A stretch of DNA of 64,000 nt from Prochlorococcus marinus str. MIT 0917 (lineage in GTDB: Bacteria; Cyanobacteriota; Cyanobacteriia; PCC-6307; Cyanobiaceae). A program made the translations under genes and the position numbers. Below the pieces are notes generated by a model. That model saw only the letters and a list, made by a program, of their open reading frames with translations. It did no database searches and was not told where the DNA came from. Where the stretch lies: positions 805,819 to 869,818 of the forward strand of contig NZ_CP114784.1 in assembly GCF_027359575.1 (NCBI RefSeq), in the 5' to 3' direction. Every line of letters starts with the position of its first letter. Within the stretch, counting starts at the first letter, position 1. This document shows, piece by piece, positions 1 to 64,000 of this stretch.

Positions 1-453
1 CAGACAAATAAATTAGCGACTGATAATTTGTATAGAGAAGTAGAGAAAAGAAATGTAGATCCAAAACGTTTAATCTTCGCAAATCCAGTTAAATTTAATT
101 TACATTTAGCAAGACACTCTCTTGGAGATCTTGGACTTGATACTTTTAACTTTAATGGTCATAAAACAACTTTTGATGCATTAAGTGCAGGATTACCAGT
201 CCTAACAAAAATTGGAGAAAACTTTACCGCAAGAGTTTCATCAAGTCTATTAAATTCAATAGGCTTGCCAGAACTAATTACATATAATGAAAATGAATAT
301 GAAGAAACAGCATTACGACTAGCAAATAATAGTGATGAACTTTTTAAATTAAAATCTAAGCTATCAAAACTAATGAAAGAACCAACACATTTTTCTTCAA
401 AATTATATACTCAAGATCTTGAATCAATTTATACTAATCTTGTTAAAGAATAA
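1..453 (+). CDS. TPR/GT41 (SPINDLY/OGT-like) glycosyltransferase, 3' end only
   Basis: This is the C-terminal 150 residues of a GT41-family (O-GlcNAc transferase/SPINDLY-like) glycosyltransferase; the 5' part lies outside the window. The open frame runs from base 1 without a start. It carries the family's C-terminal blocks, such as NPVKFNLHLARHSLGDLGLD, NGHKTTFDALSAGLPVLT and RVSSSLLNSIGLPELI, which belong to the nucleotide-sugar binding half. It matches the end of the next gene (2742-3194) except for one base at 41 (Val for Ala) and a whole codon at 226-228 (Thr for Val). A spacer of 188 bp separates it from that gene on the same strand. The missing N-terminus is probably a TPR array like the neighbour's, but that is inferred. 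Confidence 0.9.
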   Translation, partial: QTNKLATDNLYREVEKRNVDPKRLIFANPVKFNLHLARHSLGDLGLDTFNFNGHKTTFDALSAGLPVLTKIGENFTARVSSSLLNSIGLPELITYNENEYEETALRLANNSDELFKLKSKLSKLMKEPTHFSSKLYTQDLESIYTNLVKE

Positions 454-479
454 TCTTATACGCACTTGAAGAAATCGGT
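1..479 (+). repeat. Long direct repeat, copy 1 (GT41 C-terminus)
   Basis: Bases 1 to about 479 repeat at about 2742-3221. In the coding part (453 bp) I see four substitutions, three of them in one codon. The match continues about 26 bp past the stop codon, with one single-base indel. The left boundary is cut by the window edge. Confidence 0.9.
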
Positions 480-1505
480 GGTTAATTGCAAACGTCTTTA
501 TTTTCATTGGCTTTGAAATAATTGCTTCCTTTTCTAGGGAGATAATTTCTTTCTTAATAAAAGGGAGCCAAGATCTATTCAAAGCTAAAACCTCAGTGAA
601 AGTTATAATCATAATTAATAGGTCTTTCTAAACAAATAAATGTGACTGAGGGAAAAAGAAATCAAAAGAAAGCAGGCTTTGAATTCAAAACATTCAAAGT
701 ACCATTTGATTTAGAAGAATTCGAAGAAAATATCACTTTGACTTCGAACACTCCTTCTAAACTTTCTAAAGAACAAATAATTAACCAAGCATTTAAATTT
801 CATGCAGAAGGCAACATTTTAGAAGCAATAAAATATTATAAATATTTCATAGATCAAGGATTTAGTGACTACAGAGTTTTTTCTAATTATGGAGGACTTT
901 TATTGAGTTGTGGCAAACCACAAGAAGCAGAATTATCAACACGAAAAGCAATTGAACTAAAACCTGATTTTGCTGATGCTCATTTAAATCTGGGAAGCAT
1001 ATTGAGAGATCTTGGCAAGTCAAAAGAAGCTGAATTATCAACACGAAAAGCAATTGAACTAAAACCTCAATCAGCAGATGCTCATTTAAATCTGGGAAGC
1101 ATATTTAAAGATCTTGGCAAATTACAAGAAGCTGAATTATCAACACGAAAAGCAATTGAACTAAAACCTGACTTAGCAGATGCTCATTTGAATCTAGGAA
1201 ACATATTGAGAGATCTTGGAAGATTACAAGAAGCAGAATTATCAACACGAAAAGCAATTGAACTAAAACCTGACTTAGCAGATGCTCATTTGAATCTGGG
1301 AAATATATTGAGGGATCTTTGCCAATTAGAACAAGCAGAAATATATCAACGAAAAGCAATTGAAATCAAGCCAGATTCCGCAAATGCTTATGCTAGCTTG
1401 GGTAACGTTTTGAGGGATCTTGGCAAATTAGAACAAGCAGAAATATATCAACGAAAAGCAATCGAACTTAATCCGGATTTCGCAAATGCATATTCCAATC
1501 TTGGA
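471..1505 (+). repeat. Long direct repeat, copy 1 (spacer plus TPR N-terminus)
   Basis: Bases 471-1505 recur at 3400-4434, offset 2929, with no difference found on line-by-line reading. The repeat includes about 170 bp of upstream spacer, the GTG start and codons for the first 288 residues. It ends inside a TPR codon, where the two genes become unrelated. Confidence 0.92.
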
Positions 1506-3194
1506 AACATTTTAAGAGAGCTTCGTAAATTACAAGAAGCTGAATTATATACTCGTAAAGCTATTAAACTTGTGCCTGATTTCGCAGAGTTTCATTCCAA
1601 TCTTGGAAACATATTAAGAGATCTTGGCAACTTAAAAGAAGCGGAAATTTCATATCTTAAAGCTATTGAACTTAATCCTGATTTAGGAATTGCACATTAT
1701 AACCTTGGAAATATATTAAGAGATCTTGGGAACTTAAAAGAAGCAGAATTATCCACTCGTAAATCGATTGAACTTAAACCAGATAACGTTGTTGCTCATA
1801 ACAATCTTGGAAGTATATTGAGTGAGCTTGGAAAACTTGATGATGCAATAAATCAATACAAAAAAGCTCTAAAATTAAACAATCAATCATCAACGGCGAA
1901 GCTTGGTTTAATTGAAAATAAAGGCTATATCTGCGACTGGAGTGATCTAGATATACAAACCATTTGGCTAAAGAATCTTGGTATTGAAGGATCTTCTGTT
2001 TCACCACTTGGTTTACTTTATTATGAAGATAATCCATTGAGGAATTTAAAAAGAAGTAAAAAATATTTTAAAGAAAAATATTATCGACCAACTAAAAAAA
2101 TAATACATACTAAAAAAAATATAATTCATATAGGTTATTTCTCTGCTGATTTCCGTAATCATCCTGTAATGCAACTAATTGCTCCCTTACTTGAGTTGCA
2201 TGATAAATCTAGGTTTAAAATATATTTATACTCATTTGTTAAAAAAGAAGATGAATATACTGAAAGAGCAAGAAATTCTGGATGTATATTTAGAGACATA
2301 AGCAAGTTAAATAATATCCAAGCTGTCGAATTAGCAAGGGGTGACAACATTGATATTGCTGTTGATCTAATGGGTTATACAAGAAATAATAGGTTTAATA
2401 TATTTTCTTATAGAGTCGCACCTATTCAAATAAATTATTTGGGATATCCTTCTACTGTTGGTTCTAATATTATTGATTATATTATTGCAGATAAAATTGT
2501 AATTCCAGATAATTATGAGAAATTCTACGCAGAAAAGATACTAAGAATGCCAAATTGTTATATATGTAATGATGATAAAATCAAAATAGATAAAGAACTT
2601 ATTTCTCGAAAAGATTTCAACCTACCTGAGAAAGGATTTATCTTTACTTGCTTTAATAATAATAAAAAAATCACACCAAAAGAGTTTGATATTTGGATGA
2701 GATTACTAATTAAAATAAAAGGAAGTATACTTTGGTTGAAACAGACAAATAAATTAGCGACTGATAATTTGTATAGAGAAGCAGAGAAAAGAAATGTAGA
2801 TCCAAAACGTTTAATCTTCGCAAATCCAGTTAAATTTAATTTACATTTAGCAAGACACTCTCTTGGAGATCTTGGACTTGATACTTTTAACTTTAATGGT
2901 CATAAAACAACTTTTGATGCATTAAGTGCAGGATTACCAGTCCTAACAAAAATTGGAGAAAACTTTGTGGCAAGAGTTTCATCAAGTCTATTAAATTCAA
3001 TAGGCTTGCCAGAACTAATTACATATAATGAAAATGAATATGAAGAAACAGCATTACGACTAGCAAATAATAGTGATGAACTTTTTAAATTAAAATCTAA
3101 GCTATCAAAACTAATGAAAGAACCAACACATTTTTCTTCAAAATTATATACTCAAGATCTTGAATCAATTTATACTAATCTTGTTAAAGAATAA
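642..3194 (+). CDS. TPR-repeat GT41 family glycosyltransferase (SPINDLY/OGT-like)
   Basis: This 850-residue protein has about eleven TPR units (roughly residues 45-450) followed by a GT41 catalytic region (about 490-850). GT41 enzymes move GlcNAc or another sugar from a nucleotide donor onto Ser/Thr of proteins; the real donor and target here are unknown. Seen in the sequence: GYFSADFRNHP with His507, at the position of the OGT active-site His, and FNNNKKITP with Lys676, at the position of the OGT donor-binding Lys, plus the C-terminal NGHKTTFDALSAGLPVLT block. Four TPR units are near-identical 102-bp DNA repeats. The start is GTG at 642; an overlapping ATG at 640 runs straight into TGA. The next gene shares its first 288 residues. 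No signal peptide or membrane segment is seen, so it is probably cytoplasmic. Confidence 0.9.
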   Translation: MTEGKRNQKKAGFEFKTFKVPFDLEEFEENITLTSNTPSKLSKEQIINQAFKFHAEGNILEAIKYYKYFIDQGFSDYRVFSNYGGLLLSCGKPQEAELSTRKAIELKPDFADAHLNLGSILRDLGKSKEAELSTRKAIELKPQSADAHLNLGSIFKDLGKLQEAELSTRKAIELKPDLADAHLNLGNILRDLGRLQEAELSTRKAIELKPDLADAHLNLGNILRDLCQLEQAEIYQRKAIEIKPDSANAYASLGNVLRDLGKLEQAEIYQRKAIELNPDFANAYSNLGNILRELRKLQEAELYTRKAIKLVPDFAEFHSNLGNILRDLGNLKEAEISYLKAIELNPDLGIAHYNLGNILRDLGNLKEAELSTRKSIELKPDNVVAHNNLGSILSELGKLDDAINQYKKALKLNNQSSTAKLGLIENKGYICDWSDLDIQTIWLKNLGIEGSSVSPLGLLYYEDNPLRNLKRSKKYFKEKYYRPTKKIIHTKKNIIHIGYFSADFRNHPVMQLIAPLLELHDKSRFKIYLYSFVKKEDEYTERARNSGCIFRDISKLNNIQAVELARGDNIDIAVDLMGYTRNNRFNIFSYRVAPIQINYLGYPSTVGSNIIDYIIADKIVIPDNYEKFYAEKILRMPNCYICNDDKIKIDKELISRKDFNLPEKGFIFTCFNNNKKITPKEFDIWMRLLIKIKGSILWLKQTNKLATDNLYREAEKRNVDPKRLIFANPVKFNLHLARHSLGDLGLDTFNFNGHKTTFDALSAGLPVLTKIGENFVARVSSSLLNSIGLPELITYNENEYEETALRLANNSDELFKLKSKLSKLMKEPTHFSSKLYTQDLESIYTNLVKE
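930..1337 (+). repeat. Tandem 102-bp TPR DNA repeats
   Basis: Four head-to-tail units begin at 930, 1032, 1134 and 1236, each 102 bp (34 codons, one TPR). Each starts with the same codons for ELSTRKAIELKP and differs at only a few bases. The same block recurs inside the second long repeat at 3859-4266. Confidence 0.9.
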
Positions 3195-3221
3195 TCTTAT
3201 ACGGCACTTGAAGAAATCGGT
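2742..3221 (+). repeat. Long direct repeat, copy 2 (GT41 C-terminus)
   Basis: This is the partner of bases 1-479. It covers the last 453 bp of the complete GT41 gene and about 27 bp after its stop, ending in a short GAAATCGGT motif that recurs at 3400-3408. Confidence 0.9.
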
Positions 3222-3570
3222 TGTAAATTATATTTTCATATCAAATCAAGTCTCATAAATTGTTCAAACAAATAATGGATTTAAGCTATTGCTCCAGCGA
3301 AATTTTTATTTCCTTATTAGTTTCCAATCTATGGTAAATAAAGAGAATTGCTAAAGTTAGCTATAAAATTTGCTGAGGTAAGGAAGTTTTATCATTAATG
3401 AAATCGGTGGTTAATTGCAAACGTCTTTATTTTCATTGGCTTTGAAATAATTGCTTCCTTTTCTAGGGAGATAATTTCTTTCTTAATAAAAGGGAGCCAA
3501 GATCTATTCAAAGCTAAAACCTCAGTGAAAGTTATAATCATAATTAATAGGTCTTTCTAAACAAATAAAT
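3195..3570. other. Spacer between paralogous TPR genes, no gene seen
   Basis: These 376 bp separate the GT41 gene from the TPR-oxygenase gene. I see no credible ORF. The right half (3400-3570) is identical to the spacer before the GT41 gene and so probably carries the shared promoter and leader. A direct repeat GAAATCGGT lies at 3213-3221 and 3400-3408; the spacer at 454-641 equals this one with the 187 bp between the repeats removed, apart from one further base. Confidence 0.8.
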
Positions 3571-4434
3571 GTGACTGAGGGAAAAAGAAATCAAAAGAAA
3601 GCAGGCTTTGAATTCAAAACATTCAAAGTACCATTTGATTTAGAAGAATTCGAAGAAAATATCACTTTGACTTCGAACACTCCTTCTAAACTTTCTAAAG
3701 AACAAATAATTAACCAAGCATTTAAATTTCATGCAGAAGGCAACATTTTAGAAGCAATAAAATATTATAAATATTTCATAGATCAAGGATTTAGTGACTA
3801 CAGAGTTTTTTCTAATTATGGAGGACTTTTATTGAGTTGTGGCAAACCACAAGAAGCAGAATTATCAACACGAAAAGCAATTGAACTAAAACCTGATTTT
3901 GCTGATGCTCATTTAAATCTGGGAAGCATATTGAGAGATCTTGGCAAGTCAAAAGAAGCTGAATTATCAACACGAAAAGCAATTGAACTAAAACCTCAAT
4001 CAGCAGATGCTCATTTAAATCTGGGAAGCATATTTAAAGATCTTGGCAAATTACAAGAAGCTGAATTATCAACACGAAAAGCAATTGAACTAAAACCTGA
4101 CTTAGCAGATGCTCATTTGAATCTAGGAAACATATTGAGAGATCTTGGAAGATTACAAGAAGCAGAATTATCAACACGAAAAGCAATTGAACTAAAACCT
4201 GACTTAGCAGATGCTCATTTGAATCTGGGAAATATATTGAGGGATCTTTGCCAATTAGAACAAGCAGAAATATATCAACGAAAAGCAATTGAAATCAAGC
4301 CAGATTCCGCAAATGCTTATGCTAGCTTGGGTAACGTTTTGAGGGATCTTGGCAAATTAGAACAAGCAGAAATATATCAACGAAAAGCAATCGAACTTAA
4401 TCCGGATTTCGCAAATGCATATTCCAATCTTGGA
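3400..4434 (+). repeat. Long direct repeat, copy 2 (spacer plus TPR N-terminus)
   Basis: This is the partner of 471-1505: 1035 bp with no mismatch that I could find. Identity stops at codon 289 of the two genes, within a TPR. Confidence 0.92.
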
Positions 4435-5265
4435 CTCATATTAATTGATCTTGCCAAATCAAAAGAAGCAGAGATTCATATTATAAAAGCAAATAAAATC
4501 GAACCTAATTCTGCACAATTTAAGTTAAACTTAGCTATTTGCCAGCTTGCTCTTGGAAATATAACTTCTTCAATATCAACACTCGAATTGGCCTATAAAA
4601 TAAATCCTAAAGACATACAAATAAAATGCTTGTTGTCTATTCTAAATGGAAGAAATATAGATAAGTTAAAAAGCTTAAGACTAGAAAAGATATTAAATTC
4701 ACAATTCGAGGAAAAGTTAGATTGGAAGCCACTTGTGCTACATAGGCCTATAGAGAAAGAACTAATACAAAAACTATATACTCTTAAAACTCAAGAAGCT
4801 TCAAATCAAGATAGATATCCACGTCCAATCTTTGGCAACATAAAAGGATCAGACTATGATTTGTTTGAAACTAAAACACCTATAATAATAAATTTCAAGA
4901 AAGATCTAATTAATATACTAAGTGTATATTTTGAATCTGAAATCTTCATTACTGATTCATTTTTCAATATAATACAACCTAAAGATGGTATTGGAGGAGG
5001 TAATAAAATTCACAATCATCTTAATGAAATAGACAAAATACCTGAAATTGATATCTCCAAACAAAAGTTTAGTTTAGTATATTATTTATCTATAGGGGAT
5101 CAAAATTGTCTAGAAAAAGGTAAATTGCAATTTCATCAACCAAACCAAGATTTTCTACCTGGTGAAGGAATGATAGTTATATTTCCTGCCTCTAAATTAC
5201 ATTCTGTATCTTACAATGGTAAAAAGGATCGGGTTGTTATAGTAGTTAATTTTTATATCGTTTAA
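3571..5265 (+). CDS. TPR protein with C-terminal 2OG-Fe(II) oxygenase-like domain
   Basis: This 564-residue protein has residues 1-288 (six or seven TPRs) identical to the GT41 gene upstream. Two more divergent TPR-like units and a linker follow. The C-terminal 160 residues resemble the 2OG-FeII_Oxy_5 group found in marine cyanobacteria and their phages. Visible features are a metal-type His pair IHNHLNE (His481, His483), a SLVYYLSIGD strand, GEGMIVIFPASKLHSV with distal His544, and Arg554 in KKDRVVIVV for 2-oxoglutarate. Such enzymes hydroxylate proteins or small molecules; the substrate is unknown. The start is the same GTG as in the paralogue. The abrupt switch from perfect identity to unrelated sequence points to recombination or gene conversion rather than slow divergence. 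Confidence 0.82.
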   Translation: MTEGKRNQKKAGFEFKTFKVPFDLEEFEENITLTSNTPSKLSKEQIINQAFKFHAEGNILEAIKYYKYFIDQGFSDYRVFSNYGGLLLSCGKPQEAELSTRKAIELKPDFADAHLNLGSILRDLGKSKEAELSTRKAIELKPQSADAHLNLGSIFKDLGKLQEAELSTRKAIELKPDLADAHLNLGNILRDLGRLQEAELSTRKAIELKPDLADAHLNLGNILRDLCQLEQAEIYQRKAIEIKPDSANAYASLGNVLRDLGKLEQAEIYQRKAIELNPDFANAYSNLGLILIDLAKSKEAEIHIIKANKIEPNSAQFKLNLAICQLALGNITSSISTLELAYKINPKDIQIKCLLSILNGRNIDKLKSLRLEKILNSQFEEKLDWKPLVLHRPIEKELIQKLYTLKTQEASNQDRYPRPIFGNIKGSDYDLFETKTPIIINFKKDLINILSVYFESEIFITDSFFNIIQPKDGIGGGNKIHNHLNEIDKIPEIDISKQKFSLVYYLSIGDQNCLEKGKLQFHQPNQDFLPGEGMIVIFPASKLHSVSYNGKKDRVVIVVNFYIV

Positions 5266-5302
5266 TTTAAAATCAATATTTTTTAAATCGATATAAGAAA
5301 CA

Positions 5303-5425
5303 ATGATAAGACTTGCAAGCAACCCAAATTCAATGTCTAATATAAAAACCAAATTAAAAAATACAGAGATAAATAATATATTATTTGATTCAGAAAAAGT
5401 CACTCTTAATTTAGAAAAAATATAG
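5303..5425 (+). pseudogene. Fossil of a GT41 glycosyltransferase C-terminus
   Basis: A 40-codon open frame encodes RLASNPNSMSNIKTKLKN, then FDSEKVTLNLEKI and a stop. This is the pattern of the last 40 residues of SPINDLY/OGT-like enzymes (RLA-N, K-KL, then T--LE-IY) and aligns with RLANNSDELFKLKSKLSK and TQDLESIY at the end of the intact gene, but is clearly diverged. It begins 37 bp after the TPR-oxygenase gene and has a stop codon just upstream, so it is a remnant rather than a gene. This is similarity by eye. Confidence 0.6.
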
Positions 5426-5486
5426 TAAAATCTTATAAAGTACTTAGAAAATAAGAAATAGGACTAAAGAAGATTTAAACAAACAA

Positions 5487-5630
5487 TCACTTATTATTTT
5501 CTATTAAAAAATTTTGATTATATATCTCGTCGAAAAAACTATTCAAAGCAGCTTCTGAAAAATTTTCCCTAATCTTCCAATTAATTTCAAAGGATGGTTT
5601 AGTTTTTCTTGAATTTAAGGTCTCCTTCAT
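5487..5630 (-). CDS. Possible small ORF or gene remnant
   Basis: A 47-codon frame from ATG at 5630 to TGA at 5487. The product is basic and aromatic, with the segments FEINWKIRENFSEAALNSFF and DEIYNQNFL, which look protein-like rather than random. The frame is open for six more codons upstream of the ATG, and GAAGGAG lies at the ATG itself rather than upstream. It may be the C-terminal scrap of a larger glycosyltransferase-type gene. I do not recognise it. Confidence 0.25.
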   Translation of the reverse strand: MKETLNSRKTKPSFEINWKIRENFSEAALNSFFDEIYNQNFLIENNK

Positions 5631-5765
5631 TAATTGATAAAAGTTTTCTAGTCAATCAAAATTTAATTGCGTTTTAAGAATTTGTCCAAAAGAAAATGGT
5701 CAATAACAAAAATTTACCAACAGAATCACCCAGATAATCTTAAAAAAATTCATAATTTCATTTAT

Positions 5766-5966
5766 CTATAACCTAAATTCCACTCTTTCTAGAGATTTTT
5801 GTACAAACTGATACTTTTCCACATTTTTCTCTTTTCCTGATATTACAAAAAGTTTTGTCCGAGGATTTTGACATGAACTTTTCAATGTATCAAGAGATAC
5901 AAAAACCTTGAAACTAACTGCAGCGCCTAGAATAAGTTGTAATATTTTTTTTTGTAATTTATCCAC
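5766..5966 (-). CDS. Possible small hypothetical protein, 66 aa
   Basis: The frame runs from GTG at 5966. The N-terminus contains a short hydrophobic stretch (ILQLILGAAVSFKVFVSL) that could be a single membrane segment or signal anchor; the rest is polar and lysine-rich. The amino-acid composition is better than in random frames of this AT-rich area, but there is no good ribosome-binding site and no recognised family. It could be a genuine lineage-specific protein or chance. Confidence 0.35.
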   Translation of the reverse strand: MDKLQKKILQLILGAAVSFKVFVSLDTLKSSCQNPRTKLFVISGKEKNVEKYQFVQKSLERVEFRL

Positions 5967-6091
5967 TTATTCAATTGACATGACCCCCTTAATGAGATTT
6001 TATTTAATTATGAATTTTGTGGAAAAGTGGAAAACCCTTATTTAACAACTAAAAATCTAATTTTTTTTATTGATCTTAAAAGGAGAAGACA

Positions 6092-6157
6092 TTGATTCTA
6101 AATATAATTCTGGAGGTTGCAACAGACACAATTCACCCCCAAGAAAACAACCTATAG
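6092..6157 (+). CDS. Possible micro-ORF with strong Shine-Dalgarno
   Basis: A 21-codon frame starts at TTG 6092, preceded seven bases earlier by AAAAGGAG (6078-6084), the best ribosome-binding site in the gene-poor stretch. The product MILNIILEVATDTIHPQENN ends one residue later at TAG. I recognise no family. It may be the 5' end of a decayed gene. Confidence 0.2.
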   Translation: MILNIILEVATDTIHPQENNL

Positions 6158-6166
6158 CTAGCCAAT

Positions 6167-6274
6167 CTAGTCTTTATAGCTCAAACAACTTTGCTCTTCT
6201 TCTACATCTTTAATTACTAATTCCATTTCCTTTTCTTGAGAATCAATTTTTTTAAAACCTAAAACTTCAATAGT
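6167..6274 (-). pseudogene. Possible remnant of a decayed gene
   Basis: Thirty-five sense codons are open between two stops and encode an acidic, protein-like segment, IEVLGFKKIDSQEKEMELVI followed by KDVEEEQS, with no suitable start before an internal ATG. It reads like the C-terminal scrap of a lost gene, but chance cannot be excluded. Confidence 0.2.
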
Positions 6275-6465
6275 TTAATTACCTAGAGAATTTTCAAAAA
6301 ACTTTTTTTTATAATCATAAATTTTTGAATAAAAAAAATAATCATGAACTAATTTCAATTGTTTATGTTGAAAGTAAGTTTTTTAATAAGCCTATTAATT
6401 AATTTATTAATTTATTTTGCTGACTTTAAAACCACCAAAAGACAATTTTGAGTAATAGTAATTGT

Positions 6466-6696
6466 ATGCATAATCCTTTCTCCATTTATTGGAATAAAAA
6501 TTGGACCTTTCAAGTAGTACATGGAGAAGGTGGTATTTATATAGAAGCAAAAGGATTGGGGCTTCTAATAAGAAAACCTTTATTAGCAACTGAAAGCCCT
6601 ATTACTGCAGCAGATAATTTGGTTTATAGCGAAGATAAAAATAGAAAATCTTTATTCAACGCTTGGAAGTCAAAAAAAATTAATAATCTTAATTAG
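6466..6696 (+). CDS. Small conserved-looking hypothetical protein, about 76 aa
   Basis: The start is the ATG at 6466; an in-frame TTG at 6448 would add six residues. The product has no signal or membrane segment. It looks like a compact folded domain, with FSIYWNKNWTFQVVHGEGGI, YIEAKGLGLLIRKPL and a C-terminal SLFNAWKSKK. Composition and codon pattern look coding, unlike the DNA just upstream. It converges with lexA, whose stop lies 15 bp away. I do not recognise a named family; it resembles small proteins restricted to Prochlorococcus and marine Synechococcus, but that is an impression only. Confidence 0.55.
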   Translation: MHNPFSIYWNKNWTFQVVHGEGGIYIEAKGLGLLIRKPLLATESPITAADNLVYSEDKNRKSLFNAWKSKKINNLN

Positions 6697-6710
6697 TTTT
6701 TAAAATAGAG

Positions 6711-7319
6711 TTAAGTTTTCCTCCACACAGCTACTAACTTTCCCTGAACATATACTTGTTCAGCATCAATTTCTATAGGTTCATAGGATGTATTAGCGGC
6801 TTCTAAACGAACTAAACTTCCATCACGAAAAAAATGTTTCAAAGTAGTTCCCAATCCGGGAACCATAGCACTAACAATAGTTCCGTCTCTCAGACGAGAA
6901 GGGTCATTAACAGGTTCCATTAAAACCATATCTCCGTCTGCAATAAAAGAATCAATCATTGAATCTCCATTTACCGTCAAAGCAAAAAGTCCCTTTAATT
7001 GAAGAACTGAATTTAAATCCAGAGTTTCCTGTACATCATCAAAAGTTTCAACTAACCCACCTGCAGCGATTGCTCCTAAAACAGGAACGCCCGAAATAGT
7101 CTCCTCTATTAATTGCAGTGTTCTTGCCTGACCTTCTTGCCATTTTATCCAGCCTTTTTGTTGCAAATGTCTTAAACGGCTTTGGATTGGTGCCGGAGAT
7201 CTTAGTCCCATAGCTTGCATCATCTGCCTAATTGAAGGGCTGTGATGATGAGCTCCAATAAAATCTACAAGCCAGTCATAGAGTTCTTGCTGGGCAGTAG
7301 TTAAAGCTTCTTCTGGCAT
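6711..7319 (-). CDS. lexA: LexA repressor
   Basis: This 202-residue protein is of usual LexA length. An N-terminal winged-helix DNA-binding domain (about 1-70, with SPSIRQMMQAMGLRSPAPIQ) is followed by a self-cleaving S24 domain. The Ala86-Gly87 cleavage bond, nucleophile Ser120 (in NGDSMID) and base Lys161 (in TTLKHFF) are all present, so it should be cleavable on RecA activation. I chose ATG 7319: the frame is open to TTG 7349, but that extension would be coding through one of the two operator-like palindromes. In cyanobacteria LexA controls DNA repair and in some species other genes. Regulation is probably autogenous through the twin sites just upstream. argF ends 65 bp upstream on the same strand. 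Confidence 0.95.
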   Translation of the reverse strand: MPEEALTTAQQELYDWLVDFIGAHHHSPSIRQMMQAMGLRSPAPIQSRLRHLQQKGWIKWQEGQARTLQLIEETISGVPVLGAIAAGGLVETFDDVQETLDLNSVLQLKGLFALTVNGDSMIDSFIADGDMVLMEPVNDPSRLRDGTIVSAMVPGLGTTLKHFFRDGSLVRLEAANTSYEPIEIDAEQVYVQGKLVAVWRKT

Positions 7320-7331
7320 TCGAATGGTTTG

Positions 7332-7361
7332 AGTACATATGTCCTTCAATACATATGTACC
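7332..7361 (-). promoter_or_regulatory. Twin LexA-type operator upstream of lexA
   Basis: Two ACATATGT palindromes at 7335-7342 and 7351-7358 lie 16 bp apart, centre to centre. With flanks they read AGTACATATGTCC (plus strand) and GGTACATATGTAT (minus strand), each one base off the cyanobacterial SOS box as I recall it (RGTACNNNDGTWC). Their place just before the lexA ATG fits autorepression. Confidence 0.7.
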
Positions 7362-7384
7362 TAAATTATCTCAACATCGCAACC

Positions 7385-8341
7385 CTAAAGCCCTCCAAGC
7401 TGGACGGCGAGCAATGCTTGCTGAACATGAAGCCTATTCTCAGCCTGATCAAATACATGACTACTTTTGCTCTCTAAAGCTTCTTCTGTAATTTCTTCAC
7501 CTCTATGAGCAGGCAAACAATGCAAAATAATTACTTCCTCATCTGCAAGACCTATTAATTTTTGATCAACTTTATACTTTTCAAAAATTTCTTTCCTCTT
7601 TAAATGCTCTTCTTCTTGCCCCATAGAAGCCCAAACATCTGTATAAATAACTTGAGCACCCTTAACAGCATTTGAAGGATTATTAGAAATAGATATTTTC
7701 GAACCAAATTCGGAAAGCGAGTTTGCCTTTTCTACAATTTTAGAATCTGGTTCAAAACCTTTTGGAGAGCAAATTTTTACATTCACTCCCAACATTGCTC
7801 CACATATCATCAGGGAGTTGGCAACATTATTTCCATCTCCTATGTAAGAAAGATTTATTCCTTTAAGCTGCCCAAATTCTTCCTGAATTGTCAAATAATC
7901 TGCTAGGGCCTGACAAGGATGTTCAAGATCAGTCAGAGCATTGATTACGGGAATAGTAGACCACTCTGCATATTCTTCCAGTTCTTGCTGAGAAAAAGTC
8001 CTAATTGCAAGAATATCGCAATATCGACTCAAAACTCTTGCTGTATCTTTAATAGGTTCACCCCTACCAAGTTGAGTGATTTGAGGATTTAGATCAATAG
8101 TTTGCCCACCAAGTCTTGCCATTGCTACTTGGAAACTCACTCTTGTCCTTGTAGAGGCTTTTTTGAATATCAATCCAAGAACTCTATTTCCAAGGTCTAT
8201 TCTTCTATTACCTATTTTTAGCTGTTTAGCTAATTCAAATAAAGATAAGACCTGATCTGTATTCAGATCAGATGAAGAAAGGAAGTTGCTTTTACTAAAA
8301 GAATTTAATCTAGAAGCTAAACCTAAAGATGCTGAAGCCAT
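7385..8341 (-). CDS. argF: Ornithine carbamoyltransferase
   Basis: It transfers a carbamoyl group from carbamoyl phosphate to ornithine to make citrulline, in the arginine pathway in the cytoplasm. The length of 318 residues is normal. The carbamoyl-phosphate loop STRTR is at residues 63-67, and the ornithine-binding HCLPAHRG box is at 274-281 with the expected Cys275. It lies between ftsH (54 bp upstream) and lexA on the same strand. The other arginine gene here, argD, is about 38 kb away, so the pathway is scattered. The first 15 residues before the conserved part are poorly constrained, so a slightly later start is possible. Confidence 0.97.
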   Translation of the reverse strand: MASASLGLASRLNSFSKSNFLSSSDLNTDQVLSLFELAKQLKIGNRRIDLGNRVLGLIFKKASTRTRVSFQVAMARLGGQTIDLNPQITQLGRGEPIKDTARVLSRYCDILAIRTFSQQELEEYAEWSTIPVINALTDLEHPCQALADYLTIQEEFGQLKGINLSYIGDGNNVANSLMICGAMLGVNVKICSPKGFEPDSKIVEKANSLSEFGSKISISNNPSNAVKGAQVIYTDVWASMGQEEEHLKRKEIFEKYKVDQKLIGLADEEVIILHCLPAHRGEEITEEALESKSSHVFDQAENRLHVQQALLAVQLGGL

Positions 8342-8395
8342 AAATAAGCCTCAAATATCCTTTATCGGAGATAAAGGATATAAAAGTCAAGTCTT

Positions 8396-10270
8396 TTAAT
8401 TTAAAACTTTTTCAGGCATGACACTGTTCGAAAGCATTTCTTTAAGTTCATCGCCCTCTATTACTTCCTTCTCAAGGATTTTCTGAGATATATCTTCTAA
8501 TAATGAAAGATTATTCTTAAGAATATTTAATGCACTTTCGTGTGCGTTATCTACCAAACTTCTAACTTCTTTATCGATGGCCTGAGCAGTTGCATCACTT
8601 AATTCTCTTCTTGGATTGTTATTACCACCAAGGAATTGCCCACCTCCTTGCTTGTCATAGGCCAAAGGTCCCAAAATATCACTCATACCGTATGTTCCAA
8701 CCATCTGCTCTGCTAAATCAGTAGCTCTTTGTAAATCATTTGATGCTCCAGTAGTAATTTTTCCAAAAATGATTTCTTCTGCAGATCTACCACCTAAAAG
8801 AGTAGCTATTTGACCTTGTAAATCTTCTTTTGAGTTTAAGAATCTTTCTTCGGTAGGTAATTGAAGGGTATAGCCCAATGCACTCATACCTCTTGGAACT
8901 ATAGATATTTTTGCGACTTTGCTACCTCCAGGCATTAGGTGGCCGACTATTGCATGACCAACCTCATGGTAGGCAACAATCTTTTTCTCATCATCTTGCA
9001 AAACTCTGCTTTTTTTCTCTAATCCTGCAACTACTCTTTCAATTGCCTCGTTGAGATCTTTTTGTTCAACGGATGTTCTTTTACCACGGGCTGCTAGCAG
9101 GGCTGCTTCATTTACCATATTGGCTAAGTCAGCCCCAGCAAACCCACTAGTTGCCTGAGCAATTCGATCTAAATCAATCTCATTAGACAATTTTACTTTT
9201 TTTGTATAAATTTCCAAAATTGTTTTTCTGCCAGACAGATCAGGTCTATCAACAAGAACTTGCCTATCAAATCTGCCTGGGCGTAGTAATGCTGCGTCTA
9301 AAACTTCAGGTTGGTTAGTAGCCGCAAGAACAATTACTGGTTTGTCAGTTGAAGCGAAACCATCCATCTCTGTTAGTAGCTGATTAAGTGTTTGCTCTCT
9401 CTCATCATTTCCACCAACAACTCCCATCGAACCTGATCTGCTTTTGCCGATTGCATCAAGTTCATCAATAAATATTATACAAGGTGCTTTTTTCTTAGCT
9501 TGTTCAAACAAATCTCTGACTCTTGCAGCACCTGCACCAACAAATAGTTCTACAAATTCAGAACCCGAAATAATAAAGAAGGGTACTTCTGCCTCACCAG
9601 CTACAGCTTTTGATAAAAGGGTTTTACCAGTTCCTGGAGGGCCGACAAGTAAAACACCCTTAGGAATTCTTGCGCCAATATCGGTATATCTTTGAGGCTT
9701 TTTGAGGAAATCAACTATTTCAGTTAATTCATCTTTAGCCTCATCAACTCCTGCTACATCTTCGAAAGTAACTTTTGATTCATCGTCGGGGACATATACT
9801 TTTGCCTTGCTTTTAGTAAAACTGAGAGCTCCCTGAGCTCCGCCCCCGCCCATACTTCTGCGAGCAAAAAACTGCAAGACAAGAATAAATATTAGAGGTG
9901 GTACAACCCAACTAAGGATAGTAGTAAATATATTAGGTTTCTTGGGAGGGGCAGCTGCAAACTCAACGCCTTTTTTCTCTAACCTCTGTGGTAACTCCAT
10001 ATCAAAAATTGGAGTTGTTGCAAGAACAGATGGAGCTCCCTCTTCTGCAGTAGAAAGTTCGTATCTAATTTGGTCTTGAGTTATGTATGCGCGTTTTACC
10101 TCTCCGTCATCAACTTGATTGATGAAAAGGGAATATGGAACTCGTGGAACTTGTGTATTTTGGCTTGGGAAAAAACTACTAAAAAGCAGAAGCGCTCCAA
10201 AACCTATAAGAACTAAATTAATTATTCCAAAACGTTTATTTGGTTGATTCTCATCTTGTCGTATTGGCAT
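8396..10270 (-). CDS. ftsH: ATP-dependent zinc metalloprotease FtsH
   Basis: A 624-residue membrane-anchored AAA+ protease. Two N-terminal membrane segments (about residues 15-32 and 118-136) flank a lumen- or periplasm-side domain. The AAA domain has Walker A GPPGTGKT near 210, Walker B IIFIDELDAIG and the SRH; a C-terminal M41 protease domain carries the zinc motif HEVGH. FtsH degrades misfolded membrane proteins; in cyanobacteria some FtsH forms act in photosystem II repair. I chose ATG 10270 (start MPIRQDENQ), because the upstream TTG 10303 adds a hydrophobic stretch not typical of the family. It is followed by argF on the same strand. Confidence 0.96.
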   Translation of the reverse strand: MPIRQDENQPNKRFGIINLVLIGFGALLLFSSFFPSQNTQVPRVPYSLFINQVDDGEVKRAYITQDQIRYELSTAEEGAPSVLATTPIFDMELPQRLEKKGVEFAAAPPKKPNIFTTILSWVVPPLIFILVLQFFARRSMGGGGAQGALSFTKSKAKVYVPDDESKVTFEDVAGVDEAKDELTEIVDFLKKPQRYTDIGARIPKGVLLVGPPGTGKTLLSKAVAGEAEVPFFIISGSEFVELFVGAGAARVRDLFEQAKKKAPCIIFIDELDAIGKSRSGSMGVVGGNDEREQTLNQLLTEMDGFASTDKPVIVLAATNQPEVLDAALLRPGRFDRQVLVDRPDLSGRKTILEIYTKKVKLSNEIDLDRIAQATSGFAGADLANMVNEAALLAARGKRTSVEQKDLNEAIERVVAGLEKKSRVLQDDEKKIVAYHEVGHAIVGHLMPGGSKVAKISIVPRGMSALGYTLQLPTEERFLNSKEDLQGQIATLLGGRSAEEIIFGKITTGASNDLQRATDLAEQMVGTYGMSDILGPLAYDKQGGGQFLGGNNNPRRELSDATAQAIDKEVRSLVDNAHESALNILKNNLSLLEDISQKILEKEVIEGDELKEMLSNSVMPEKVLN

Positions 10271-10375
10271 TAGCAAGGAACTAGGTATTACTAAGTTAAA
10301 CAAAATTCCCTACTAATTGACTTCTTTAACTGGAGGGAGATCCGAACGAAAATCTAATTTTTTAAAATTAATGCC

Positions 10376-11470
10376 CTAAACAAGTAGATTCCAACTGAGA
10401 TCTTCTCCTTTTCGTTCTAAAAGAGAATGTTGCAATTTGTAGGTAGATTCTATTGATTCAAAGCCAAAATCATTCAGAGGACTCATTGAAGACTTACCTC
10501 CTAAGAGTTTAGGTGCAACAAAAACCACTAATTCCTGAACACAATTAGCTTCAATTGCACTTGTAGCTAATTGGGGACCGCATTCCCAAAGGATTTTGTT
10601 GCAGCCTTTTTTCGCAAGTGAGCCTAGCAATTCAGATGGATCATCCGTATTTAATCTCAATTTCTCTGGACCATCTGGTAAATCAGAAAAGAAAGCTTCA
10701 TTCCCATCTGGCCCATAAGCAATTAATGTTCTCGCACTTTGCGTATCCCAAAGTTTTGCAGCTTTAGGTAAATCTAATGACCTTGAGAAAATCACCCTTA
10801 AAGGTTCAAACTTTGATTTACCCCTTGAAGTCAAAAGAGGATTATCGACACGAACTGTTCCTCCCCCAACTATTACTGCATCACACTTAGATCTAATTTG
10901 ATGAACTGAATTCCTAGCAGTAACACCTGTTATCCACTTACTACAACCATTTGGTAAGCCAATTCTTCCATCTAAGCTCATTGCCCATTTAAGAATTCCC
11001 CAAGGACGACCATGACGAACTCGAAAACTAAATTCGCGATTAACTAATTCACATTCTTGACTCAAAACCCCCTCGATAACTTCAAGTCCAGAGTCTTTTA
11101 ATCTTGAAATTCCATTGCCTGAGACTCTTGGATCAGGGTCAACCATTCCAATGACAACTCTTTTTAAACCTGCTTTTATTATTGCTTCTGTACATGGGGG
11201 GGTTAAGCCTTGGTGGCAACAGGGTTCTAACGTTACAACGATTGTCCCATCAATCGACTTCTCTCCCACTTGAGCAAGTGCTTCTATTTCGGCATGAGGG
11301 TTCCCTGCACCTGTGTGATATCCCTCTCCAACAAGTCTTCCACTTGAATCCAGGACAACAGCTCCTACAAGGGGGTTAGGGCTAGTCATACCTTCAGCTA
11401 GTAAAGCCAGTTGGATTGAACGTCTCATCCATGGCACCCATATTTTTTGATCCTCAGGCAAATTAATCAT
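10376..11470 (-). CDS. ribD: Riboflavin biosynthesis deaminase/reductase RibD
   Basis: This bifunctional enzyme carries out the second and third steps of riboflavin synthesis: deamination of the pyrimidine ring, then NADPH-dependent reduction of the ribose side chain. The N-terminal cytidine-deaminase fold shows the zinc motif HAE (His59, Glu61) and PCCHQGLTPPC (about 83-93). The C-terminal reductase domain starts near residue 145 (RPWGILKWAMSLDGRIG). The length of 364 is normal. The gene ends 105 bp before ftsH; the DUF3122 gene lies 2 bp upstream on the same strand and is probably co-transcribed. Confidence 0.96.
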   Translation of the reverse strand: MINLPEDQKIWVPWMRRSIQLALLAEGMTSPNPLVGAVVLDSSGRLVGEGYHTGAGNPHAEIEALAQVGEKSIDGTIVVTLEPCCHQGLTPPCTEAIIKAGLKRVVIGMVDPDPRVSGNGISRLKDSGLEVIEGVLSQECELVNREFSFRVRHGRPWGILKWAMSLDGRIGLPNGCSKWITGVTARNSVHQIRSKCDAVIVGGGTVRVDNPLLTSRGKSKFEPLRVIFSRSLDLPKAAKLWDTQSARTLIAYGPDGNEAFFSDLPDGPEKLRLNTDDPSELLGSLAKKGCNKILWECGPQLATSAIEANCVQELVVFVAPKLLGGKSSMSPLNDFGFESIESTYKLQHSLLERKGEDLSWNLLV

Positions 11471-11472
11471 TT

Positions 11473-11967
11473 TTATTCAGCCAATGATCTCCATTCACTT
11501 ACTAAGTATGGCGGGATTGGCAAATCATTTATCACGCCAGGCAAGCTGAGTCTCAATGGTCTATTTTTATCCAACTCGGCAATCAAATTGCTTAGTTCAA
11601 ATTCTGCAGCAGAGTCATTCAAAATTTCAACCTTGATTTTACTGTTTTTAGTTATGTCTTTTAGATCCCAAGTCTTTCTCCCCGATTTAACTGTCAAGTT
11701 AGTTGGATGATCAATCCTTAATGAGCCTGGATAACCCACAATTCTTAAAATTAAATTATTAGACTTTATGGAACTTGGATAAACGATAATTTGCCAAGTT
11801 TGATAATCCACGTCTTTGAGGCTCTCAAGACTTCTTTTAATCTCTTTTTTCTGATCATTTGAAGTAACTGTTGAATCTGCATAACCTTTATTTGCGTTAG
11901 TAAAAAAACAACAACAAATCAAAAGACAAGAAATTATTATGCGAAATAAATCACGAAATCCTTCCAT
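11473..11967 (-). CDS. Exported DUF3122-type cyanobacterial protein
   Basis: About 164 residues from ATG 11967 (MEGFRDLFR). A signal peptide is likely: a hydrophobic IIISCLLICCCFF stretch is followed by NANKGYADS, which resembles a cleavage region. The mature part has the pattern of the cyanobacterial DUF3122 family (LILRIVGYPGSLRIDHP near the middle, EWRSL at the end). Function is unknown. An earlier ATG at 12003 would overlap the previous gene by 53 bp and place the signal sequence too far in, so I prefer 11967, which still overlaps it by 17 bp. ribD follows after 2 bp. Confidence 0.75.
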   Translation of the reverse strand: MEGFRDLFRIIISCLLICCCFFTNANKGYADSTVTSNDQKKEIKRSLESLKDVDYQTWQIIVYPSSIKSNNLILRIVGYPGSLRIDHPTNLTVKSGRKTWDLKDITKNSKIKVEILNDSAAEFELSNLIAELDKNRPLRLSLPGVINDLPIPPYLVSEWRSLAE

Positions 11968-12238
11968 CACTAATATCGGAAATCTCTGATTCAAGTAGTG
12001 CATCTAATGCTAATGCTGAGCGAACGAGTGACTGATATTTCTTAATGATACGTCGATTACGTTCAACTATTTTTGAAGGATCAGATTTTTCTGAATAATT
12101 AATAGGGTTTTCAAAGACTTGAACATCATCATCCATCAACTCTAAATCTTTTTGTTGCTTAATCAGAGCTATCAAAATTTCATGTAGTCGGGATCTTCTG
12201 GTTAAGTGACCCTCCGCTTCGTTTTTTTTAAGATTCAC
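11951..12238 (-). CDS. Conserved-looking hypothetical protein, 95 aa
   Basis: A cytoplasmic, helical-looking, highly charged protein with no signal or membrane segment. Seen: RRSRLHEILIALIKQQKDLE near the start and RRIIKKYQSLVRSALALDAL near the end. It is first in a minus-strand run with the DUF3122 gene and ribD, and its 3' end overlaps the next start. It faces cobL across a 98-bp divergent gap that presumably holds both promoters. I do not recognise the family; the context does not assign a role. Confidence 0.7.
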   Translation of the reverse strand: MNLKKNEAEGHLTRRSRLHEILIALIKQQKDLELMDDDVQVFENPINYSEKSDPSKIVERNRRIIKKYQSLVRSALALDALLESEISDISDGRIS

Positions 12239-12336
12239 AAAACCTTTAAGATAACTATTGAAGTTTTAGTTGATTTTAATCAAAAACATAGTAATGCTAT
12301 AAAAAGGAAATTTTTCTTCGTCCATTTATTTAAACC

Positions 12337-13620
12337 ATGCCTAATGAGTCAAATCAGATACACGTAATGGGAATTGATACTTCAAGTACTGAAAGTTTTT
12401 TTGAAACTAAAAAAAAAACAATTTTTAAAGCTGAAATAATCACTGGTCCGCGAAGAATTTTAGATTCATTCAAAACCTGGTTAAACGATAAAAATTTAAA
12501 AAATCATAAATTTGAGTTCATTGAAACTGACAAACTAAATGACTTTATAGATCAATTAAAAAAGAAAAAGAAAACAACAATTGTGTTTTCCGGAGGTGAT
12601 CCTCTTTGGTTTGGAATCGGTAGATTATTAATTCAAAACTTTCCTTTATCACAACTTCATTTTGAGCCTGCCGCTACCTCTTTTCAACTGGCTTTTTCCA
12701 GACTTGGAAAACCTTGGCAAAATACACAATGGATCAGTCTTCATGGAAGAGACCCAATTCTATTTGAAAAAGCAATTAAAAAGCTTCCTTCATCACTTGT
12801 GGTTTTAACTGACTCTAATAAATATGGTGCCAAAGAGGTTTATCAATTACTTAATTCACTAGGACTTGAGAGGAAATATCAATTTTGGACTTTTGAAAGG
12901 CTCGGATATCAAAATGAAAGAATCATAAAAATCAATTCAATTAGGGATTTTCCAACGGATATAGATCCATTGCATCTTGTTATTCTTTTTGAGAAAGAAG
13001 AGCCGCTAATAAAATCAAAAGATTTACCTTTATTTGGAATCGAAGATTCATTTTTTCTTCAAAATCCAGACTGCCCTGGATTAATGACAAAAAAAGAAGT
13101 TAGGGTTCAAATTCTTGCCGAACTTAATCTCCCCAATAAAGGTGTGATATGGGATATAGGTAGTGGCGTAGGTAGCATAGGCCTAGAAGCACTAAGGATA
13201 TCTCCAAACTTAAAATTAGTATCCGTTGATAAAAGGATTGGAAGTAAGAATATTATTGAAGAAAATGCAAGAAGGCTTGAAGTTAATCCATCTTTAATAA
13301 TTGAAGACGAAGCATTAAATATATTCAAAGGAAACAAACTCACATATAATCTTTTACATCCAGATAGAGTTATTATAGGTGGTGGTGGATCAAAATTAAA
13401 TTTAATTATTGAAGAGACAATTAAGCTAATAAATAGTAATTGTGTAATAGTAATACCACTAATATCATTAAAATCTATATCAAGATTAGAGTCAATTTTA
13501 AAGCCTAAAGCACACAAGTTTTCTATCAGCCAACATCAATCTTATAGAGGTGTAAGTATTGGAGATGATATAAGATTATCTCCTTTAAATCCTGTTTTTA
13601 TTTTGAAAGCTGAAGTTTAA
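12337..13620 (+). CDS. cobL: Precorrin-6Y C5,15-methyltransferase (CbiE-CbiT fusion)
   Basis: It makes precorrin-8x by methylating C5 and C15 of the corrin ring with SAM and removing the acetate carboxyl, in cobalamin synthesis. The N-terminal half (about 1-205) is a CbiE-type tetrapyrrole methyltransferase with VFSGGDPLWFGIGR. The C-terminal half is a CbiT-type class I methyltransferase whose SAM loop is WDIGSGVGSIGLEA near residue 271. The length of 427 fits the fused form. The start is ATG 12337. It converges with nadK, leaving only 6 bp between the stops. cobD, the other cobalamin gene, is near the right end of the window. Confidence 0.93.
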   Translation: MPNESNQIHVMGIDTSSTESFFETKKKTIFKAEIITGPRRILDSFKTWLNDKNLKNHKFEFIETDKLNDFIDQLKKKKKTTIVFSGGDPLWFGIGRLLIQNFPLSQLHFEPAATSFQLAFSRLGKPWQNTQWISLHGRDPILFEKAIKKLPSSLVVLTDSNKYGAKEVYQLLNSLGLERKYQFWTFERLGYQNERIIKINSIRDFPTDIDPLHLVILFEKEEPLIKSKDLPLFGIEDSFFLQNPDCPGLMTKKEVRVQILAELNLPNKGVIWDIGSGVGSIGLEALRISPNLKLVSVDKRIGSKNIIEENARRLEVNPSLIIEDEALNIFKGNKLTYNLLHPDRVIIGGGGSKLNLIIEETIKLINSNCVIVIPLISLKSISRLESILKPKAHKFSISQHQSYRGVSIGDDIRLSPLNPVFILKAEV

Positions 13621-13626
13621 TCATTT

Positions 13627-14535
13627 TCATATTTTATCAGGTTTCGCAACGTGGGGTAGACCCCAACCTAATTTATTTCTTAGAACTTGAAAGAACTCAT
13701 GATCAGAAAGTCTAATAAATTTAACTGGATGATCACTTTTTCTAATTAGGACTCTATCCTCTGGCCACACATAGCAGCCGGCACTACCATCTACTACCAT
13801 CATTAATCTTTCAGGTGTAGCAGGGAAAACTGTTACTGGCTCTTCATTGCTAAAGACAAGCGCTCTTGAAGCCAATGAATGAGGAGAGACAGGGGTAAGT
13901 TGCAAAACCGGACAATCAGGAGTAATTACTGGCCCCCCAGCACTAAGTGAATAAGCAGTTGAGCCAGTAGGAGTAGAAAGAATTACACCATCTGCAGAAA
14001 TGTCTACTGGTGCATGGCGACCAACAGAAATCTCAAAATGACACATGCTTGTCATAGGTTCTCTATGTAATGCCATTTCATTGAGACAAAGAGCTTCCCA
14101 TCTACATTGATCACCTCTCATAACACTTACTACTAAGCTTGTTCTCTCTTCAATATTCCATCTCCTTGAAACTAAATGTTTAAAAATCTTATCTATATCT
14201 GAAAGGTAAGCCTCAGCCAAAAACCCTAAATGCCCTGTATTTACAGTAAGTATGGGGATACCCAATGGTGCTGTCTGTCTTGCTGCAGACAATACGGTCC
14301 CATCACCTCCTAATACAACGGCAAATGAAATTGAAGAATCAAAGCCATCTGGTATGCATGAATTGTATCCTTGTGAACTCATATATTGATCAGGATTAGT
14401 AAAACCTAATAAACCGCCTGCGCTACTAACTCTGACAACTTCAAAACCAGAATCTTCTAGTTTCTTGTGAAAAGTTTTTGCTGTCTTCACAGCAAGATCT
14501 TTCCCATCATTAACGATCAGTCCTACTCGGGGCAC
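13627..14535 (-). CDS. nadK: NAD kinase
   Basis: It phosphorylates NAD to NADP in the cytoplasm. The length of 302 is normal. The GGDGT motif lies at 76-80 and is followed by [30 protein letters not shown] is the conserved binding and catalytic block of the central domain. pheS ends 94 bp upstream on the same strand. Cyanobacteria usually carry two NAD kinases; which paralogue this is cannot be decided here. Confidence 0.95.
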
Positions 14536-14629
14536 CGATCATACTTCACAAACTATTGATCAATATTAGCAATTAATGTCAAAAATATTTATTTAATACA
14601 ATTAAAAGTTAATTCAAAAATATCTAAAT

Positions 14630-15637
14630 TTAAAATTGTTCTAGAAATCTGAGATCACTTGTATATAACTTTCTAATATCATCTACGCCATGACGAACCA
14701 TGCAAAATCTTTCCACCCCAAGTCCAGCAGCAAAACCGCTATATTTTTCAGGATCTATCCCTAATTTTTCTAGGACCGCAGGATCTACCATCCCGCAACC
14801 CATAACCTCTAACCATTTACCTCTCCATTGAACATCAACTTCTGCTGATGGCTCCGTAAATGGGAAATAACTAGCTCTGAATCGAATAGGAAGATCTCCA
14901 AAAAACGCTTTTAAAAAAGCCATTACTGTGCCTCTTAAATGACTAAAGTCAAGCTTTTCATCAATTGCTAAGACCTCAATCTGGTGAAACACTGGCGAAT
15001 GAGTAGCATCAACTGCATCTCTTCGATAAACCCTGCCAGGAGAGACAATTCTTACCGGGGGCTTTTTGCTTTCAAGGCAACGAATCTGAACAGGCGAAGT
15101 ATGAGTTCTTAAAAGGTATTCACCTCCCAAATAAAAAGTATCTTGCATATCTCTTGCAGGATGGTCAGGTGGAATATTAAGTGCCTCAAAATTGTAGTAA
15201 TCCTTCTCTATTTCAGGTCCTTCAGAAACTTTGTATCCAAGTCCTAAGAAAAGATCAATGATTTGCTCAGTAGTTGTTATTAAGGGGTGCCGATGTCCTT
15301 GAAAAATACCCGTTGGAGGCGCTGTAACATCTATAGTTTCTTTTATTAGTATCTGATTTAAAGCCTGGGTTTTTAAAATTTCAAGCTTTTCTTTTATTAA
15401 TTCTTGCAATTGAGTTTTTAAAACGTTCGCTCTTTGACCAATTAAAGGTCTTTCCTCACTAGAAAGATTTTTCATCCCTCCCAATAGAAGTGAGAGTTTT
15501 CCTTTCTTTCCAAGGAAAGCCAACCTTAATTTCTCTATAGATTCAGAATTTTCAGCAGCAGCAATTTCTTTTGCAGCCTCGCTTTCTAATATTTCAAGCT
15601 CATTAATGAGCTGTTTAAGGGATAATGTTGAACTCAA
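14630..15637 (-). CDS. pheS: Phenylalanyl-tRNA synthetase alpha subunit
   Basis: The catalytic subunit of the alpha2beta2 class II enzyme that charges tRNA-Phe. It has 335 residues, the usual length. An N-terminal coiled coil (about 1-90) binds tRNA. Class II motif 2 is [10 protein letters not shown] and motif 3 is [20 protein letters not shown] near the C-terminus. pheT is not in the window, so the two subunits are unlinked here, as in other cyanobacteria. It is divergent from surE across a 67-bp gap. Confidence 0.97.
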
Positions 15638-15704
15638 TGAATTCCAATCTCAAGTACTAGTTTAATCGGCAACCTGTCCCAGTTCTAAAAACTAATAGCT
15701 AAAA

Positions 15705-16493
15705 ATGAAACCATTGAGAATTTTAATTAGTAATGATGATGGAGTTTTTGCTGAAGGGATAAGAACACTTGCTTCATCGGCAGCGAGCAGAGGACATAAA
15801 GTTACTGTTGTTTGTCCAGATCAAGAAAGATCAGCCACCGGTCATGGATTAACTTTACATTCGCCAATCCGAGCTGAAAAAGCAGATGAATTATTTGGGG
15901 AAGGAATTAATGCTTGGGGGTGTAGTGGTACCCCTGCTGATTGCGTAAAACTCGCACTTAATGAACTTCTTGATCAAAAGCCAGACCTAATTCTTTCGGG
16001 AATTAATCATGGACCAAATCTTGGTACGGATATTTTTTGCTCTGGAACTGTTGCTGCTGCACTTGAGGGAACTTTGGATGAAATCCCATCTATGGCAGTA
16101 AGTATTGCCAGTTTTCAGTGGAAAAGTTTTAGTTTTGCTGGGAAATTAGCCTTAGATATTGCAGAAAAAGCAATTCAACAAAGTTGGCCAAAGAACTTAC
16201 TCTTAAATTTAAACATTCCTCCTTGTGAAGAGAAAAAAATGAGGAATTTGGTTTGGACAAGACTTTCAATCAGACAATATGAGGAACAATTCATTCGCAG
16301 GGTCGATCCAAGAGGGAACGCCTATTTTTGGATGGCTGGAGAAGCAGTAAAAGATCTTCAATCAGCTGGAGAAGGACCTAAAGAATGGCCAAGTGATGTT
16401 TCTCAAATAGCTTTATGCTCTCCCTCGTTAACACCAATACAACCTGATCTTTTTTGGAGAGGGAATCTGGATGACTTGCCAAACTTAATATAA
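15705..16493 (+). CDS. surE: 5'-nucleotidase SurE
   Basis: A metal-dependent phosphatase that removes phosphate from nucleoside 5'- and 3'-monophosphates and short polyphosphate. It has 262 residues. The metal-binding LISNDDG motif sits at the N-terminus and [12 protein letters not shown] in the middle supplies the Asn/Gly loop. Its 3' end meets the convergent DUF3611 gene 3 bp away. It is a single gene with no obvious partner. Confidence 0.96.
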
Positions 16494-16496
16494 ATA

Positions 16497-17060
16497 TTAG
16501 TTTTTCCTAAAAATCCTTTGCAATAACCACAAAGAAAAAATCAGACCAATCAAGTGTGCAAATAAAACTTGAGTATTACTCAATACAGAAAGCATTTCTA
16601 AAGAAGTAATTGGGTAATTTTCCATTGCTCTCATACCCGTTCCAATAGAAATCCCAGGGGCTTGCATTGAGGCCTGAACGAACAAAGCTCCTGCTAAAGA
16701 TTGATATCCGACTGACGAAAAAACCAATCCAACCAAATCGACAATCAAGCCTCTCTTTAGTAAGCGACTTGTTTCACCTCTACTTGGTCGCGCATCACTG
16801 CCTAAGGCCCTACCAGTTTTCACTATCAACCAACCTTGCCAAAGGCTAAATAGCAATAAAATAAATGCCAATGTAGTGAGAGACAAACCTGGTCCTAATC
16901 CCAATGCTCTCTCTGAGTTTCTAGCTAAACTACTACCAACATTGTTGAACAACAAAACCCCCACTACCACTACACCTAAAATTGTTTGAATCCAAAACCG
17001 AAGCCAACCAATTCTTCTCATCCCAAGAGAAAGCAATTGAAAGTCGCGTTGATCTGCCAT
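16497..17060 (-). CDS. DUF3611 family membrane protein
   Basis: A 187-residue integral membrane protein with four likely helices (about residues 18-40, 60-80, 110-130 and 155-180 from ATG 17060). The conserved N-terminal FQLLSLGMRRIGWLRFWIQ pattern marks the DUF3611 family, shared by cyanobacteria and plant chloroplasts; its function is unknown, perhaps in the thylakoid or envelope. A GTG at 17102 is in frame but would overlap ribF and lengthen the N-terminus unnaturally. It is divergent from ribF. Confidence 0.82.
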   Translation of the reverse strand: MADQRDFQLLSLGMRRIGWLRFWIQTILGVVVVGVLLFNNVGSSLARNSERALGLGPGLSLTTLAFILLLFSLWQGWLIVKTGRALGSDARPSRGETSRLLKRGLIVDLVGLVFSSVGYQSLAGALFVQASMQAPGISIGTGMRAMENYPITSLEMLSVLSNTQVLFAHLIGLIFSLWLLQRIFRKN

Positions 17061-17120
17061 CACGATGAATAAGGCGATAAACCAAACTTGCCATCTAAGC
17101 ACAAAAATTGCACGTTTATC

Positions 17121-18041
17121 TTGATTCCTCTCTGTGCCCCTGAAAACGCAAAACTGCCTACATCACTGGCATTAGGTAGTTTTGATGGTCTTCACTTAGG
17201 TCATAAAAAAGTAATAAAAGCCATATTAAAAGACCCAATTGGTGTACCAACCGTTGTCAGCTTTTGGCCACACCCACGTGAGGTTCTATTTGGAGAATCA
17301 AGATTAAGATTGGATTTACCAAATGAAAAAACATTCCTGCTCGAGCCACTCGGAATAGAACAATTAGTTTTAGTTCCATTTAATAGAAATCTTGCTTCTA
17401 AAAGTGCTGAGACATTTGTAGAAGAAATTCTAGTAAAAACCCTTCATGCTCAACATATTGCGGTTGGAGAGAATTTTAGGTTTGGACGCAATAGAGAGGG
17501 TGATACTTCTACTCTAAAAAAGATAGGTGAATCTCTAGGAATAAAAATTTCTATTGTTTCTATCCTTGAAGACGATCATGGTCGACTTAGTAGTAGCAGA
17601 GTACGAAAAGCACTCTACGAAGGTGATTTAAATCATGCCAAATATCTATTGAAGCGTCCTTACTCCTTTAGAGGGACGGTGGAGAAAGGGAGAGGTTTAG
17701 GAAAAAAAATTGGATGGCCAACTGCCAATTTAAAAATAGATGAGCGAAAATTCCTTCCATCATTGGGGGTTTATGCAGCCTGGGCTTCTATAGCAAACAA
17801 AAAAGAACGATTCTTAGCAGTTATGAATATAGGCACTCAGCCAACTATTGATCCAAACTCCTTATCAGCAGTAGAAGTACACCTTTTAGACAAAGAAATC
17901 AACCTATTAGGACATGAATTAATTATTGAACCTGTGCACAGAATTAGACTTCAGAAAAAGTTTGAGAACATTGAAGCACTGAGTAATCAAATAAGTTTAG
18001 ATGCAATATTGGCAAAAGAGATATTGACAAAAAAACTCTAA
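17121..18041 (+). CDS. ribF: Bifunctional riboflavin kinase/FAD synthetase
   Basis: It converts riboflavin to FMN and then to FAD. The N-terminal nucleotidyltransferase domain shows ALGSFDGLHLGHKKV (HIGH-like) and VGENFRFGRNREGD. The C-terminal flavokinase domain has GRGLGKKIGWPTANL and ends near residue 300. No ATG precedes the conserved region. TTG 17121 (giving MIPLCAPENAK) seems likeliest, because the family here begins at IPLC; TTG 17088 would add 11 unconserved residues. Together with ribD this gives two flavin-pathway genes in the window, in separate transcription units. Confidence 0.93.
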   Translation: MIPLCAPENAKLPTSLALGSFDGLHLGHKKVIKAILKDPIGVPTVVSFWPHPREVLFGESRLRLDLPNEKTFLLEPLGIEQLVLVPFNRNLASKSAETFVEEILVKTLHAQHIAVGENFRFGRNREGDTSTLKKIGESLGIKISIVSILEDDHGRLSSSRVRKALYEGDLNHAKYLLKRPYSFRGTVEKGRGLGKKIGWPTANLKIDERKFLPSLGVYAAWASIANKKERFLAVMNIGTQPTIDPNSLSAVEVHLLDKEINLLGHELIIEPVHRIRLQKKFENIEALSNQISLDAILAKEILTKKL

Positions 18042-18043
18042 AT

Positions 18044-18136
18044 CTAATTAATTACGGGATAAGCGTTCGATAATCCCCATACGACAAACAAACCTATGCC
18101 CCCTAACAAAAAAACGCCCCAAATAAGCACAGTCAT
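18044..18136 (-). CDS. 30-aa single-span membrane miniprotein
   Basis: An ATG-started frame (18136) encodes one hydrophobic helix, LIWGVFLLGGIGLFVVWGL, followed by a short polar SNAYPVIN tail. Size and shape match the tiny subunits of photosynthetic complexes (PetL, PetN, PsbM, NdhP/NdhQ-like), but I cannot match it to a specific one. It lies in the 157-bp gap between ribF and thiE, its stop only 3 bp from the ribF stop. Only a weak GAGA-type ribosome-binding site is seen. The tidy topology makes chance less likely than for most frames this short. Confidence 0.55.
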   Translation of the reverse strand: MTVLIWGVFLLGGIGLFVVWGLSNAYPVIN

Positions 18137-18198
18137 ATTGTTCTCAGAATCATTTTCCACAATAAAATTTAAATACAAATCATCTAATAAAGGATGAC

Positions 18199-19245
18199 AT
18201 GAAATCAATGCCTGTCACCCCTCCATCTGATAATCGTATTGCTCAATTAATTGACGCGAACCTTGATCGCGCTAGAGAAGGGCTTAGAGTTATGGAAGAT
18301 TGGTGCAGGTTTGGTCTAAAGAGGAGTGATTTTTCGATTCAAATCAAAGATTGGAGGCAACAATTAGGAGCACATCACCACAACATTTATCTAAAAGCAC
18401 GGCTTACATCTGACGACCCAGCTAGGGGCATTTCACATCCGTTACAAACAGTTAGGTCAACCCCAGAGGCTATATTTATTGCAAACTCATCCAGAGTTCA
18501 AGAAGCCTTAAGAGTAATAGAGGAATTCACTCGAACAACAGATCCGAATCTTTGTGAAATAGCCAGCAAAATTAGATACAAAACTTATGAGTTCGAGATA
18601 AAGGTTCTTAATACAATAGAAGGTATAAATAAAAGACAAACCTTAAAAGATTGTTCCTTATATTTAATAACCTCAAACAGGAGAGATCTCGAAGAGGTTG
18701 TTCTTCAGGCTCTAAAAGCTGGTGTAAACATAGTTCAATACAGAGAGAAAGTTTTACAAGATAATGAAAAAATTTCACAAGCTAAAGGCTTAGCCTCTCT
18801 TTGCAAAGAATACAATTCACTATTTGTAGTCAATGACCGTATCGATATCGCACTTGCTGTTGACGCCGATGGTATTCATTTAGGTCAAGAAGATATACCA
18901 ACAAAAATCGCGAGAGATCTCCTTGGAACTGAAAAGATCATTGGCCGAAGCACGCACTGCCTTGAAGACATAAAAAATGCCGAAGATGAGGGCTGTGATT
19001 ATATTGGTATAGGACCTATTTTCCCCTCTGAAACAAAAAAGCAACTACAACCAATAGGGATTGACTACCTTTCAAAGGGATTAAGTGAAACTGACCTACC
19101 GGCATTTGCTATCGGTGGAATAAATAGCTCAAATATCAACAAATTAAACCACCTAAACAATCTACGCATAGCCGTGTCAGATGCAATCATCAACTCCAAT
19201 GATCCATTTTTAAAAACTGAAGAGCTTCTCAAATTTCTAACATGA
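18199..19245 (+). CDS. thiE: Thiamine-phosphate synthase with N-terminal extension
   Basis: It joins HMP-pyrophosphate and thiazole phosphate into thiamine phosphate. The TIM-barrel catalytic domain occupies about residues 150-348: VVNDRIDIALAVDADGIHLG, GRSTH and GIGPIFPSETKK are the substrate and pyrophosphate loops. The first 140 residues (AQLIDANLDRAREGLRVMED) are a helical domain found on cyanobacterial ThiE; its role is unsettled. The length of 348 is normal for this form. Its last 4 bp overlap thiS, so the two are translationally coupled. Confidence 0.95.
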   Translation: MKSMPVTPPSDNRIAQLIDANLDRAREGLRVMEDWCRFGLKRSDFSIQIKDWRQQLGAHHHNIYLKARLTSDDPARGISHPLQTVRSTPEAIFIANSSRVQEALRVIEEFTRTTDPNLCEIASKIRYKTYEFEIKVLNTIEGINKRQTLKDCSLYLITSNRRDLEEVVLQALKAGVNIVQYREKVLQDNEKISQAKGLASLCKEYNSLFVVNDRIDIALAVDADGIHLGQEDIPTKIARDLLGTEKIIGRSTHCLEDIKNAEDEGCDYIGIGPIFPSETKKQLQPIGIDYLSKGLSETDLPAFAIGGINSSNINKLNHLNNLRIAVSDAIINSNDPFLKTEELLKFLT

Positions 19246-19460
19246 ACTTAAAAATTAACGGTGAGATCCAAAGCATTGAAAAATCTAATGAGGAATTTCA
19301 ATTGGAAGGTTTACTTGAACACTTGGGTTACCAACCTCAATTAGTTGTGGTTGAGTTAAATGGTGCAATTATTAATCCAAAAGATTGGATAAGTACAAAA
19401 ATAAAAAATGGCGATTGCTTAGAGGTTGTAACAATTGTTGGCGGTGGTTCCTACAGTTAA
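19242..19460 (+). CDS. thiS: Sulfur carrier protein ThiS
   Basis: A ubiquitin-like carrier of 72 residues that delivers sulfur to the thiazole of thiamine as a C-terminal thiocarboxylate. The conserved end is VVTIVGGG, but three residues (SYS) follow the glycines. Classical ThiS ends at Gly-Gly, so either the tail is trimmed or the activating enzyme tolerates it. The ATGA overlap with thiE and the shared pathway support the call. Confidence 0.92.
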   Translation: MNLKINGEIQSIEKSNEEFQLEGLLEHLGYQPQLVVVELNGAIINPKDWISTKIKNGDCLEVVTIVGGGSYS

Positions 19461-19479
19461 TTAATACTCAATAAATTAA

Positions 19480-20445
19480 GTGTTCAAAATTAATCACGTT
19501 AGTTGGATCAAAAGAAAACAGGTTTTTTCTTTTCTGTTTGTTTCAACAATAATCTTCTCTTTTTTATTTACTAATCCCAACACTGCAGCAGCCGCAAGTG
19601 GAGGACGAATAGGTGGCGGAAATTTTCAGACACCTTCTTCACCACGAAGTCAAAATTACGGAGGCTATGGAGGTAATAACTTTAGAGGTTATGGAAGTGG
19701 ATATAGAGGCGGTGGTATTGGTTTTCCTTTTTTATTGCCAATATTTGGTTTTGGAGGAGGCGGGATTTTTGGATTTTTCATACTTATGTCAATCGTTGGT
19801 GTGATTGTCAATTCATTTAAAAACTCTTCAAATCTTTCCAACTCAAGCAATAACTCAATAGTTTCTCAATCGGCAAACCCATACAAAGTTTCTTTAATAC
19901 AATTTCAGATTGGCTTACTGGCAAGTGCAAAAGAGATTCAAGTGAAACTTAGAGAGCTGGCTTCCTCTTCAAATACCTTAACCTCATCTGGTCTTCAAAG
20001 AGTTCTTCAAGACACAACACTCGCCTTACTAAGGAAGCCTGAATTATGGGTCTATTCAAATATAGAAACAGGCTCCGTTCCTTTTGCCTCCGCAGAATCT
20101 ACATTTAATCGAATCTCAATAACTGAAAGGAGCAAATTAAAAGCTGAACTCACCTCAAACTATTCCGGTCAAATATCAAAATCAACAAATAATGAATCCA
20201 ATCCTGGTGATTCAGATTTAACAAATGAATACATCGTGGTTACGGTTTTAGTAGCGACAAAAAAGGATTTAAGATTAAACGACTCTGCAAACAGCGAACA
20301 AATCACAGAGGCATTGAGACTCTTAGGATCAATGTCTTCAAATGAAATAATCGCTTTAGAAGTTATCTGGCAACCTGACGGAGAAGGAGAGATTTTGAAA
20401 GAAGAAGAACTAATAACCCAATACCCAAATCTTAAACATTTATAA
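19480..20445 (+). CDS. DUF1517 family membrane protein
   Basis: A 321-residue protein with an N-terminal signal or anchor (VFSFLFVSTIIFSFLFT), a glycine/tyrosine/arginine-rich segment (about 40-75, repeats of GGYGG and RGYGSGYRGG), a second hydrophobic stretch near 82-110 and a C-terminal soluble domain. This is the layout of DUF1517, found in cyanobacteria and plastids; function is unknown. The start is GTG 19480, 20 bp after thiS. It may ride on the thiE-thiS transcript, but no functional link to thiamine is evident. Confidence 0.85.
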   Translation: MFKINHVSWIKRKQVFSFLFVSTIIFSFLFTNPNTAAAASGGRIGGGNFQTPSSPRSQNYGGYGGNNFRGYGSGYRGGGIGFPFLLPIFGFGGGGIFGFFILMSIVGVIVNSFKNSSNLSNSSNNSIVSQSANPYKVSLIQFQIGLLASAKEIQVKLRELASSSNTLTSSGLQRVLQDTTLALLRKPELWVYSNIETGSVPFASAESTFNRISITERSKLKAELTSNYSGQISKSTNNESNPGDSDLTNEYIVVTVLVATKKDLRLNDSANSEQITEALRLLGSMSSNEIIALEVIWQPDGEGEILKEEELITQYPNLKHL

Positions 20446-20569
20446 AGTCAGTGTCATAAGTAACCAAAAAGCTGATTTCTTTATATTTATTTCATCTTAT
20501 TTACGTAAAGTTGAGTCAAAAAACATACACATAACAGTTAGCATTCCGTGACAGTTATTTTAAACAGAA

Positions 20570-20737
20570 GTGTCGGCTTCTTCGCAACCAGAACCTCGTT
20601 CAATGAAATGGGAAAGCTCAGGAGAGCTAGCTCAAAGAGATTTATCAGAATTAGTCACTCGTCTTCTCGATGTTGAATCGAGCAACAATAGTGATGAGCT
20701 AACAAGACTTGGTAGCAAATATGACGAAGAATCTTAA
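20570..20737 (+). CDS. Small acidic hypothetical protein, 55 aa
   Basis: GTG start at 20570. The product is polar and acidic, with a probable amphipathic helix ELAQRDLSELVTRLLDVES and no membrane segment. Codon use and composition look coding, and the frame ends in KYDEES-stop without long AT runs. It lies in the gap between the DUF1517 gene and the 45-aa gene. I do not recognise a family; it could be a small regulator or complex subunit. Confidence 0.55.
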   Translation: MSASSQPEPRSMKWESSGELAQRDLSELVTRLLDVESSNNSDELTRLGSKYDEES

Positions 20738-20802
20738 GACTATTAATACCCCCTTGCGCTCCTTGAGTTAATAGCTCAACTTAGGAGAAAGAAGAGAGTT
20801 TA

Positions 20803-20940
20803 ATGAGGCGAAAGACTATTCAATGGATAAACACCCCAGTTATTACTGAAGCAATATTCCGTTATGAGAAAGGGCAATTACCTAATTCAATGAAATTGTG
20901 GTTAGAACAGGTTCTAGAAATAAATTCAAACAAAGATTAG
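20803..20940 (+). CDS. Small basic hypothetical protein, 45 aa
   Basis: The ATG at 20803 is preceded by a clear purine-rich ribosome-binding site, AGGAGAAAGAAGAGAG (20783-20798). The product is basic (MRRKTIQWINTPVITEAIFR) with a second helix SMKLWLEQVLEIN. No membrane segment is seen. Its stop overlaps the stop region of larB on the opposite strand by 4 bp. The pair of small genes at 20570 and 20803 may form one transcript. Family unknown. Confidence 0.6.
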   Translation: MRRKTIQWINTPVITEAIFRYEKGQLPNSMKLWLEQVLEINSNKD

Positions 20941-21584
20941 GCTAATAAAATTCTAATAGCAGCCATTGCTGCACCATAACCATTATCAATATTCACTACT
21001 AATAATCCTGGAGCACAACTTGCAAGCATTCCTTCAATAGCCGTTTTACCACCACCACTAATTCCATATCCAACTGAAACAGGAAGTCCAATAATTGGCT
21101 GAGGAATTAATCCAGCGAGTACCGTAGGCAAAGCTCCCTCCATGCCGGCACATGCAATAACTACTTTTGCTGATTTTATTTCTTCCAGCCTATCTAGCAA
21201 CCTGTGAAGTCCTGCTACACCAATATCAATCAACAATTTAGTTTTTATTCCATGCAAATTCAAAGCTATTTCTGCTTCCGAGGCCACTCCTACATCACTT
21301 GTTCCTGCAGTCAAAATAATTACTTCGTCCTCTGAAGAAGTACATTCCTTAAACTCTCCCATAGTTAAACAACCTGATATTTCATGAAATTCTGCAGAAG
21401 GAAATTCAACTAAAAGTTTTTCTCCTTTTTCTTTGGAAAGTCTTGTCACCAAAGCAGTTTCAGATTCAAGTTGATATTTTTTCAATATTTCAGAAATTTG
21501 TTCAATTGTTTTATGCTCCCCCCATATAGCCTCAATCACACCAAGTCGACTTCGTCTATGAAAATCAATAATTGATTGATTCAT
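20937..21584 (-). CDS. larB: LarB-type protein (PurE-related NAD carboxylase)
   Basis: LarB carboxylates and hydrolyses nicotinic acid adenine dinucleotide, the first step of nickel-pincer cofactor synthesis for lactate racemase and relatives. The 215 residues show the LarB/PurE-like core: LTAGTSDVGVASEAE, DIGVAGLHRL, ACAGMEGALPTVLAGL and CAPGLLVVNIDNGYGA. It is first of nothing obvious: the TIGR03792 gene lies 2 bp upstream on the same strand. Neither larC, larE nor larA is nearby, so in this organism the role is open. Confidence 0.88.
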   Translation of the reverse strand: MNQSIIDFHRRSRLGVIEAIWGEHKTIEQISEILKKYQLESETALVTRLSKEKGEKLLVEFPSAEFHEISGCLTMGEFKECTSSEDEVIILTAGTSDVGVASEAEIALNLHGIKTKLLIDIGVAGLHRLLDRLEEIKSAKVVIACAGMEGALPTVLAGLIPQPIIGLPVSVGYGISGGGKTAIEGMLASCAPGLLVVNIDNGYGAAMAAIRILLA

Positions 21585-21586
21585 CT

Positions 21587-22042
21587 TTACTCTGGATTTA
21601 ATTCCCCTTCAAAAATCAATGGGAAAGGATTTCCACTAGTTTGCCCTGTTTCTTTTCTGGCAATCTTTTCGAAATCCTGCTGGACAAGATTTATTTCTTT
21701 CTGAGAGATGTTTTTCCAAACTGCTCTTGATTCCCAACCAATCAATAAGGTTGCTTCCTCAACCTTAGGATCCCAAAAAAGTTGGCGTCCTAAAAAACCA
21801 TTTTGTTTCAACAACCATGGCTCCCAACTACCATGTTCGGCTTTGAGCCAAGCATGTTTAAAATCTTTTGGGACTTCAAGCTTAAGGTGCTCTACAATAG
21901 ATTCCTTTGGAAAATTCATTTTCAATAAAGACTCAGCTTGAATATTTTTCACGTTTCCAAAAATAGTAGAAAGATAAATTAAACCAACAAAAAGAAATCT
22001 AAATATTTTTTCGATAAAATTTTTCTTTCTAATTTTTTTCAT
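21587..22042 (-). CDS. Exported TIGR03792-like cyanobacterial protein
   Basis: A 151-residue protein with an N-terminal hydrophobic segment after a very basic start (MKKIRKKNF, then [14 protein letters not shown]), a probable signal peptide. The mature part fits the TIGR03792 family of uncharacterised cyanobacterial proteins, which look like dimeric ferredoxin-like monooxygenase-fold domains: [19 protein letters not shown] and [12 protein letters not shown]. Catalytic function is not established. The start ATG 22042 overlaps ispF by 14 bp; larB follows after 2 bp. The three genes probably form one transcript. Confidence 0.75.
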
Positions 22043-22538
22043 GTCTTTTCATCAAAACAACTGCATGACAACATATACCTTCCTCTCTGCCTTCAGCACC
22101 TAATTTCTCATTTGTAGTTGCTTTAACGCCTACATTATCAATATCAACTCCTATCTTCTTAGATATCTTCTCCTTCATCAAGTGTATATAAGGTTTTAAT
22201 TTTGGCCTCTCAGCAACAATAACTGAATCAATATTTTGAATTTGCCAACCTTTCCTCTCAATTAATTCCATTACCTGTTCGAGAAGAATCAAACTATCTG
22301 CATTTTTCCATTTAGGGTCATCTGGAGGGAAATACTTTCCAATATCACCCAAAGATAATGACCCTAAAATGGCATCCATAATTGCATGAGTAAGAACATC
22401 TGCATCACTATGCCCATCAAGACCTAAACCTTCAGGATGGTTTAACTTGATCCCGCCAAGTATCAAAGGGCGACCAGGAACCAATCGATGCATGTCATAA
22501 CCGTTTCCGATCCGTAGCTGAGGGAAATTATCTTTCAT
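22029..22538 (-). CDS. ispF: 2-C-methyl-D-erythritol 2,4-cyclodiphosphate synthase
   Basis: It makes the cyclic diphosphate intermediate of the MEP isoprenoid pathway, needed for carotenoids, phytol and quinones. It has 169 residues. Zinc ligands are in GYDMHRL and [13 protein letters not shown]; the C-terminal [17 protein letters not shown] block is typical. It heads a minus-strand run with the TIGR03792 gene and larB. It is divergent from kdsB across a 205-bp gap. Confidence 0.97.
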
Positions 22539-22743
22539 ATAAACGGGTTTCGGGGAAGCTTTTCGACCGGGGACTCATCTTTGATTCAATTAGGGAAGTT
22601 TGTGAACGAATTAACTAAAAGGATTTTTATTCAATTTCATGATAGTTCAAAGCCGAACGAACGTAAGTTGATTTAAGGTCAAGTGATTTAAAACCTAATG
22701 TTATAGTCAAATTTCTAATTCTCACTAATATTTCTTTAAAGAA

Positions 22744-23466
22744 GTGAAGACAACGATTTTCATACCTGCCAGAATGAAAAGTTCCAGATTCCCTGGAAAA
22801 CCTTTGGCACCTATAGATGGTATACCTATGGTCGTATACTGTGCCAGAAATGCTATTAAGACTGGATTTCAAGTATATGTATGTACAGATTCAAAAGAAA
22901 TAGAAGCTATCTGTAAATTATATGATGTTAATTCTATTTTAACTCCTAAATGTGAAACAGGTACAGACAGGATAGCTATTGCTGCGAAAAGAGTTGAAAC
23001 AGATTATATTATTAATCTTCAAGGTGATGAGCCACTGATTAAAACTAGTTCGATAACAAAAATAATATCTATGCTACCAAACTTAAAACATTCCCAAAAT
23101 GAAATTATTAGTGGAGTTGTTCCCATAAAATCAGAACAGGCATTTGATCCAAATAATGTGAAGTGCTCACTAGTTAAAAACTATTCAAAAATTCAATATT
23201 TTTCAAGGAAGCCTCTTTTAAATAGTATAGAAAATAAAAAGCCATCATATTACAAACAAATAGGTCTTTATGGGATGACTACTAAGACTCTAGAAAAGTT
23301 TTCTAAATTGCCAAAAGGAGAGTTAGAGAAATCAGAAAGTGTAGAACTCCTTAGATGGATAGAGAATGGATATACTGTAAGTTCTTGTTTAATTGATAAT
23401 TATACAATTTCAGTAGACACACCATCTGATCTGGTTGAAGTGATATCTATTCTAGAAGAAATTTAA
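22744..23466 (+). CDS. kdsB: 3-deoxy-manno-octulosonate cytidylyltransferase (KdsB)
   Basis: It activates KDO to CMP-KDO for lipopolysaccharide or capsule. The 240-residue protein begins with the nucleotide-binding motif IPARMKSSRFPGKPLAPI and contains INLQGDEPLI and the late DTPSDL element. The start is GTG 22744. It is followed 19 bp later by an HAD phosphatase gene on the same strand, suggesting a two-gene unit. The DNA is more AT-rich than the flanking ispF and trmD genes, consistent with an accessory insertion. Other CMP-sugar synthetases (nonulosonic acid type) are less likely by length and motif. Confidence 0.88.
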   Translation: MKTTIFIPARMKSSRFPGKPLAPIDGIPMVVYCARNAIKTGFQVYVCTDSKEIEAICKLYDVNSILTPKCETGTDRIAIAAKRVETDYIINLQGDEPLIKTSSITKIISMLPNLKHSQNEIISGVVPIKSEQAFDPNNVKCSLVKNYSKIQYFSRKPLLNSIENKKPSYYKQIGLYGMTTKTLEKFSKLPKGELEKSESVELLRWIENGYTVSSCLIDNYTISVDTPSDLVEVISILEEI

Positions 23467-23485
23467 ATTACTATTTTAGATTAAT

Positions 23486-24115
23486 ATGAATAGGATATCA
23501 GCTGTTTTATTTGATTTTGATGGAGTATTAATAGACTCTTTACCTGTTATGAAAAAAGCATGGAAATCAGTTCAGAAAAAATATAGTGTAAAGGCTAATT
23601 TTGAACAATTTAAAATTCATATTGGGATTCCATTTGAATCAATACTAACAAAAATGAAAATAAATACCAAGTATCACAAATCAATAAAAGAACATTATTC
23701 TTTAATATCTACTGAAAATGTAAATCTAATAAAATTAAACCCTTTTGTAAGATTCATTTTGATTTGGTTGAAAGAAAATTCAATTTCAATGGGGATTGTT
23801 ACTTCTAAAGATCAATTCAGAACAAATCATTTAATTGATTTGTTTCAATTAGATGTCAAATTGGTAATAACACCTGAACTTACCAAAAGAGGTAAGCCTT
23901 TTCCAGATCCGATCTTACTTGCTGCCAAAGATTTATCAGTAGAAACCAAAAATATAGTTTTTATCGGTGACATGTTATCTGATATGCAATGTGCATTTAA
24001 AGCAAAATGTTATTATTTACATTATTTAAATGGATATCAGGAAATATATAACCAGTCATACGGAGGTTCAATAAATTCTCTCAAAGAAATTGTTGAATAT
24101 ATTAATCATTTCTAA
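23486..24115 (+). CDS. HAD-superfamily phosphatase, subfamily IA
   Basis: A 209-residue HAD hydrolase. Motif I is LFDFDGVLIDS (catalytic Asp pair), motif II is the Thr/Ser in GIVTSKDQ, Lys in KRGKPFPDP is motif III and FIGDMLSDMQCA is motif IV. A helical cap lies between motifs I and II. It probably dephosphorylates a sugar phosphate. Being next to kdsB, it could replace KdsC as KDO-8-phosphate phosphatase, although KdsC proteins lack such a cap; this is inference. A 183-bp AT-rich gap then separates it from the convergent trmD. Confidence 0.85.
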   Translation: MNRISAVLFDFDGVLIDSLPVMKKAWKSVQKKYSVKANFEQFKIHIGIPFESILTKMKINTKYHKSIKEHYSLISTENVNLIKLNPFVRFILIWLKENSISMGIVTSKDQFRTNHLIDLFQLDVKLVITPELTKRGKPFPDPILLAAKDLSVETKNIVFIGDMLSDMQCAFKAKCYYLHYLNGYQEIYNQSYGGSINSLKEIVEYINHF

Positions 24116-24298
24116 TCTTAATAAAACTTAGATTTCTAAGATTTTATATATTTAATCATTCAAATAATCAGATTATCTTTTAGAAAAACTTATTAAATAA
24201 AAATTGTTTGATTTAATTGAGTCTCCGTTTTTGATCTATCTGTGACGCTTTTTTCTAGGCACAGATTTCTTAAGATGTTAGTGATAGCTTTAATCATT

Positions 24299-25078
24299 CT
24301 ACCAATCTGGGTAACTTTCGTATTCGTTGCCTATTCTTAAGCTCATTTCCGTTTTCAATAATGAACTTCTTTTATCAATTGATAGTTGGTCGAGCTTCCA
24401 AAGTTCGAACAAATCGGGTCTACGGGCCTGCGTTCTGATTTCTCTTTCCTTCTGCCTCCATTCTTTAATTAATTTATGATTACCACTTAGTAAGACATCA
24501 GGAACTTTCATACCTTTGAATTCTGAAGGTCGTGTGTATTGCGGATGTTCTAAAAGGAAATCATTATGACTTTCTTCATCTAATGATTCGGCACTGCCTA
24601 AAGTTCCTGGCAAAAGACGTACTATTCCATTAATCAAAGTTATTGCAGGAATTTCTCCACCGGTAAGAACAAAGTCTCCAATTGAAATTTCTTCATCAGC
24701 TAGAGACCTAATCCTCTCATCAAACCCCTCATAGCTTCCACATATCAATATGAGTTGATCTTCTTTTGACCATCTGGAAAAATCAGATTGATATATTTTT
24801 CTACCTTGTGGAGTCATCAAAAGTATCCTTTTTTTATTTAGCTTCGGAATTTGATCAAATATCGAAAAATAAGGTTCCGGCTTCAAGACCATTCCAACGC
24901 CTCCGCCATATGGTTCATCATCAACTTTTCGATAATTATCAATTGCATGGTCACGAGGATTGTGTATATGAATTGATGCAATCTTCTCTTCAAATGCCTT
25001 TTTTATAAGTCCATGATTAAAAAAACCTTTAAATGCTTCTGGGAAAAGGCTTACTACATCGAACCTGAATTTACTCAT
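24299..25078 (-). CDS. trmD: tRNA (guanine-N1-)-methyltransferase
   Basis: It makes m1G37 in tRNAs that read CNN codons, preventing frameshifts. The 259-residue protein has the SPOUT trefoil-knot SAM site LICGSYEGFDERIRS and ISIGDFVLTGGEIPA, then the C-terminal tRNA-binding helical part. It follows era on the same strand with an 11-bp gap and is probably co-transcribed. Unlike in many bacteria it is not next to rpsP, which lies about 3.4 kb away. Confidence 0.97.
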   Translation of the reverse strand: MSKFRFDVVSLFPEAFKGFFNHGLIKKAFEEKIASIHIHNPRDHAIDNYRKVDDEPYGGGVGMVLKPEPYFSIFDQIPKLNKKRILLMTPQGRKIYQSDFSRWSKEDQLILICGSYEGFDERIRSLADEEISIGDFVLTGGEIPAITLINGIVRLLPGTLGSAESLDEESHNDFLLEHPQYTRPSEFKGMKVPDVLLSGNHKLIKEWRQKEREIRTQARRPDLFELWKLDQLSIDKRSSLLKTEMSLRIGNEYESYPDW

Positions 25079-25089
25079 ATGAGTTAGCC

Positions 25090-26031
25090 TTAGCCCCCTT
25101 CATAACCAAGCTCATTAAGCCGAGAAGATTTACTTCTCCAGTCAGGGACTACTTTAACAAACAATTCTAAATAGACATTTCCATTAATTAAAGTTTGAAT
25201 TTGGAGCCTTGATTCCTGGCCAATTTTCTTCAACATACTTCCACCTTTACCAATTAAAATTCCTTTCTGACTTTTTTTCTCAACACAAATAGTTGCGAGA
25301 ATTCCTGTTCTTGGATTCTCTTTAGATTTTTTTTTCAAGGGTATAACTTCAATTTTATCAATAGATACTGCAACACTATGAGGGACCTCTTCGCGTGTAT
25401 TGATTAACACTTGTTCCCTTATAAATTCAGCAATTAAAAACTTCTCAGGATGGTCACAAGTCATATGACTTGGATACAACTGAGGTCCCAAAGGCAGTTT
25501 TTCTTCTATTTCATTAATCAATTCATTACATCCCTGTCCGGTAAGAGCACTACAATAAAAAATTGGCCAATTTTTACCCTCAAAAAAGTCTAAATATTCT
25601 TTCTTTCTTTGTTTAAATTGACTCAACTGAACAAGATCACATTTATTCAAGGCAACAATAACTGGTATTTGTAAATTTCTAATCAAATTCAAAATAAATG
25701 CATCACCCCTACCTGGAGAATGATTGGCTTCAAAAATAACTAAAACTGCATCCACCTCTCCAATAGATCTCTTGGCACTCTGCACAAGTCTTTCCCCTAA
25801 TAAATGATGGGGTTTATGAATACCAGGAGTATCTACAAAAATAATTTGAGACTTTTTATTAGTAAGTATTACTTTTAATCTGTTTCTAGTGGTTTGAGCG
25901 ATGGGTGATGTAATTGCTATTTTCTCACCAATAAATTTGTTTATGAAAGTTGATTTACCAACATTGGGTCTACCTATTAATGCAATAAATCCTGACTTAA
26001 AATCCTCTTGATTTAAATCTCCCAAAGACAT
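25090..26031 (-). CDS. era: GTPase Era
   Basis: An essential GTPase that binds the 3' end of 16S rRNA and helps 30S assembly. The 313-residue protein has G1 GRPNVGKST, G3 DTPG and G4 NKCD in the N-terminal domain, and a C-terminal KH domain with GILIGKGGSMLKKIG. It is upstream of trmD in the same unit. The divergent hypothetical gene at 26083 starts 51 bp away. Confidence 0.97.
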   Translation of the reverse strand: MSLGDLNQEDFKSGFIALIGRPNVGKSTFINKFIGEKIAITSPIAQTTRNRLKVILTNKKSQIIFVDTPGIHKPHHLLGERLVQSAKRSIGEVDAVLVIFEANHSPGRGDAFILNLIRNLQIPVIVALNKCDLVQLSQFKQRKKEYLDFFEGKNWPIFYCSALTGQGCNELINEIEEKLPLGPQLYPSHMTCDHPEKFLIAEFIREQVLINTREEVPHSVAVSIDKIEVIPLKKKSKENPRTGILATICVEKKSQKGILIGKGGSMLKKIGQESRLQIQTLINGNVYLELFVKVVPDWRSKSSRLNELGYEGG

Positions 26032-26082
26032 TTTCTTTCTCTACTATTATCTATAGCCTTACTCTAAAAGAGCAATAAAGCC

Positions 26083-26595
26083 ATGAATGAACAGAAACCA
26101 ACTTTTAAAGAGGCTATGCAAGCATCAATGGTTTGGTGCAAAAGTTGGGAAAATGATGAAATAAGTGACGAAGTTATTTCTGATCGAATTGGCGAGCTTA
26201 TTAAAACACTAGAGGGTGCAAGAGGATTTTTTGTTGTCAGTCTCTCAATAGATTGCCCTTTAATGGATAGATTTCCTGATGCATTAATTTTTCAATTAAG
26301 AAGTTCTGGAGAAATTATTGTTGATTTAATCGTAAAGAATCTTGCCATGAGTTCAGCGATGATAATTACACATCGAAATAATAAAGATCCTCAGGAAATC
26401 CAATCAGAGAGAATAAAAATTAGATGTATTGAATTACTTAAACTATTAGATTCGACTAAAGTAAAAAAACGTTTAGATGTTTTACTTGAAGCAACAAAAG
26501 GGAATGGAACGGACTTGAAGTTTCTTAATAAATGGGGTTACAACGATGAACAAATAAATGCAATATCAGAAAGTATTTATAAGGTCGCGACATAA
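26083..26595 (+). CDS. Conserved cyanobacterial hypothetical protein, 170 aa
   Basis: A soluble, alpha/beta-looking protein without signal or membrane segments. Seen: RGFFVVSLSIDCPLMDRFPD and FQLRSSGEIIVDLIVKNLAM in the middle, and a C-terminal LNKWGYNDEQINAI. I do not recognise a named family, but composition and length suggest a genuine conserved gene. It is monocistronic: its own promoter must lie in the 51-bp gap to era, and a strong terminator begins at its stop codon. Confidence 0.75.
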   Translation: MNEQKPTFKEAMQASMVWCKSWENDEISDEVISDRIGELIKTLEGARGFFVVSLSIDCPLMDRFPDALIFQLRSSGEIIVDLIVKNLAMSSAMIITHRNNKDPQEIQSERIKIRCIELLKLLDSTKVKKRLDVLLEATKGNGTDLKFLNKWGYNDEQINAISESIYKVAT

Positions 26596-26622
26596 AAAAA
26601 GAGCCTTTCGGCTCTTTTTTTA
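26592..26622. terminator. Bidirectional Rho-independent terminator
   Basis: GAGCC (26601-26605), TTTC loop, GGCTC (26610-26614), flanked by seven A on the left and seven T on the right. It can end both the hypothetical gene on the plus strand and the Bax-inhibitor-like gene on the minus strand. Confidence 0.92.
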
Positions 26623-26639
26623 TGTTTAATTTATTAGTC

Positions 26640-27377
26640 TCAATCTCTTCTGCCACCACCTTGTAGAGCAATAATAAGACGAAGAACAAAAACAAATAAA
26701 TTTATATAAGTTAAGTACATTCCTAAAGCTCCTGCCAAATACTGTTCGTCGTTGTAGCGTCTTGGCATTGTATAGAAATCTACAAAAGACATCGCAACAA
26801 AAAGTACAGTTCCAAAGCCAGCAATCATTAATTCAAAGCCACTGCCTCCAAACATCCCTGGAGCAAATAAACCACCAATAAACTGGAAAACCATTGCAAT
26901 AATAAGACCAATTAATCCAAGACCAACTGCGCCTTGCAAAGCCTGACCGACATTATCACTCATTTTTCTGCCTACGGAAGATGCGATCACGAAAGTGATT
27001 CCAGTAGCAAATACAGCTGTTCCTATTGCTCCCATTCCTGCAACTTGAATTGCCAACCCAACAATCCCACTTAGAGTAAAACCAGTTAGCAAGCTGAATC
27101 CCGTCAATAGTGGAAGCGCTTTAGAATTATTTGCGTTATTGGCAGCGCTACTTGCCATGAAAAATAGAACTATTTCTGCAATAAATGCAACTATAAATAG
27201 AGGCCCAAACAGAGGATTGTTAGTTGCTTGTAAAGAAAGTCCCCCTAAGACACCTAATCCGGTTAATGCCATTCCTCCGCCTACATAAGGCAGGGCTTTA
27301 TTAACTACATTTGGGCCAATAAGTGCACTTGATTGTGCTTCTCGAATAGCTTGTTGAAAATTGCTGTTTGCTGGCAT
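26640..27377 (-). CDS. Bax inhibitor-1/YccA family membrane protein
   Basis: A 245-residue protein with seven likely membrane helices and the BI-1 pattern, ending with YLTYINLFVFVLRLIIALQG. Bacterial members (YccA, YbhL) are inner-membrane proteins; YccA interacts with FtsH, and calcium leak has been shown for some. Its exact role here is unknown. It converges with the hypothetical gene at 26083 at the shared terminator and follows phoH on the same strand with a 75-bp gap. Confidence 0.88.
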   Translation of the reverse strand: MPANSNFQQAIREAQSSALIGPNVVNKALPYVGGGMALTGLGVLGGLSLQATNNPLFGPLFIVAFIAEIVLFFMASSAANNANNSKALPLLTGFSLLTGFTLSGIVGLAIQVAGMGAIGTAVFATGITFVIASSVGRKMSDNVGQALQGAVGLGLIGLIIAMVFQFIGGLFAPGMFGGSGFELMIAGFGTVLFVAMSFVDFYTMPRRYNDEQYLAGALGMYLTYINLFVFVLRLIIALQGGGRRD

Positions 27378-27452
27378 AACGCACCAGATAATTATTAATA
27401 ACTATTTTGACACAAAAAAAATAAGTCTTCATGAATGTGAATGCGGATCACC

Positions 27453-28430
27453 CTATCGTTTTCTTTTATCTAACTCTGCATAAGCATCAACAACGCTTTG
27501 AACAAGTGGATGTCTAACGACATCTGCTGAGGTAAGCCTGCAAACTGAAATCCCATCTACCTTTTCGAGTAAATCTGCTGCTTCAATAAGTCCACTCATT
27601 TGTCCAAATGGCAAGTCTACTTGAGTTACATCACCAGTTACTACCATTCTTGATCTTTCTCCTAACCTGGTCAGAACCATTCTCATTTGAGCTTGAGTCG
27701 TATTTTGAGCTTCATCAAGTATCACAAAAGATTCTTCTAAAGTTCTGCCTCGCATGTATGCCAAGGGAGCAACTTCAATAACGTTTTTTTCAATAAGTAA
27801 ATTAGTTTTTTCTTGTCCAAGTAAAGAGTGTAAAGAATCATATAAAGGACGCAGATAAGGGTCTACCTTTTGCTGTAAGTCTCCAGGTAAAAAGCCCAAT
27901 CTTTCTCCAGCCTCAACTGCAGGTCTTGTTAAAATAATTTTCTCAATTTTTCTCTCAGTAAGCATTCGCACAGCGAAGAGAGTTGCTAAAAATGTTTTTC
28001 CCGTTCCTGCTGGGCCTAAAGCAAAAGTAAGATCACTTTTCTCCATAGCTTCTACATAAAATTTTTGTCTAATTGTTCTTGGTCTTAAAAGATTTCCTCT
28101 TTGACTTCTAGCTAAAACTTTATTTGTTGATTTGGCGTAATCATTTTTTTTACCATTATCTAATGCTTCAGCCGCGGCATGTAAATCTACGGCAGAGACA
28201 ATTTGTCCCTCTTCCCAAATTGGTCTAACTAATTCAACAATTGCTGCAGCTCTCTCTAATTGATAAGAATTTCCTTTTATTTCGAGTTGCAATCCCCTTA
28301 ACGCAAAAACAGCACCAGTTAGTGTTCCCAATCGGTGAAGTGTTGACTGACCAGTACCTGACAAAGCAGTGGCAGCATCTGAATCAGGCAGATCTATACA
28401 AAAGCGACCTTCAGTGGTTGCTTCAGACAT
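27453..28430 (-). CDS. phoH: PhoH-like ATPase
   Basis: A cytoplasmic P-loop ATPase of 325 residues. An N-terminal region (about 1-110) precedes Walker A GPAGTGKTFLA and Walker B ESFVILDEAQNT. PhoH proteins are linked to RNA handling and, in some bacteria, phosphate starvation. It lies 37 bp after rpsP, in the ffh-rpsP-phoH run on the minus strand, which suggests a translation- or RNA-linked role rather than phosphate control. Confidence 0.95.
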   Translation of the reverse strand: MSEATTEGRFCIDLPDSDAATALSGTGQSTLHRLGTLTGAVFALRGLQLEIKGNSYQLERAAAIVELVRPIWEEGQIVSAVDLHAAAEALDNGKKNDYAKSTNKVLARSQRGNLLRPRTIRQKFYVEAMEKSDLTFALGPAGTGKTFLATLFAVRMLTERKIEKIILTRPAVEAGERLGFLPGDLQQKVDPYLRPLYDSLHSLLGQEKTNLLIEKNVIEVAPLAYMRGRTLEESFVILDEAQNTTQAQMRMVLTRLGERSRMVVTGDVTQVDLPFGQMSGLIEAADLLEKVDGISVCRLTSADVVRHPLVQSVVDAYAELDKRKR

Positions 28431-28467
28431 AAATTTTCTTGAAATTATTGATATTAATCAAAACTTC

Positions 28468-28800
28468 TTATTCAGAAGTTTCAGATGCAGCTGCATCTTT
28501 TTTCTTTGCTGATCTTTCTTTTTCTTGTTTTTGCTTACCTAGGACTTCAGCAGGTCGAACTTTCTTTTCAAGGAGTCCTCCTTTTTCTAATAAAGTTCTT
28601 ACTGCATCAGTAGGCTGAGCACCTTGTCCTAGTCGAGTTCTCAAGGCCTCTGTATCTAATCTAGTTTCTTTGGTTCTTGGATTGTAAAAGCCTAGTTCTT
28701 GCAGTGGGCGACCATCTCGCCTTGAAGTGCTATTACAGGCAACTAGACGAAAACTGGATTCACGCTTTTTACCAAACCGCTTAAGGCGGAGCTTGATCAT
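28468..28800 (-). CDS. rpsP: 30S ribosomal protein S16
   Basis: The first residues ([20 protein letters not shown]) and [18 protein letters not shown] are diagnostic of S16. At 110 residues it is longer than the E. coli protein (82), because of a Lys/Glu/Ala-rich C-terminal tail from about residue 83. It sits between ffh (87 bp upstream) and phoH on the same strand. Confidence 0.98.
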
Positions 28801-28887
28801 CTTCGATTTATTTGTAAGTGGATTGAACTCAAAAGTTCTTCAGTTTAATAATACTCCACAGATGATTAATATAGCCTTTTGATATCT

Positions 28888-30351
28888 CTAAAGATCACCA
28901 AAACCTTTCTTTTTCTTGACTGGACGCTGTCTTCGGGGCGCAGAACCTGGACCTCCTCTTCCTTTTCTTGACTGATATGGATTAGTACCTGCTGAAGGAA
29001 TGCCAGGGAGTCCTCCCATGCCAGGAAGTCCCCCATCCATTCCAGGAAGACCTCCACCAGTAGACATCTGCTTCATCAAGCCCCGCATCCTCTGAAAATC
29101 CGCGAGAACCTTGTCTACATCTGCTGGCTGATGTCCGCTGCCACTTGCAACTCTTCGACGTCTTGATGGTTGTGCTGCCAATAATTCAGGCTTATTCCTT
29201 TCCTCTACTGACATTGAACCAATCATTGCCTCGATTTTCTTAAGTTGATCTTCTCCACTTTTAATCATTCCATCATCAATTTTATTCATTCCAGGAATCA
29301 TTTTCAGTAGCCCTCCTAAAGATCCCATTCTCTTAATCATCCTCATCTGTTTTACAAAATCCGAAAAATCAAAAGTTGCTTCTTGAAGCTTCTTTTGCAT
29401 GATTTCCGCATCAGCAATCTCAACTTCTTTCTGTGCTTTTTCAACAAGTGTCAAAACATCTCCCATCCCTAGGATTCTGCTAGCCATCCTCTCGGGATAA
29501 AAAGGCTGCAATGCCTCAACCTTTTCACCCGTCCCTATGAATTTGATTGGTTTCCCACTGATTTTTTTAATAGAAAGGGCAGCTCCACCTCTTGAGTCTC
29601 CATCAAGCTTTGTGAGAACAGCACCAGTTATTCCTACTTTTTCATGAAAACTCCTGGTTATGTCTGCGGCCTCTTGGCCAATCATTGAATCAACTACCAA
29701 TAAAACTTCATCGGGGTGAACGGCATCTTTAATCCGAACCATCTCTCCCATCATCTCGGTATCAATTTGAAGCCGCCCAGCAGTATCGACAAGAACAGTA
29801 TCAAATCCTTCTTCCCTAGCCTTTTCCAAGCCTTTTCTTGCAATCTCCTCAGGCTTTGAATTTAAACTTAAATTAAAAACTTCTACACCAATTTGATTTC
29901 CCAGCGTTACTAATTGATCAATAGCTGCTGGTCTGTATGTATCAGCAGCGACAAGTAATGGCTTTTGATTTTTTTCTTTAAGAAGCAATCCAAGTTTTGC
30001 TGTAGCTGTAGTCTTTCCAGCACCCTGAAGTCCAGCCATTAAAATTACGGTTGGTTTTTCCTCTGAATCTGCCAAGGGATCATTCTCTCCACCCATTACA
30101 TTTACTAGTTGCTCATGAACTACTTGAATAAATTTCTGACCAGGATTTATACCTCTGACAACCTCTGTACCAACAGCCTTAACTCTTACTTCTTCGATAA
30201 ACTCTTTTACTACAGACAAACTAACATCAGCTTCTAAGAGAGCTCGTCTAACCTGTTTTAGCGCTTCATCAACATTTTCACTTGAAATTTTAGCTTCACC
30301 TTTAAAGGCCTTAACAGCATCTTCAAATTGATTAGTTAGTTCCTCAAACAT
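28888..30351 (-). CDS. ffh: Signal recognition particle protein Ffh (SRP54)
   Basis: It binds signal sequences and the SRP RNA and targets membrane proteins to the translocon. The 487 residues comprise an N domain, a G domain with GLQGAGKTT, DTAGRLQ and TKLDGDSRGG, and a methionine-rich M domain (MIKRMGSLGGLLKMIPGM and SGSGHQPADV). The tail is rich in Gly, Pro and Met (GGLPGMDGGLPGMGGLPG) and ends in basic residues. Its RNA partner is found at 56152-56250. In chloroplasts and cyanobacteria SRP also serves thylakoid proteins. Confidence 0.97.
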   Translation of the reverse strand: MFEELTNQFEDAVKAFKGEAKISSENVDEALKQVRRALLEADVSLSVVKEFIEEVRVKAVGTEVVRGINPGQKFIQVVHEQLVNVMGGENDPLADSEEKPTVILMAGLQGAGKTTATAKLGLLLKEKNQKPLLVAADTYRPAAIDQLVTLGNQIGVEVFNLSLNSKPEEIARKGLEKAREEGFDTVLVDTAGRLQIDTEMMGEMVRIKDAVHPDEVLLVVDSMIGQEAADITRSFHEKVGITGAVLTKLDGDSRGGAALSIKKISGKPIKFIGTGEKVEALQPFYPERMASRILGMGDVLTLVEKAQKEVEIADAEIMQKKLQEATFDFSDFVKQMRMIKRMGSLGGLLKMIPGMNKIDDGMIKSGEDQLKKIEAMIGSMSVEERNKPELLAAQPSRRRRVASGSGHQPADVDKVLADFQRMRGLMKQMSTGGGLPGMDGGLPGMGGLPGIPSAGTNPYQSRKGRGGPGSAPRRQRPVKKKKGFGDL

Positions 30352-30389
30352 TTTCTTAGAGTTACAGAAATAATGTAAAAAATTATTTT

Positions 30390-32444
30390 TTAATTTCCAC
30401 TAATATAGTCAACTATTTGCCAATTTTTTTTATTCTTGCCAATTATATACTTTACTTTCAAAGAAGGAATAACCGTTTCTGATAAAATCTCACCAGAGGA
30501 ACTAATCCTTTTATCTTGATAATCTAATTCAACATCTGCTGCAATTCTTTTATCAGATCTTTGAACAATATTGATTGAATTTATATTTGCATCAATAATC
30601 TGTCTTTGTCCTAGTAATTTATCTTTTTTTCTCTGTTCAATAACTCTATTGAACAGGGATGTTCTCGCGACAGAAGAAAGATACTGACTTTCTGAACCAT
30701 TCAAAACATCTGCCTTACCTGCTAACCATGATTCAATAAGGAATTTAATTTCTTGTGATGAGGGGTCTACTGAGGTGAGAGGAATTAATTTATTTAAACC
30801 CAATATTTCTTTATTATTAACTATTTTACTTGATTCATTATCTATAATTTTAATATCTTCAGGTTTAACAAATTCAGATTTAGATATTTTATTGAGATCA
30901 TTATTTTCTGATGGTTTTCTCTGTATAATTATACCTAGGCCTGTTCCAACAATAAATAACCCAACAAATGCTAAAGCACTTGTATAAATTGGGCGCTTTA
31001 AAATGAAAGATTTGAAATCTGACTTTTTGATCAATTCAAATGTTGAATAATATTTTGAGACTATATTTTTAACCAAGTCAGATCTTAAGAAAGCGTCACT
31101 ACTTTGAAATCGAGATTTAAAAGACTTTCCTTTCAGAATTTCATCCAAAGCCCCACCTGGCATTGGCAAATCAGCTTGTTCCTCCAGTTTTTTTGATGAA
31201 TTATTGTCAATTTGTTGTTCAGGGGCCAGTGAGGATAAGAATGAAAATCCCGCTTTTGCAATGCCTAATGCCCCTTTTGTTTCCAACTGCTCTACATAAA
31301 TTTGAACTTCTTGGCTAGCGAACCAATCATCAAGATTTACAGTTTGTATTTCAACATCACTAAAACCTACTAATACATCTTTTTTCAACCAATTTATACA
31401 GTAATCACAAAGAGCTCCGAGTGTCTCGCCTGGATAATTATCTAACCAATCTTTTAATTTCTCATCTGAACTACTTCTAAAACGAGACTCTGCTTGCTGT
31501 ACATCCCCTAATAAAAGATCTAGGCATCCAATTAAGGGCATAGGATCAAAACCATTAATATTTATATTTCGCAGGTATTTACGAGCTTCTTGAAAGAGTT
31601 CTGGTTTCCGATAAGAAAAGCCAGAAGCTATCAAGGAAAAAGCTGCAAGAAAGCCTGCATCTTCTGACCCCCTTCGATACCAATTCACATAGATTTTCGA
31701 CTGCTCTTTTGCAGTCAAAAATTTCCTAATTTGAAGGAAAAATAGCTCAAAATCATTTTGATTTAATCCTGCTATTTTTTCTGAATTTCTTTTCCCTTCT
31801 AGTCCCCCCCTTTTATTTACAAAATCTTCCAACAACATCAGGCCTTCCTGATGAGATTTCTCATCTTCTTTCTCTCTGCTTAATAAATCAAGAATTCTAT
31901 ATGGAAGTAAAGTCTCTAAATCAAATTCAAGGGTTTTTCTTTCTTCAACAAGCTTTCCCATCCTCTGCAGTAATTGAATACCTTCCTGAAGCAAATCAGC
32001 TCCTGAAGCGTATCTTCTGCAAGCCTGCTCCTCAATAGAGGCGTCTCTACAAGATAAAGCTGCTATTAATGTTAAATCTGACTCTCTACCACTGCCCAAG
32101 GCTGGGGCTTGTGGAGGTTGCAACGCTTTTTTTGCAAGCTTAAAAGCCTGAAAAGAAGCATTTGATTCCCACAAGAGAAGTAAACCAGCAACTTCTCTAT
32201 TTGATGACAATTCAAGTCCTGAAGAACCCTCAATCAGAGCAAGTTCGTAAGATTGTCGTTCGACAGGATTAGATAAAAGATCAGCAGAAAGCCTTAGAAG
32301 CTCAGACCTCTGAGCTAAAACTTCATAAGTAAAGCCTTGCTTTGGAGGACGATCTAGCCTTAGCTGAAAAGCCCTGAGGACTTCTTCAGCATTTGCAGAA
32401 GGGCTAACCCCCAATAAGCGAAAATGATCAATAGGTAATTCCAA
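30390..32444 (-). CDS. zipN: Cell division protein ZipN/Ftn2 (ARC6-like)
   Basis: A 684-residue FtsZ-ring anchor specific to cyanobacteria and plastids (ARC6 in plants). The N-terminal 65 residues form a J-like domain (IDHFRLLGVSPSANAEEVL) without the HPD motif. A long helical, TPR-like region follows, then one membrane segment near residues 485-507 (TSALAFVGLFIVGTGLG) and a C-terminal IMS/DUF4101 domain (AGKADVLNGSESQYLSSVAR). It lies 38 bp upstream of ffh on the same strand and is divergent from pdhA. ftsZ, its partner, is at 55017. Confidence 0.92.
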   Translation of the reverse strand: MELPIDHFRLLGVSPSANAEEVLRAFQLRLDRPPKQGFTYEVLAQRSELLRLSADLLSNPVERQSYELALIEGSSGLELSSNREVAGLLLLWESNASFQAFKLAKKALQPPQAPALGSGRESDLTLIAALSCRDASIEEQACRRYASGADLLQEGIQLLQRMGKLVEERKTLEFDLETLLPYRILDLLSREKEDEKSHQEGLMLLEDFVNKRGGLEGKRNSEKIAGLNQNDFELFFLQIRKFLTAKEQSKIYVNWYRRGSEDAGFLAAFSLIASGFSYRKPELFQEARKYLRNININGFDPMPLIGCLDLLLGDVQQAESRFRSSSDEKLKDWLDNYPGETLGALCDYCINWLKKDVLVGFSDVEIQTVNLDDWFASQEVQIYVEQLETKGALGIAKAGFSFLSSLAPEQQIDNNSSKKLEEQADLPMPGGALDEILKGKSFKSRFQSSDAFLRSDLVKNIVSKYYSTFELIKKSDFKSFILKRPIYTSALAFVGLFIVGTGLGIIIQRKPSENNDLNKISKSEFVKPEDIKIIDNESSKIVNNKEILGLNKLIPLTSVDPSSQEIKFLIESWLAGKADVLNGSESQYLSSVARTSLFNRVIEQRKKDKLLGQRQIIDANINSINIVQRSDKRIAADVELDYQDKRISSSGEILSETVIPSLKVKYIIGKNKKNWQIVDYISGN

Positions 32445-32541
32445 TCGCTACTAGGTAATCAGAAAAAAAAGCTCTAGGCATCGTAAGGGGTTTTAACCAT
32501 TTTGCATCCATTGACGCTTAAAGTCTAAAAAGGATTGATAA

Positions 32542-33636
32542 GTGAATATGAACAAAGTCATGTCTCACAACCAGGACAAAACAAGCCAAGACCCTATTCA
32601 GCACAGGGAACACGCCGACAGACTAAGCAATCTTGGCGACACAAAACCAGCTCAAATCAATAGAGAAATTGGTTTAAATCTTTTCAAAGATATGACTTTG
32701 GGAAGACGATTTGAAGATAAATGCGCTGAAATGTATTACAGAGGGAAGATGTTTGGGTTTGTTCATCTTTACAACGGACAAGAAGCTATAAGTACAGGTG
32801 TTATTGGGGCAATGAAACGCAAACATGACTGGTTTTGCAGTACTTATAGAGATCATGTTCATGCTTTAAGTGCTGGAGTACCTGCGAAAGAGGTGATGAG
32901 CGAGCTATTTGGGAAAGAGACAGGCTGCAGTAAAGGAAGAGGTGGATCTATGCATCTTTTTTCTAAAGAACATCATCTACTTGGCGGTTATGCATTTATT
33001 GGTGAAGGTATTCCAGTTGCCCTTGGAGCAGCTTTCAGCAGTAAATACAAAAGGGAGGCTCTTAAGGAAAATAGTGATTCTGTAACTGCAGCATTTTTTG
33101 GAGATGGTACTTGCAATATTGGTCAGTTTTATGAATGTTTAAATATGGCTCAATTATGGAAATTACCGATCATATTCGTAGTCGAAAATAATAAATGGGC
33201 AATTGGAATGGCCCATGACAGAGCAACTAGCGAGACTGAGATATGGAGAAAAGCTTCAGCATTTGGCATGCCAGGAGAAGAGGTAGACGGGATGGATGTC
33301 TTAGCAGTGCGAGGGGCTGCTCAAAGGGCTGTACAAAGGGCAAGAGATGGGGAAGGGCCAACTTTAATAGAGTGCCTTACCTACAGATTCAGAGGCCATT
33401 CTCTAGCTGATCCAGACGAACTTAGGTCTGAAAAAGAGAAGGAATTCTGGGCCAAAAAAGATCCAATTAAAAAGCTAAAAAATGATTTAAGTAGTTCTGG
33501 ATTCGTCTCTGATGAAGAGTTAAAAAATATTGAGAAAGAAATTGATATGGAAGTTAACGATGCTGTTGAATTTGCTCTAAAAGCTCCAGAGCCTGACCCT
33601 AGTGAGTTAACTAAATATATCTGGGCAGAGAACTAA
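32542..33636 (+). CDS. pdhA: Pyruvate dehydrogenase E1 component, alpha subunit
   Basis: It decarboxylates pyruvate with thiamine diphosphate as half of the heterotetrameric E1. The 364-residue protein has the E1-alpha pattern: [26 protein letters not shown], the ThDP/Mg site [12 protein letters not shown] to ENNKWAIG, and [13 protein letters not shown] with the regulated-Ser region. The GTG start at 32542 is followed by ATGs at 32548 and 32560, so the true start may be a few residues later. The E3 subunit gene is at 41637; E1-beta and E2 are not in the window. Confidence 0.96.
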
Positions 33637-33654
33637 AACTAAAGTTAATAAAAT

Positions 33655-34596
33655 TCAAATTCCACTAGGAAGCTTTCTCGTGAGATTTCTCAATTTTCTT
33701 AAAGCTTTTAACTCAACTTGCCTAACCCTCTCACGAGTGACCTGTAACAATCTGCCTATTTCTGCGAGAGTATGTCTTTCATTCCCCTCTAAGCCAAATC
33801 TAAGCCTAATAACGTGCTGTTCTTGTTCGCTTAGATGACTTAGCCATCTTCCAAGTTGCTCTTGATGAATTTTTTGTTCAACTTTATCTAGCGGTTCTTC
33901 ACCAGAGCCGTCGGCTATTAGATCACCTAAAAAGCTGCGACCTTCATCACCATTAACGGGTGCATCAAGACTGCTAGTAGTAAGAGCTTGTCTCAAAATC
34001 GAATCAAGTTCTTCTAACTCAATTTCCATTGCCTCAGCTATTTCAATACGGCTAGGCATTGCACCGAGCTTATGAGCCAAATCTAAGCTGACTTTTCTAA
34101 TGGTCGCTAATCTCTCACTTAAATGAACAGGTAATCGAATTGTTCTTGACTGACAAGCAATCGCTCTTGTCATGCTTTGTCTTATCCACCAAAAGGCATA
34201 AGTAGAAAACTTATAACCACGAGTTGGATCAAATTTTTCTACTGCTCTTTCTAATCCAAGAGAACCTTCCTGGACTAAATCCAAAAGTTCAAGGCCTTTT
34301 CCTTGATATTTCTTTGCAACACTTACGACCAATCGAAGATTGGCTTTCATCATTCTTTCTTTTGCCCTTCTTCCAATTCGAATCAATCTTCTTTGATGTG
34401 AATTAAATTCTTTGCTCTCTTCCTTAATCTGACCATCCTCGGTAAGGCTCATCATTGTTTGAACTTGATTACCAAGTTCAATTTCTTCTGCTGGTGTTAA
34501 AAGAGGAACTCTTCCTATTGAGGAAAGGTACCAACTAATTGGATCACTGCTGCGTCGTTTTTGGGATTCAGCAGGCTTGGGTGCAGATGAAACCAT
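33655..34596 (-). CDS. Group 2 RNA polymerase sigma factor (RpoD-like)
   Basis: A 313-residue sigma-70 protein: region 1.2 (DPISWYLSSIGRVPLLTPAE), 2.2-2.4 (DLVQEGSLGLERAVEKFDPT and YAFWWIRQSMTRAI), 3 and 4.2 (TLAEIGRLLQVTRERVRQVE). It lacks the long region 1.1 and non-conserved region of the principal sigma, so it is one of the non-essential group 2 factors that cyanobacteria use for stress, light or nutrient responses. Which Sig letter applies cannot be decided from sequence alone. It converges with pdhA (18 bp). Confidence 0.93.
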   Translation of the reverse strand: MVSSAPKPAESQKRRSSDPISWYLSSIGRVPLLTPAEEIELGNQVQTMMSLTEDGQIKEESKEFNSHQRRLIRIGRRAKERMMKANLRLVVSVAKKYQGKGLELLDLVQEGSLGLERAVEKFDPTRGYKFSTYAFWWIRQSMTRAIACQSRTIRLPVHLSERLATIRKVSLDLAHKLGAMPSRIEIAEAMEIELEELDSILRQALTTSSLDAPVNGDEGRSFLGDLIADGSGEEPLDKVEQKIHQEQLGRWLSHLSEQEQHVIRLRFGLEGNERHTLAEIGRLLQVTRERVRQVELKALRKLRNLTRKLPSGI

Positions 34597-34753
34597 TGTT
34601 TCTAGACCCGTTTATTAAAGTTGTAAGACTTTCCTACAGAAAACGTCAAAGATGCCTAGGTTTCATGAATGCTTCAGATTCTGTTGACGATTAGTTAACA
34701 AATGACACCAAATCAACCATTTAAGGCGCTGTAAATGGTTGTTTCAAAACATT

Positions 34754-36268
34754 TCAAGTGCTTTCCTTTTTTATTAATTCACTAAGAAAAGTGCAAATAG
34801 CACTCGCTGTGCTGCCTTTTGTGCAAAAAGCCCCTGCATATGCATGCATCAACGCTGAGGCAGCCAGCAAACTTGTATCCAATCTTTTATCACTTGCAAG
34901 TCCAGAGGCACCCATCCCTGAAACAAACCCAGCCAGCACATCACCAAGGCCAGTTCTTGCAACACTTGAATTCACTTGCCCTATTTGCCACGTTTTCCCT
35001 TCTGGATCAGAAATAACACTATGAGCACATTTTAATAAGACCGAAGAACTGGAAATTTTTGCAGCTTCAATTCCAGCCTTCAATGGATTCGAACAATCAA
35101 TTAAAGGAAATAGCCTTTTAAATTCTTCAAGATGAGGGGTAAGCCAGGTAGCACCTTTTCTATCATTTAGCCATTTCCAGCCTTTCGAAGTTATCGAAAG
35201 CCTATTGATTGCATCAGCATCTAGAACAAGTAGGCCTTTGAAATCCTGCAAGTCAGAGCTAAAACAATCTTTTTCTTCTGCAATCCCTAATCCAGGCCCA
35301 AGCAAAATCGAGTCAAACCTATTCAAGTCAACTTTATCTAAAACTTTAGAAAGCCCTGAAGAACCGTCCTTAAAAGTATTTAGATCTCCAAGCAATAAGA
35401 CTTCAGGTTGCGCAGTCCAAAGAGCAGATGAAACTGAATTAGGCAAAAAAGCGCTAACACTACCTGTTCCACTTGCTAAAGCCCCATTCAAAGCAAGGGA
35501 TGCTGCTCCTCTGTATTTCTCACTTCCTGCAATCACAAGAACTCTTCCTCTTTGATATTTACTTTTGCTTTTACTTGGCTTAGGCCAAACGAAATCAGAT
35601 AAATCTGAAAATGAAATCCTCAGAGGCTGTGTTTCAGGAAGATGAGCTAAAACCTTATCTGGAATCCCAATATCTACTCTCTCTAAATCACCCACAAAAT
35701 CAATAGCTGAATCTTGAATCAACCCAGTCTTAAAGAGACCTAAAGATAGAGTTGAAGAAGCTTTACATGATTTATTTGATAATGTATTTCCATTATCTGA
35801 GTCTAATCCAGCAGGAACATCAATACTAATTAATTTATCAGGACTAGATTTTTTCTTCGTATTCAACAAGTGAACTATTTCATCAGAAATAATTCTTGAT
35901 TGACCTAATCCAAATAATGACTCAATCCATAATGAATCAGAATTCGAATCAGGTTTTTGCTTCAAGTTTTCAATACCAATTCGAATTGCATAGTCGAAAT
36001 GTTTTTGTGTTAATTCTTTTTTCAATGGAAATGGGCACCAAATAGAGACATCAACGCCTGCCAGATAAAGTTCTCTTGCAACAACAAGTCCATCTCCTCC
36101 GTTGTGACCTGGCCCTACTAAAACGATTGCACCATTTTCAATCAATCCTTGTCTGTCTAATATCCATGTAGAGATACCAATCCCTACTTTTTCCATCAGA
36201 GATTCAACAGGCATACCCAAAGAAAACATTTCTTTTTCTATGTTTTGCATCTGCTCTGAAGAAACCAT
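34754..36268 (-). CDS. nnrD: Bifunctional NAD(P)HX epimerase/dehydratase
   Basis: It repairs hydrated NADH and NADPH: the N-terminal YjeF_N domain epimerises NAD(P)HX and the C-terminal domain is the ADP-dependent dehydratase. Seen: VLVGPGHNGGDGLVVARELY-type binding loop in the N-terminal half, and LLGPGLG, LVLDADAINRL, TWLTPHLEEFKRLF and VARTGLGDVLAG in the C-terminal half. I chose ATG 36268 (MVSSEQMQNIEKEMF), which fits the domain start; the frame is open to 36442, but that would run over the mnmA start and add an unusual hydrophobic N-terminus. Confidence 0.93.
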   Translation of the reverse strand: MVSSEQMQNIEKEMFSLGMPVESLMEKVGIGISTWILDRQGLIENGAIVLVGPGHNGGDGLVVARELYLAGVDVSIWCPFPLKKELTQKHFDYAIRIGIENLKQKPDSNSDSLWIESLFGLGQSRIISDEIVHLLNTKKKSSPDKLISIDVPAGLDSDNGNTLSNKSCKASSTLSLGLFKTGLIQDSAIDFVGDLERVDIGIPDKVLAHLPETQPLRISFSDLSDFVWPKPSKSKSKYQRGRVLVIAGSEKYRGAASLALNGALASGTGSVSAFLPNSVSSALWTAQPEVLLLGDLNTFKDGSSGLSKVLDKVDLNRFDSILLGPGLGIAEEKDCFSSDLQDFKGLLVLDADAINRLSITSKGWKWLNDRKGATWLTPHLEEFKRLFPLIDCSNPLKAGIEAAKISSSSVLLKCAHSVISDPEGKTWQIGQVNSSVARTGLGDVLAGFVSGMGASGLASDKRLDTSLLAASALMHAYAGAFCTKGSTASAICTFLSELIKKEST

Positions 36269-36345
36269 CAAATGTTCCGAATCAGATTGAGGCCAATTCA
36301 AAATCAAAAAGCAACCAAACCCACTATGAATAGAAGCTACTATCA

Positions 36346-37560
36346 ATGCCCATGAATGTGGAAACAAGAGAAACAAAAAAAGTTTTAAATCATTTGACTT
36401 CAGAAGAAACAGTCGCGAAAACATTAAAAAGACTGCAAGCATTTTCTGGAAATCATTCGGTTGTAGTGGGGCTTTCCGGAGGCGTAGATAGCTCCCTAAC
36501 TGCTGCTCTACTCTGTGAAGCAGGGTGGGATGTAGTTGGTTTAACTTTATGGCTAATGAAAGGGAAAGGGTCTTGCTGCTCAGATGGATTAATTGATGCA
36601 GCAGGGATATGTGATCAACTTGGAATTAAGCATCACGTAGTAGATTCAAAAGAAATTTTCCAAAAAGAAATAATCAATAATGTCGTAAAAGGATATGAAG
36701 AAGGCATTACACCTTTACCCTGCTCTCGCTGCAATAAATCAGTCAAATTCTCAGAAATGCTGAAATGGGTTAAAGAAAATAAAAATGTCGAAAAGATCGC
36801 TACAGGGCATTACGCAAGGATTAGATATTCAAATGAATCTTTCGACAAAAATGATCTTCCGAGTGATGGAATCAAAAGACATAAGCTCTTAAGAGGTAAA
36901 GATCTCAACAAAGATCAAAGCTATTTTTTATATGATCTCCCACAAGAAATCTTAGGAAAAACAATTTTTCCTCTTGGAGAATTAACTAAAGAGATAACAC
37001 GAATCGAAGCTTTGAAACATTCATTAAAAACTGCCGAAAAACCAGAAAGTCAAGACCTTTGTCTCGCTGAACATTACGGATCAATGAATGCATTTATTGA
37101 TAAGTATTTACCCAAAAAAAAAGGAGAGGTTGTCCTTAAAAACGGTGAAGTTATAGGTTCCCACAATGGAATTCAGCATTTCACTATAGGACAACGGAAA
37201 GGATTAGGTATTGCTTGGGAAGTGCCTTTACATGTTGTTGAAATTGATGCCTCTTTAAACAGAGTAATTGTTGCACCAAGAGAAGATTCTGGGAAGTCAG
37301 AATGTATTGTAAAAGATATAAATTGGGTATCAATTGAAGCGCCTCAAGAACCAATTGAAATTGAGGTCCAAATTAGATATAGAAGTAAAGCAGTGGAAGC
37401 AAAGCTAATACCAATTATTGATAGTACTAAAGAAAATTATTGTTATAAATGTCATATTCATTTTAAAGAAGATCAATTTTCAATTACTCCTGGACAAGCA
37501 GCAGTATTTTACAAGGGTGATTATGTATTAGGAGGAGGACTTATTTCTAAAGAGTATTAA
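36346..37560 (+). CDS. mnmA: tRNA-specific 2-thiouridylase MnmA
   Basis: It makes 2-thiouridine at U34 of tRNA-Lys, -Glu and -Gln. The 404-residue protein has the PP-loop [17 protein letters not shown], the two catalytic cysteines in [14 protein letters not shown] and SQDLCLAE, and DQSYFLYDL. The start is ATG 36346 or 36352. It is divergent from nnrD and its stop overlaps the stop of lnt by 4 bp. Confidence 0.96.
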
Positions 37561-39035
37561 TAATACCCATATTTACGCAATCGCAAAACGCCTATTAAAC
37601 TTATAAAAACAGTTGAGATCAAAGGTACGTCACACATTAATATATATAATGTTCTCTTTCCATTCAACTCCAGATCAACGAGTTTAACAAGTTCTTTATT
37701 TGGTTCAAGAAGAGTATCAATTTTACCATTACTTTTAATCAAAGATGTTGGTCCAGTATTGGAAACAGAGATTAAATTTTTTGATGTTTCAATACTCCTT
37801 AATTGAGCAATAGATAAAAATTGACTCTGCAAAGAAATAGGGTAGGGATCTAAATTTGCAATCACTAAAATCCATTGAGCCCCTTGATTTACTGCTTTAG
37901 CTAAGGCTTTCCCGTTACTCAACTCATAACAAATAGCACCTGCAAAAGATGGGCCCTCCCAATCAAGAAGTCTTGATGGATTCCCACTTTCAATTCCACC
38001 TACTGCAGAAAGGCCATTTTTCAAAAAGCTTGGCAATGCAGGGATCCATTCTCCTAGCGGGACTAATCTAGATTTGTCCAATACATCCGAAAAAGACTCT
38101 TCATCTGGATGAAAAACTAATAGTGAACTTCGTAGAGAACCTTTTATCTTTCTGAAACCTCCAGTGAGAAATTTAATTGGAAAATCTCGAATCTTTGATC
38201 TATCCAAAGGCAACGTTCCCTCTGGAGCAATTAAAAAAGATGCATTCATTTCAGCAGCATCAGTTAATGCTCTATTTACCTTTGAAGGCAAAGCATTTAT
38301 TTCTTCATGACTAAATTTTTGTCTTATTGGAATATTTGTTTGCCACATTGCTACCTTTTCTGACGAATCAGTTGGAGAATCCAACAACAAAATAAATCCA
38401 ATTAAATGAGCTAAAGACAAATAAACAACGCCGAGAGAAATCAATTCCTTAAGTGTTTTTCTAGCTTCAAAAGCAATTGAAAGTTGCCAAATCCACCATC
38501 CAACTAAAAGATGGATAGAGGCCAAACCGCCTGAACCTATCCATCTTGCCAATCCAGCCAAATATCTATCTTGTGGCAACAAACTTGGACCTATGCCCAT
38601 CCAAAATAAAGGGCCTCTAGAAAGTAGTTCTTCAGTTAGCCCCCATATTGTTGACAATAAGACGGCATAAATAAACTTATTCTCTAATTTAGAAAACTGC
38701 CGTCTTCCAGGAGCCAAAAAGCCACTCAAAGCTGACCAAATAAAAACCAGAGCCCCTCCAAAGGCTCCACAAAAAAGCCATATAAAAATGGTAATAGGTA
38801 AGCTTAAATTTGAGTTTATCCCTACCCAACTGATTGGGTGCAAATATAGCAACCACTTATGACTCCATAAAATAGCCATCGCACCCCAACAAAAGCCTCC
38901 CCATGGATTCTTACTGGCAGGCCAAAGTAAAGATATTCCCAAGAGCATAAATATATAATTTCCTTCACTCAGGGAGATTCCTGCTAGAGACCCCCCAGCA
39001 AAAGCTTTAAAAAAAAGAGAGTAGATATTATTCAT
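37557..39035 (-). CDS. lnt: Apolipoprotein N-acyltransferase
   Basis: It adds the third acyl chain to lipoproteins at the cytoplasmic membrane. The 492-residue protein has an N-terminal block of about six membrane helices (1-220) and a periplasmic nitrilase-like domain. The catalytic triad is visible: Glu272 in LIAPEGTLP, Lys321 in [11 protein letters not shown] and Cys369 in [11 protein letters not shown] last membrane helix ends the protein. It is divergent from the FKBP gene. Confidence 0.92.
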
Positions 39036-39154
39036 AAATCTAATTTAAATAAAATATACACCGACAAAATCCATACTTTCTGGTTAGTTATCTTTTAAAT
39101 GGATGTAATTTGGGTATTAATCTGTAAGAATATTTCCGACTGCTTAATATTGCT

Positions 39155-39757
39155 GTGAGAGAAATCTTAATTAGCTTTTCTGTTTGCCTCAGCTGCTTGA
39201 TGATTGCATTGATCAGCCAAATCATCTCACCAACTCCAACAAGTGCCTTACAAATCAACGAGCCAATCCAAGCTGATGTAAGGCAATCCACAAAAGCCAG
39301 CGAGAATGTAACTACTAATCCATTTGAATTAGACCCAGAAGACCCTAATCCATCACTTTTTACCATGGCTTCAGACAAAACCAGTGCAAGCAACTCCCCT
39401 CTCGGAAGGGCTGAGATAGGAGCATCTCAAGTAACTTCAAGTGGACTGAAAATTACTGAATTAGTTTTAGGCGACGGTCAAGAAGCTACTCCAGGAACAA
39501 GTGTCTCAGTAAATTACAAGGGTACTCTTGATGATGGAAAAGAATTTGACAGCAGTTATGGAAGAGGTCCTTTTGAATTCTCTTTAGGTGCAGGGATGGT
39601 GATAAAGGGTTGGGATGAGGGAGTCGCAGGAATGAAAGTTGGAGGTAAAAGAAAATTAGTCATCCCTCCAGAGTTGGGTTATGGCAGTAGAGGAATAGGT
39701 CCAATCCCCCCTAATTCGGTTTTAACTTTTGAAGTGGAATTATTGGGTGTTAAGTAA
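39155..39757 (+). CDS. Exported FKBP-type peptidyl-prolyl isomerase
   Basis: It speeds cis-trans isomerisation of prolyl bonds during protein folding. The 200-residue protein has an N-terminal hydrophobic segment ([16 protein letters not shown]) ending in SALQ, a likely signal peptide or anchor, then a low-complexity linker, and an FKBP domain at about 100-200 with [40 protein letters not shown] and [14 protein letters not shown]. Location is probably periplasm or thylakoid lumen. The start is GTG 39155. It lies 94 bp before sodN. Confidence 0.92.
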
Positions 39758-39851
39758 ATTTCTTAAATTATTCAGAAAGCTCTAGAAAAAATTATGGCGT
39801 TTGTTGACAAACGCCATTAATGTAAAAAAAAAGTTCTCAAATTATTTTCAG

Positions 39852-40322
39852 ATGTTGAGCGAAACACTTACATCAATCTTTAACAAGCTACCAGCAAAAT
39901 CTGTTCACGCTCACTGTGACGGACCTTGCGGTGTATACGACCCTGCTTCTGCGAGGGTTGCCGCAGAAGCAGTTTTGTCTATGACAAAAAAACTTATTGC
40001 TCTAGCTCCAGCTGGTAACGATCAAGCTTCCATTTCAGCTTATAACAATACTTTTTCTCGCTTCGTTGCGATTAAAGAAGAAGAATCACAAAAAACCAAA
40101 AAAGAACTTTTAATCCTCTGGACTGATTACTTCAAGCCTGAACACTTAGCTACATATCCAGATCTTCATGACACTTTTTGGAAAGCAGCAAAGCTTTGTA
40201 GTGCATGCAAGGTAAATATTGATCAAACCAAGGCAGAAGAATTATTAGCAGCCGTACAAAAGATTCACTCGATGTTTTGGTCTTCAAAAGGTAGAAGTGA
40301 TAGCTGGGTTACCGCAAGCTGA
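39852..40322 (+). CDS. sodN: Nickel superoxide dismutase
   Basis: It dismutates superoxide with a nickel centre. The start ATG 39852 gives 156 residues. The nickel hook HCDGPCGVY lies at residues 21-29 (His21, Cys22, Cys26), after a 20-residue propeptide that is removed so that His21 becomes the N-terminus. The C-terminal four-helix bundle is of normal length. sodX, the likely processing protease, overlaps the 3' end by 26 bp. Using nickel instead of iron fits an open-ocean organism. Confidence 0.97.
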   Translation: MLSETLTSIFNKLPAKSVHAHCDGPCGVYDPASARVAAEAVLSMTKKLIALAPAGNDQASISAYNNTFSRFVAIKEEESQKTKKELLILWTDYFKPEHLATYPDLHDTFWKAAKLCSACKVNIDQTKAEELLAAVQKIHSMFWSSKGRSDSWVTAS

Positions 40323-40674
40323 TAAAAGTCTTTTCCACAAGCCAGACTTATTTACTTTATTTACTTTAATAATCGGTTACCGACAACATTTACGTGTTGT
40401 CGGTACTTCTATGGAAAGAACTCTTAAAGAGGGAGATTTAGTAACATATAAAAAGTTAAACCAAAAAAATATTGACTTAGAGATTGGCGATATCGTTGTT
40501 GCCTCTCATCCAAAAACAAAAAATAAGTTAATAATTAAAAGAATTCATAGGATTTATCAAAACAAATTTGATTTAAGGGGAGATAACTCCTTAGCAAGCA
40601 CTGACAGTAGAGAATTGGGTTTAATTGAATTAGATTTAATCATTGGGAAAGTAGACAAAATTTTCTCTAAATAG
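40297..40674 (+). CDS. sodX: Nickel-SOD maturation protease (S26 signal-peptidase-like)
   Basis: The presumed protease that trims the SodN propeptide so nickel can bind. It has 125 residues from GTG 40297. Catalytic Ser in VVGTSMERTL and Lys in KLIIKRIHR fit the S26 Ser/Lys dyad, and RGDNSLASTDSRELG is the conserved late box. It has no clear membrane anchor, unlike ordinary signal peptidases. The 26-bp overlap with sodN makes coupled translation likely. Confidence 0.92.
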   Translation: MIAGLPQADKSLFHKPDLFTLFTLIIGYRQHLRVVGTSMERTLKEGDLVTYKKLNQKNIDLEIGDIVVASHPKTKNKLIIKRIHRIYQNKFDLRGDNSLASTDSRELGLIELDLIIGKVDKIFSK

Positions 40675-40707
40675 ATTTAAGAGATTGGCATGGATCTTTT
40701 CTTAAAT

Positions 40708-41595
40708 TTATAACTTACCAATTAATTTTTTAACTCCAGCTAATATGTCTTCCTGTGACATAAGAGATTCACCAACCAAAACAGCATCAGCCCCATAACT
40801 CTTTACTAAATCCAAATCCTCACGAGTAAATAAACCTGACTCGCTTACCAAAGTAATAGATTTTTTCTTGATTTGGTTAGCATAATTCTTAGCCAACTTC
40901 TTGGTAACTTCAAGATCAGTTTTAAAACTCTTTAAATTTCTATTATTAATGCCTATTAAATTAAATACATTAATATTTAGGACTCTTTCAAGTTCTTCTG
41001 AGTCATGAACCTCTACTAGAATTGTAAGTCCCAAATGTTTAGCAACCTTAGATAAGTACTTTAAATCAGAATCAGTCAGGATTGCGGCTATCAAAAGTGC
41101 AGCATCAGCGCCAGCAGCTCTTGCTTGGTAAAGCTGATAGGGATAAAGAATAAAATCCTTACATAGGATTGGGATTGTGATTTCCTTTCTAACTTCAACT
41201 AATACATCAAAACCACCTTGAAAAAATTTTTTATCTGTTAAGACTGATATACAATTAGCACCTCCATCTTGATACATTTTACCTATCATTCTTGCGTCAA
41301 AGTCCTCTCTAATTATTCCTCTACTTGGACTAGCTTTTTTTATTTCTGAGATTAGCGCTGGTTTTGAATTACTATTTCTTAATGCATCTATAAATTTTTT
41401 TGTTTTTGGTAAATCCTTGATCTTTTTCTTTAAATCTTCTAGCGAAACTTTTTTTCTTGCAATCTCAACTTCTAGATGTTTTTCCCAAACAATTTCCTCC
41501 AAAATATTTTTAGGTTTTGAATCTGGGTGAGGGATTGCATACTCTAAATTAGCTACTTTTATACTTGGGTTAGGAGGTCTTCTTCTGATTTCCAT
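40708..41595 (-). CDS. trpC: Indole-3-glycerol phosphate synthase
   Basis: It closes the indole ring in tryptophan synthesis. The 295-residue TIM-barrel enzyme shows [50 protein letters not shown] and [12 protein letters not shown], including the conserved Lys and Glu residues. The N-terminal 35-residue extension ([14 protein letters not shown]) is typical of cyanobacterial forms. It lies 41 bp after lpd on the same strand. Confidence 0.97.
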
Positions 41596-41636
41596 AATTT
41601 AAATAATTAATGATCTTTAAAATAAAATTTGATTTA

Positions 41637-43079
41637 CTACTTCTTTATTTGCAAAGATGCCTGTTTATAGGCAACCTCTACAACTTCGCTTAATGTTGGG
41701 TGCGTATGAACTTCTTTTGCTAAGTCATTAACTCGTTGTCTTCTAGAAATTGCATTAGAAACTTCTTGTATCAGATCAGCCGCATGTAATCCATAAATAT
41801 GAGCCCCAAGGACCTCTCCCGTATCTTTACTAAAAATCAACTTCATAATTCCATCACTTTCCAATTCAGCCAAGGCCTTAGAGTTCGCTTTAAAATAACT
41901 TCTAACGATTCCAAGTTCAAAGCCTTCATTTTTTGCTAAATCTTTTGCTTCTTCTTCCGAAAGTCCAACGGAACTTATCTCAGGGTGAGTAAAAGTTGCT
42001 GCAGGAATACTTCTGTAGTCAATTTCAATTGTTTTTCCTAAAATATTTTCTACAGCAATACTCCCCTGCGCTGCAGCGGTATGGGCCAACATCAACTTAC
42101 CCGTAACATCTCCCACTGCCCATAGATTAGGAATTGGTTTTTCATTTACCAATACTCTCATCTGATCATCAATTGGAATAAAACCTCTCGTTGTTTCAAC
42201 TCCAACTGATTGGAGATTTAGATTTTTAGTCGACGGTACCCGGCCTGTTGCGACCAGAACCGCGTCAACTTGTAACTCCTCAACAACTTCTCGACTCTTT
42301 GCATCTGTAAGCTCGACCTCAACGGGACAACCTGGCTTAACTTTAGTAGCGAACACTCCGGCTCGAGTTTCAATATCTCTTTTATCAATTAGATTTCTTG
42401 AAGCAATTTTCGTGATATCAGGATCAAAAGTAGGCATTACTTTATCGAGAGCTTCAATCATGGTTACCTCACAACCTAAAGCTGTATAAATATCAGCGAA
42501 TTCCAAACCTATATAGCCACTACCAATTATTGCAATCCATCTTGGCAACCACTCTAAATTAATAGCCTCATCACTTGTGAAAACCGTTCGTCCATCAATT
42601 TCAATACCTGGCGGCACAAAAGGGTCTGAGCCTGTAGCCAAGATAATATCTCTGGCGGAAAAGATTCTATCAACTCCATTTGTTTCTCTTAAACCGACCT
42701 TTTGATTTCCTTCTAATCGTCCTTCTCCTCTAAGTATCTCAACTCCCGATCTTTCTAATGTTTTAGTTAGATTTTTTCGAATTGTCTCAACTAAGTTTTT
42801 TGCATGTTCGGCAATTTTTTTACGTTCAAATCTAACCGGAGCGGAATGTATACCAAATTCAGCAAGATGAGGAACATTTGCAAGCTCACGAACCTTACCA
42901 CTGGCTGCTAGTAATGCTTTAGACGGTACACAGCCTCTGTTAACACAGGTTCCACCCATATCTCTTGATTCGACAATCGCCACTTTCAAGCCAGCCTCTG
43001 CTGCATGTTTAGCAGCATCAAAACCTCCATATCCAGCTCCGACAACAATCAAGTCAAAGTCAAAAGAAATTTCACTCAC
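41637..43079 (-). CDS. lpdA: Dihydrolipoamide dehydrogenase (E3)
   Basis: A flavoprotein that reoxidises lipoamide of pyruvate dehydrogenase and, where present, glycine decarboxylase. The 480-residue protein has the FAD fold VVGAGYGGFDAA, the redox disulfide GGTCVNRGCVPSKAL (Cys45, Cys50), the NAD fold AIIGSGYIGLEFAD, and the C-terminal HTHPTLSE with the catalytic His-Glu. The start is GTG 43079, overlapping the stop of the methyltransferase gene upstream by 4 bp. Confidence 0.96.
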   Translation of the reverse strand: MSEISFDFDLIVVGAGYGGFDAAKHAAEAGLKVAIVESRDMGGTCVNRGCVPSKALLAASGKVRELANVPHLAEFGIHSAPVRFERKKIAEHAKNLVETIRKNLTKTLERSGVEILRGEGRLEGNQKVGLRETNGVDRIFSARDIILATGSDPFVPPGIEIDGRTVFTSDEAINLEWLPRWIAIIGSGYIGLEFADIYTALGCEVTMIEALDKVMPTFDPDITKIASRNLIDKRDIETRAGVFATKVKPGCPVEVELTDAKSREVVEELQVDAVLVATGRVPSTKNLNLQSVGVETTRGFIPIDDQMRVLVNEKPIPNLWAVGDVTGKLMLAHTAAAQGSIAVENILGKTIEIDYRSIPAATFTHPEISSVGLSEEEAKDLAKNEGFELGIVRSYFKANSKALAELESDGIMKLIFSKDTGEVLGAHIYGLHAADLIQEVSNAISRRQRVNDLAKEVHTHPTLSEVVEVAYKQASLQIKK

Positions 43080-43912
43080 GGTTTTTTTTGGATACCCTTA
43101 ACCATTTTTACTCTTTGTCGCTCCAACAAGAGAGGAACTGCCGCAGATGCCACATTTAGTGAATCAACTAATGAGCTATGAGGCAACGTAACAAAGTCTG
43201 AACAACAGGCTTCAATTGAAGAATGAACACCTGAGCCTTCATTACCAAGAACCAATACAGTAGGGAGATCCCAGTCTAATTCCCAATAAGGTTTCACTTT
43301 CTTATTAGTAATTTTATTAGGTGAAATCGTTCCTACTACTTGATAATTTTTATCAATTGCATTATTGAGTTTTGAAACAAGCATTTCAATACTTAAAGAA
43401 GATGAATCTCCAATCCGTTGAAAAGGTAAATGAAGAACTGAGCCAGCTGAGGATCTTAAAACCTTTTGATTTAGTGGATCTGCTCCCGAAGCTAACCAAA
43501 TAACTTCATATTCAGCAGCAAGGGCTGATCGGAATAAATTTCCCAAATTACCAGGATCTTGAATCCTATCTAAAGCTAAAATGTGTTTTGGGGTTTTTCC
43601 CGGTTTTGGCAACCCTGACATTGGGAATATCGCTGCGACACCATCAGGTGTCACTGTTGACAAAGATGCTTCTAAAACATTGGTACTTACCTGGATTAAT
43701 AAAGATTTCGAAGCTATTTTTTTTAAAACCTCCTCATGCTCATCACACCATTCAGGAGTTGCAATAACTTCTGATGGCAAAAAATTTGTTTTCAAAGCCT
43801 CTTCTAACAAATGAGACCCCTCAAGCAAAAGAGAAGAATGCTCATCACGTCCAGTTTTTTTTAAAAGGCCCCTCAATCTCCTAACCAAAGGGTTCCTTTT
43901 ACTTGTAATCAA
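43076..43912 (-). CDS. TrmH/SpoU family rRNA or tRNA 2'-O-methyltransferase
   Basis: A SAM-dependent SPOUT-class RNA methyltransferase of 278 residues. The N-terminal substrate-binding domain (ITSKRNPLVRRLRGLLKK) is followed by the catalytic knot domain with LDRIQDPGNLGNLFRSALAA, VLVLGNEGSGVHSSIEACCS and LPHSSLVDSLNVASAAVPLL. The exact RNA target is not predictable from sequence. It overlaps lpdA by GTGA, so the two are coupled. Confidence 0.93.
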   Translation of the reverse strand: MITSKRNPLVRRLRGLLKKTGRDEHSSLLLEGSHLLEEALKTNFLPSEVIATPEWCDEHEEVLKKIASKSLLIQVSTNVLEASLSTVTPDGVAAIFPMSGLPKPGKTPKHILALDRIQDPGNLGNLFRSALAAEYEVIWLASGADPLNQKVLRSSAGSVLHLPFQRIGDSSSLSIEMLVSKLNNAIDKNYQVVGTISPNKITNKKVKPYWELDWDLPTVLVLGNEGSGVHSSIEACCSDFVTLPHSSLVDSLNVASAAVPLLLERQRVKMVKGIQKKP

Positions 43913-44155
43913 TGGAGAATATGAATTATTAATTTTCCAACCTCAAATTATTTAATTTTTAAAAAGCAGAAAAGTTTCTTGCGTTTAAACAAACATTGAA
44001 TTTTCTTATTAAATCCAATAAAAACTATATTAAAAATTTTATTCAAACTTGCAACATTATCAATATTTAATTTGAACCCATCAATTTTCAATAAGGTTGA
44101 CTGGACTATTTGAAATCCACTTGGCATTATGGCTGGGTAAGCAGTTCGCTCCAAT

Positions 44156-45532
44156 ATGAGTAGTGTGGCGACAATTAAAAGGAATATTATTCCGCCACAT
44201 CTGGAGGTGAAAGGAGGGTATCCGCTTAGTGGGATCTTAAAAGTTAGTGGAGCAAAAAATTCTTCGCTAGCTTTAATGGCTGCGTCTCTTCTTACGAAAG
44301 AAAAACTCCTCATTAAAAATGTCCCACAACTTACTGACATCGAAGTCATGTCAGAGATTCTCCGCAATTTGGGCGCAAAGTTAACTAAAACAAATAATTC
44401 TATCGAGATTAATTCGGAGTCCATTCATAACGTTGAATTACCCTATCAACTGGTTCATAGTTTAAGAGCAAGCTTTTTCTGTGTTGGGCCGTTACTTACA
44501 AGACTTGGAGAAGCTAAAATTCCTTTACCTGGTGGTTGCAATATTGGAGCAAGACCTGTTGATGAACATATAAATGGTCTAAAAGCTTTAGGGGCGGAAG
44601 TTGAAATAATAAAGGATGTTGTAAAAGCTCAAGTCTCAACCAAAGACAAAAGATTACGTGGAGCAAATATTACTCTAAAATATCCCAGCGTTGGAGCCAC
44701 GGAAACCATCTTGATGGCTTCTTGTTTAGCTTTAGGTAAAACAACAATATCGAATCCCGCTAGAGAACCAGAGATACAGGATCTCGCTAAAATGCTTAAT
44801 TCAATGGGAGCAAAGGTTTTTGGCGCTGGAACAAAAAGAATCACAATCCTTGGAGTTGAATCTTTGAGCGGGACTTCTCATTGTGTTATACCCGACAGGA
44901 TAGAAGCAGGAACTTTTCTTATTGCAGCAGCAATAACACGATCGCCTCTCATTATTGGTCCAGTAATCCCAAATCATTTGAGCGCTGTTATTTCAAAATT
45001 ACAGGAATGTGGCTGTTCAATATCTCATCATGGGAATCATCATTTAAAAATCATTCCAAGAGAGATTTCAGGAGTTGACATAACCACAAGTCCATTCCCT
45101 GGCTTTCCAACTGATCTTCAGGCTCCATTTATGTCATTAATGGCCACCGCTAAAGGTTCAAGCAAAATCAAAGAAAGAGTTTTCGAGAAGAGAATGCAAC
45201 ACGTTTTAGAGCTAAATAAAATGGGCGCCTGTATTTATCTAGAAAACAATACTGCTTATATAAAAGGAGTAAAAGAACTTGTAGGTTCAAATGTAGAGGG
45301 AGGAGATTTACGTTCTTCTGCTGCCATTATCCTTGCATGTCTATCTGCCAAAGGAAATAGTATTTTCACGGGTCTCGAACACTTAGATAGAGGTTATGAA
45401 AAATTAGAAGAAAAATTAACTAGTGCAGGTTCTATAATTTCTAGAAAATTTGATCAAACAACATCTCAAAGTTCTTTCTCTAACAAAATAATTAATAAAG
45501 ACAATATTGATACCCAAAAAAATGCAGCTTAG
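44156..45532 (+). CDS. murA: UDP-N-acetylglucosamine 1-carboxyvinyltransferase
   Basis: It performs the first committed step of peptidoglycan synthesis, adding enolpyruvate to UDP-GlcNAc. The 458-residue protein has the catalytic Cys128 in [14 protein letters not shown] and the two-domain inside-out barrel pattern ([46 protein letters not shown]). A 30-residue C-terminal tail after the last strand is unusual in length. tRNA-Leu begins 39 bp downstream. The 243 bp upstream hold no convincing gene. Confidence 0.97.
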
Positions 45533-45571
45533 TTTCATATTTTTGCTAGCTTTGACATAAAATAAACGTAT

Positions 45572-45653
45572 GGGAGCGTGGTGGAATTGGTAGACGCACC
45601 GCACTCAAAATGCGGCACCTTCGGGTTTGTCGGTTCAAGTCCGACCGCTCCCA
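45572..45653 (+). tRNA. tRNA-Leu (anticodon CAA)
   Basis: An 82-nt cloverleaf with a long variable arm. Acceptor stem GGGAGCG (45572-45578) pairs with CGCTCCC (45646-45652), and discriminator A is at 45653. Anticodon stem CCGCA/TGCGG encloses CTCAAAA, giving anticodon CAA. The T arm GTCGG-TTCAAGT-CCGAC is perfect. CCA is not encoded. argD starts 8 bp downstream. Confidence 0.95.
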
Positions 45654-45661
45654 CTTCATTG

Positions 45662-46843
45662 ATGAAAACCTACAATCGTTTTCCTTTAGACCTCATCAGG
45701 GGTAAAGGCTCATGGGTGTGGGACAAAAAAGGTCAGAAATATCTTGATGCTGTGGCTGGTATTGCAACTTGTTCACTTGGCCACAGTGATAAAGCATTAA
45801 TCAAATCCTTATCGAAACAATTAAAAAGACTTCAACATGTATCCAACCTCTACGGGATACCAGAGCAAGAAGAACTGTCTCAATGGTTAACTTCACAAAG
45901 TTTTGCCAAGAGTGTATTTTTTTGTAATAGCGGTGCTGAAGCAAACGAAGCTGCAATTAAATTGGCAAGAAAATATGGACATATAGAACGTAATATCGAC
46001 AATCCAGTAATTCTTTGCTCAAAAGAAAGCTTTCATGGAAGAACACTCGCAGCTGTAAGTGCTACGGGACAACCGAAATATCACAAAGGTTTCGAGCCAA
46101 TGGTTCAGGGATTTCAGTTTTTTTCTTATAACGACAGTGAATCTTTTGAAAATCTATTTGATGATTTAGAAAAAACAGGTCCTCAAATTGCAGCTGTATT
46201 TATTGAACCGATACAAGGTGAGGGAGGAATAAATATTGGGGAAAAATCATTTTTTGAGCTCCTAAGAAAAAAATGTACCCACAGCAATGTTTTATTGATA
46301 TTTGACGAAGTCCAAACTGGAATGGGAAGGACAGGTACTCTTTGGGGATATGAGCAACTGGGGATTGAACCTGATGTTTTCACACTAGCCAAAGGGCTTG
46401 GTGGAGGACATGCCATTGGAGCTCTATTGGTTAATCAATTAGCTGATATCTTTCAGCCCGGTGATCATGCCAGCACTTTTGGAGGGAATCCTTTCGCTTG
46501 TAGAGCAGCTCTAACCGTTGGGAAAGAAATACAAAAAAGAGATCTCCTAAATAAAGTTACCGAGAGAGGTGCTCAATTAAAAGAAGGATTGATTAAACTT
46601 TCAAATAAATATTCAGACATATTTATTTCCACTCGAGGCGTTGGGCTTATTCAAGGTCTCGTTATAAAAGACAATATCAAAACAACATCTCTTGATATTG
46701 TCAAATCCGCCTTAGAAGAGAAACTACTTCTAGTATCAGCTGGTGTAAAAGTATTAAGGATAGTCCCTCCTTTAACTATTACAAAAAAAGAAATCAACGA
46801 GCTTTTATCGAGACTGGACAAATGTCTGATGAAACTTTCATAG
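45662..46843 (+). CDS. argD: Acetylornithine aminotransferase
   Basis: A PLP enzyme of arginine synthesis that interconverts acetylornithine and its semialdehyde. The start ATG 45662 gives 393 residues beginning MKTYNRFPLDLIRGKGSWVW, as in other cyanobacteria. Seen: FFCNSGAEANEAAIKLARK, LLIFDEVQTGMGRTG and the PLP-lysine box FTLAKGLGGG, then STFGGNPFACRAA. The frame stays open upstream through tRNA-Leu, but that cannot be coding. Its 3' end overlaps folC by 22 bp. Confidence 0.96.
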   Translation: MKTYNRFPLDLIRGKGSWVWDKKGQKYLDAVAGIATCSLGHSDKALIKSLSKQLKRLQHVSNLYGIPEQEELSQWLTSQSFAKSVFFCNSGAEANEAAIKLARKYGHIERNIDNPVILCSKESFHGRTLAAVSATGQPKYHKGFEPMVQGFQFFSYNDSESFENLFDDLEKTGPQIAAVFIEPIQGEGGINIGEKSFFELLRKKCTHSNVLLIFDEVQTGMGRTGTLWGYEQLGIEPDVFTLAKGLGGGHAIGALLVNQLADIFQPGDHASTFGGNPFACRAALTVGKEIQKRDLLNKVTERGAQLKEGLIKLSNKYSDIFISTRGVGLIQGLVIKDNIKTTSLDIVKSALEEKLLLVSAGVKVLRIVPPLTITKKEINELLSRLDKCLMKLS

Positions 46844-48060
46844 AACAATCGAATTTCATTTTTGAAAGCAAGAGCAAAGAATATAAAGATATGAATCTGG
46901 GCATAGATCGTATGTCATTGGCTATTAACGACATGGGAGATCCCTGCAAAGAAACACCTGCTATTCACATAGCAGGAACAAATGGCAAAGGCTCTATTGC
47001 GGCTTTTATTAATAGTGTTCTTAGCTTAGTTAATATCAAAACTGGAGTTACAACTTCCCCCCATTTAGTTGATTGGGTCGAGAGAATATGTATCAACAAG
47101 ACTCCAATATCAAAAGAAGAATTTCAATCATTAAGTCTGTCTCTTTCTCCAATTGCAAAAAAATATAGCTTGACACCTTTTGAATATCTTATTGCAATAG
47201 CACTTAAATATTTTACTTTAAGGGAAGTTGAACTTCTTATCCTTGAAGTAGGGCTTGGAGGTAGACTTGATGCAACAACCGCGCATCAATATAGACCTAT
47301 TATTGCATTTGGAGCTATTGGGCTTGATCACTGTGAATACTTAGGCAATAGTCTAGAAAAAATAGCTATCGAGAAGGCAGCTGTAATAACTACAAAAAGT
47401 ACTGTCATTACAGCTACTCAACACAATATTGTAAAAAGAGTTTTCGAAGAAACTGCCAAAAGGAAACAAGCAGTCATTCATTGGGTAGATCCAATTCCAT
47501 CAGACTGGGAACTCGGCTTATCAGGAGCAATCCAAAAAGAAAATGCAGCTGTAGCCAAAGGGGTTATTGAATCCTTAAAAAATATTGGATGGAATATTTC
47601 TGAGGGGCAACTTCGAGAAGGCTTATCTCTTGCCAAATGGCCTGGAAGACTCCAAACAACAAAATGGGAAGGGATGCCCATAGTTGTTGATGGCGCACAT
47701 AATCCTCATGCGGCTAAGCAATTATCAATTGAAAGAGACGCATGGACAGATCAAGAAAGTGGAATTATTTGGATACTAGGGATTCAAAAAAGAAAAGACA
47801 TGATAGGCATTTTGCATAAGCTAATTAGAGAAAAAGATTTAGCTTGGATAGTTCCTGTTCCAGGCCAACAGAGCTGGTCTAAAGATCAAATTTTAAGCTT
47901 TTGCCCTGAATTCAAAGACCAAATCAAAGAAGCTCTTAGAGTGGAAGATGTTTTATCTGCACTTAAAAAACAACCTAGATGGCCATCTCCACCACCTATC
48001 ATTTCAGGATCGCTATATTTAATAGGTGATCTTTTTCAAAGGAAAATATTGACAAGTTAA
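46822..48060 (+). CDS. folC: Folylpolyglutamate/dihydrofolate synthase
   Basis: It adds glutamate to dihydropteroate and folates. The 412-residue Mur-ligase-like enzyme has the P-loop IAGTNGKGSIAAFI, the omega loop TSPHLVDWVERICIN, EVGLGGRLDATTA and GLDHCEYLGNS, then the C-terminal VVDGAHNPHAAKQL. The start ATG 46822 lies within argD, so the two are translationally linked. It converges with the FAD oxidase gene. Confidence 0.95.
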   Translation: MSDETFIEQSNFIFESKSKEYKDMNLGIDRMSLAINDMGDPCKETPAIHIAGTNGKGSIAAFINSVLSLVNIKTGVTTSPHLVDWVERICINKTPISKEEFQSLSLSLSPIAKKYSLTPFEYLIAIALKYFTLREVELLILEVGLGGRLDATTAHQYRPIIAFGAIGLDHCEYLGNSLEKIAIEKAAVITTKSTVITATQHNIVKRVFEETAKRKQAVIHWVDPIPSDWELGLSGAIQKENAAVAKGVIESLKNIGWNISEGQLREGLSLAKWPGRLQTTKWEGMPIVVDGAHNPHAAKQLSIERDAWTDQESGIIWILGIQKRKDMIGILHKLIREKDLAWIVPVPGQQSWSKDQILSFCPEFKDQIKEALRVEDVLSALKKQPRWPSPPPIISGSLYLIGDLFQRKILTS

Positions 48061-48081
48061 ATTGTTTAATAAGCAATTAAA

Positions 48082-49434
48082 TCAATTGCCTTTAAGATTC
48101 CACCCTTTGAGTTTACCTGGATTGAGAATCCCTTTTGGATCAAAATTACTCTTAGCTTGCACTTGATCAGAATCAATTACACCTAAGCCTCCATCTTCAA
48201 CAGTGATTGTATGCGGATTAAAAATCACTGCACCAAGGTCTCTACATTGACTGATTAATTGATTCATAGCCTCTTCACCTTGCCATTTCACAAGTGGGAG
48301 TGAAGCTATTCTTTGAACTCCATTTTGACGAACACATTCCAAATGCCATAAAAGATTGAATCCCCACTCGGATTTCAATTTTCTCATCATTTCAGATTCA
48401 GGCTGAGGAAGAAGCATTTGCAAATAGGTCCAATCAGGATCAATGCCACGCATATGTAAAGTTGTATGGTTCCAAGAAAGCTCTCGAAGGCCTTTCCCAG
48501 CCTTCAGGTTTTCCGGACCTAAATCATCAAAATCTGCACCAGCCGACTTTGCAAGTCGCTCAATTGTACTAACACCATCAGGCGAGACCAACAATAAAAT
48601 CCTATGTTTGCCTGAAGGCTTACCAGACCAATGCGGAAGACAATTAACAATTTCTTTCTCGAATAAGGTTCCCAAATAAAGCTCTAGTGCAGCACAATTA
48701 ACTTTGGATAACAAGTCAACAGCCTGATCCCAATCAAAACAATCGACAACTATTTGTTGCCATTCAACAAATGGAGTAGTTGTTAATGTCAACGCAGTAA
48801 TAATTCCGTTAGTGCCATAAGCATGGTTCAATGCCTCAGAAGTATTTGCGTTCAATTCTAGTTTTCTTGGAGACTCCTCAGTAGTTATTATTTCTAAGGA
48901 TTGCAAATGGCCAGGATCTCGCAGGAAGCCCCAACGAACGGATCCAATCCCACCTGAACCACCAGCAATGAAGCCGCCAACAGAGGCGCTTCTCCATGTA
49001 CTTGGTAGCAACCGTAATTGACGGCCATATTTAATCAACTCATCATTGATATCTCTAAGCAAACAACCAGATTCAACTGTGATTTCACCTGATTTTAAAT
49101 CGAAATTTCTAATTTTCTTAAGGCCAGACATAACCATAACTACTCCACCTTCAAGGGGAACACTCTGCCCATAGTTCCCTGTTCCTGAGCCTCTAAGGGT
49201 CAAAGGAGTTGAGTGCTTATTACAAATTCGAGCAACATCAATAATTACATCTACTGAAAGTGGTCGGACAACTATGTCAGCCAAGCAATCTTTCAATTCA
49301 TTAATCAATATTGGTGAATAATCAAAGAAATCTTTAGAGAACCTTTTTAAATCACTAGTTTTTTGATAGATCTCTAGATGAGATACTTGTTTTAGTTCAC
49401 TTAATAGCAATTCTATTTTCTCTTTACTAGTCAT
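48082..49434 (-). CDS. FAD-binding oxidase (glycolate-oxidase/D-lactate dehydrogenase-like)
   Basis: A flavin oxidoreductase of about 450 residues with an N-terminal PCMH-type FAD domain: IVVRPLSVDVIIDVARICNK, TLRGSGTGNYGQSVPLEGGV and GGFIAGGSGGIGS. The C-terminal part ends FDPKGILNPGKL, typical of the GlcD/VAO family. The substrate is probably an alpha-hydroxy acid; it is not defined. I chose ATG 49434 (MTSKEKIELL); the frame is open 15 residues earlier, but that would overlap the previous gene by 53 bp instead of 8 bp. Confidence 0.85.
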   Translation of the reverse strand: MTSKEKIELLLSELKQVSHLEIYQKTSDLKRFSKDFFDYSPILINELKDCLADIVVRPLSVDVIIDVARICNKHSTPLTLRGSGTGNYGQSVPLEGGVVMVMSGLKKIRNFDLKSGEITVESGCLLRDINDELIKYGRQLRLLPSTWRSASVGGFIAGGSGGIGSVRWGFLRDPGHLQSLEIITTEESPRKLELNANTSEALNHAYGTNGIITALTLTTTPFVEWQQIVVDCFDWDQAVDLLSKVNCAALELYLGTLFEKEIVNCLPHWSGKPSGKHRILLLVSPDGVSTIERLAKSAGADFDDLGPENLKAGKGLRELSWNHTTLHMRGIDPDWTYLQMLLPQPESEMMRKLKSEWGFNLLWHLECVRQNGVQRIASLPLVKWQGEEAMNQLISQCRDLGAVIFNPHTITVEDGGLGVIDSDQVQAKSNFDPKGILNPGKLKGWNLKGN

Positions 49435-50746
49435 GACTCTTGATTTGTGAATGTTGTTTTTTGTTTTTAGGCAATTCATTCAAGAATTCACCATTAACTA
49501 CTACTCTTCGTTTAGGTTTATGAGACAAAGCTTTTACCCAACTATTTGAATCTAACAAAATAAAATCGGCAGGGCTTCCCTTTTGAAAAAGGCCATCCCA
49601 TTTAAGGCTAAGTAAATCTGCTGGAGACCAAGTAAATGGAGAGAGGCCCAATCTGTCCCAGGGAGATAGATGAGCAATTGGCATGGACAAAGTCATTAAA
49701 TGAATTGGATCAAAATTAGACAAAGGGAACCATGAATCATTTATATTGTCTCCTCCTACAGATACATCGACTCCTGCTTTTTGAAGTTGAAAAATTGGTG
49801 CTAGTGGTCTTTTAGTTAAAGTGGATCGATCTTTTCTTCCTAAAAGCCAAGAATTAGTTAATGGTAAAGCAACAACTTTTAATCTGTTCTTAGCCATTTT
49901 GTTCGCTAAAAATGAAATCTCTTTTTCTCTTAACAAGCCCATGCTGCTTAGATGACTACAAGTTATTGATATATCATTTTTAACTTGGCCTAATACTTCT
50001 AGAAGTAATTTTAATCCCCCAGCTTGGCAGAATTGAGACTCATCAATATGAAGATCAATATCACACTTAAGTCTATTTGCAAGTTGCACTAGGTGAAGTA
50101 AGGACTTAAAAGTCTTCCTCTTATTGAAAGGAGGCGCTATTACCCCACCTAAGAGATCTCCATTTAGAGCAACTCTTTGAGCTAAACGCTCACCTTCATC
50201 ACTTTGCCAAAAATCTAATGGAACCAAAGCCACAAACTGTAAAAAACATTTCTCTTGCCATTTTGTTCTAATACTTTCTATCAGATCCCAATCTCTCATT
50301 GCTGTCTCTCCAAAGCTGTCTATATGAGATCTAATTGCCCTGATCCCATTAACAAGAGCTAGATTGAGACACTTTTCAACTCTGAAAATTAATTCTTCTT
50401 CGGACCTCAATTCATATTCACGGAGATTTGCTGCTAGAGCATCTTGATAACTACCCCTCAAGTTAGGTGAACGTGACCATGAAAATGCTTTATCTATATG
50501 AGCATGAGGTTCCGCAAATCTTGGCAGAAGGATTTCCTCCGGAACTTTAGATGTTTCGCTTAAACCCTTAATAGAGGTAATCGTTCCATCCCTCCACTCA
50601 ATTTGAATAGAGGACAAGCCTTCTTGATCAATTGATGTTCCTAAAACATCCTTTCCATTGCCAATCAAACATCTTGGGACAAGAACATCTACGCGCCCAG
50701 ACTTTGGAGGACTTGCAATCAATTCAACATCTTTTGCGAAATTCAC
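49427..50746 (-). CDS. Amidohydrolase family protein (cytosine deaminase-like)
   Basis: A 439-residue metal-dependent hydrolase of the CodA-like group. The metal sites are visible: EPHAHIDK (His-x-His), DIDLHIDES, TCSHLSSMG and GGDNINDSWFP with the late Asp. It probably hydrolyses a C-N bond in a nucleobase-like or cyclic amide substrate. The FAD oxidase overlaps its 3' end by 8 bp, so the pair is likely one operon and may share a pathway; the substrate cannot be read from sequence. Confidence 0.85.
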   Translation of the reverse strand: MNFAKDVELIASPPKSGRVDVLVPRCLIGNGKDVLGTSIDQEGLSSIQIEWRDGTITSIKGLSETSKVPEEILLPRFAEPHAHIDKAFSWSRSPNLRGSYQDALAANLREYELRSEEELIFRVEKCLNLALVNGIRAIRSHIDSFGETAMRDWDLIESIRTKWQEKCFLQFVALVPLDFWQSDEGERLAQRVALNGDLLGGVIAPPFNKRKTFKSLLHLVQLANRLKCDIDLHIDESQFCQAGGLKLLLEVLGQVKNDISITCSHLSSMGLLREKEISFLANKMAKNRLKVVALPLTNSWLLGRKDRSTLTKRPLAPIFQLQKAGVDVSVGGDNINDSWFPLSNFDPIHLMTLSMPIAHLSPWDRLGLSPFTWSPADLLSLKWDGLFQKGSPADFILLDSNSWVKALSHKPKRRVVVNGEFLNELPKNKKQHSQIKSHD

Positions 50747-50896
50747 TTTTGAATAGATTACAATACCGAACTTTTACTATTACGGGTTCTGCTTACACAG
50801 TAACTTCAATACCTGTCAATTGCGTTTTGATCAAGATATAAAAAGTGATATTTTCAATCCGTACTATCTACAATACTCACAAGCTAATTTTTTTTA

Positions 50897-50911
50897 CCAA
50901 AATCATTTTGG
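50897..50911. repeat. 15-bp perfect inverted repeat
   Basis: CCAAAAT (50897-50903), one base, ATTTTGG (50905-50911). It lies 41 bp upstream of tRNA-His in the divergent gap, after a run of T. It may be a regulator site or a weak terminator for a minus-strand transcript; no gene on that strand is known to end here. Confidence 0.5.
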
Positions 50912-50951
50912 AATTTCAAAATGACAAATCATTGGTAGATTAAAAGCACAA

Positions 50952-51025
50952 GGCGGGCGTCGCCAAGTGGTTAAGGCAGCGGCTTGTGGCGCCGCTATTC
51001 GGGGGTTCGAATCCCCTCGCTCGCC
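50952..51025 (+). tRNA. tRNA-His (anticodon GTG)
   Basis: A cloverleaf with acceptor GCGGGCG (50953-50959) pairing with CGCTCGC (51018-51024), plus the His-specific extra G at 50952 facing C at 51025. The anticodon loop TTGTGGC within GCGGC/GCCGC gives GTG. The T loop TTCGAAT is standard. CCA is not encoded. miaB begins 62 bp downstream. Confidence 0.95.
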
Positions 51026-51087
51026 CTTGAACATTTTTTAGGACAATCTCAAAAATCTTTTTCCCCAAGGAAAAAAATTCATCTGCG

Positions 51088-52479
51088 ATGACAACAACCA
51101 TAGTTCCTACTAAACAAAGCAATTCTTTTAAAAGCCCTAGAGGAAGCTACTGGATTACCACTTTCGGTTGTCAAATGAATAAGGCTGATTCAGAGAGAAT
51201 GTCAGGCATTTTGCAAACGATGGGATATGAGCTTGCAGAAGAGGAACTTAAGGCAGATTTAGTTCTCTACAACACATGTACTATTCGTGATAATGCTGAG
51301 CAGAAAGTTTACAGCTATTTAGGAAGGCAAGCTAGAAGGAAAAAATCAGATCCTAATTTAAAAATTATCATTGCAGGATGCTTAGCTCAACAAGAAGGGG
51401 AAACACTTTTAAGAAGAGTTCCTGAAGTAGATCTTGTAATGGGACCTCAGCATGCAAATCGACTGGAGACTCTTCTTAATCAAGTTGATAACGGACACCA
51501 AGTTTTAGCGACTGATGAACAGCACATTTACGAAGACATTGCGACAGCAAGAAGAGAGAGCGCCATCTGTGGTTGGGTTAACATTATTTATGGATGCAAT
51601 GAGCGATGCACTTATTGCGTAGTCCCGTCAGTTAGAGGTAAAGAACAATCACGAACACCGCAAAGTATTAAACATGAAATAGAAGAATTAGCGAGAATTG
51701 GGTATAAAGAGATAACCCTTTTAGGGCAGAATATAGATGCTTATGGCAGAGACTTTAAAGCTTATGAATTCAATAAATCTGGGCAATTAACACTTTCATA
51801 TTTATTAGAATATATTCATGATATTGAGGGGATAGAGCGTATAAGGTTTGCCACAAGTCATCCTAGGTATTTCACGAAAGAATTAATAGATGTATGTGCA
51901 AAGCTTCCTAAAGTTTGTGAACACTTTCATATCCCAGTCCAAAGTGGAAGTAATAAAATACTAAAAAATATGGGTCGAGGGTATACAGTTCAAACCTATA
52001 AAGAAATTGTCAATTATATAAAACAAATAATGCCTGATTCGTCAATTACTTCTGATGCAATTGTAGCTTTTCCGGGAGAGACGAGAGATCAATTCGAAGA
52101 GACGCTATCACTTATAGAGGATGTTAAATTTGACCTGGTTAATACTGCAGCCTATTCTCCCAGACCAAATACTCCAGCCGCCTTATGGCCTAATCAATTA
52201 TCTGAAAAAATAAAAATAGATCGACTAAGAGAGATTAATAACTTAGTAGAAAAGACTGCGAAGAAAAGAAACTTAAGGTACAAAGACTCCTTACAGGAAA
52301 TACTCGTTGAAAGCATAAATTCTAAAGATAATTCCCAATTACTAGGAAGGACTAGAACAAATCGACTAACATTTTTTCCAAAATCCTCAATTGATAGCAA
52401 ATCACCTCAACCTGGACAAATAGTGAATATAAAAATCAACGAAATACGTCCATTCTCATTAACTGGGAGCTTGTTATAA
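51088..52479 (+). CDS. miaB: tRNA-2-methylthio-N6-dimethylallyladenosine synthase
   Basis: It methylthiolates i6A37 in tRNAs reading UNN codons. The 463-residue protein has the N-terminal cluster cysteines ([25 protein letters not shown]), the radical-SAM triad CNERCTYC and a C-terminal TRAM domain ([19 protein letters not shown]). The start is ATG 51088. ddl follows after 53 bp. Confidence 0.97.
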
Positions 52480-52532
52480 ATGTTGATTAATTCAATTAAC
52501 AACGTTTATAGAATATTGAGAACAAAATAGAC

Positions 52533-53594
52533 ATGTCGAATAAAAAGCAAGTTATAGGACTAGTTTTTGGTGGTTATTCAAGTGAACATGAAGTTTCTAT
52601 CAAATCAGCTGAAACTATTTACGTCGCCTTATCTCATTCTTGCAATATTGAACGTTTTATTGTAAATCCAATTTATATAGACAAGAATGGTTTTTGGTCG
52701 GATTCAGAATACTCAAAGTCAATTTTATTAGGAGAAAAGGAATCAACCAAAACAATAAAAAGCAATATAAAGTCTATGAATAATCTCGCTAACTTTCCAG
52801 CAGAAAGTAACAAAGTTGATGTGTGGTTTCCCGCATTGCATGGTCCAAATGGAGAAGATGGAGTTATTCAGGGATTGTTTAAATTAACTGGAAAACCTTT
52901 TGTTGGATCAGGAACTCTAGGTTCATCTTTAGGCATGGATAAAATAGCAATGAAATCTATTTTTAAATCATTTAATCTTCCTCAAGCTCCATATACTTAT
53001 TTACACAAAGTGAATTTATCAGACAAATCATTCATGAAGTCGATATATAATCAAATAGAAGAAATAATAAATTATCCATGTTTTGTAAAGCCAGCCAATC
53101 TGGGCTCTTCTATTGGAATAACTAAAGCATACTCAAAAAAAGAGCTAATTACCGGAATAGAAACTGCAGCAAAATATGATGAAAGAATTATAATAGAAAA
53201 AAATATTGAAGGGAGAGAACTTGAATGTGGAGTATTAGGAAAATCTATAATGAAATCATCAGTTGTTGGCGAAGTTAAATTTCAAACCGATTGGTATACA
53301 TATGAATCCAAATATGATGAGAATCTAAGCAGTACAATTATCCCAGCTGATTTAAACATAGATATAGTTAATAAGATACAAAAGCTAGCTATCGAGGCAT
53401 GTAAAGCTATTAATGCTTATGGCTTGGCGAGAGTCGATTTTTTTTACCAAGAAAGCACGGAACAGATTTTTATAAATGAGGTTAATACCTTGCCAGGCTT
53501 CACTAAAACAAGCATGTACCCAACATTGTGGGAAGCTTCGGGATTAAAACTAGAAAAACTTGTTGCTAGTCTCATAGAAACAGCTAAAGAATGA
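52533..53594 (+). CDS. ddl: D-alanine--D-alanine ligase
   Basis: It makes the D-Ala-D-Ala dipeptide for peptidoglycan. The 353-residue ATP-grasp enzyme has VFGGYSSEHEVSIKSA, LHGPNGEDGVIQGL, FVKPANLGSSIGI and ARVDFFYQ to FINEVNTLPGFTKTSMYP. It is the first gene of a ddl-hypothetical-ftsQ-ftsZ cluster on the plus strand, the cyanobacterial form of the cell-wall/division region. Confidence 0.97.
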   Translation: MSNKKQVIGLVFGGYSSEHEVSIKSAETIYVALSHSCNIERFIVNPIYIDKNGFWSDSEYSKSILLGEKESTKTIKSNIKSMNNLANFPAESNKVDVWFPALHGPNGEDGVIQGLFKLTGKPFVGSGTLGSSLGMDKIAMKSIFKSFNLPQAPYTYLHKVNLSDKSFMKSIYNQIEEIINYPCFVKPANLGSSIGITKAYSKKELITGIETAAKYDERIIIEKNIEGRELECGVLGKSIMKSSVVGEVKFQTDWYTYESKYDENLSSTIIPADLNIDIVNKIQKLAIEACKAINAYGLARVDFFYQESTEQIFINEVNTLPGFTKTSMYPTLWEASGLKLEKLVASLIETAKE

Positions 53595-53630
53595 ATTAAC
53601 CATGACATTTTTAGATCTATTTTTCAAAAA

Positions 53631-54041
53631 ATGATTCACGGTCTCCTTTGGTTGCCATTATTGATGGCTTTTATTCTCATAGCTTCCCTTGGCTGGATAG
53701 AGAGAAGGCGACAGAATCTCTATCTGATTTGGGCTAAAGGTTCAGAGCTCGCCAAGCTTGATGGGACAGGAGCTGCTCGATTAAAAGCTGGCATTTTATG
53801 CTGGAGCAGCTTTGAGGCTGGCAGCTTCAAGGAGGAAGCAACTTTCGAAGTTAAGAAATTAGAAATGGTTGAGCTGATGGCTCTCAGTTCAGGTGAAGCA
53901 CCACTGACAAAAGAATCTGAAGGACGTTGTCGACTCAGGCTTGTTGGCTCAGGGAGAGAAATAGATGTGCCTTTTTCAGATGCTGAGCGTGCTCGTCAAT
54001 GGATGGACAAACTTATGTCAAGAGCAAGATGCGACCTTTGA
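53631..54041 (+). CDS. Membrane-anchored hypothetical protein in division cluster, 136 aa
   Basis: One N-terminal membrane helix (LLWLPLLMAFILIASLGWI) is followed by a basic stop and a soluble beta-rich domain (about 40-136), with LRLVGSGREIDVPFSDAERA near the end. I do not recognise a named family; such a gene often precedes ftsQ in marine picocyanobacteria, as I recall. Its place between ddl and ftsQ, overlapping the latter by 13 bp, suggests a cell-envelope or division role, unproven. Confidence 0.75.
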   Translation: MIHGLLWLPLLMAFILIASLGWIERRRQNLYLIWAKGSELAKLDGTGAARLKAGILCWSSFEAGSFKEEATFEVKKLEMVELMALSSGEAPLTKESEGRCRLRLVGSGREIDVPFSDAERARQWMDKLMSRARCDL

Positions 54042-54859
54042 AATCAAATAAAAGGAAAAACAGAAAATTAATTAAAAATAACCGAATATCAACTAAAAAA
54101 GTCTCGAATATTTTTCAAAATAAAGATTTTCTAATTGAAATTTGGCAATTAATTTTTTTTTCAAGCACTTCAATTTTTCTGATTCTTACATTTTTAAACC
54201 AAGCATGGAAACCAATAAGTTTTGATCAAACTAAAATCACAGGTCTCTCTGGAATATCAAAAAACGATCTCAAACAAACAACTAGTATTTTTTATCCTAG
54301 AAATTTGTTGGAATTAAATCCCAAAGAAATTGAATCCTATTTAATAAAAAAGCTTCCTATTAAAGGAGTTTCAGTAAGTAGAAAGTTTTTCCCTCCCGAA
54401 ATTCATCTAAATATTTTAGAAAGAGAGCCAATAGCTTTTGCCAGTCGTCTTCTTTCAAACAATATTGAAAAAGGAATGATTGATATTGAAGGATCGTGGA
54501 TACCTCTTCAATTCTTAAATAAATCAAAGCAAAATCAAATTAAATTATCTATAGAAAATTGGAATCCAAATAAAAAAAAGGAAATTATTTTAATAATTAA
54601 AAATAGATTTATTTTTCAAAGTCCTCTTCAAAAAATCAAAATAGATCCTCTTCAAGAAATCAGCATAAAAACCGAGCACTTCGATTCAGTCCTTTTAGGC
54701 TCAGGAACTGATCGTTTAATTGAGCAAATAAATAAACTCAACCAGCTACAAAAATCATTACCAAATCTTTTAATCAACACAAAAGTAAAAATCGTGGATC
54801 TTAGAGATCCAAGCAAACCAGAATTAAAAATAGAAAAAATACTGGATGATGAGAGGTAA
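54029..54859 (+). CDS. ftsQ: Cell division protein FtsQ/DivIB-like
   Basis: A bitopic division protein linking the early and late divisome. About 276 residues from ATG 54029: a very basic N-terminal tail (KSNKRKNRKLIKNNR), one membrane helix (IWQLIFFSSTSIFLILTFL), a POTRA domain (KITGLSGISKNDLKQ, then KLPIKGVSVSRKFFPPEIHL) and the FtsQ beta domain. An upstream ATG at 53999 would add 10 residues but overlap the previous gene more. ftsZ follows after 157 bp. Confidence 0.87.
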   Translation: MRPLKSNKRKNRKLIKNNRISTKKVSNIFQNKDFLIEIWQLIFFSSTSIFLILTFLNQAWKPISFDQTKITGLSGISKNDLKQTTSIFYPRNLLELNPKEIESYLIKKLPIKGVSVSRKFFPPEIHLNILEREPIAFASRLLSNNIEKGMIDIEGSWIPLQFLNKSKQNQIKLSIENWNPNKKKEIILIIKNRFIFQSPLQKIKIDPLQEISIKTEHFDSVLLGSGTDRLIEQINKLNQLQKSLPNLLINTKVKIVDLRDPSKPELKIEKILDDER

Positions 54860-55016
54860 AAGCCTTGCTATGACATGACTTTTTAGAAATGTTTAATATG
54901 CTGTCATCAATTCACGGGCAATCATGGAAATTAATTTGTTAATCAATTTGAACCTATAAGCCAACAGAATTCATGGATGATGTTCATAATGCCCAAAACG
55001 AGTTCTAATCCTGAAT

Positions 55017-56126
55017 ATGGTGATGGGAATGGGAAACAAATCTAGTTTCAACATGGATGAAGGAATCCTACCCAGTCAATCTGCACGTATTGAGGTTATT
55101 GGCGTTGGTGGCGGCGGAAGTAATGCCGTCAACCGAATGATTAATAGTGATCTTGATGGAGTCACATATCGGGTGCTCAACACAGATGCCCAAGCGCTTA
55201 TTCAATCATCCGCAACTCATAGAGTTCAACTTGGTCAAAGCTTAACTAGAGGTCTTGGAGCAGGTGGCAATCCAAGCATTGGGCAGAAGGCAGCTGAAGA
55301 GTCTAGGGCTGACCTTCAACAAGCCCTAGAAGGAGTTGACCTAGTATTTATTGCTGCTGGCATGGGAGGAGGTACTGGGACAGGGGCAGCCCCTGTCGTT
55401 GCTCAAGTTGCCAAAGAGAGTGGTGCTTTGACAGTGGGGATTGTTACCAAACCATTCAGTTTTGAAGGGAAACGTCGTTTAAGACAAGCTGATGAAGGTA
55501 TAGCAAGACTTGCAGAGAATGTTGATACATTAATTGTCATTCCAAACGACAGACTAAAAGACGTAATTTCAGGAGCGCCTTTGCAAGAAGCCTTTAGAAG
55601 CGCTGACGATGTTCTTATGAAAGGAGTTCAAGGAATAAGTGACATAATCACTTGTCCTGGATTGGTTAATGTAGATTTCGCTGATGTGCGCTCTGTGATG
55701 ACAGAAGCTGGTACTGCGCTTTTAGGTATAGGTTTAGGCTCTGGAAGGTCAAGAGCTCTAGAAGCAGCTCAAGCAGCTATCAACAGTCCTCTTTTAGAAG
55801 CAGCTCGAATAGATGGAGCGAAAGGATGTGTAATAAACATAACTGGAGGCAAAGATATGACTCTTGAAGATATGACATCTGCGTCTGAGGTCATATCCGA
55901 TGTAGTAGATCCAGAAGCAAATATCATTGTAGGTACTGTAGTTGATGAAAAACTTGAGGGAGAGATTCAAGTAACTGTTATTGCTACAGGATTTGACAGT
56001 AATCAAATTTATTCAAATGAACGAAATAGAGCAAGACTTTCGCCTCAATCACTCTACGAACAAGCAGAAGCTAGAGAATCAGGGGCTTCGATACCAGAGT
56101 TTTTACGTCTAAGACAAAATCGTTGA
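55017..56126 (+). CDS. ftsZ: Cell division protein FtsZ
   Basis: A tubulin-like GTPase that forms the division ring. The 369-residue protein has the tubulin signature [14 protein letters not shown], the N-terminal [18 protein letters not shown] and the synergy loop ([11 protein letters not shown]). The C-terminal linker is very short and the tail ends with [11 protein letters not shown], giving a compressed membrane-anchor binding peptide. Several in-frame ATG or GTG starts exist at 55017-55056. The 157-bp upstream gap probably carries its own promoter. Confidence 0.97.
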
Positions 56127-56151
56127 AATTATCAAATTCCTCTTTTATTAA

Positions 56152-56250
56152 GGTGACCCGGAGTCCACGCCTGCTTTGAGCATCCCATATGGCTGCTACC
56201 TTCCGGTCCTGACCAGGTTTGAGCGTCACAGCCGCATGGGGCCGAGTCAC
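56152..56250 (-). ncRNA. ffs: Signal recognition particle RNA (4.5S-type)
   Basis: Read on the minus strand, the apical part GGTCAGGACCGGAAGGTAGC matches the universal SRP domain IV, including the GGAA tetraloop and the asymmetric internal loop. The ends GTGACTCGG and CCGGGTCAC pair to close the long hairpin. About 99 nt, the bacterial small form. It converges with ftsZ and partners ffh (28888-30351). The exact ends are estimated from pairing. Confidence 0.92.
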
Positions 56251-56290
56251 TAATATTCTAGCAATAGCTAAACACGTTATTAAGAATTAA

Positions 56291-57064
56291 ATGCAAACCA
56301 CAGAATTGGTTCGTTTTAAAAAGTTGGGCAAACAGATAACTGTATTAACTGCTTGGGATGCCATCTCATCCTCAATAGTCGAGGCCGCAGGTGCTGATGT
56401 TGTTCTAGTGGGAGATTCACTTGGGATGGTTGTCTTAGGACACGCAACTACACTTCCTGTCACGCTTGATCAAATGCTTCACCATACACAAGCTGTTTGC
56501 AGGGGATTTTGCAAGCCTTTTCACGAACAACCATTAGTAGTTTGTGATCTCCCTTTTCTAAGTTATCAATGTGGAGAGGACAAAGCCGTTGAAGCTGCTG
56601 GAACTCTCCTTAAAAATTCTTCAGCTTCAGCAGTGAAACTTGAAGGAGCGGAACCTGAAACTTTACTGGTAATTAAAAGACTTATCAGAATGGGAATCCC
56701 AGTAATGGGTCATCTTGGTTTAACTCCGCAGTCAGTTCATCAACTTGGATATAAATCTCAAGCAAGGGATAAAGATAGTCAAGATAAAATTTTCAAAGAT
56801 TCAAAAATGCTTCAAGAATCAGGATGTTTTGCAATAGTTCTTGAACATATCCCAGGAGAAATTGCCAGCCGGTTAAAAAAAGATCTAGCCATTCCTGTAA
56901 TTGGCATTGGAGCAGGCAGTGATTGCGATGGGCAGGTAAGAGTTACAGCTGATATTCTTGGCCTTTCAATTGCACAGCCTCCTTTTGCAAAGCCTTTAAT
57001 TGCAGGACGCAAACTTTGCATAGATGCCCTAAGAGACTGGATAAAATCTACTAATCTTGATTAA
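56291..57064 (+). CDS. panB: 3-methyl-2-oxobutanoate hydroxymethyltransferase
   Basis: It makes ketopantoate, the first step to pantothenate and coenzyme A. The 257-residue TIM barrel has [53 protein letters not shown] and [15 protein letters not shown]. The start ATG 56291 faces the SRP RNA gene. Its 3' end overlaps hemW on the other strand by 14 bp. Confidence 0.96.
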
Positions 57065-58280
57065 GTGAATCCCACCATAAAAACATCTGAATCAAAATCT
57101 GATTGCTAATTTGCATCCCCTTGGGATCACTTAAAAAATATCTTCCATTGTTTCTTAATATAGATCCTTCTTTTAAATAATTAAGCCAATATTCCTCCAG
57201 TAATTTTAAATTTTTGTCGCATTCTTTTTGAGTCCATCCAACATTTTTAGCAAGTTCCTCAAAATGAACACCTTCACGTCTCCTCAGACCAATCATCAAA
57301 AGCTCATCCAAGGGCATCGGTGTTGAAATTTCATTTAACAAAGTTTTCTCTAATAATTGACTTTCTTGTTGCTCAAGCCAATTTTTATAACCAGCAATTG
57401 TTCTGGGTCTAGAGAATCTCTCACCCCAAGGAGAACTTGTTGCGCCCATCCCAAAGCCCCACCAACCAGAACCACTCCAATACATACGATTATGTCTAGA
57501 TGCATGTCCAGGTAATGAATAACTTGAAATCTCGTATCTAGAGAAACCGCTACTTTTAAGAAATCTATTAGTTTCAAAATCTATTTTTTGAGCTTCAGAT
57601 TCAATTGGGATATTCAACTTACCTCTTTTGTGTATTCTTCCAAAAACCGTATCTGGTTCGATAGTTAAATCATATATTGACAAATGAGGAGCTTCCGTTT
57701 TAACTGCTTGTTCTAACTCTTCAATCCACTTAGACAAATTTAAACCTGGAAGATTTTGAATCAAATCAAGACTCCAGCTTTTTAGCATTCCCTCTTTATA
57801 TAAGTTATTTACCCAATTACACGCCTCAATTAATTGTGAACGATTATGTTTTCTACCAATAGAAGCTAAAATTGTGTCATCAAAGGCCTGTCCTCCCAAG
57901 CTAAATCTATTGATTCCAATTTCTACATATCCATTCAGATCATTTTTCAAAAATGTTGCTGGATCAACCTCCATAGTTATCTCCGCACCATCTTGAAATC
58001 CAAATTTTTTTTGAAGATTTTTTAATAAACCACCTAGCTCATTTTTTTTCAATAAAGAAGGGGTTCCACCACCCAAATAAATTGTTGAAAGTGCAGGACC
58101 TTTAGGGGAAATTGAAATCTCTCTATTAATTAAATCCAAATATGAGTTAATAGAAGTTATCCCTGGACTACCTGTAGCTTGAACGCTATCACCTAAAGGG
58201 ATAATGGAAAAATCACAGTAAAAACATCTTTTATGGCAAAAGGGTATGTGCAAATATGCACTTCTTGGTGGGGCTACCAT
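57051..58280 (-). CDS. hemW: HemW-type radical SAM protein (HemN-like)
   Basis: A 409-residue radical SAM protein with [16 protein letters not shown] (cluster CxxxCxxC), the GGGTPSLL motif, [10 protein letters not shown] and a C-terminal HemN domain. HemW members are heme chaperones rather than coproporphyrinogen oxidases; the CYCDF form of the cluster and the length favour HemW over HemN. It converges with panB and is divergent from the PIN/TRAM gene. Confidence 0.9.
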
Positions 58281-58388
58281 TTGAGCTCTAAATATACAAA
58301 CCCAAATAAATGGTCACTTTTACAATCCAAATCTTTGAAAATAAATAAAGCTTTAGTAAAAAACGAGAAGCAAGCATAACCTGAATAT

Positions 58389-59498
58389 ATGGCAGACCTA
58401 TTTATTCTGGTTTTATTTCTTATATCAGGTGCAATCACCGGATGGATTGGTGTGAATTGGTTGCCTGATGAGACTTTAGATCATATTACTAATTTAAAAA
58501 ATTTAAAAATTGCTCTTTCAGGATTAACAGCTCTTGTAGGACTTTTAATAGCCTTCCTTTTTCAGCAATTTAGAAATAAATTAACAAAAAGAATAAGAAC
58601 TATGCCAACAGATCTTCTGGTTAGTAGATCTATTGGCATAGTTCTTGGACTTATCATTGCAACTCTTTTATTAGTACCTGTACTACTTTTACCGTTACCC
58701 GCTGAATTGTTTTTTGTAAAGCCTATTTTTGCTGTACTTAGCAACATTTTTTTTGGAGTACTTGGATATAACCTTGCCGATGTTCACGGGCGAACAGTTT
58801 TACGCCTTTTCAATCCAAATAGCACTGAATCTTTGTTAATGGCAGATGGTATTCTAACTCCAGCTAGTGCGAAAGTTTTAGATACCAGCGTTATAATTGA
58901 CGGTCGCATTCAGTCTCTCCTTAGATTTGGACTTATAGAAGGGCAAATAATCGTAGCTCAATCAGTTATGGATGAGCTACAAAAACTAGCTGACTCAAGT
59001 AACAACGAAAAGCGAGGAAAAGGAAGGAGAGGACTAAAATTACTTAACCAATTAAGAGAAAGTTATGGAAGAAGATTAGTTATTAACAGTACAAAATATG
59101 AAGGGGAAGGAACTGATGAAATTCTTTTAAAATTAACCTCAGATATCTCAGGAATATTAATCACTGTCGATTACAACTTATCTCAAGTAGCTCTAGTCCA
59201 AGAAATAAAAGTTCTTAACTTAAGCGATCTAGTACTTGCAGTTAGACCAGAAGTTCAACCTGGTGAAAAGTTAAATTTAAAAGTAGTTAGAGAAGGTAAG
59301 GAAAACTCACAAGGGATTGCTTATCTTGAAGATGGCACAATGGTAGTTATCGAGGAGGGTCTCCAATGGATTGGTAAAAGAATAGAAGTAGTTGTGACTG
59401 GAGCATTACAAACACCGACGGGCCGAATGGTTTTTAGTAAAGCTTCAAATGATCAGCCCCCGAACAAATTTGAACAAACAAAAGCATCTCAAGGCTAG
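58389..59498 (+). CDS. PIN/TRAM domain integral membrane protein (YacL-like)
   Basis: A 369-residue protein: four N-terminal membrane helices (about 1-130, with LFILVLFLISGAITGWIGVN), then a PIN-type nuclease domain with acidic residues (KVLDTSVIIDGRI near 162, VTVDYNLSQVA) and a C-terminal TRAM domain. The family (YacL in Bacillus) is thought to be a membrane-bound RNase, but function is unproven. It lies 38 bp before clpR, possibly one unit. Confidence 0.85.
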   Translation: MADLFILVLFLISGAITGWIGVNWLPDETLDHITNLKNLKIALSGLTALVGLLIAFLFQQFRNKLTKRIRTMPTDLLVSRSIGIVLGLIIATLLLVPVLLLPLPAELFFVKPIFAVLSNIFFGVLGYNLADVHGRTVLRLFNPNSTESLLMADGILTPASAKVLDTSVIIDGRIQSLLRFGLIEGQIIVAQSVMDELQKLADSSNNEKRGKGRRGLKLLNQLRESYGRRLVINSTKYEGEGTDEILLKLTSDISGILITVDYNLSQVALVQEIKVLNLSDLVLAVRPEVQPGEKLNLKVVREGKENSQGIAYLEDGTMVVIEEGLQWIGKRIEVVVTGALQTPTGRMVFSKASNDQPPNKFEQTKASQG

Positions 59499-59536
59499 AT
59501 CTAGCTAGGCTCGAATCCAAGAAGACTTAACTTCAT

Positions 59537-60211
59537 ATGACTGCATCTTCCCCGTATTATGGCGATTCTGCCGTAATGAGAACACCGCCCCCTGATTTAC
59601 CATCGCTTCTCCTGAAAGAAAGGATAGTTTATTTAGGCTTGCCACTATTTTCCGATGATGATGCCAAAAGGCAGCTTGGAATGGATGTAACTGAACTAAT
59701 TATTGCCCAACTTCTTTTTCTCGAATTTGATAATTCTGAAAAACCTATTTATTTTTATATTAACTCAACTGGAACGAGTTGGTACACAGGAGATGCAATC
59801 GGATTTGAAACCGAGGCCTTTGCGATCTGCGACACTCTCAGATACGTGAAGCCTCCAGTTCATACTATTTGCATAGGCCAAGCCATGGGGACCGCAGCAG
59901 TAATACTCTCGGCCGGTACGAAAGGGCAACGAGCAGCATTACCTCATGCGTCAATTGTCCTTCATCAGCCCAGAAGTGGCGCTCAAGGCCAAGCAACTGA
60001 TATTCAAATCAGAGCAAATGAGGTTATTCACAACAAAAAAGCAATGCTAGAAATCCTCAGTCATAACACTGGGAGATCAGTAGATCAATTATCCAAAGAC
60101 TCAGATCGCATGAGTTATCTTAACCCTAGTGAGGCAGTTGAATACGGGATTATAGATCGCGTTCTTACCAGTAGAAAAGACTTACCAGGCGAAAAGGTTT
60201 TGCCCACATAA
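59537..60211 (+). CDS. clpR: ClpR, inactive ClpP paralogue
   Basis: A 224-residue ClpP-fold subunit. The serine position is occupied by Gly118 (GQAMGTAAVILSAG, where ClpP has A-S-M-G); His143 (VLHQP) is retained. A roughly 15-residue N-terminal extension precedes the conserved fold. Catalytically silent ClpR forms mixed rings with ClpP3 in cyanobacteria and chloroplasts. clpP3 follows after 58 bp. Confidence 0.95.
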   Translation: MTASSPYYGDSAVMRTPPPDLPSLLLKERIVYLGLPLFSDDDAKRQLGMDVTELIIAQLLFLEFDNSEKPIYFYINSTGTSWYTGDAIGFETEAFAICDTLRYVKPPVHTICIGQAMGTAAVILSAGTKGQRAALPHASIVLHQPRSGAQGQATDIQIRANEVIHNKKAMLEILSHNTGRSVDQLSKDSDRMSYLNPSEAVEYGIIDRVLTSRKDLPGEKVLPT

Positions 60212-60269
60212 GTAAAAATAATTTTCAATTTTTTAATCATCACCCTAAACAACTCAAAATCAATCAGCC

Positions 60270-60872
60270 ATGCCAATAGGTACTCCAAGCGTTCCATACC
60301 GTCTTCCAGGAAGTCAATTTGAAAGATGGGTTGATATATATACAAGACTTGGTGCGGAAAGAATTCTATTTCTTGGTCAAGAAGTAAACGACGGCATTGC
60401 AAATAGCCTCGTAGCGCAAATGCTTTATCTTGATTCTGAAGACAGTAGTAAGCCCATCTATTTGTATATCAACAGTCCTGGAGGCTCCGTAACAGCAGGA
60501 TTAGCGATCTATGACACGATGAGATATGTAAAAAGTGATCTTGTAACCATTTGTGTTGGATTAGCGGCCTCAATGGGTGCCTTTTTACTCTCTGCAGGGA
60601 CAAAAGGTAAAAGACTTGCATTACCTCACAGTAGAATCATGATTCACCAGCCACTTGGCGGTACTGCTCAAAGACAAGCGAGTGACATAGAAATTGAAGC
60701 CCGAGAAATTCTCAGGATAAAAGAAATGCTCAATAAATCCATGGCAGAGATGACTGGACAAACATTTGAAAAGATTGAAAAAGATACTGATCGTGATTAC
60801 TTTTTGAGTGCGGAAGAAGCAAAAAATTATGGCCTAATCGACCGAGTGATAACCCACCCAAATGAAAGTTAA
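60270..60872 (+). CDS. clpP3: ATP-dependent Clp protease proteolytic subunit ClpP3
   Basis: A 200-residue active ClpP: Ser101 in [14 protein letters not shown], His126 in IMIHQPLGG and a late Asp in [15 protein letters not shown]. Cyanobacterial ClpP3 pairs with ClpR and the ClpC chaperone to form an essential protease. The start ATG 60270 is preceded by the clpR stop and an AT-rich 58-bp gap. ilvC follows after 129 bp. Confidence 0.95.
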
Positions 60873-60977
60873 GATAAAAAGTTTGTTGTTCTCATAAATT
60901 AAATTGTCTTGATAGTCAAAAAAATATATCAATGAAAGTGGATTCGATAGCACTCTATTTCGTAAGCTCAGCCTTAA

Positions 60978-61997
<1,020 letters not shown>

Positions 61998-62003
61998 AAT
62001 ATC

Positions 62004-63008
62004 ATTCATATAATCTCACTTGCAGTTATTCTCGACCTTTTAATAGGCGACCCTAAAAGCTTGCCACACCCTGTCCAATTAATGGGTGTGGTTATTAGTT
62101 TTTTGAGAAGATTAGCTGAAAGTATTGCGAACGAAAATAAATCAAAATTATATATAGGAGGTTTAATATTGACCTTGATAGTATTATCATTAAGTGGTTT
62201 ATCTGGATGGCTTTTAGAAAGATTATTTTTATTTTATAAAGTAAAAAATCCAATATTAAGTACATTATGCTTTGCATTTATCTTAAGTAGTTCTCTTGCT
62301 TCGAGAAGTCTAAATAAAAGTATTTTAGAAATTCTAAATTTACTAAGAAACAAAAATCCTGAAAATAATCTAAGTAATTTAAGACAAAAATTAAGTCTTA
62401 TAGTTGGCAGAGATGTAGAGAATTTAGATACAAATGAAATTCTTAGAGCTTCGGCTGAAACAGCGAGTGAAAATTCTGTGGATGGTATTTTTGCTCCATT
62501 ATTTTGGATGTTTATAGGAACTATTTTCTGGGAATTTAATCTATCCACTCCAGGGCCATTGGCAATGGCATGGATCTTTAAAGCATCTAGCACCATTGAT
62601 TCAATGCTTGGATACAAAGATGGCAAATTAAAGTGGCTTGGCTTCACAGGTGCGAAGCTGGATGATCTAATGGTATGGATTCCTTCAAGAATTGTATTAA
62701 TTACTCTTCCTTTTTGCTGTAAACCAAAGCATTCAATTTTAAAAACGATAAGATATTCCTGGAAGGATGGAATAGCAGATTCCTCGCCAAACTCAGGCAT
62801 TTCTGAAGCAATATTTGCTTATTGCGCAGAAGTAAGAATGGGAGGATTAAACTATTACAAAGGGGTAAAAAATATAAAGCCCATAATTGCAAAATCTTAT
62901 CCAATAGCAAGTATAAATTCTGTAAAAAAGATCCTTAATCTAAGTATTAGACTTGAAATCGCTTGGCTATTATGTTTTTCAATAATAATAAAATATATTA
63001 ATTTGTAA
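62004..63008 (+). CDS. cobD: Adenosylcobinamide-phosphate synthase (CobD/CbiB)
   Basis: A membrane enzyme of cobalamin synthesis that attaches aminopropanol phosphate to the corrin. The conserved N-terminus VILDLLIGDPKSLPHPVQLM can be read in the frame directly after the ilvC stop, but the first TTG (62061) lies inside it, and no ATG, GTG or TTG comes before. I therefore place the start tentatively at ATT 62004 (ATC 62001 and ATA 62010 are alternatives). About 334 residues, several membrane helices, and later SAETASENSVDGIFAPLFW. It converges with the sugar transferase (2 bp between stops). Confidence 0.85.
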   Translation: MHIISLAVILDLLIGDPKSLPHPVQLMGVVISFLRRLAESIANENKSKLYIGGLILTLIVLSLSGLSGWLLERLFLFYKVKNPILSTLCFAFILSSSLASRSLNKSILEILNLLRNKNPENNLSNLRQKLSLIVGRDVENLDTNEILRASAETASENSVDGIFAPLFWMFIGTIFWEFNLSTPGPLAMAWIFKASSTIDSMLGYKDGKLKWLGFTGAKLDDLMVWIPSRIVLITLPFCCKPKHSILKTIRYSWKDGIADSSPNSGISEAIFAYCAEVRMGGLNYYKGVKNIKPIIAKSYPIASINSVKKILNLSIRLEIAWLLCFSIIIKYINL

Positions 63009-63010
63009 GC

Positions 63011-63763
63011 TCAATATGCCCCTCTATCCATTGGAAAAATTAATACTCCTAATGTAAGAATAATGATTTCCAAATCAAGTATAAAATTTCTATTTCTTGC
63101 ATAAGCTAAATCTAATTCAACCCTTTTTTTATAACTAAGATTATTTCTACCACTAACCTGCCATAAGCCAGTGAGGCCTGGTCTAACAGATATAACTTCT
63201 TCCATAAAAAGGCTGTATTTGTTTATTTCATTACTCACTATTGGTCTAGGGCCAACAACACTCATTTCTCCTTTTAAAACATTAAAGAATTGGGGTAATT
63301 CATCTAGGCTAGATCGTCGAAGAAATCTACCTAATTTTGTTATCCTAGGATCCTTACGTAATTTAAAATCTTTTTCAAATTCCTTTCTCATAAGAGGATA
63401 TTTCTCTAATAAATTTGGAAGCAAATCATCAGCATTCTTATACATAGTACGAAACTTAATACATCCAAATTCTCTATAGTTTCTTCCTATTCTTTTTTGA
63501 ATATAAAAAACAGATCCTGAAGAACTTAACTTTACTAAGATTCCAATTAAGATAAATACTGGTGAACCTAGAGTTAAAACTAGCAAAGAAAAAATGACAT
63601 CACCTATTCTTTTTAATGTCCGTCCATAACGACTTTGATTTCTTATTATTTCTACAGCAAGCAAAGAAGAAGGTTCTTTTGAGATTACTTCAAAAGGAAT
63701 TCTTGGAGATCCTTTACGAAACTCAGACCAACGTAATAAAGATTTTCTTGAATTAGTTTGCAC
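63011..63763 (-). CDS. Polyprenyl-phosphate sugar-1-phosphate transferase
   Basis: It starts an oligosaccharide on undecaprenyl phosphate, for LPS O-chains or exopolysaccharide. The 250-residue protein has one N-terminal membrane helix (GDVIFSLLVLTLGSPVFILI) and the WbaP/WcaJ-type catalytic domain: CIKFRTMYKNADDLLP, RRSSLDELPQFFNVLKGEMS, VGPRPIVSNEINK and VRPGLTGLWQVSGRN. The sugar is unknown. It probably opens a surface-polysaccharide region beyond the right edge. Confidence 0.93.
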   Translation of the reverse strand: MQTNSRKSLLRWSEFRKGSPRIPFEVISKEPSSLLAVEIIRNQSRYGRTLKRIGDVIFSLLVLTLGSPVFILIGILVKLSSSGSVFYIQKRIGRNYREFGCIKFRTMYKNADDLLPNLLEKYPLMRKEFEKDFKLRKDPRITKLGRFLRRSSLDELPQFFNVLKGEMSVVGPRPIVSNEINKYSLFMEEVISVRPGLTGLWQVSGRNNLSYKKRVELDLAYARNRNFILDLEIIILTLGVLIFPMDRGAY

Positions 63764-63812
63764 AAATTATTGAGTTAGTAATCTCAAGACTCCAGATTTA
63801 CAGACTACTTAA

Positions 63813-64000
63813 TTAGTAATTTCTTGATGAAGCACCAAGGTCACTAGTCGCAATGTCACAAGATTTGATATGCTCCCTCCAAACTCTATTTATGGTTTTC
63901 TCAAATCTATTTTTAAATGAATCTTGAGAAAAAGAATTACTCCAATCTCTAATCGACTCAGGGTTTAAATCTCTCCAAAGTTGTTTTTCCTTAAAAAATT
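63813..64000 (-). CDS. C-terminal end of an unidentified protein, partial
   Basis: An open frame enters from the right edge and stops at TAA 63813-63815, giving about 62 residues. Seen: KEKQLWRDLNPESIRDWSNS, FKNRFEKTINRVWREHIKS and the ending DLGASSRNY. It has no membrane segment. Its charged, aromatic helical end and its place 50 bp before a sugar transferase suggest a glycosyltransferase or related polysaccharide enzyme, but I cannot identify it. Confidence 0.6.
   Translation of the reverse strand, partial: FFKEKQLWRDLNPESIRDWSNSFSQDSFKNRFEKTINRVWREHIKSCDIATSDLGASSRNY

Follow-up and report, generated by a model that had tools for sequence, protein, structure and literature searches.

A Prochlorococcus family of leader-TPR modifying enzymes with fronts and backs probably exchanged by recombination at TPR repeats

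The three adjacent genes A, B and C at the start of the analysed window, a stretch of 64,000 nucleotides from Prochlorococcus marinus str. MIT 0917, are the edge of a family that shares a leader-TPR front. As an explanation of the whole, it appears probable that this is a genus-expanded family of modifying enzymes in which recombination at the TPR repeats exchanges fronts and backs. In 313 kb of sequence fetched from MIT 0917 we counted 45 ORFs of this kind, which cover 85,131 bp or 4.4% of the genome. Despite the expectation that streamlined Prochlorococcus genomes shed paralogs, this one mosaic enzyme family takes about 4% of each of two small genomes of the genus. Most members consist of an N-terminal leader of about 40 residues with the core KTFxVPFxL...ENIxI, followed by a TPR superhelix of 34-aa period, and in 41 of the 45 the back end is 100 aa or longer. 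These 41 back ends (20 scanned with Pfam, the remainder assigned by clustering) form about ten sequence classes, several of which are known enzyme families; they are glycosyltransferases, sulfotransferases, methyltransferases, 2OG-oxygenases or of no recognised kind. By eye, no secretion signal is apparent in the leaders.

Architecture and origin of the A-B-C array

Gene A, which combines TPRs with GT41, lies mostly beyond the window (803800-806271 in the genome; 823 aa when complete), which contains its 3' end (positions 1-453, plus strand; PF13844 with E 4.7e-26 on the tail). It is followed by a spacer of 188 bp (454-641), gene B (642-3194, plus strand; 850 aa) with leader, TPR array and GT41 (OGT-like) catalytic domain, a second spacer of 376 bp (3195-3570) and gene C (3571-5265, plus strand; 564 aa), which joins the same leader and TPR front as in B to a putative 2OG-Fe(II) oxygenase back. 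The ORFs of B and C are both intact and begin with GTG. The first-pass annotation had described two shared blocks, and ungapped comparison reproduced both: the last 453 bp of A (1-453) and of B (2742-3194, plus strand) differ at four positions (41, 226, 227 and 228), leaving 151 codons without synonymous change, and the front cassette of B (471-1505, plus strand; 171 bp upstream plus 288 codons) matches that of C (3400-4434, plus strand) over 1035 bp with 0 mismatches. The A/B tail match extends 9 bp beyond the stop and, once the full gene A is compared, similarity widens to 1353-1380 bp at 96.4%. The additional statement that B and C are unrelated outside these blocks is correct for the catalytic domains but not for the region just past position 1505, where a 140-bp stretch of their TPR repeats retains about 78% similarity.

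The sole differences between the two spacers are a 187-bp deletion between 9-bp direct repeats, by which the A-B spacer is the shorter one, and one 1-bp indel. The repeat, GAAATCGGT, is present at the A-B junction (471-479, plus strand), at 3213-3221 and at 3400-3408; the window has just these three copies on the plus strand and none on the opposite strand. A tail, spacer and B front on the one hand and B tail, spacer and C front on the other are one tandem-duplicated unit, so that the two shared blocks, although real, are not independent of each other and B is a hybrid of C's front and an A-like back. The back of B also resembles gene D (767874 in the genome), that is, B is C-like in front and A/D-like behind. 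Divergence between A and B amounts to 3.6% as opposed to 0 between B and C, and upstream of the tail 44 of 897 positions distinguish A from B, compared with none for B and C. At least two events are needed to account for this inequality, by which a single crossover was ruled out as the whole story of B's origin. As far as the recombination pathway can be read from the sequences, the TPR arrays of the neighbours A and C would have recombined unequally to give the hybrid B, 187 bp would have been lost from one spacer copy between the 9-bp repeats, and either the B/C fronts and A/B tails would have been homogenised later or the back of A would have diverged. The codons of the shared A/B back exhibit 27 nonsynonymous versus nine synonymous differences, a ratio near unconstrained by rough hand estimate.

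A perfect repeat of 1035 bp is a known assembly hazard, and the case is judged from the assembly alone; a mis-resolved repeat would mean that the fronts of B and C, or the way they are joined to the backs, are in error. We regard such an artefact as very improbable in view of the intact ORFs, the distinct flanks and the coherent 187-bp deletion between 9-bp repeats. Furthermore, near-identical front pairs are found at different loci of three additional complete genomes, G002 (1008 bp, perfect), G198 (649 bp, one mismatch) and G148 (922 bp, seven mismatches, 404 kb apart), which makes misassembly an unlikely account of the phenomenon. The earlier reading of the exact B/C identity as very recent duplication or ongoing gene conversion is supported.

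Catalytic backs of genes B and C

By its domains, B is a GT41 or O-GlcNAc transferase-type protein and a predicted sugar transferase. PF13844 reaches 246.8 bits against a gathering score of 25, and the catalytic region (1911-3191, plus strand) aligns with XcOGT (2jlb) over query residues 6-408 of 427 and also with 3pe3 and 5a01, human and other OGT chains being among the matches. No NCBIfam match reaches its cut-off among those listed for B (25 of 33). GT41 OGTs move a sugar from a nucleotide sugar onto Ser/Thr of proteins and are usually encoded by single or few-copy genes in which TPRs and GT41 are a fixed pair. O-GlcNAc transferase, SPINDLY and XcOGT resemble B in combining TPRs with a full GT41 domain, whereas in the Prochlorococcus family one type of front also carries other enzymes.

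For C, PF13640 attains 28.5 bits with the C-terminal 213 aa and 26.3 bits with the whole protein, slightly above and slightly under the cut-off of 27, respectively; among the NCBIfam matches listed (25 of 28) none reaches cut-off. A search of the sequences of solved structures with the catalytic domain (4666-5262, plus strand) returned nothing at E 1, and a structure model was therefore built. The AF2 model of the domain (pLDDT 73, alignment of five sequences) has prolyl-hydroxylase-type folds as matches, namely 3bvc_A (Z 13.5, rmsd 3.3, 160 aligned) and the P4H 4j25 (Z 12.3, rmsd 3.6, 166 aligned), and on this basis the domain is predicted to adopt the double-stranded beta-helix (DSBH) fold. 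H116, H118, D123, H179 and R189 are invariant across the five sequences and are candidates for metal or 2OG binding; an HxH motif lies near the presumed metal site, where HxD/E is usual in 2OG oxygenases. In the model of whole C, the TPR domain of OGT (1w3b) is the best match, and the leader is predicted to be disordered. AspH, entries of which are among the matches of this model, likewise joins TPRs to a DSBH oxygenase, and prolyl hydroxylases are among the structure matches of the isolated domain, but identity of either to C is just about 10-16% and C has HxH.

Fronts and backs in the family and the genus

Comparison of best matches in three complete genomes, made between species with backs of at least 180 aa, lends good support to shuffling: fronts and backs are unlinked. 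While the first and second halves of the back share their best match in 128 of 203 cases (permutation mean 12.1), the N100 front agrees with the first back half in 4 of 202 and with the second in 9 of 205 (permutation means 4.5 and 5.1), and N190 in 3 of 203 and 4 of 206 (5.0 and 4.9). Control proteins from outside the family were concordant, front versus back, in 59 of 59 cases (those with both matches, of 99 tested); in the same test the family gave 1/40, and in none of the six genome directions (1/40, 1/37, 1/36, 0/30, 2/31 and 0/30) does its concordance exceed chance. The two 50-aa halves of the leader agree with each other in 31 of 212 cases (permutation mean 7.7, maximum 18); the leader thus resolves orthology poorly, and part of the front/back discordance may be noise. 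Leaders of 16 reciprocal-best back pairs have a median similarity of 56.4% versus 52.5% for random pairs (P 0.07), a few such pairs retaining similar leaders (e.g. 1371272/1386293 at 75%). Within MIT 0917, genes 762827 and 786475 are alike in both back (89.8%) and leader (75.8%), so whole-gene duplication occurs too.

Signs of exchange are also visible at the level of individual genes. Seven front pairs with at least 95% identity over at least 300 bp were found at different loci in four of four complete genomes, and five of the seven join different back classes. Conversely, three pairs have backs that are 95-98% identical with leaders just about 50-54% alike. Reshuffling of the TPR and catalytic ends, as first proposed for the array, is evident across the whole genome and in four complete genomes. 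TPR-coding repeats offer in-frame homology between genes that are otherwise unrelated, through which homologous recombination (unequal crossing-over, gene conversion) could swap cassettes, moving the front (start region, leader and TPRs) independently of the back, which extends from the catalytic domain to near the stop.

A programmed switch driven by a site-specific recombinase, or by an integrative element of the tycheposon type, is a further explanation that we consider extremely improbable. A tRNA-Arg gene at 750097, two tRNA-Ala genes inside clusters and a tRNA-Asn gene at 1522696 speak for it; the cassettes, on the other hand, end at differing points along the TPR array, and the only Phage_integrase (PF00589) matches in the whole genome, at 1782869 and 1888318, are away from the clusters (serine recombinases and transposases were outside this search). 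Tycheposon or integrase-driven exchange was rejected, a tyrosine recombinase being absent beside the elements. By hand count, four of ten clusters have a tRNA gene within 5 kb, where roughly three are expected.

Every one of the 41 genomes sampled from the genus yielded a match to the front, and in 37 the match had an E of 2.5e-19 or lower. A phage origin was dropped: a search of 50,697 phage records with the leader gave nothing at E 1e-3, and none of 11 pattern matches in viral contigs was confirmed as a relative of the 288-aa front. It is conceivable, though we do not favour it, that the shuffling is a neutral by-product in which repetitive TPR paralogs recombine and duplicates are born and lost with no adaptive role. 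The TPR repeats alone supply the homology, the shared A/B back is near unconstrained, and the genus also includes a single-contig genome, G095, in which copy number drops to three family matches, one of them weak. Against neutrality stand the retention of about 4% of two small genomes, the preservation of sizeable backs in nearly all ORFs, the occurrence of the front throughout the sampled genus, and median pairwise dN/dS values of 0.32 for TPR1 (constrained) and 0.55 for the leader (weakly constrained). We tentatively suggest, as one possibility among others, that the disordered, conserved leader is a common docking tag bringing several chemistries to one substrate or assembly, and that TPR recombination is a combinatorial generator that reassigns TPR specificity to catalytic domains, in other words a system by which a streamlined ocean bacterium would diversify its surface decoration through the shuffling of enzymes. 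The family is in any case a natural experiment on how easily TPR domains are re-paired with different enzymes.

The island beside lexA and comparison with known systems

Judged from its genes, the region that holds A-B-C is a glycan island of hypervariable content, with lexA (6711-7349, minus strand; TIGR00498 above cut-off) as its right-hand core-gene border. Both borders, rsmI and lexA, are present in MIT 0917, G002, G095 and G022, and the gap between them measures 63.8, about 70.8, 6.6 and 10.5 kb, respectively. In MIT 0917 the island contains kdsA, rmlA and rmlB (all above cut-off) besides DegT, epimerases and a carbamoyltransferase; these contents were read in MIT 0917 alone, labels in the relatives covering the family's back classes. 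We found lexA in 33 relatives and inspected its neighbourhood in 20, 19 of which were informative. Gene content beside lexA varies among these 19, and the A-B-C structure, whose conservation in distant strains would have spoken against recent rearrangement, is absent from all of them. Shared pieces beside lexA in G198, G267, G329 and G020 indicate that the island does not differ completely from genome to genome.

The neighbouring genes suggest that surface glycans or glycoproteins produced with the same island may be the substrates of the family's enzymes. Shuffling would then probably change how the cell decorates its surface, a role deduced from the neighbours, and phage or grazer pressure may favour it. 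If shuffling alters surface chemistry, it would give the surface diversity met by ocean phages and grazers a concrete genetic origin. TPR Pfams are reported as the most represented ones in low-light Prochlorococcus strains, and roles in photosystem assembly or low-light regulation are suggested for them (PMC11357015). Such a function is improbable for the proteins described here, as their TPRs are joined to domains of glycosyltransferases, sulfotransferases, methyltransferases and oxygenases, many of their genes sit among kdsA, rmlA and rmlB in a hypervariable island, and G095 has so few of them; if our reading is true, low-light TPR enrichment would point to modification enzymes instead of photosynthesis.

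The type of island is already known, and for the modular leader-TPR family or its shuffling no description was found among the titles and abstract openings listed by a full-text literature search (subscription papers and preprints were outside its scope). TPR proteins, glycosyltransferases, methyltransferases and epimerases are listed among the most abundant annotated proteins of a unique-gene class (PMC7779031). Replacement flexible genomic islands (Lopez-Perez et al., 2014, PMC4033161) are surface-glycan islands that are like the present locus in their core-gene borders, varying content and glycan-type genes as well as in homologous recombination with no integrase nearby. They exchange clusters between strains, whereas in the present family individual genes appear, in addition, to be broken and recombined among paralogs at TPR repeats.

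Recombining families with a constant front and an exchanged C-terminal part are familiar from polymorphic toxins and the silent cassettes of pilins, and the family described here resembles them in this respect. It differs in that both products stay full-length reading frames, that the leaders lack a recognisable secretion signal, and that the swapped parts look like enzymes modifying glycans or transferring sulfate and methyl groups.

Shared blocks of the A-B-C array and the origin of B

A domain scan identified B as a TPR protein with a GT41 domain and C as a TPR protein with a 2OG-Fe(II) oxygenase domain. The first-pass annotation had described these genes, together with the 3' end of A, as a mosaic array in which A and B share their last 453 bp with four differences and B and C share 1035 bp with none, and sequence comparison confirmed both matches. 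Chance is no concern for the perfect 1035-bp match, and by the rule of three the lack of differences sets an upper limit of about 0.3% on B/C divergence. The shared blocks are real, but comparison of the spacers shows that they are not two separate blocks. The 64-kb window contains three copies of the 9-base word GAAATCGGT, at 471, 3213 and 3400, and none on its opposite strand. If the 187 bp that separate copies two and three are left out, the 376-bp B-C spacer matches the 188-bp A-B spacer, bar one 1-bp indel. Because the spacers agree in this way, one tandem unit is present twice, once as A tail, spacer and B front and once as B tail, spacer and C front.

B is the hybrid that would arise if two neighbouring genes recombined unequally in their TPR arrays. 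A single clean event as its origin was rejected since A and B have diverged unevenly, with 44 differences in the 897 positions that precede the tail and 4 in the 453 of the tail itself (Fisher P = 6e-5), whereas B and C show none. The A/B tail, free of synonymous changes across 151 codons, is near-identical in a third gene, 767874 (named, like those below, by genome position), which lies about 36 kb away and is also the closest match for a portion of B's middle section (99% in one 150-bp step). At least two events are needed for the array.

Fronts and backs across the gene family

The B front, comprising leader and TPRs, matches 46 places in the source genome (G000), a single contig of 1,924,674 bp in which the window covers positions 805819-869818. 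Within 313 kb of fetched sequence 45 family ORFs were counted. Together they span 85,131 bp (4.4% of the genome), and most reside in two islands, at 751-811 kb and 1358-1399 kb, the others in smaller clusters. In 41 the back end has 100 aa or more; the other four lack one. Clustering separated 12 GT9-like, six GT41, five sulfotransferase and five methyltransferase backs, three oxygenases plus C, three of one unknown class, two TylF-like backs and four further singletons; C was joined to the oxygenases by Pfam, in a scan that covered 20 of the 41 backs, and the other members by clustering. GT9 is a weak assignment, scoring 19 bits where the cut-off is 22, and the GT9-like backs fall together with the GT41 backs once four genomes are clustered. 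The TPR-only genes 1710997, 1712441, 1379036 and 785124 (L022:5997-9435, L018:9036-10343, L015:5124-5717) have another ATG frame directly downstream, as if front and enzyme had been divided into two genes; the gene after 785124 encodes a carbamoyltransferase. Two neighbouring ORFs with C-like oxygenase backs occur in each of two other Prochlorococcus genomes (L073:3-3341, L094:3992-7857).

When G000 was compared with its relative G002, front and back had their best matches on the same gene in only one of 40 family proteins, as opposed to all 59 non-family controls with both matches (from 99 tested). Another database again yielded one concordant gene, but a different one. In six directions among three complete genomes (backs of at least 180 aa, fronts of 100 aa), the best match of the front coincided with that of the back's first half 4 times in 202 (permutation mean 4.5) and with that of its second half 9 times in 205 (mean 5.1, inside the permutation range), whereas the two back halves agreed in 128 of 203 (mean 12.1). 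The resolution of this test is limited by the leader, whose own halves agreed in only 31 of 212 cases (mean 7.7). Leaders of 16 reciprocal-best back pairs were slightly more alike than random ones (56.4% versus 52.5%, P = 0.07). Direct cases are independent of the leader limit: three within-genome pairs combine backs 95-98% identical with leaders about 50-54% alike, and different back classes stand on fronts that are 97-100% identical. Of the seven such pairs whose backs reach 85% identity or more, similar leaders (75.8%) are also present in one, 762827/786475. By these comparisons, front and back are unlinked in the family.

Across four complete genomes, seven front pairs of at least 95% over at least 300 bp were found, five of which join differing back classes. 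Besides B/C they comprise, in G002, 1377360/1379997 (sulfotransferase and unknown class; 1008 bp, no mismatches), 784219/806609 (857 bp, 2 mismatches) and 763549/948656 (1004 bp, 28), in G198, 836589/839973 (649 bp, 1) and 1019272/1022174 (524 bp, 7; second gene without back end), and in G148, 1328305/1732125 (922 bp, 7), 404 kb apart and both in the glycosyltransferase cluster. For G198 and G148 chosen stretches with 39 and 12 family ORFs were fetched, the whole genomes holding 43 and 18 front matches. Back pairs include blocks of 1597 bp with one mismatch and 1816 bp with five in G198 and of 741 bp with one in G000. Shared fronts start at -171 to +79 relative to the start codon and end inside the TPR array or at most about 40 bp from its end. 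Shared back blocks mostly run from within the array, or close to it, to near the stop. The 741-bp block departs from this by starting some 160 bp inside the back, and so do two short blocks of G002 (337 and 318 bp), whose ends fall within the back.

Distribution and the rsmI-lexA island

The front was matched in all 41 sampled genus genomes (four weakly) and, with 12 candidates scored per genome, in 76 of 359 other genomes of the taxonomic family with at most six matches each; none of 15 genomes from other families of the class matched. The named relatives atop the match list are Prochlorococcus single cells. Single-contig genomes gave 46, 43, 43, 18, 17 and 3 matches, which are not gene counts. 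The C back was found in 18 of 41 genus genomes including the source, elsewhere at no more than 65% identity; in G198 it lies near 1.20 Mb, apart from lexA at 0.90 Mb.

The island is bordered by rsmI and lexA, both above NCBIfam cut-offs, and contains kdsA, rmlA, rmlB, DegT aminotransferases, epimerases and a carbamoyltransferase. The rsmI-lexA gap measures 63.8 kb in G000, about 70.8 kb in G002, 6.6 kb in G095 and 10.5 kb in G022. lexA was found in 34 of 41 genus genomes, G000 included. Among the 33 relatives with lexA, its island side was fetched for 20, usually 12 kb each; 19 of these stretches are informative, the one from G021 ending too early. A-B-C was seen beside lexA in none of these 19 stretches, and at least 12 carry a leader-TPR gene there with varied back classes. 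A few neighbouring genes are common to G198, G267, G329 and G020; G198 and G267 also share a GT9-like family gene at the same place.

Between C and lexA, window 5266-6700 (1.4 kb, 25% G+C) contains small ORFs only, such as 6448-6696. Two tRNA-Ala(GGC) genes lie within the island (L015:6192-6266, plus strand; L015:15694-15768, minus strand); since seven positions differ between them, similarity is seen over some 80 bp of downstream sequence and the first has the lower score, that first gene resembles a duplicate in decay. A perfect 246-bp direct repeat (L020:2318-2563 and 2593-2838, starts 275 bp apart) precedes a TPR cluster by about 6.6 kb, and a 353-aa ORF of short Ala/Lys-rich repeats (L020:7870-8931, minus strand) directly adjoins a TPR cluster.

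Leader, selection and a probable mode of exchange

Most family proteins start with a common leader with the core K-T-F-x-V-P-F-x-L...N-I, in which P21 (91%), L24 (89%), V20 (84%) and F18 (81%) are conserved in a four-genome alignment. AlphaFold2 modelled the TPR superhelix of C confidently, with pLDDT below 50 for leader residues 1-38, and the best structural match of the model is the OGT TPR domain 1w3b.

In-register TPR repeats supply homology for recombination, fronts and backs occur in independent combinations, and the resulting genes in the window are intact. The recombination involved is probably of RecA type. The enzymes, in whose leaders no signal peptide was noticed by eye, would work in the cytosol on glycans or proteins bound for the surface, and changed front-back pairs could alter the surface and thereby phage or grazer recognition. 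The shuffling could also be of neutral origin, for which the codons of the back shared by A and B (window 1845-3194 for B) speak with 27 nonsynonymous and nine synonymous differences, a ratio that hints at relaxed or diversifying selection; TPR1 is nevertheless constrained (median pairwise dN/dS 0.32) and the leader weakly so (0.55), which argues against neutrality.

The rsmI-lexA island agrees in position and variable content with the replacement flexible genomic island of Lopez-Perez et al. (PMC4033161). TPR enrichment in low-light Prochlorococcus has been published and interpreted as related to photosystems or heterotrophy (PMC11357015). Within full-text searches of open papers, the family, in which one leader is shared across many back-end classes, and its shuffling of fronts and backs appear to be new.
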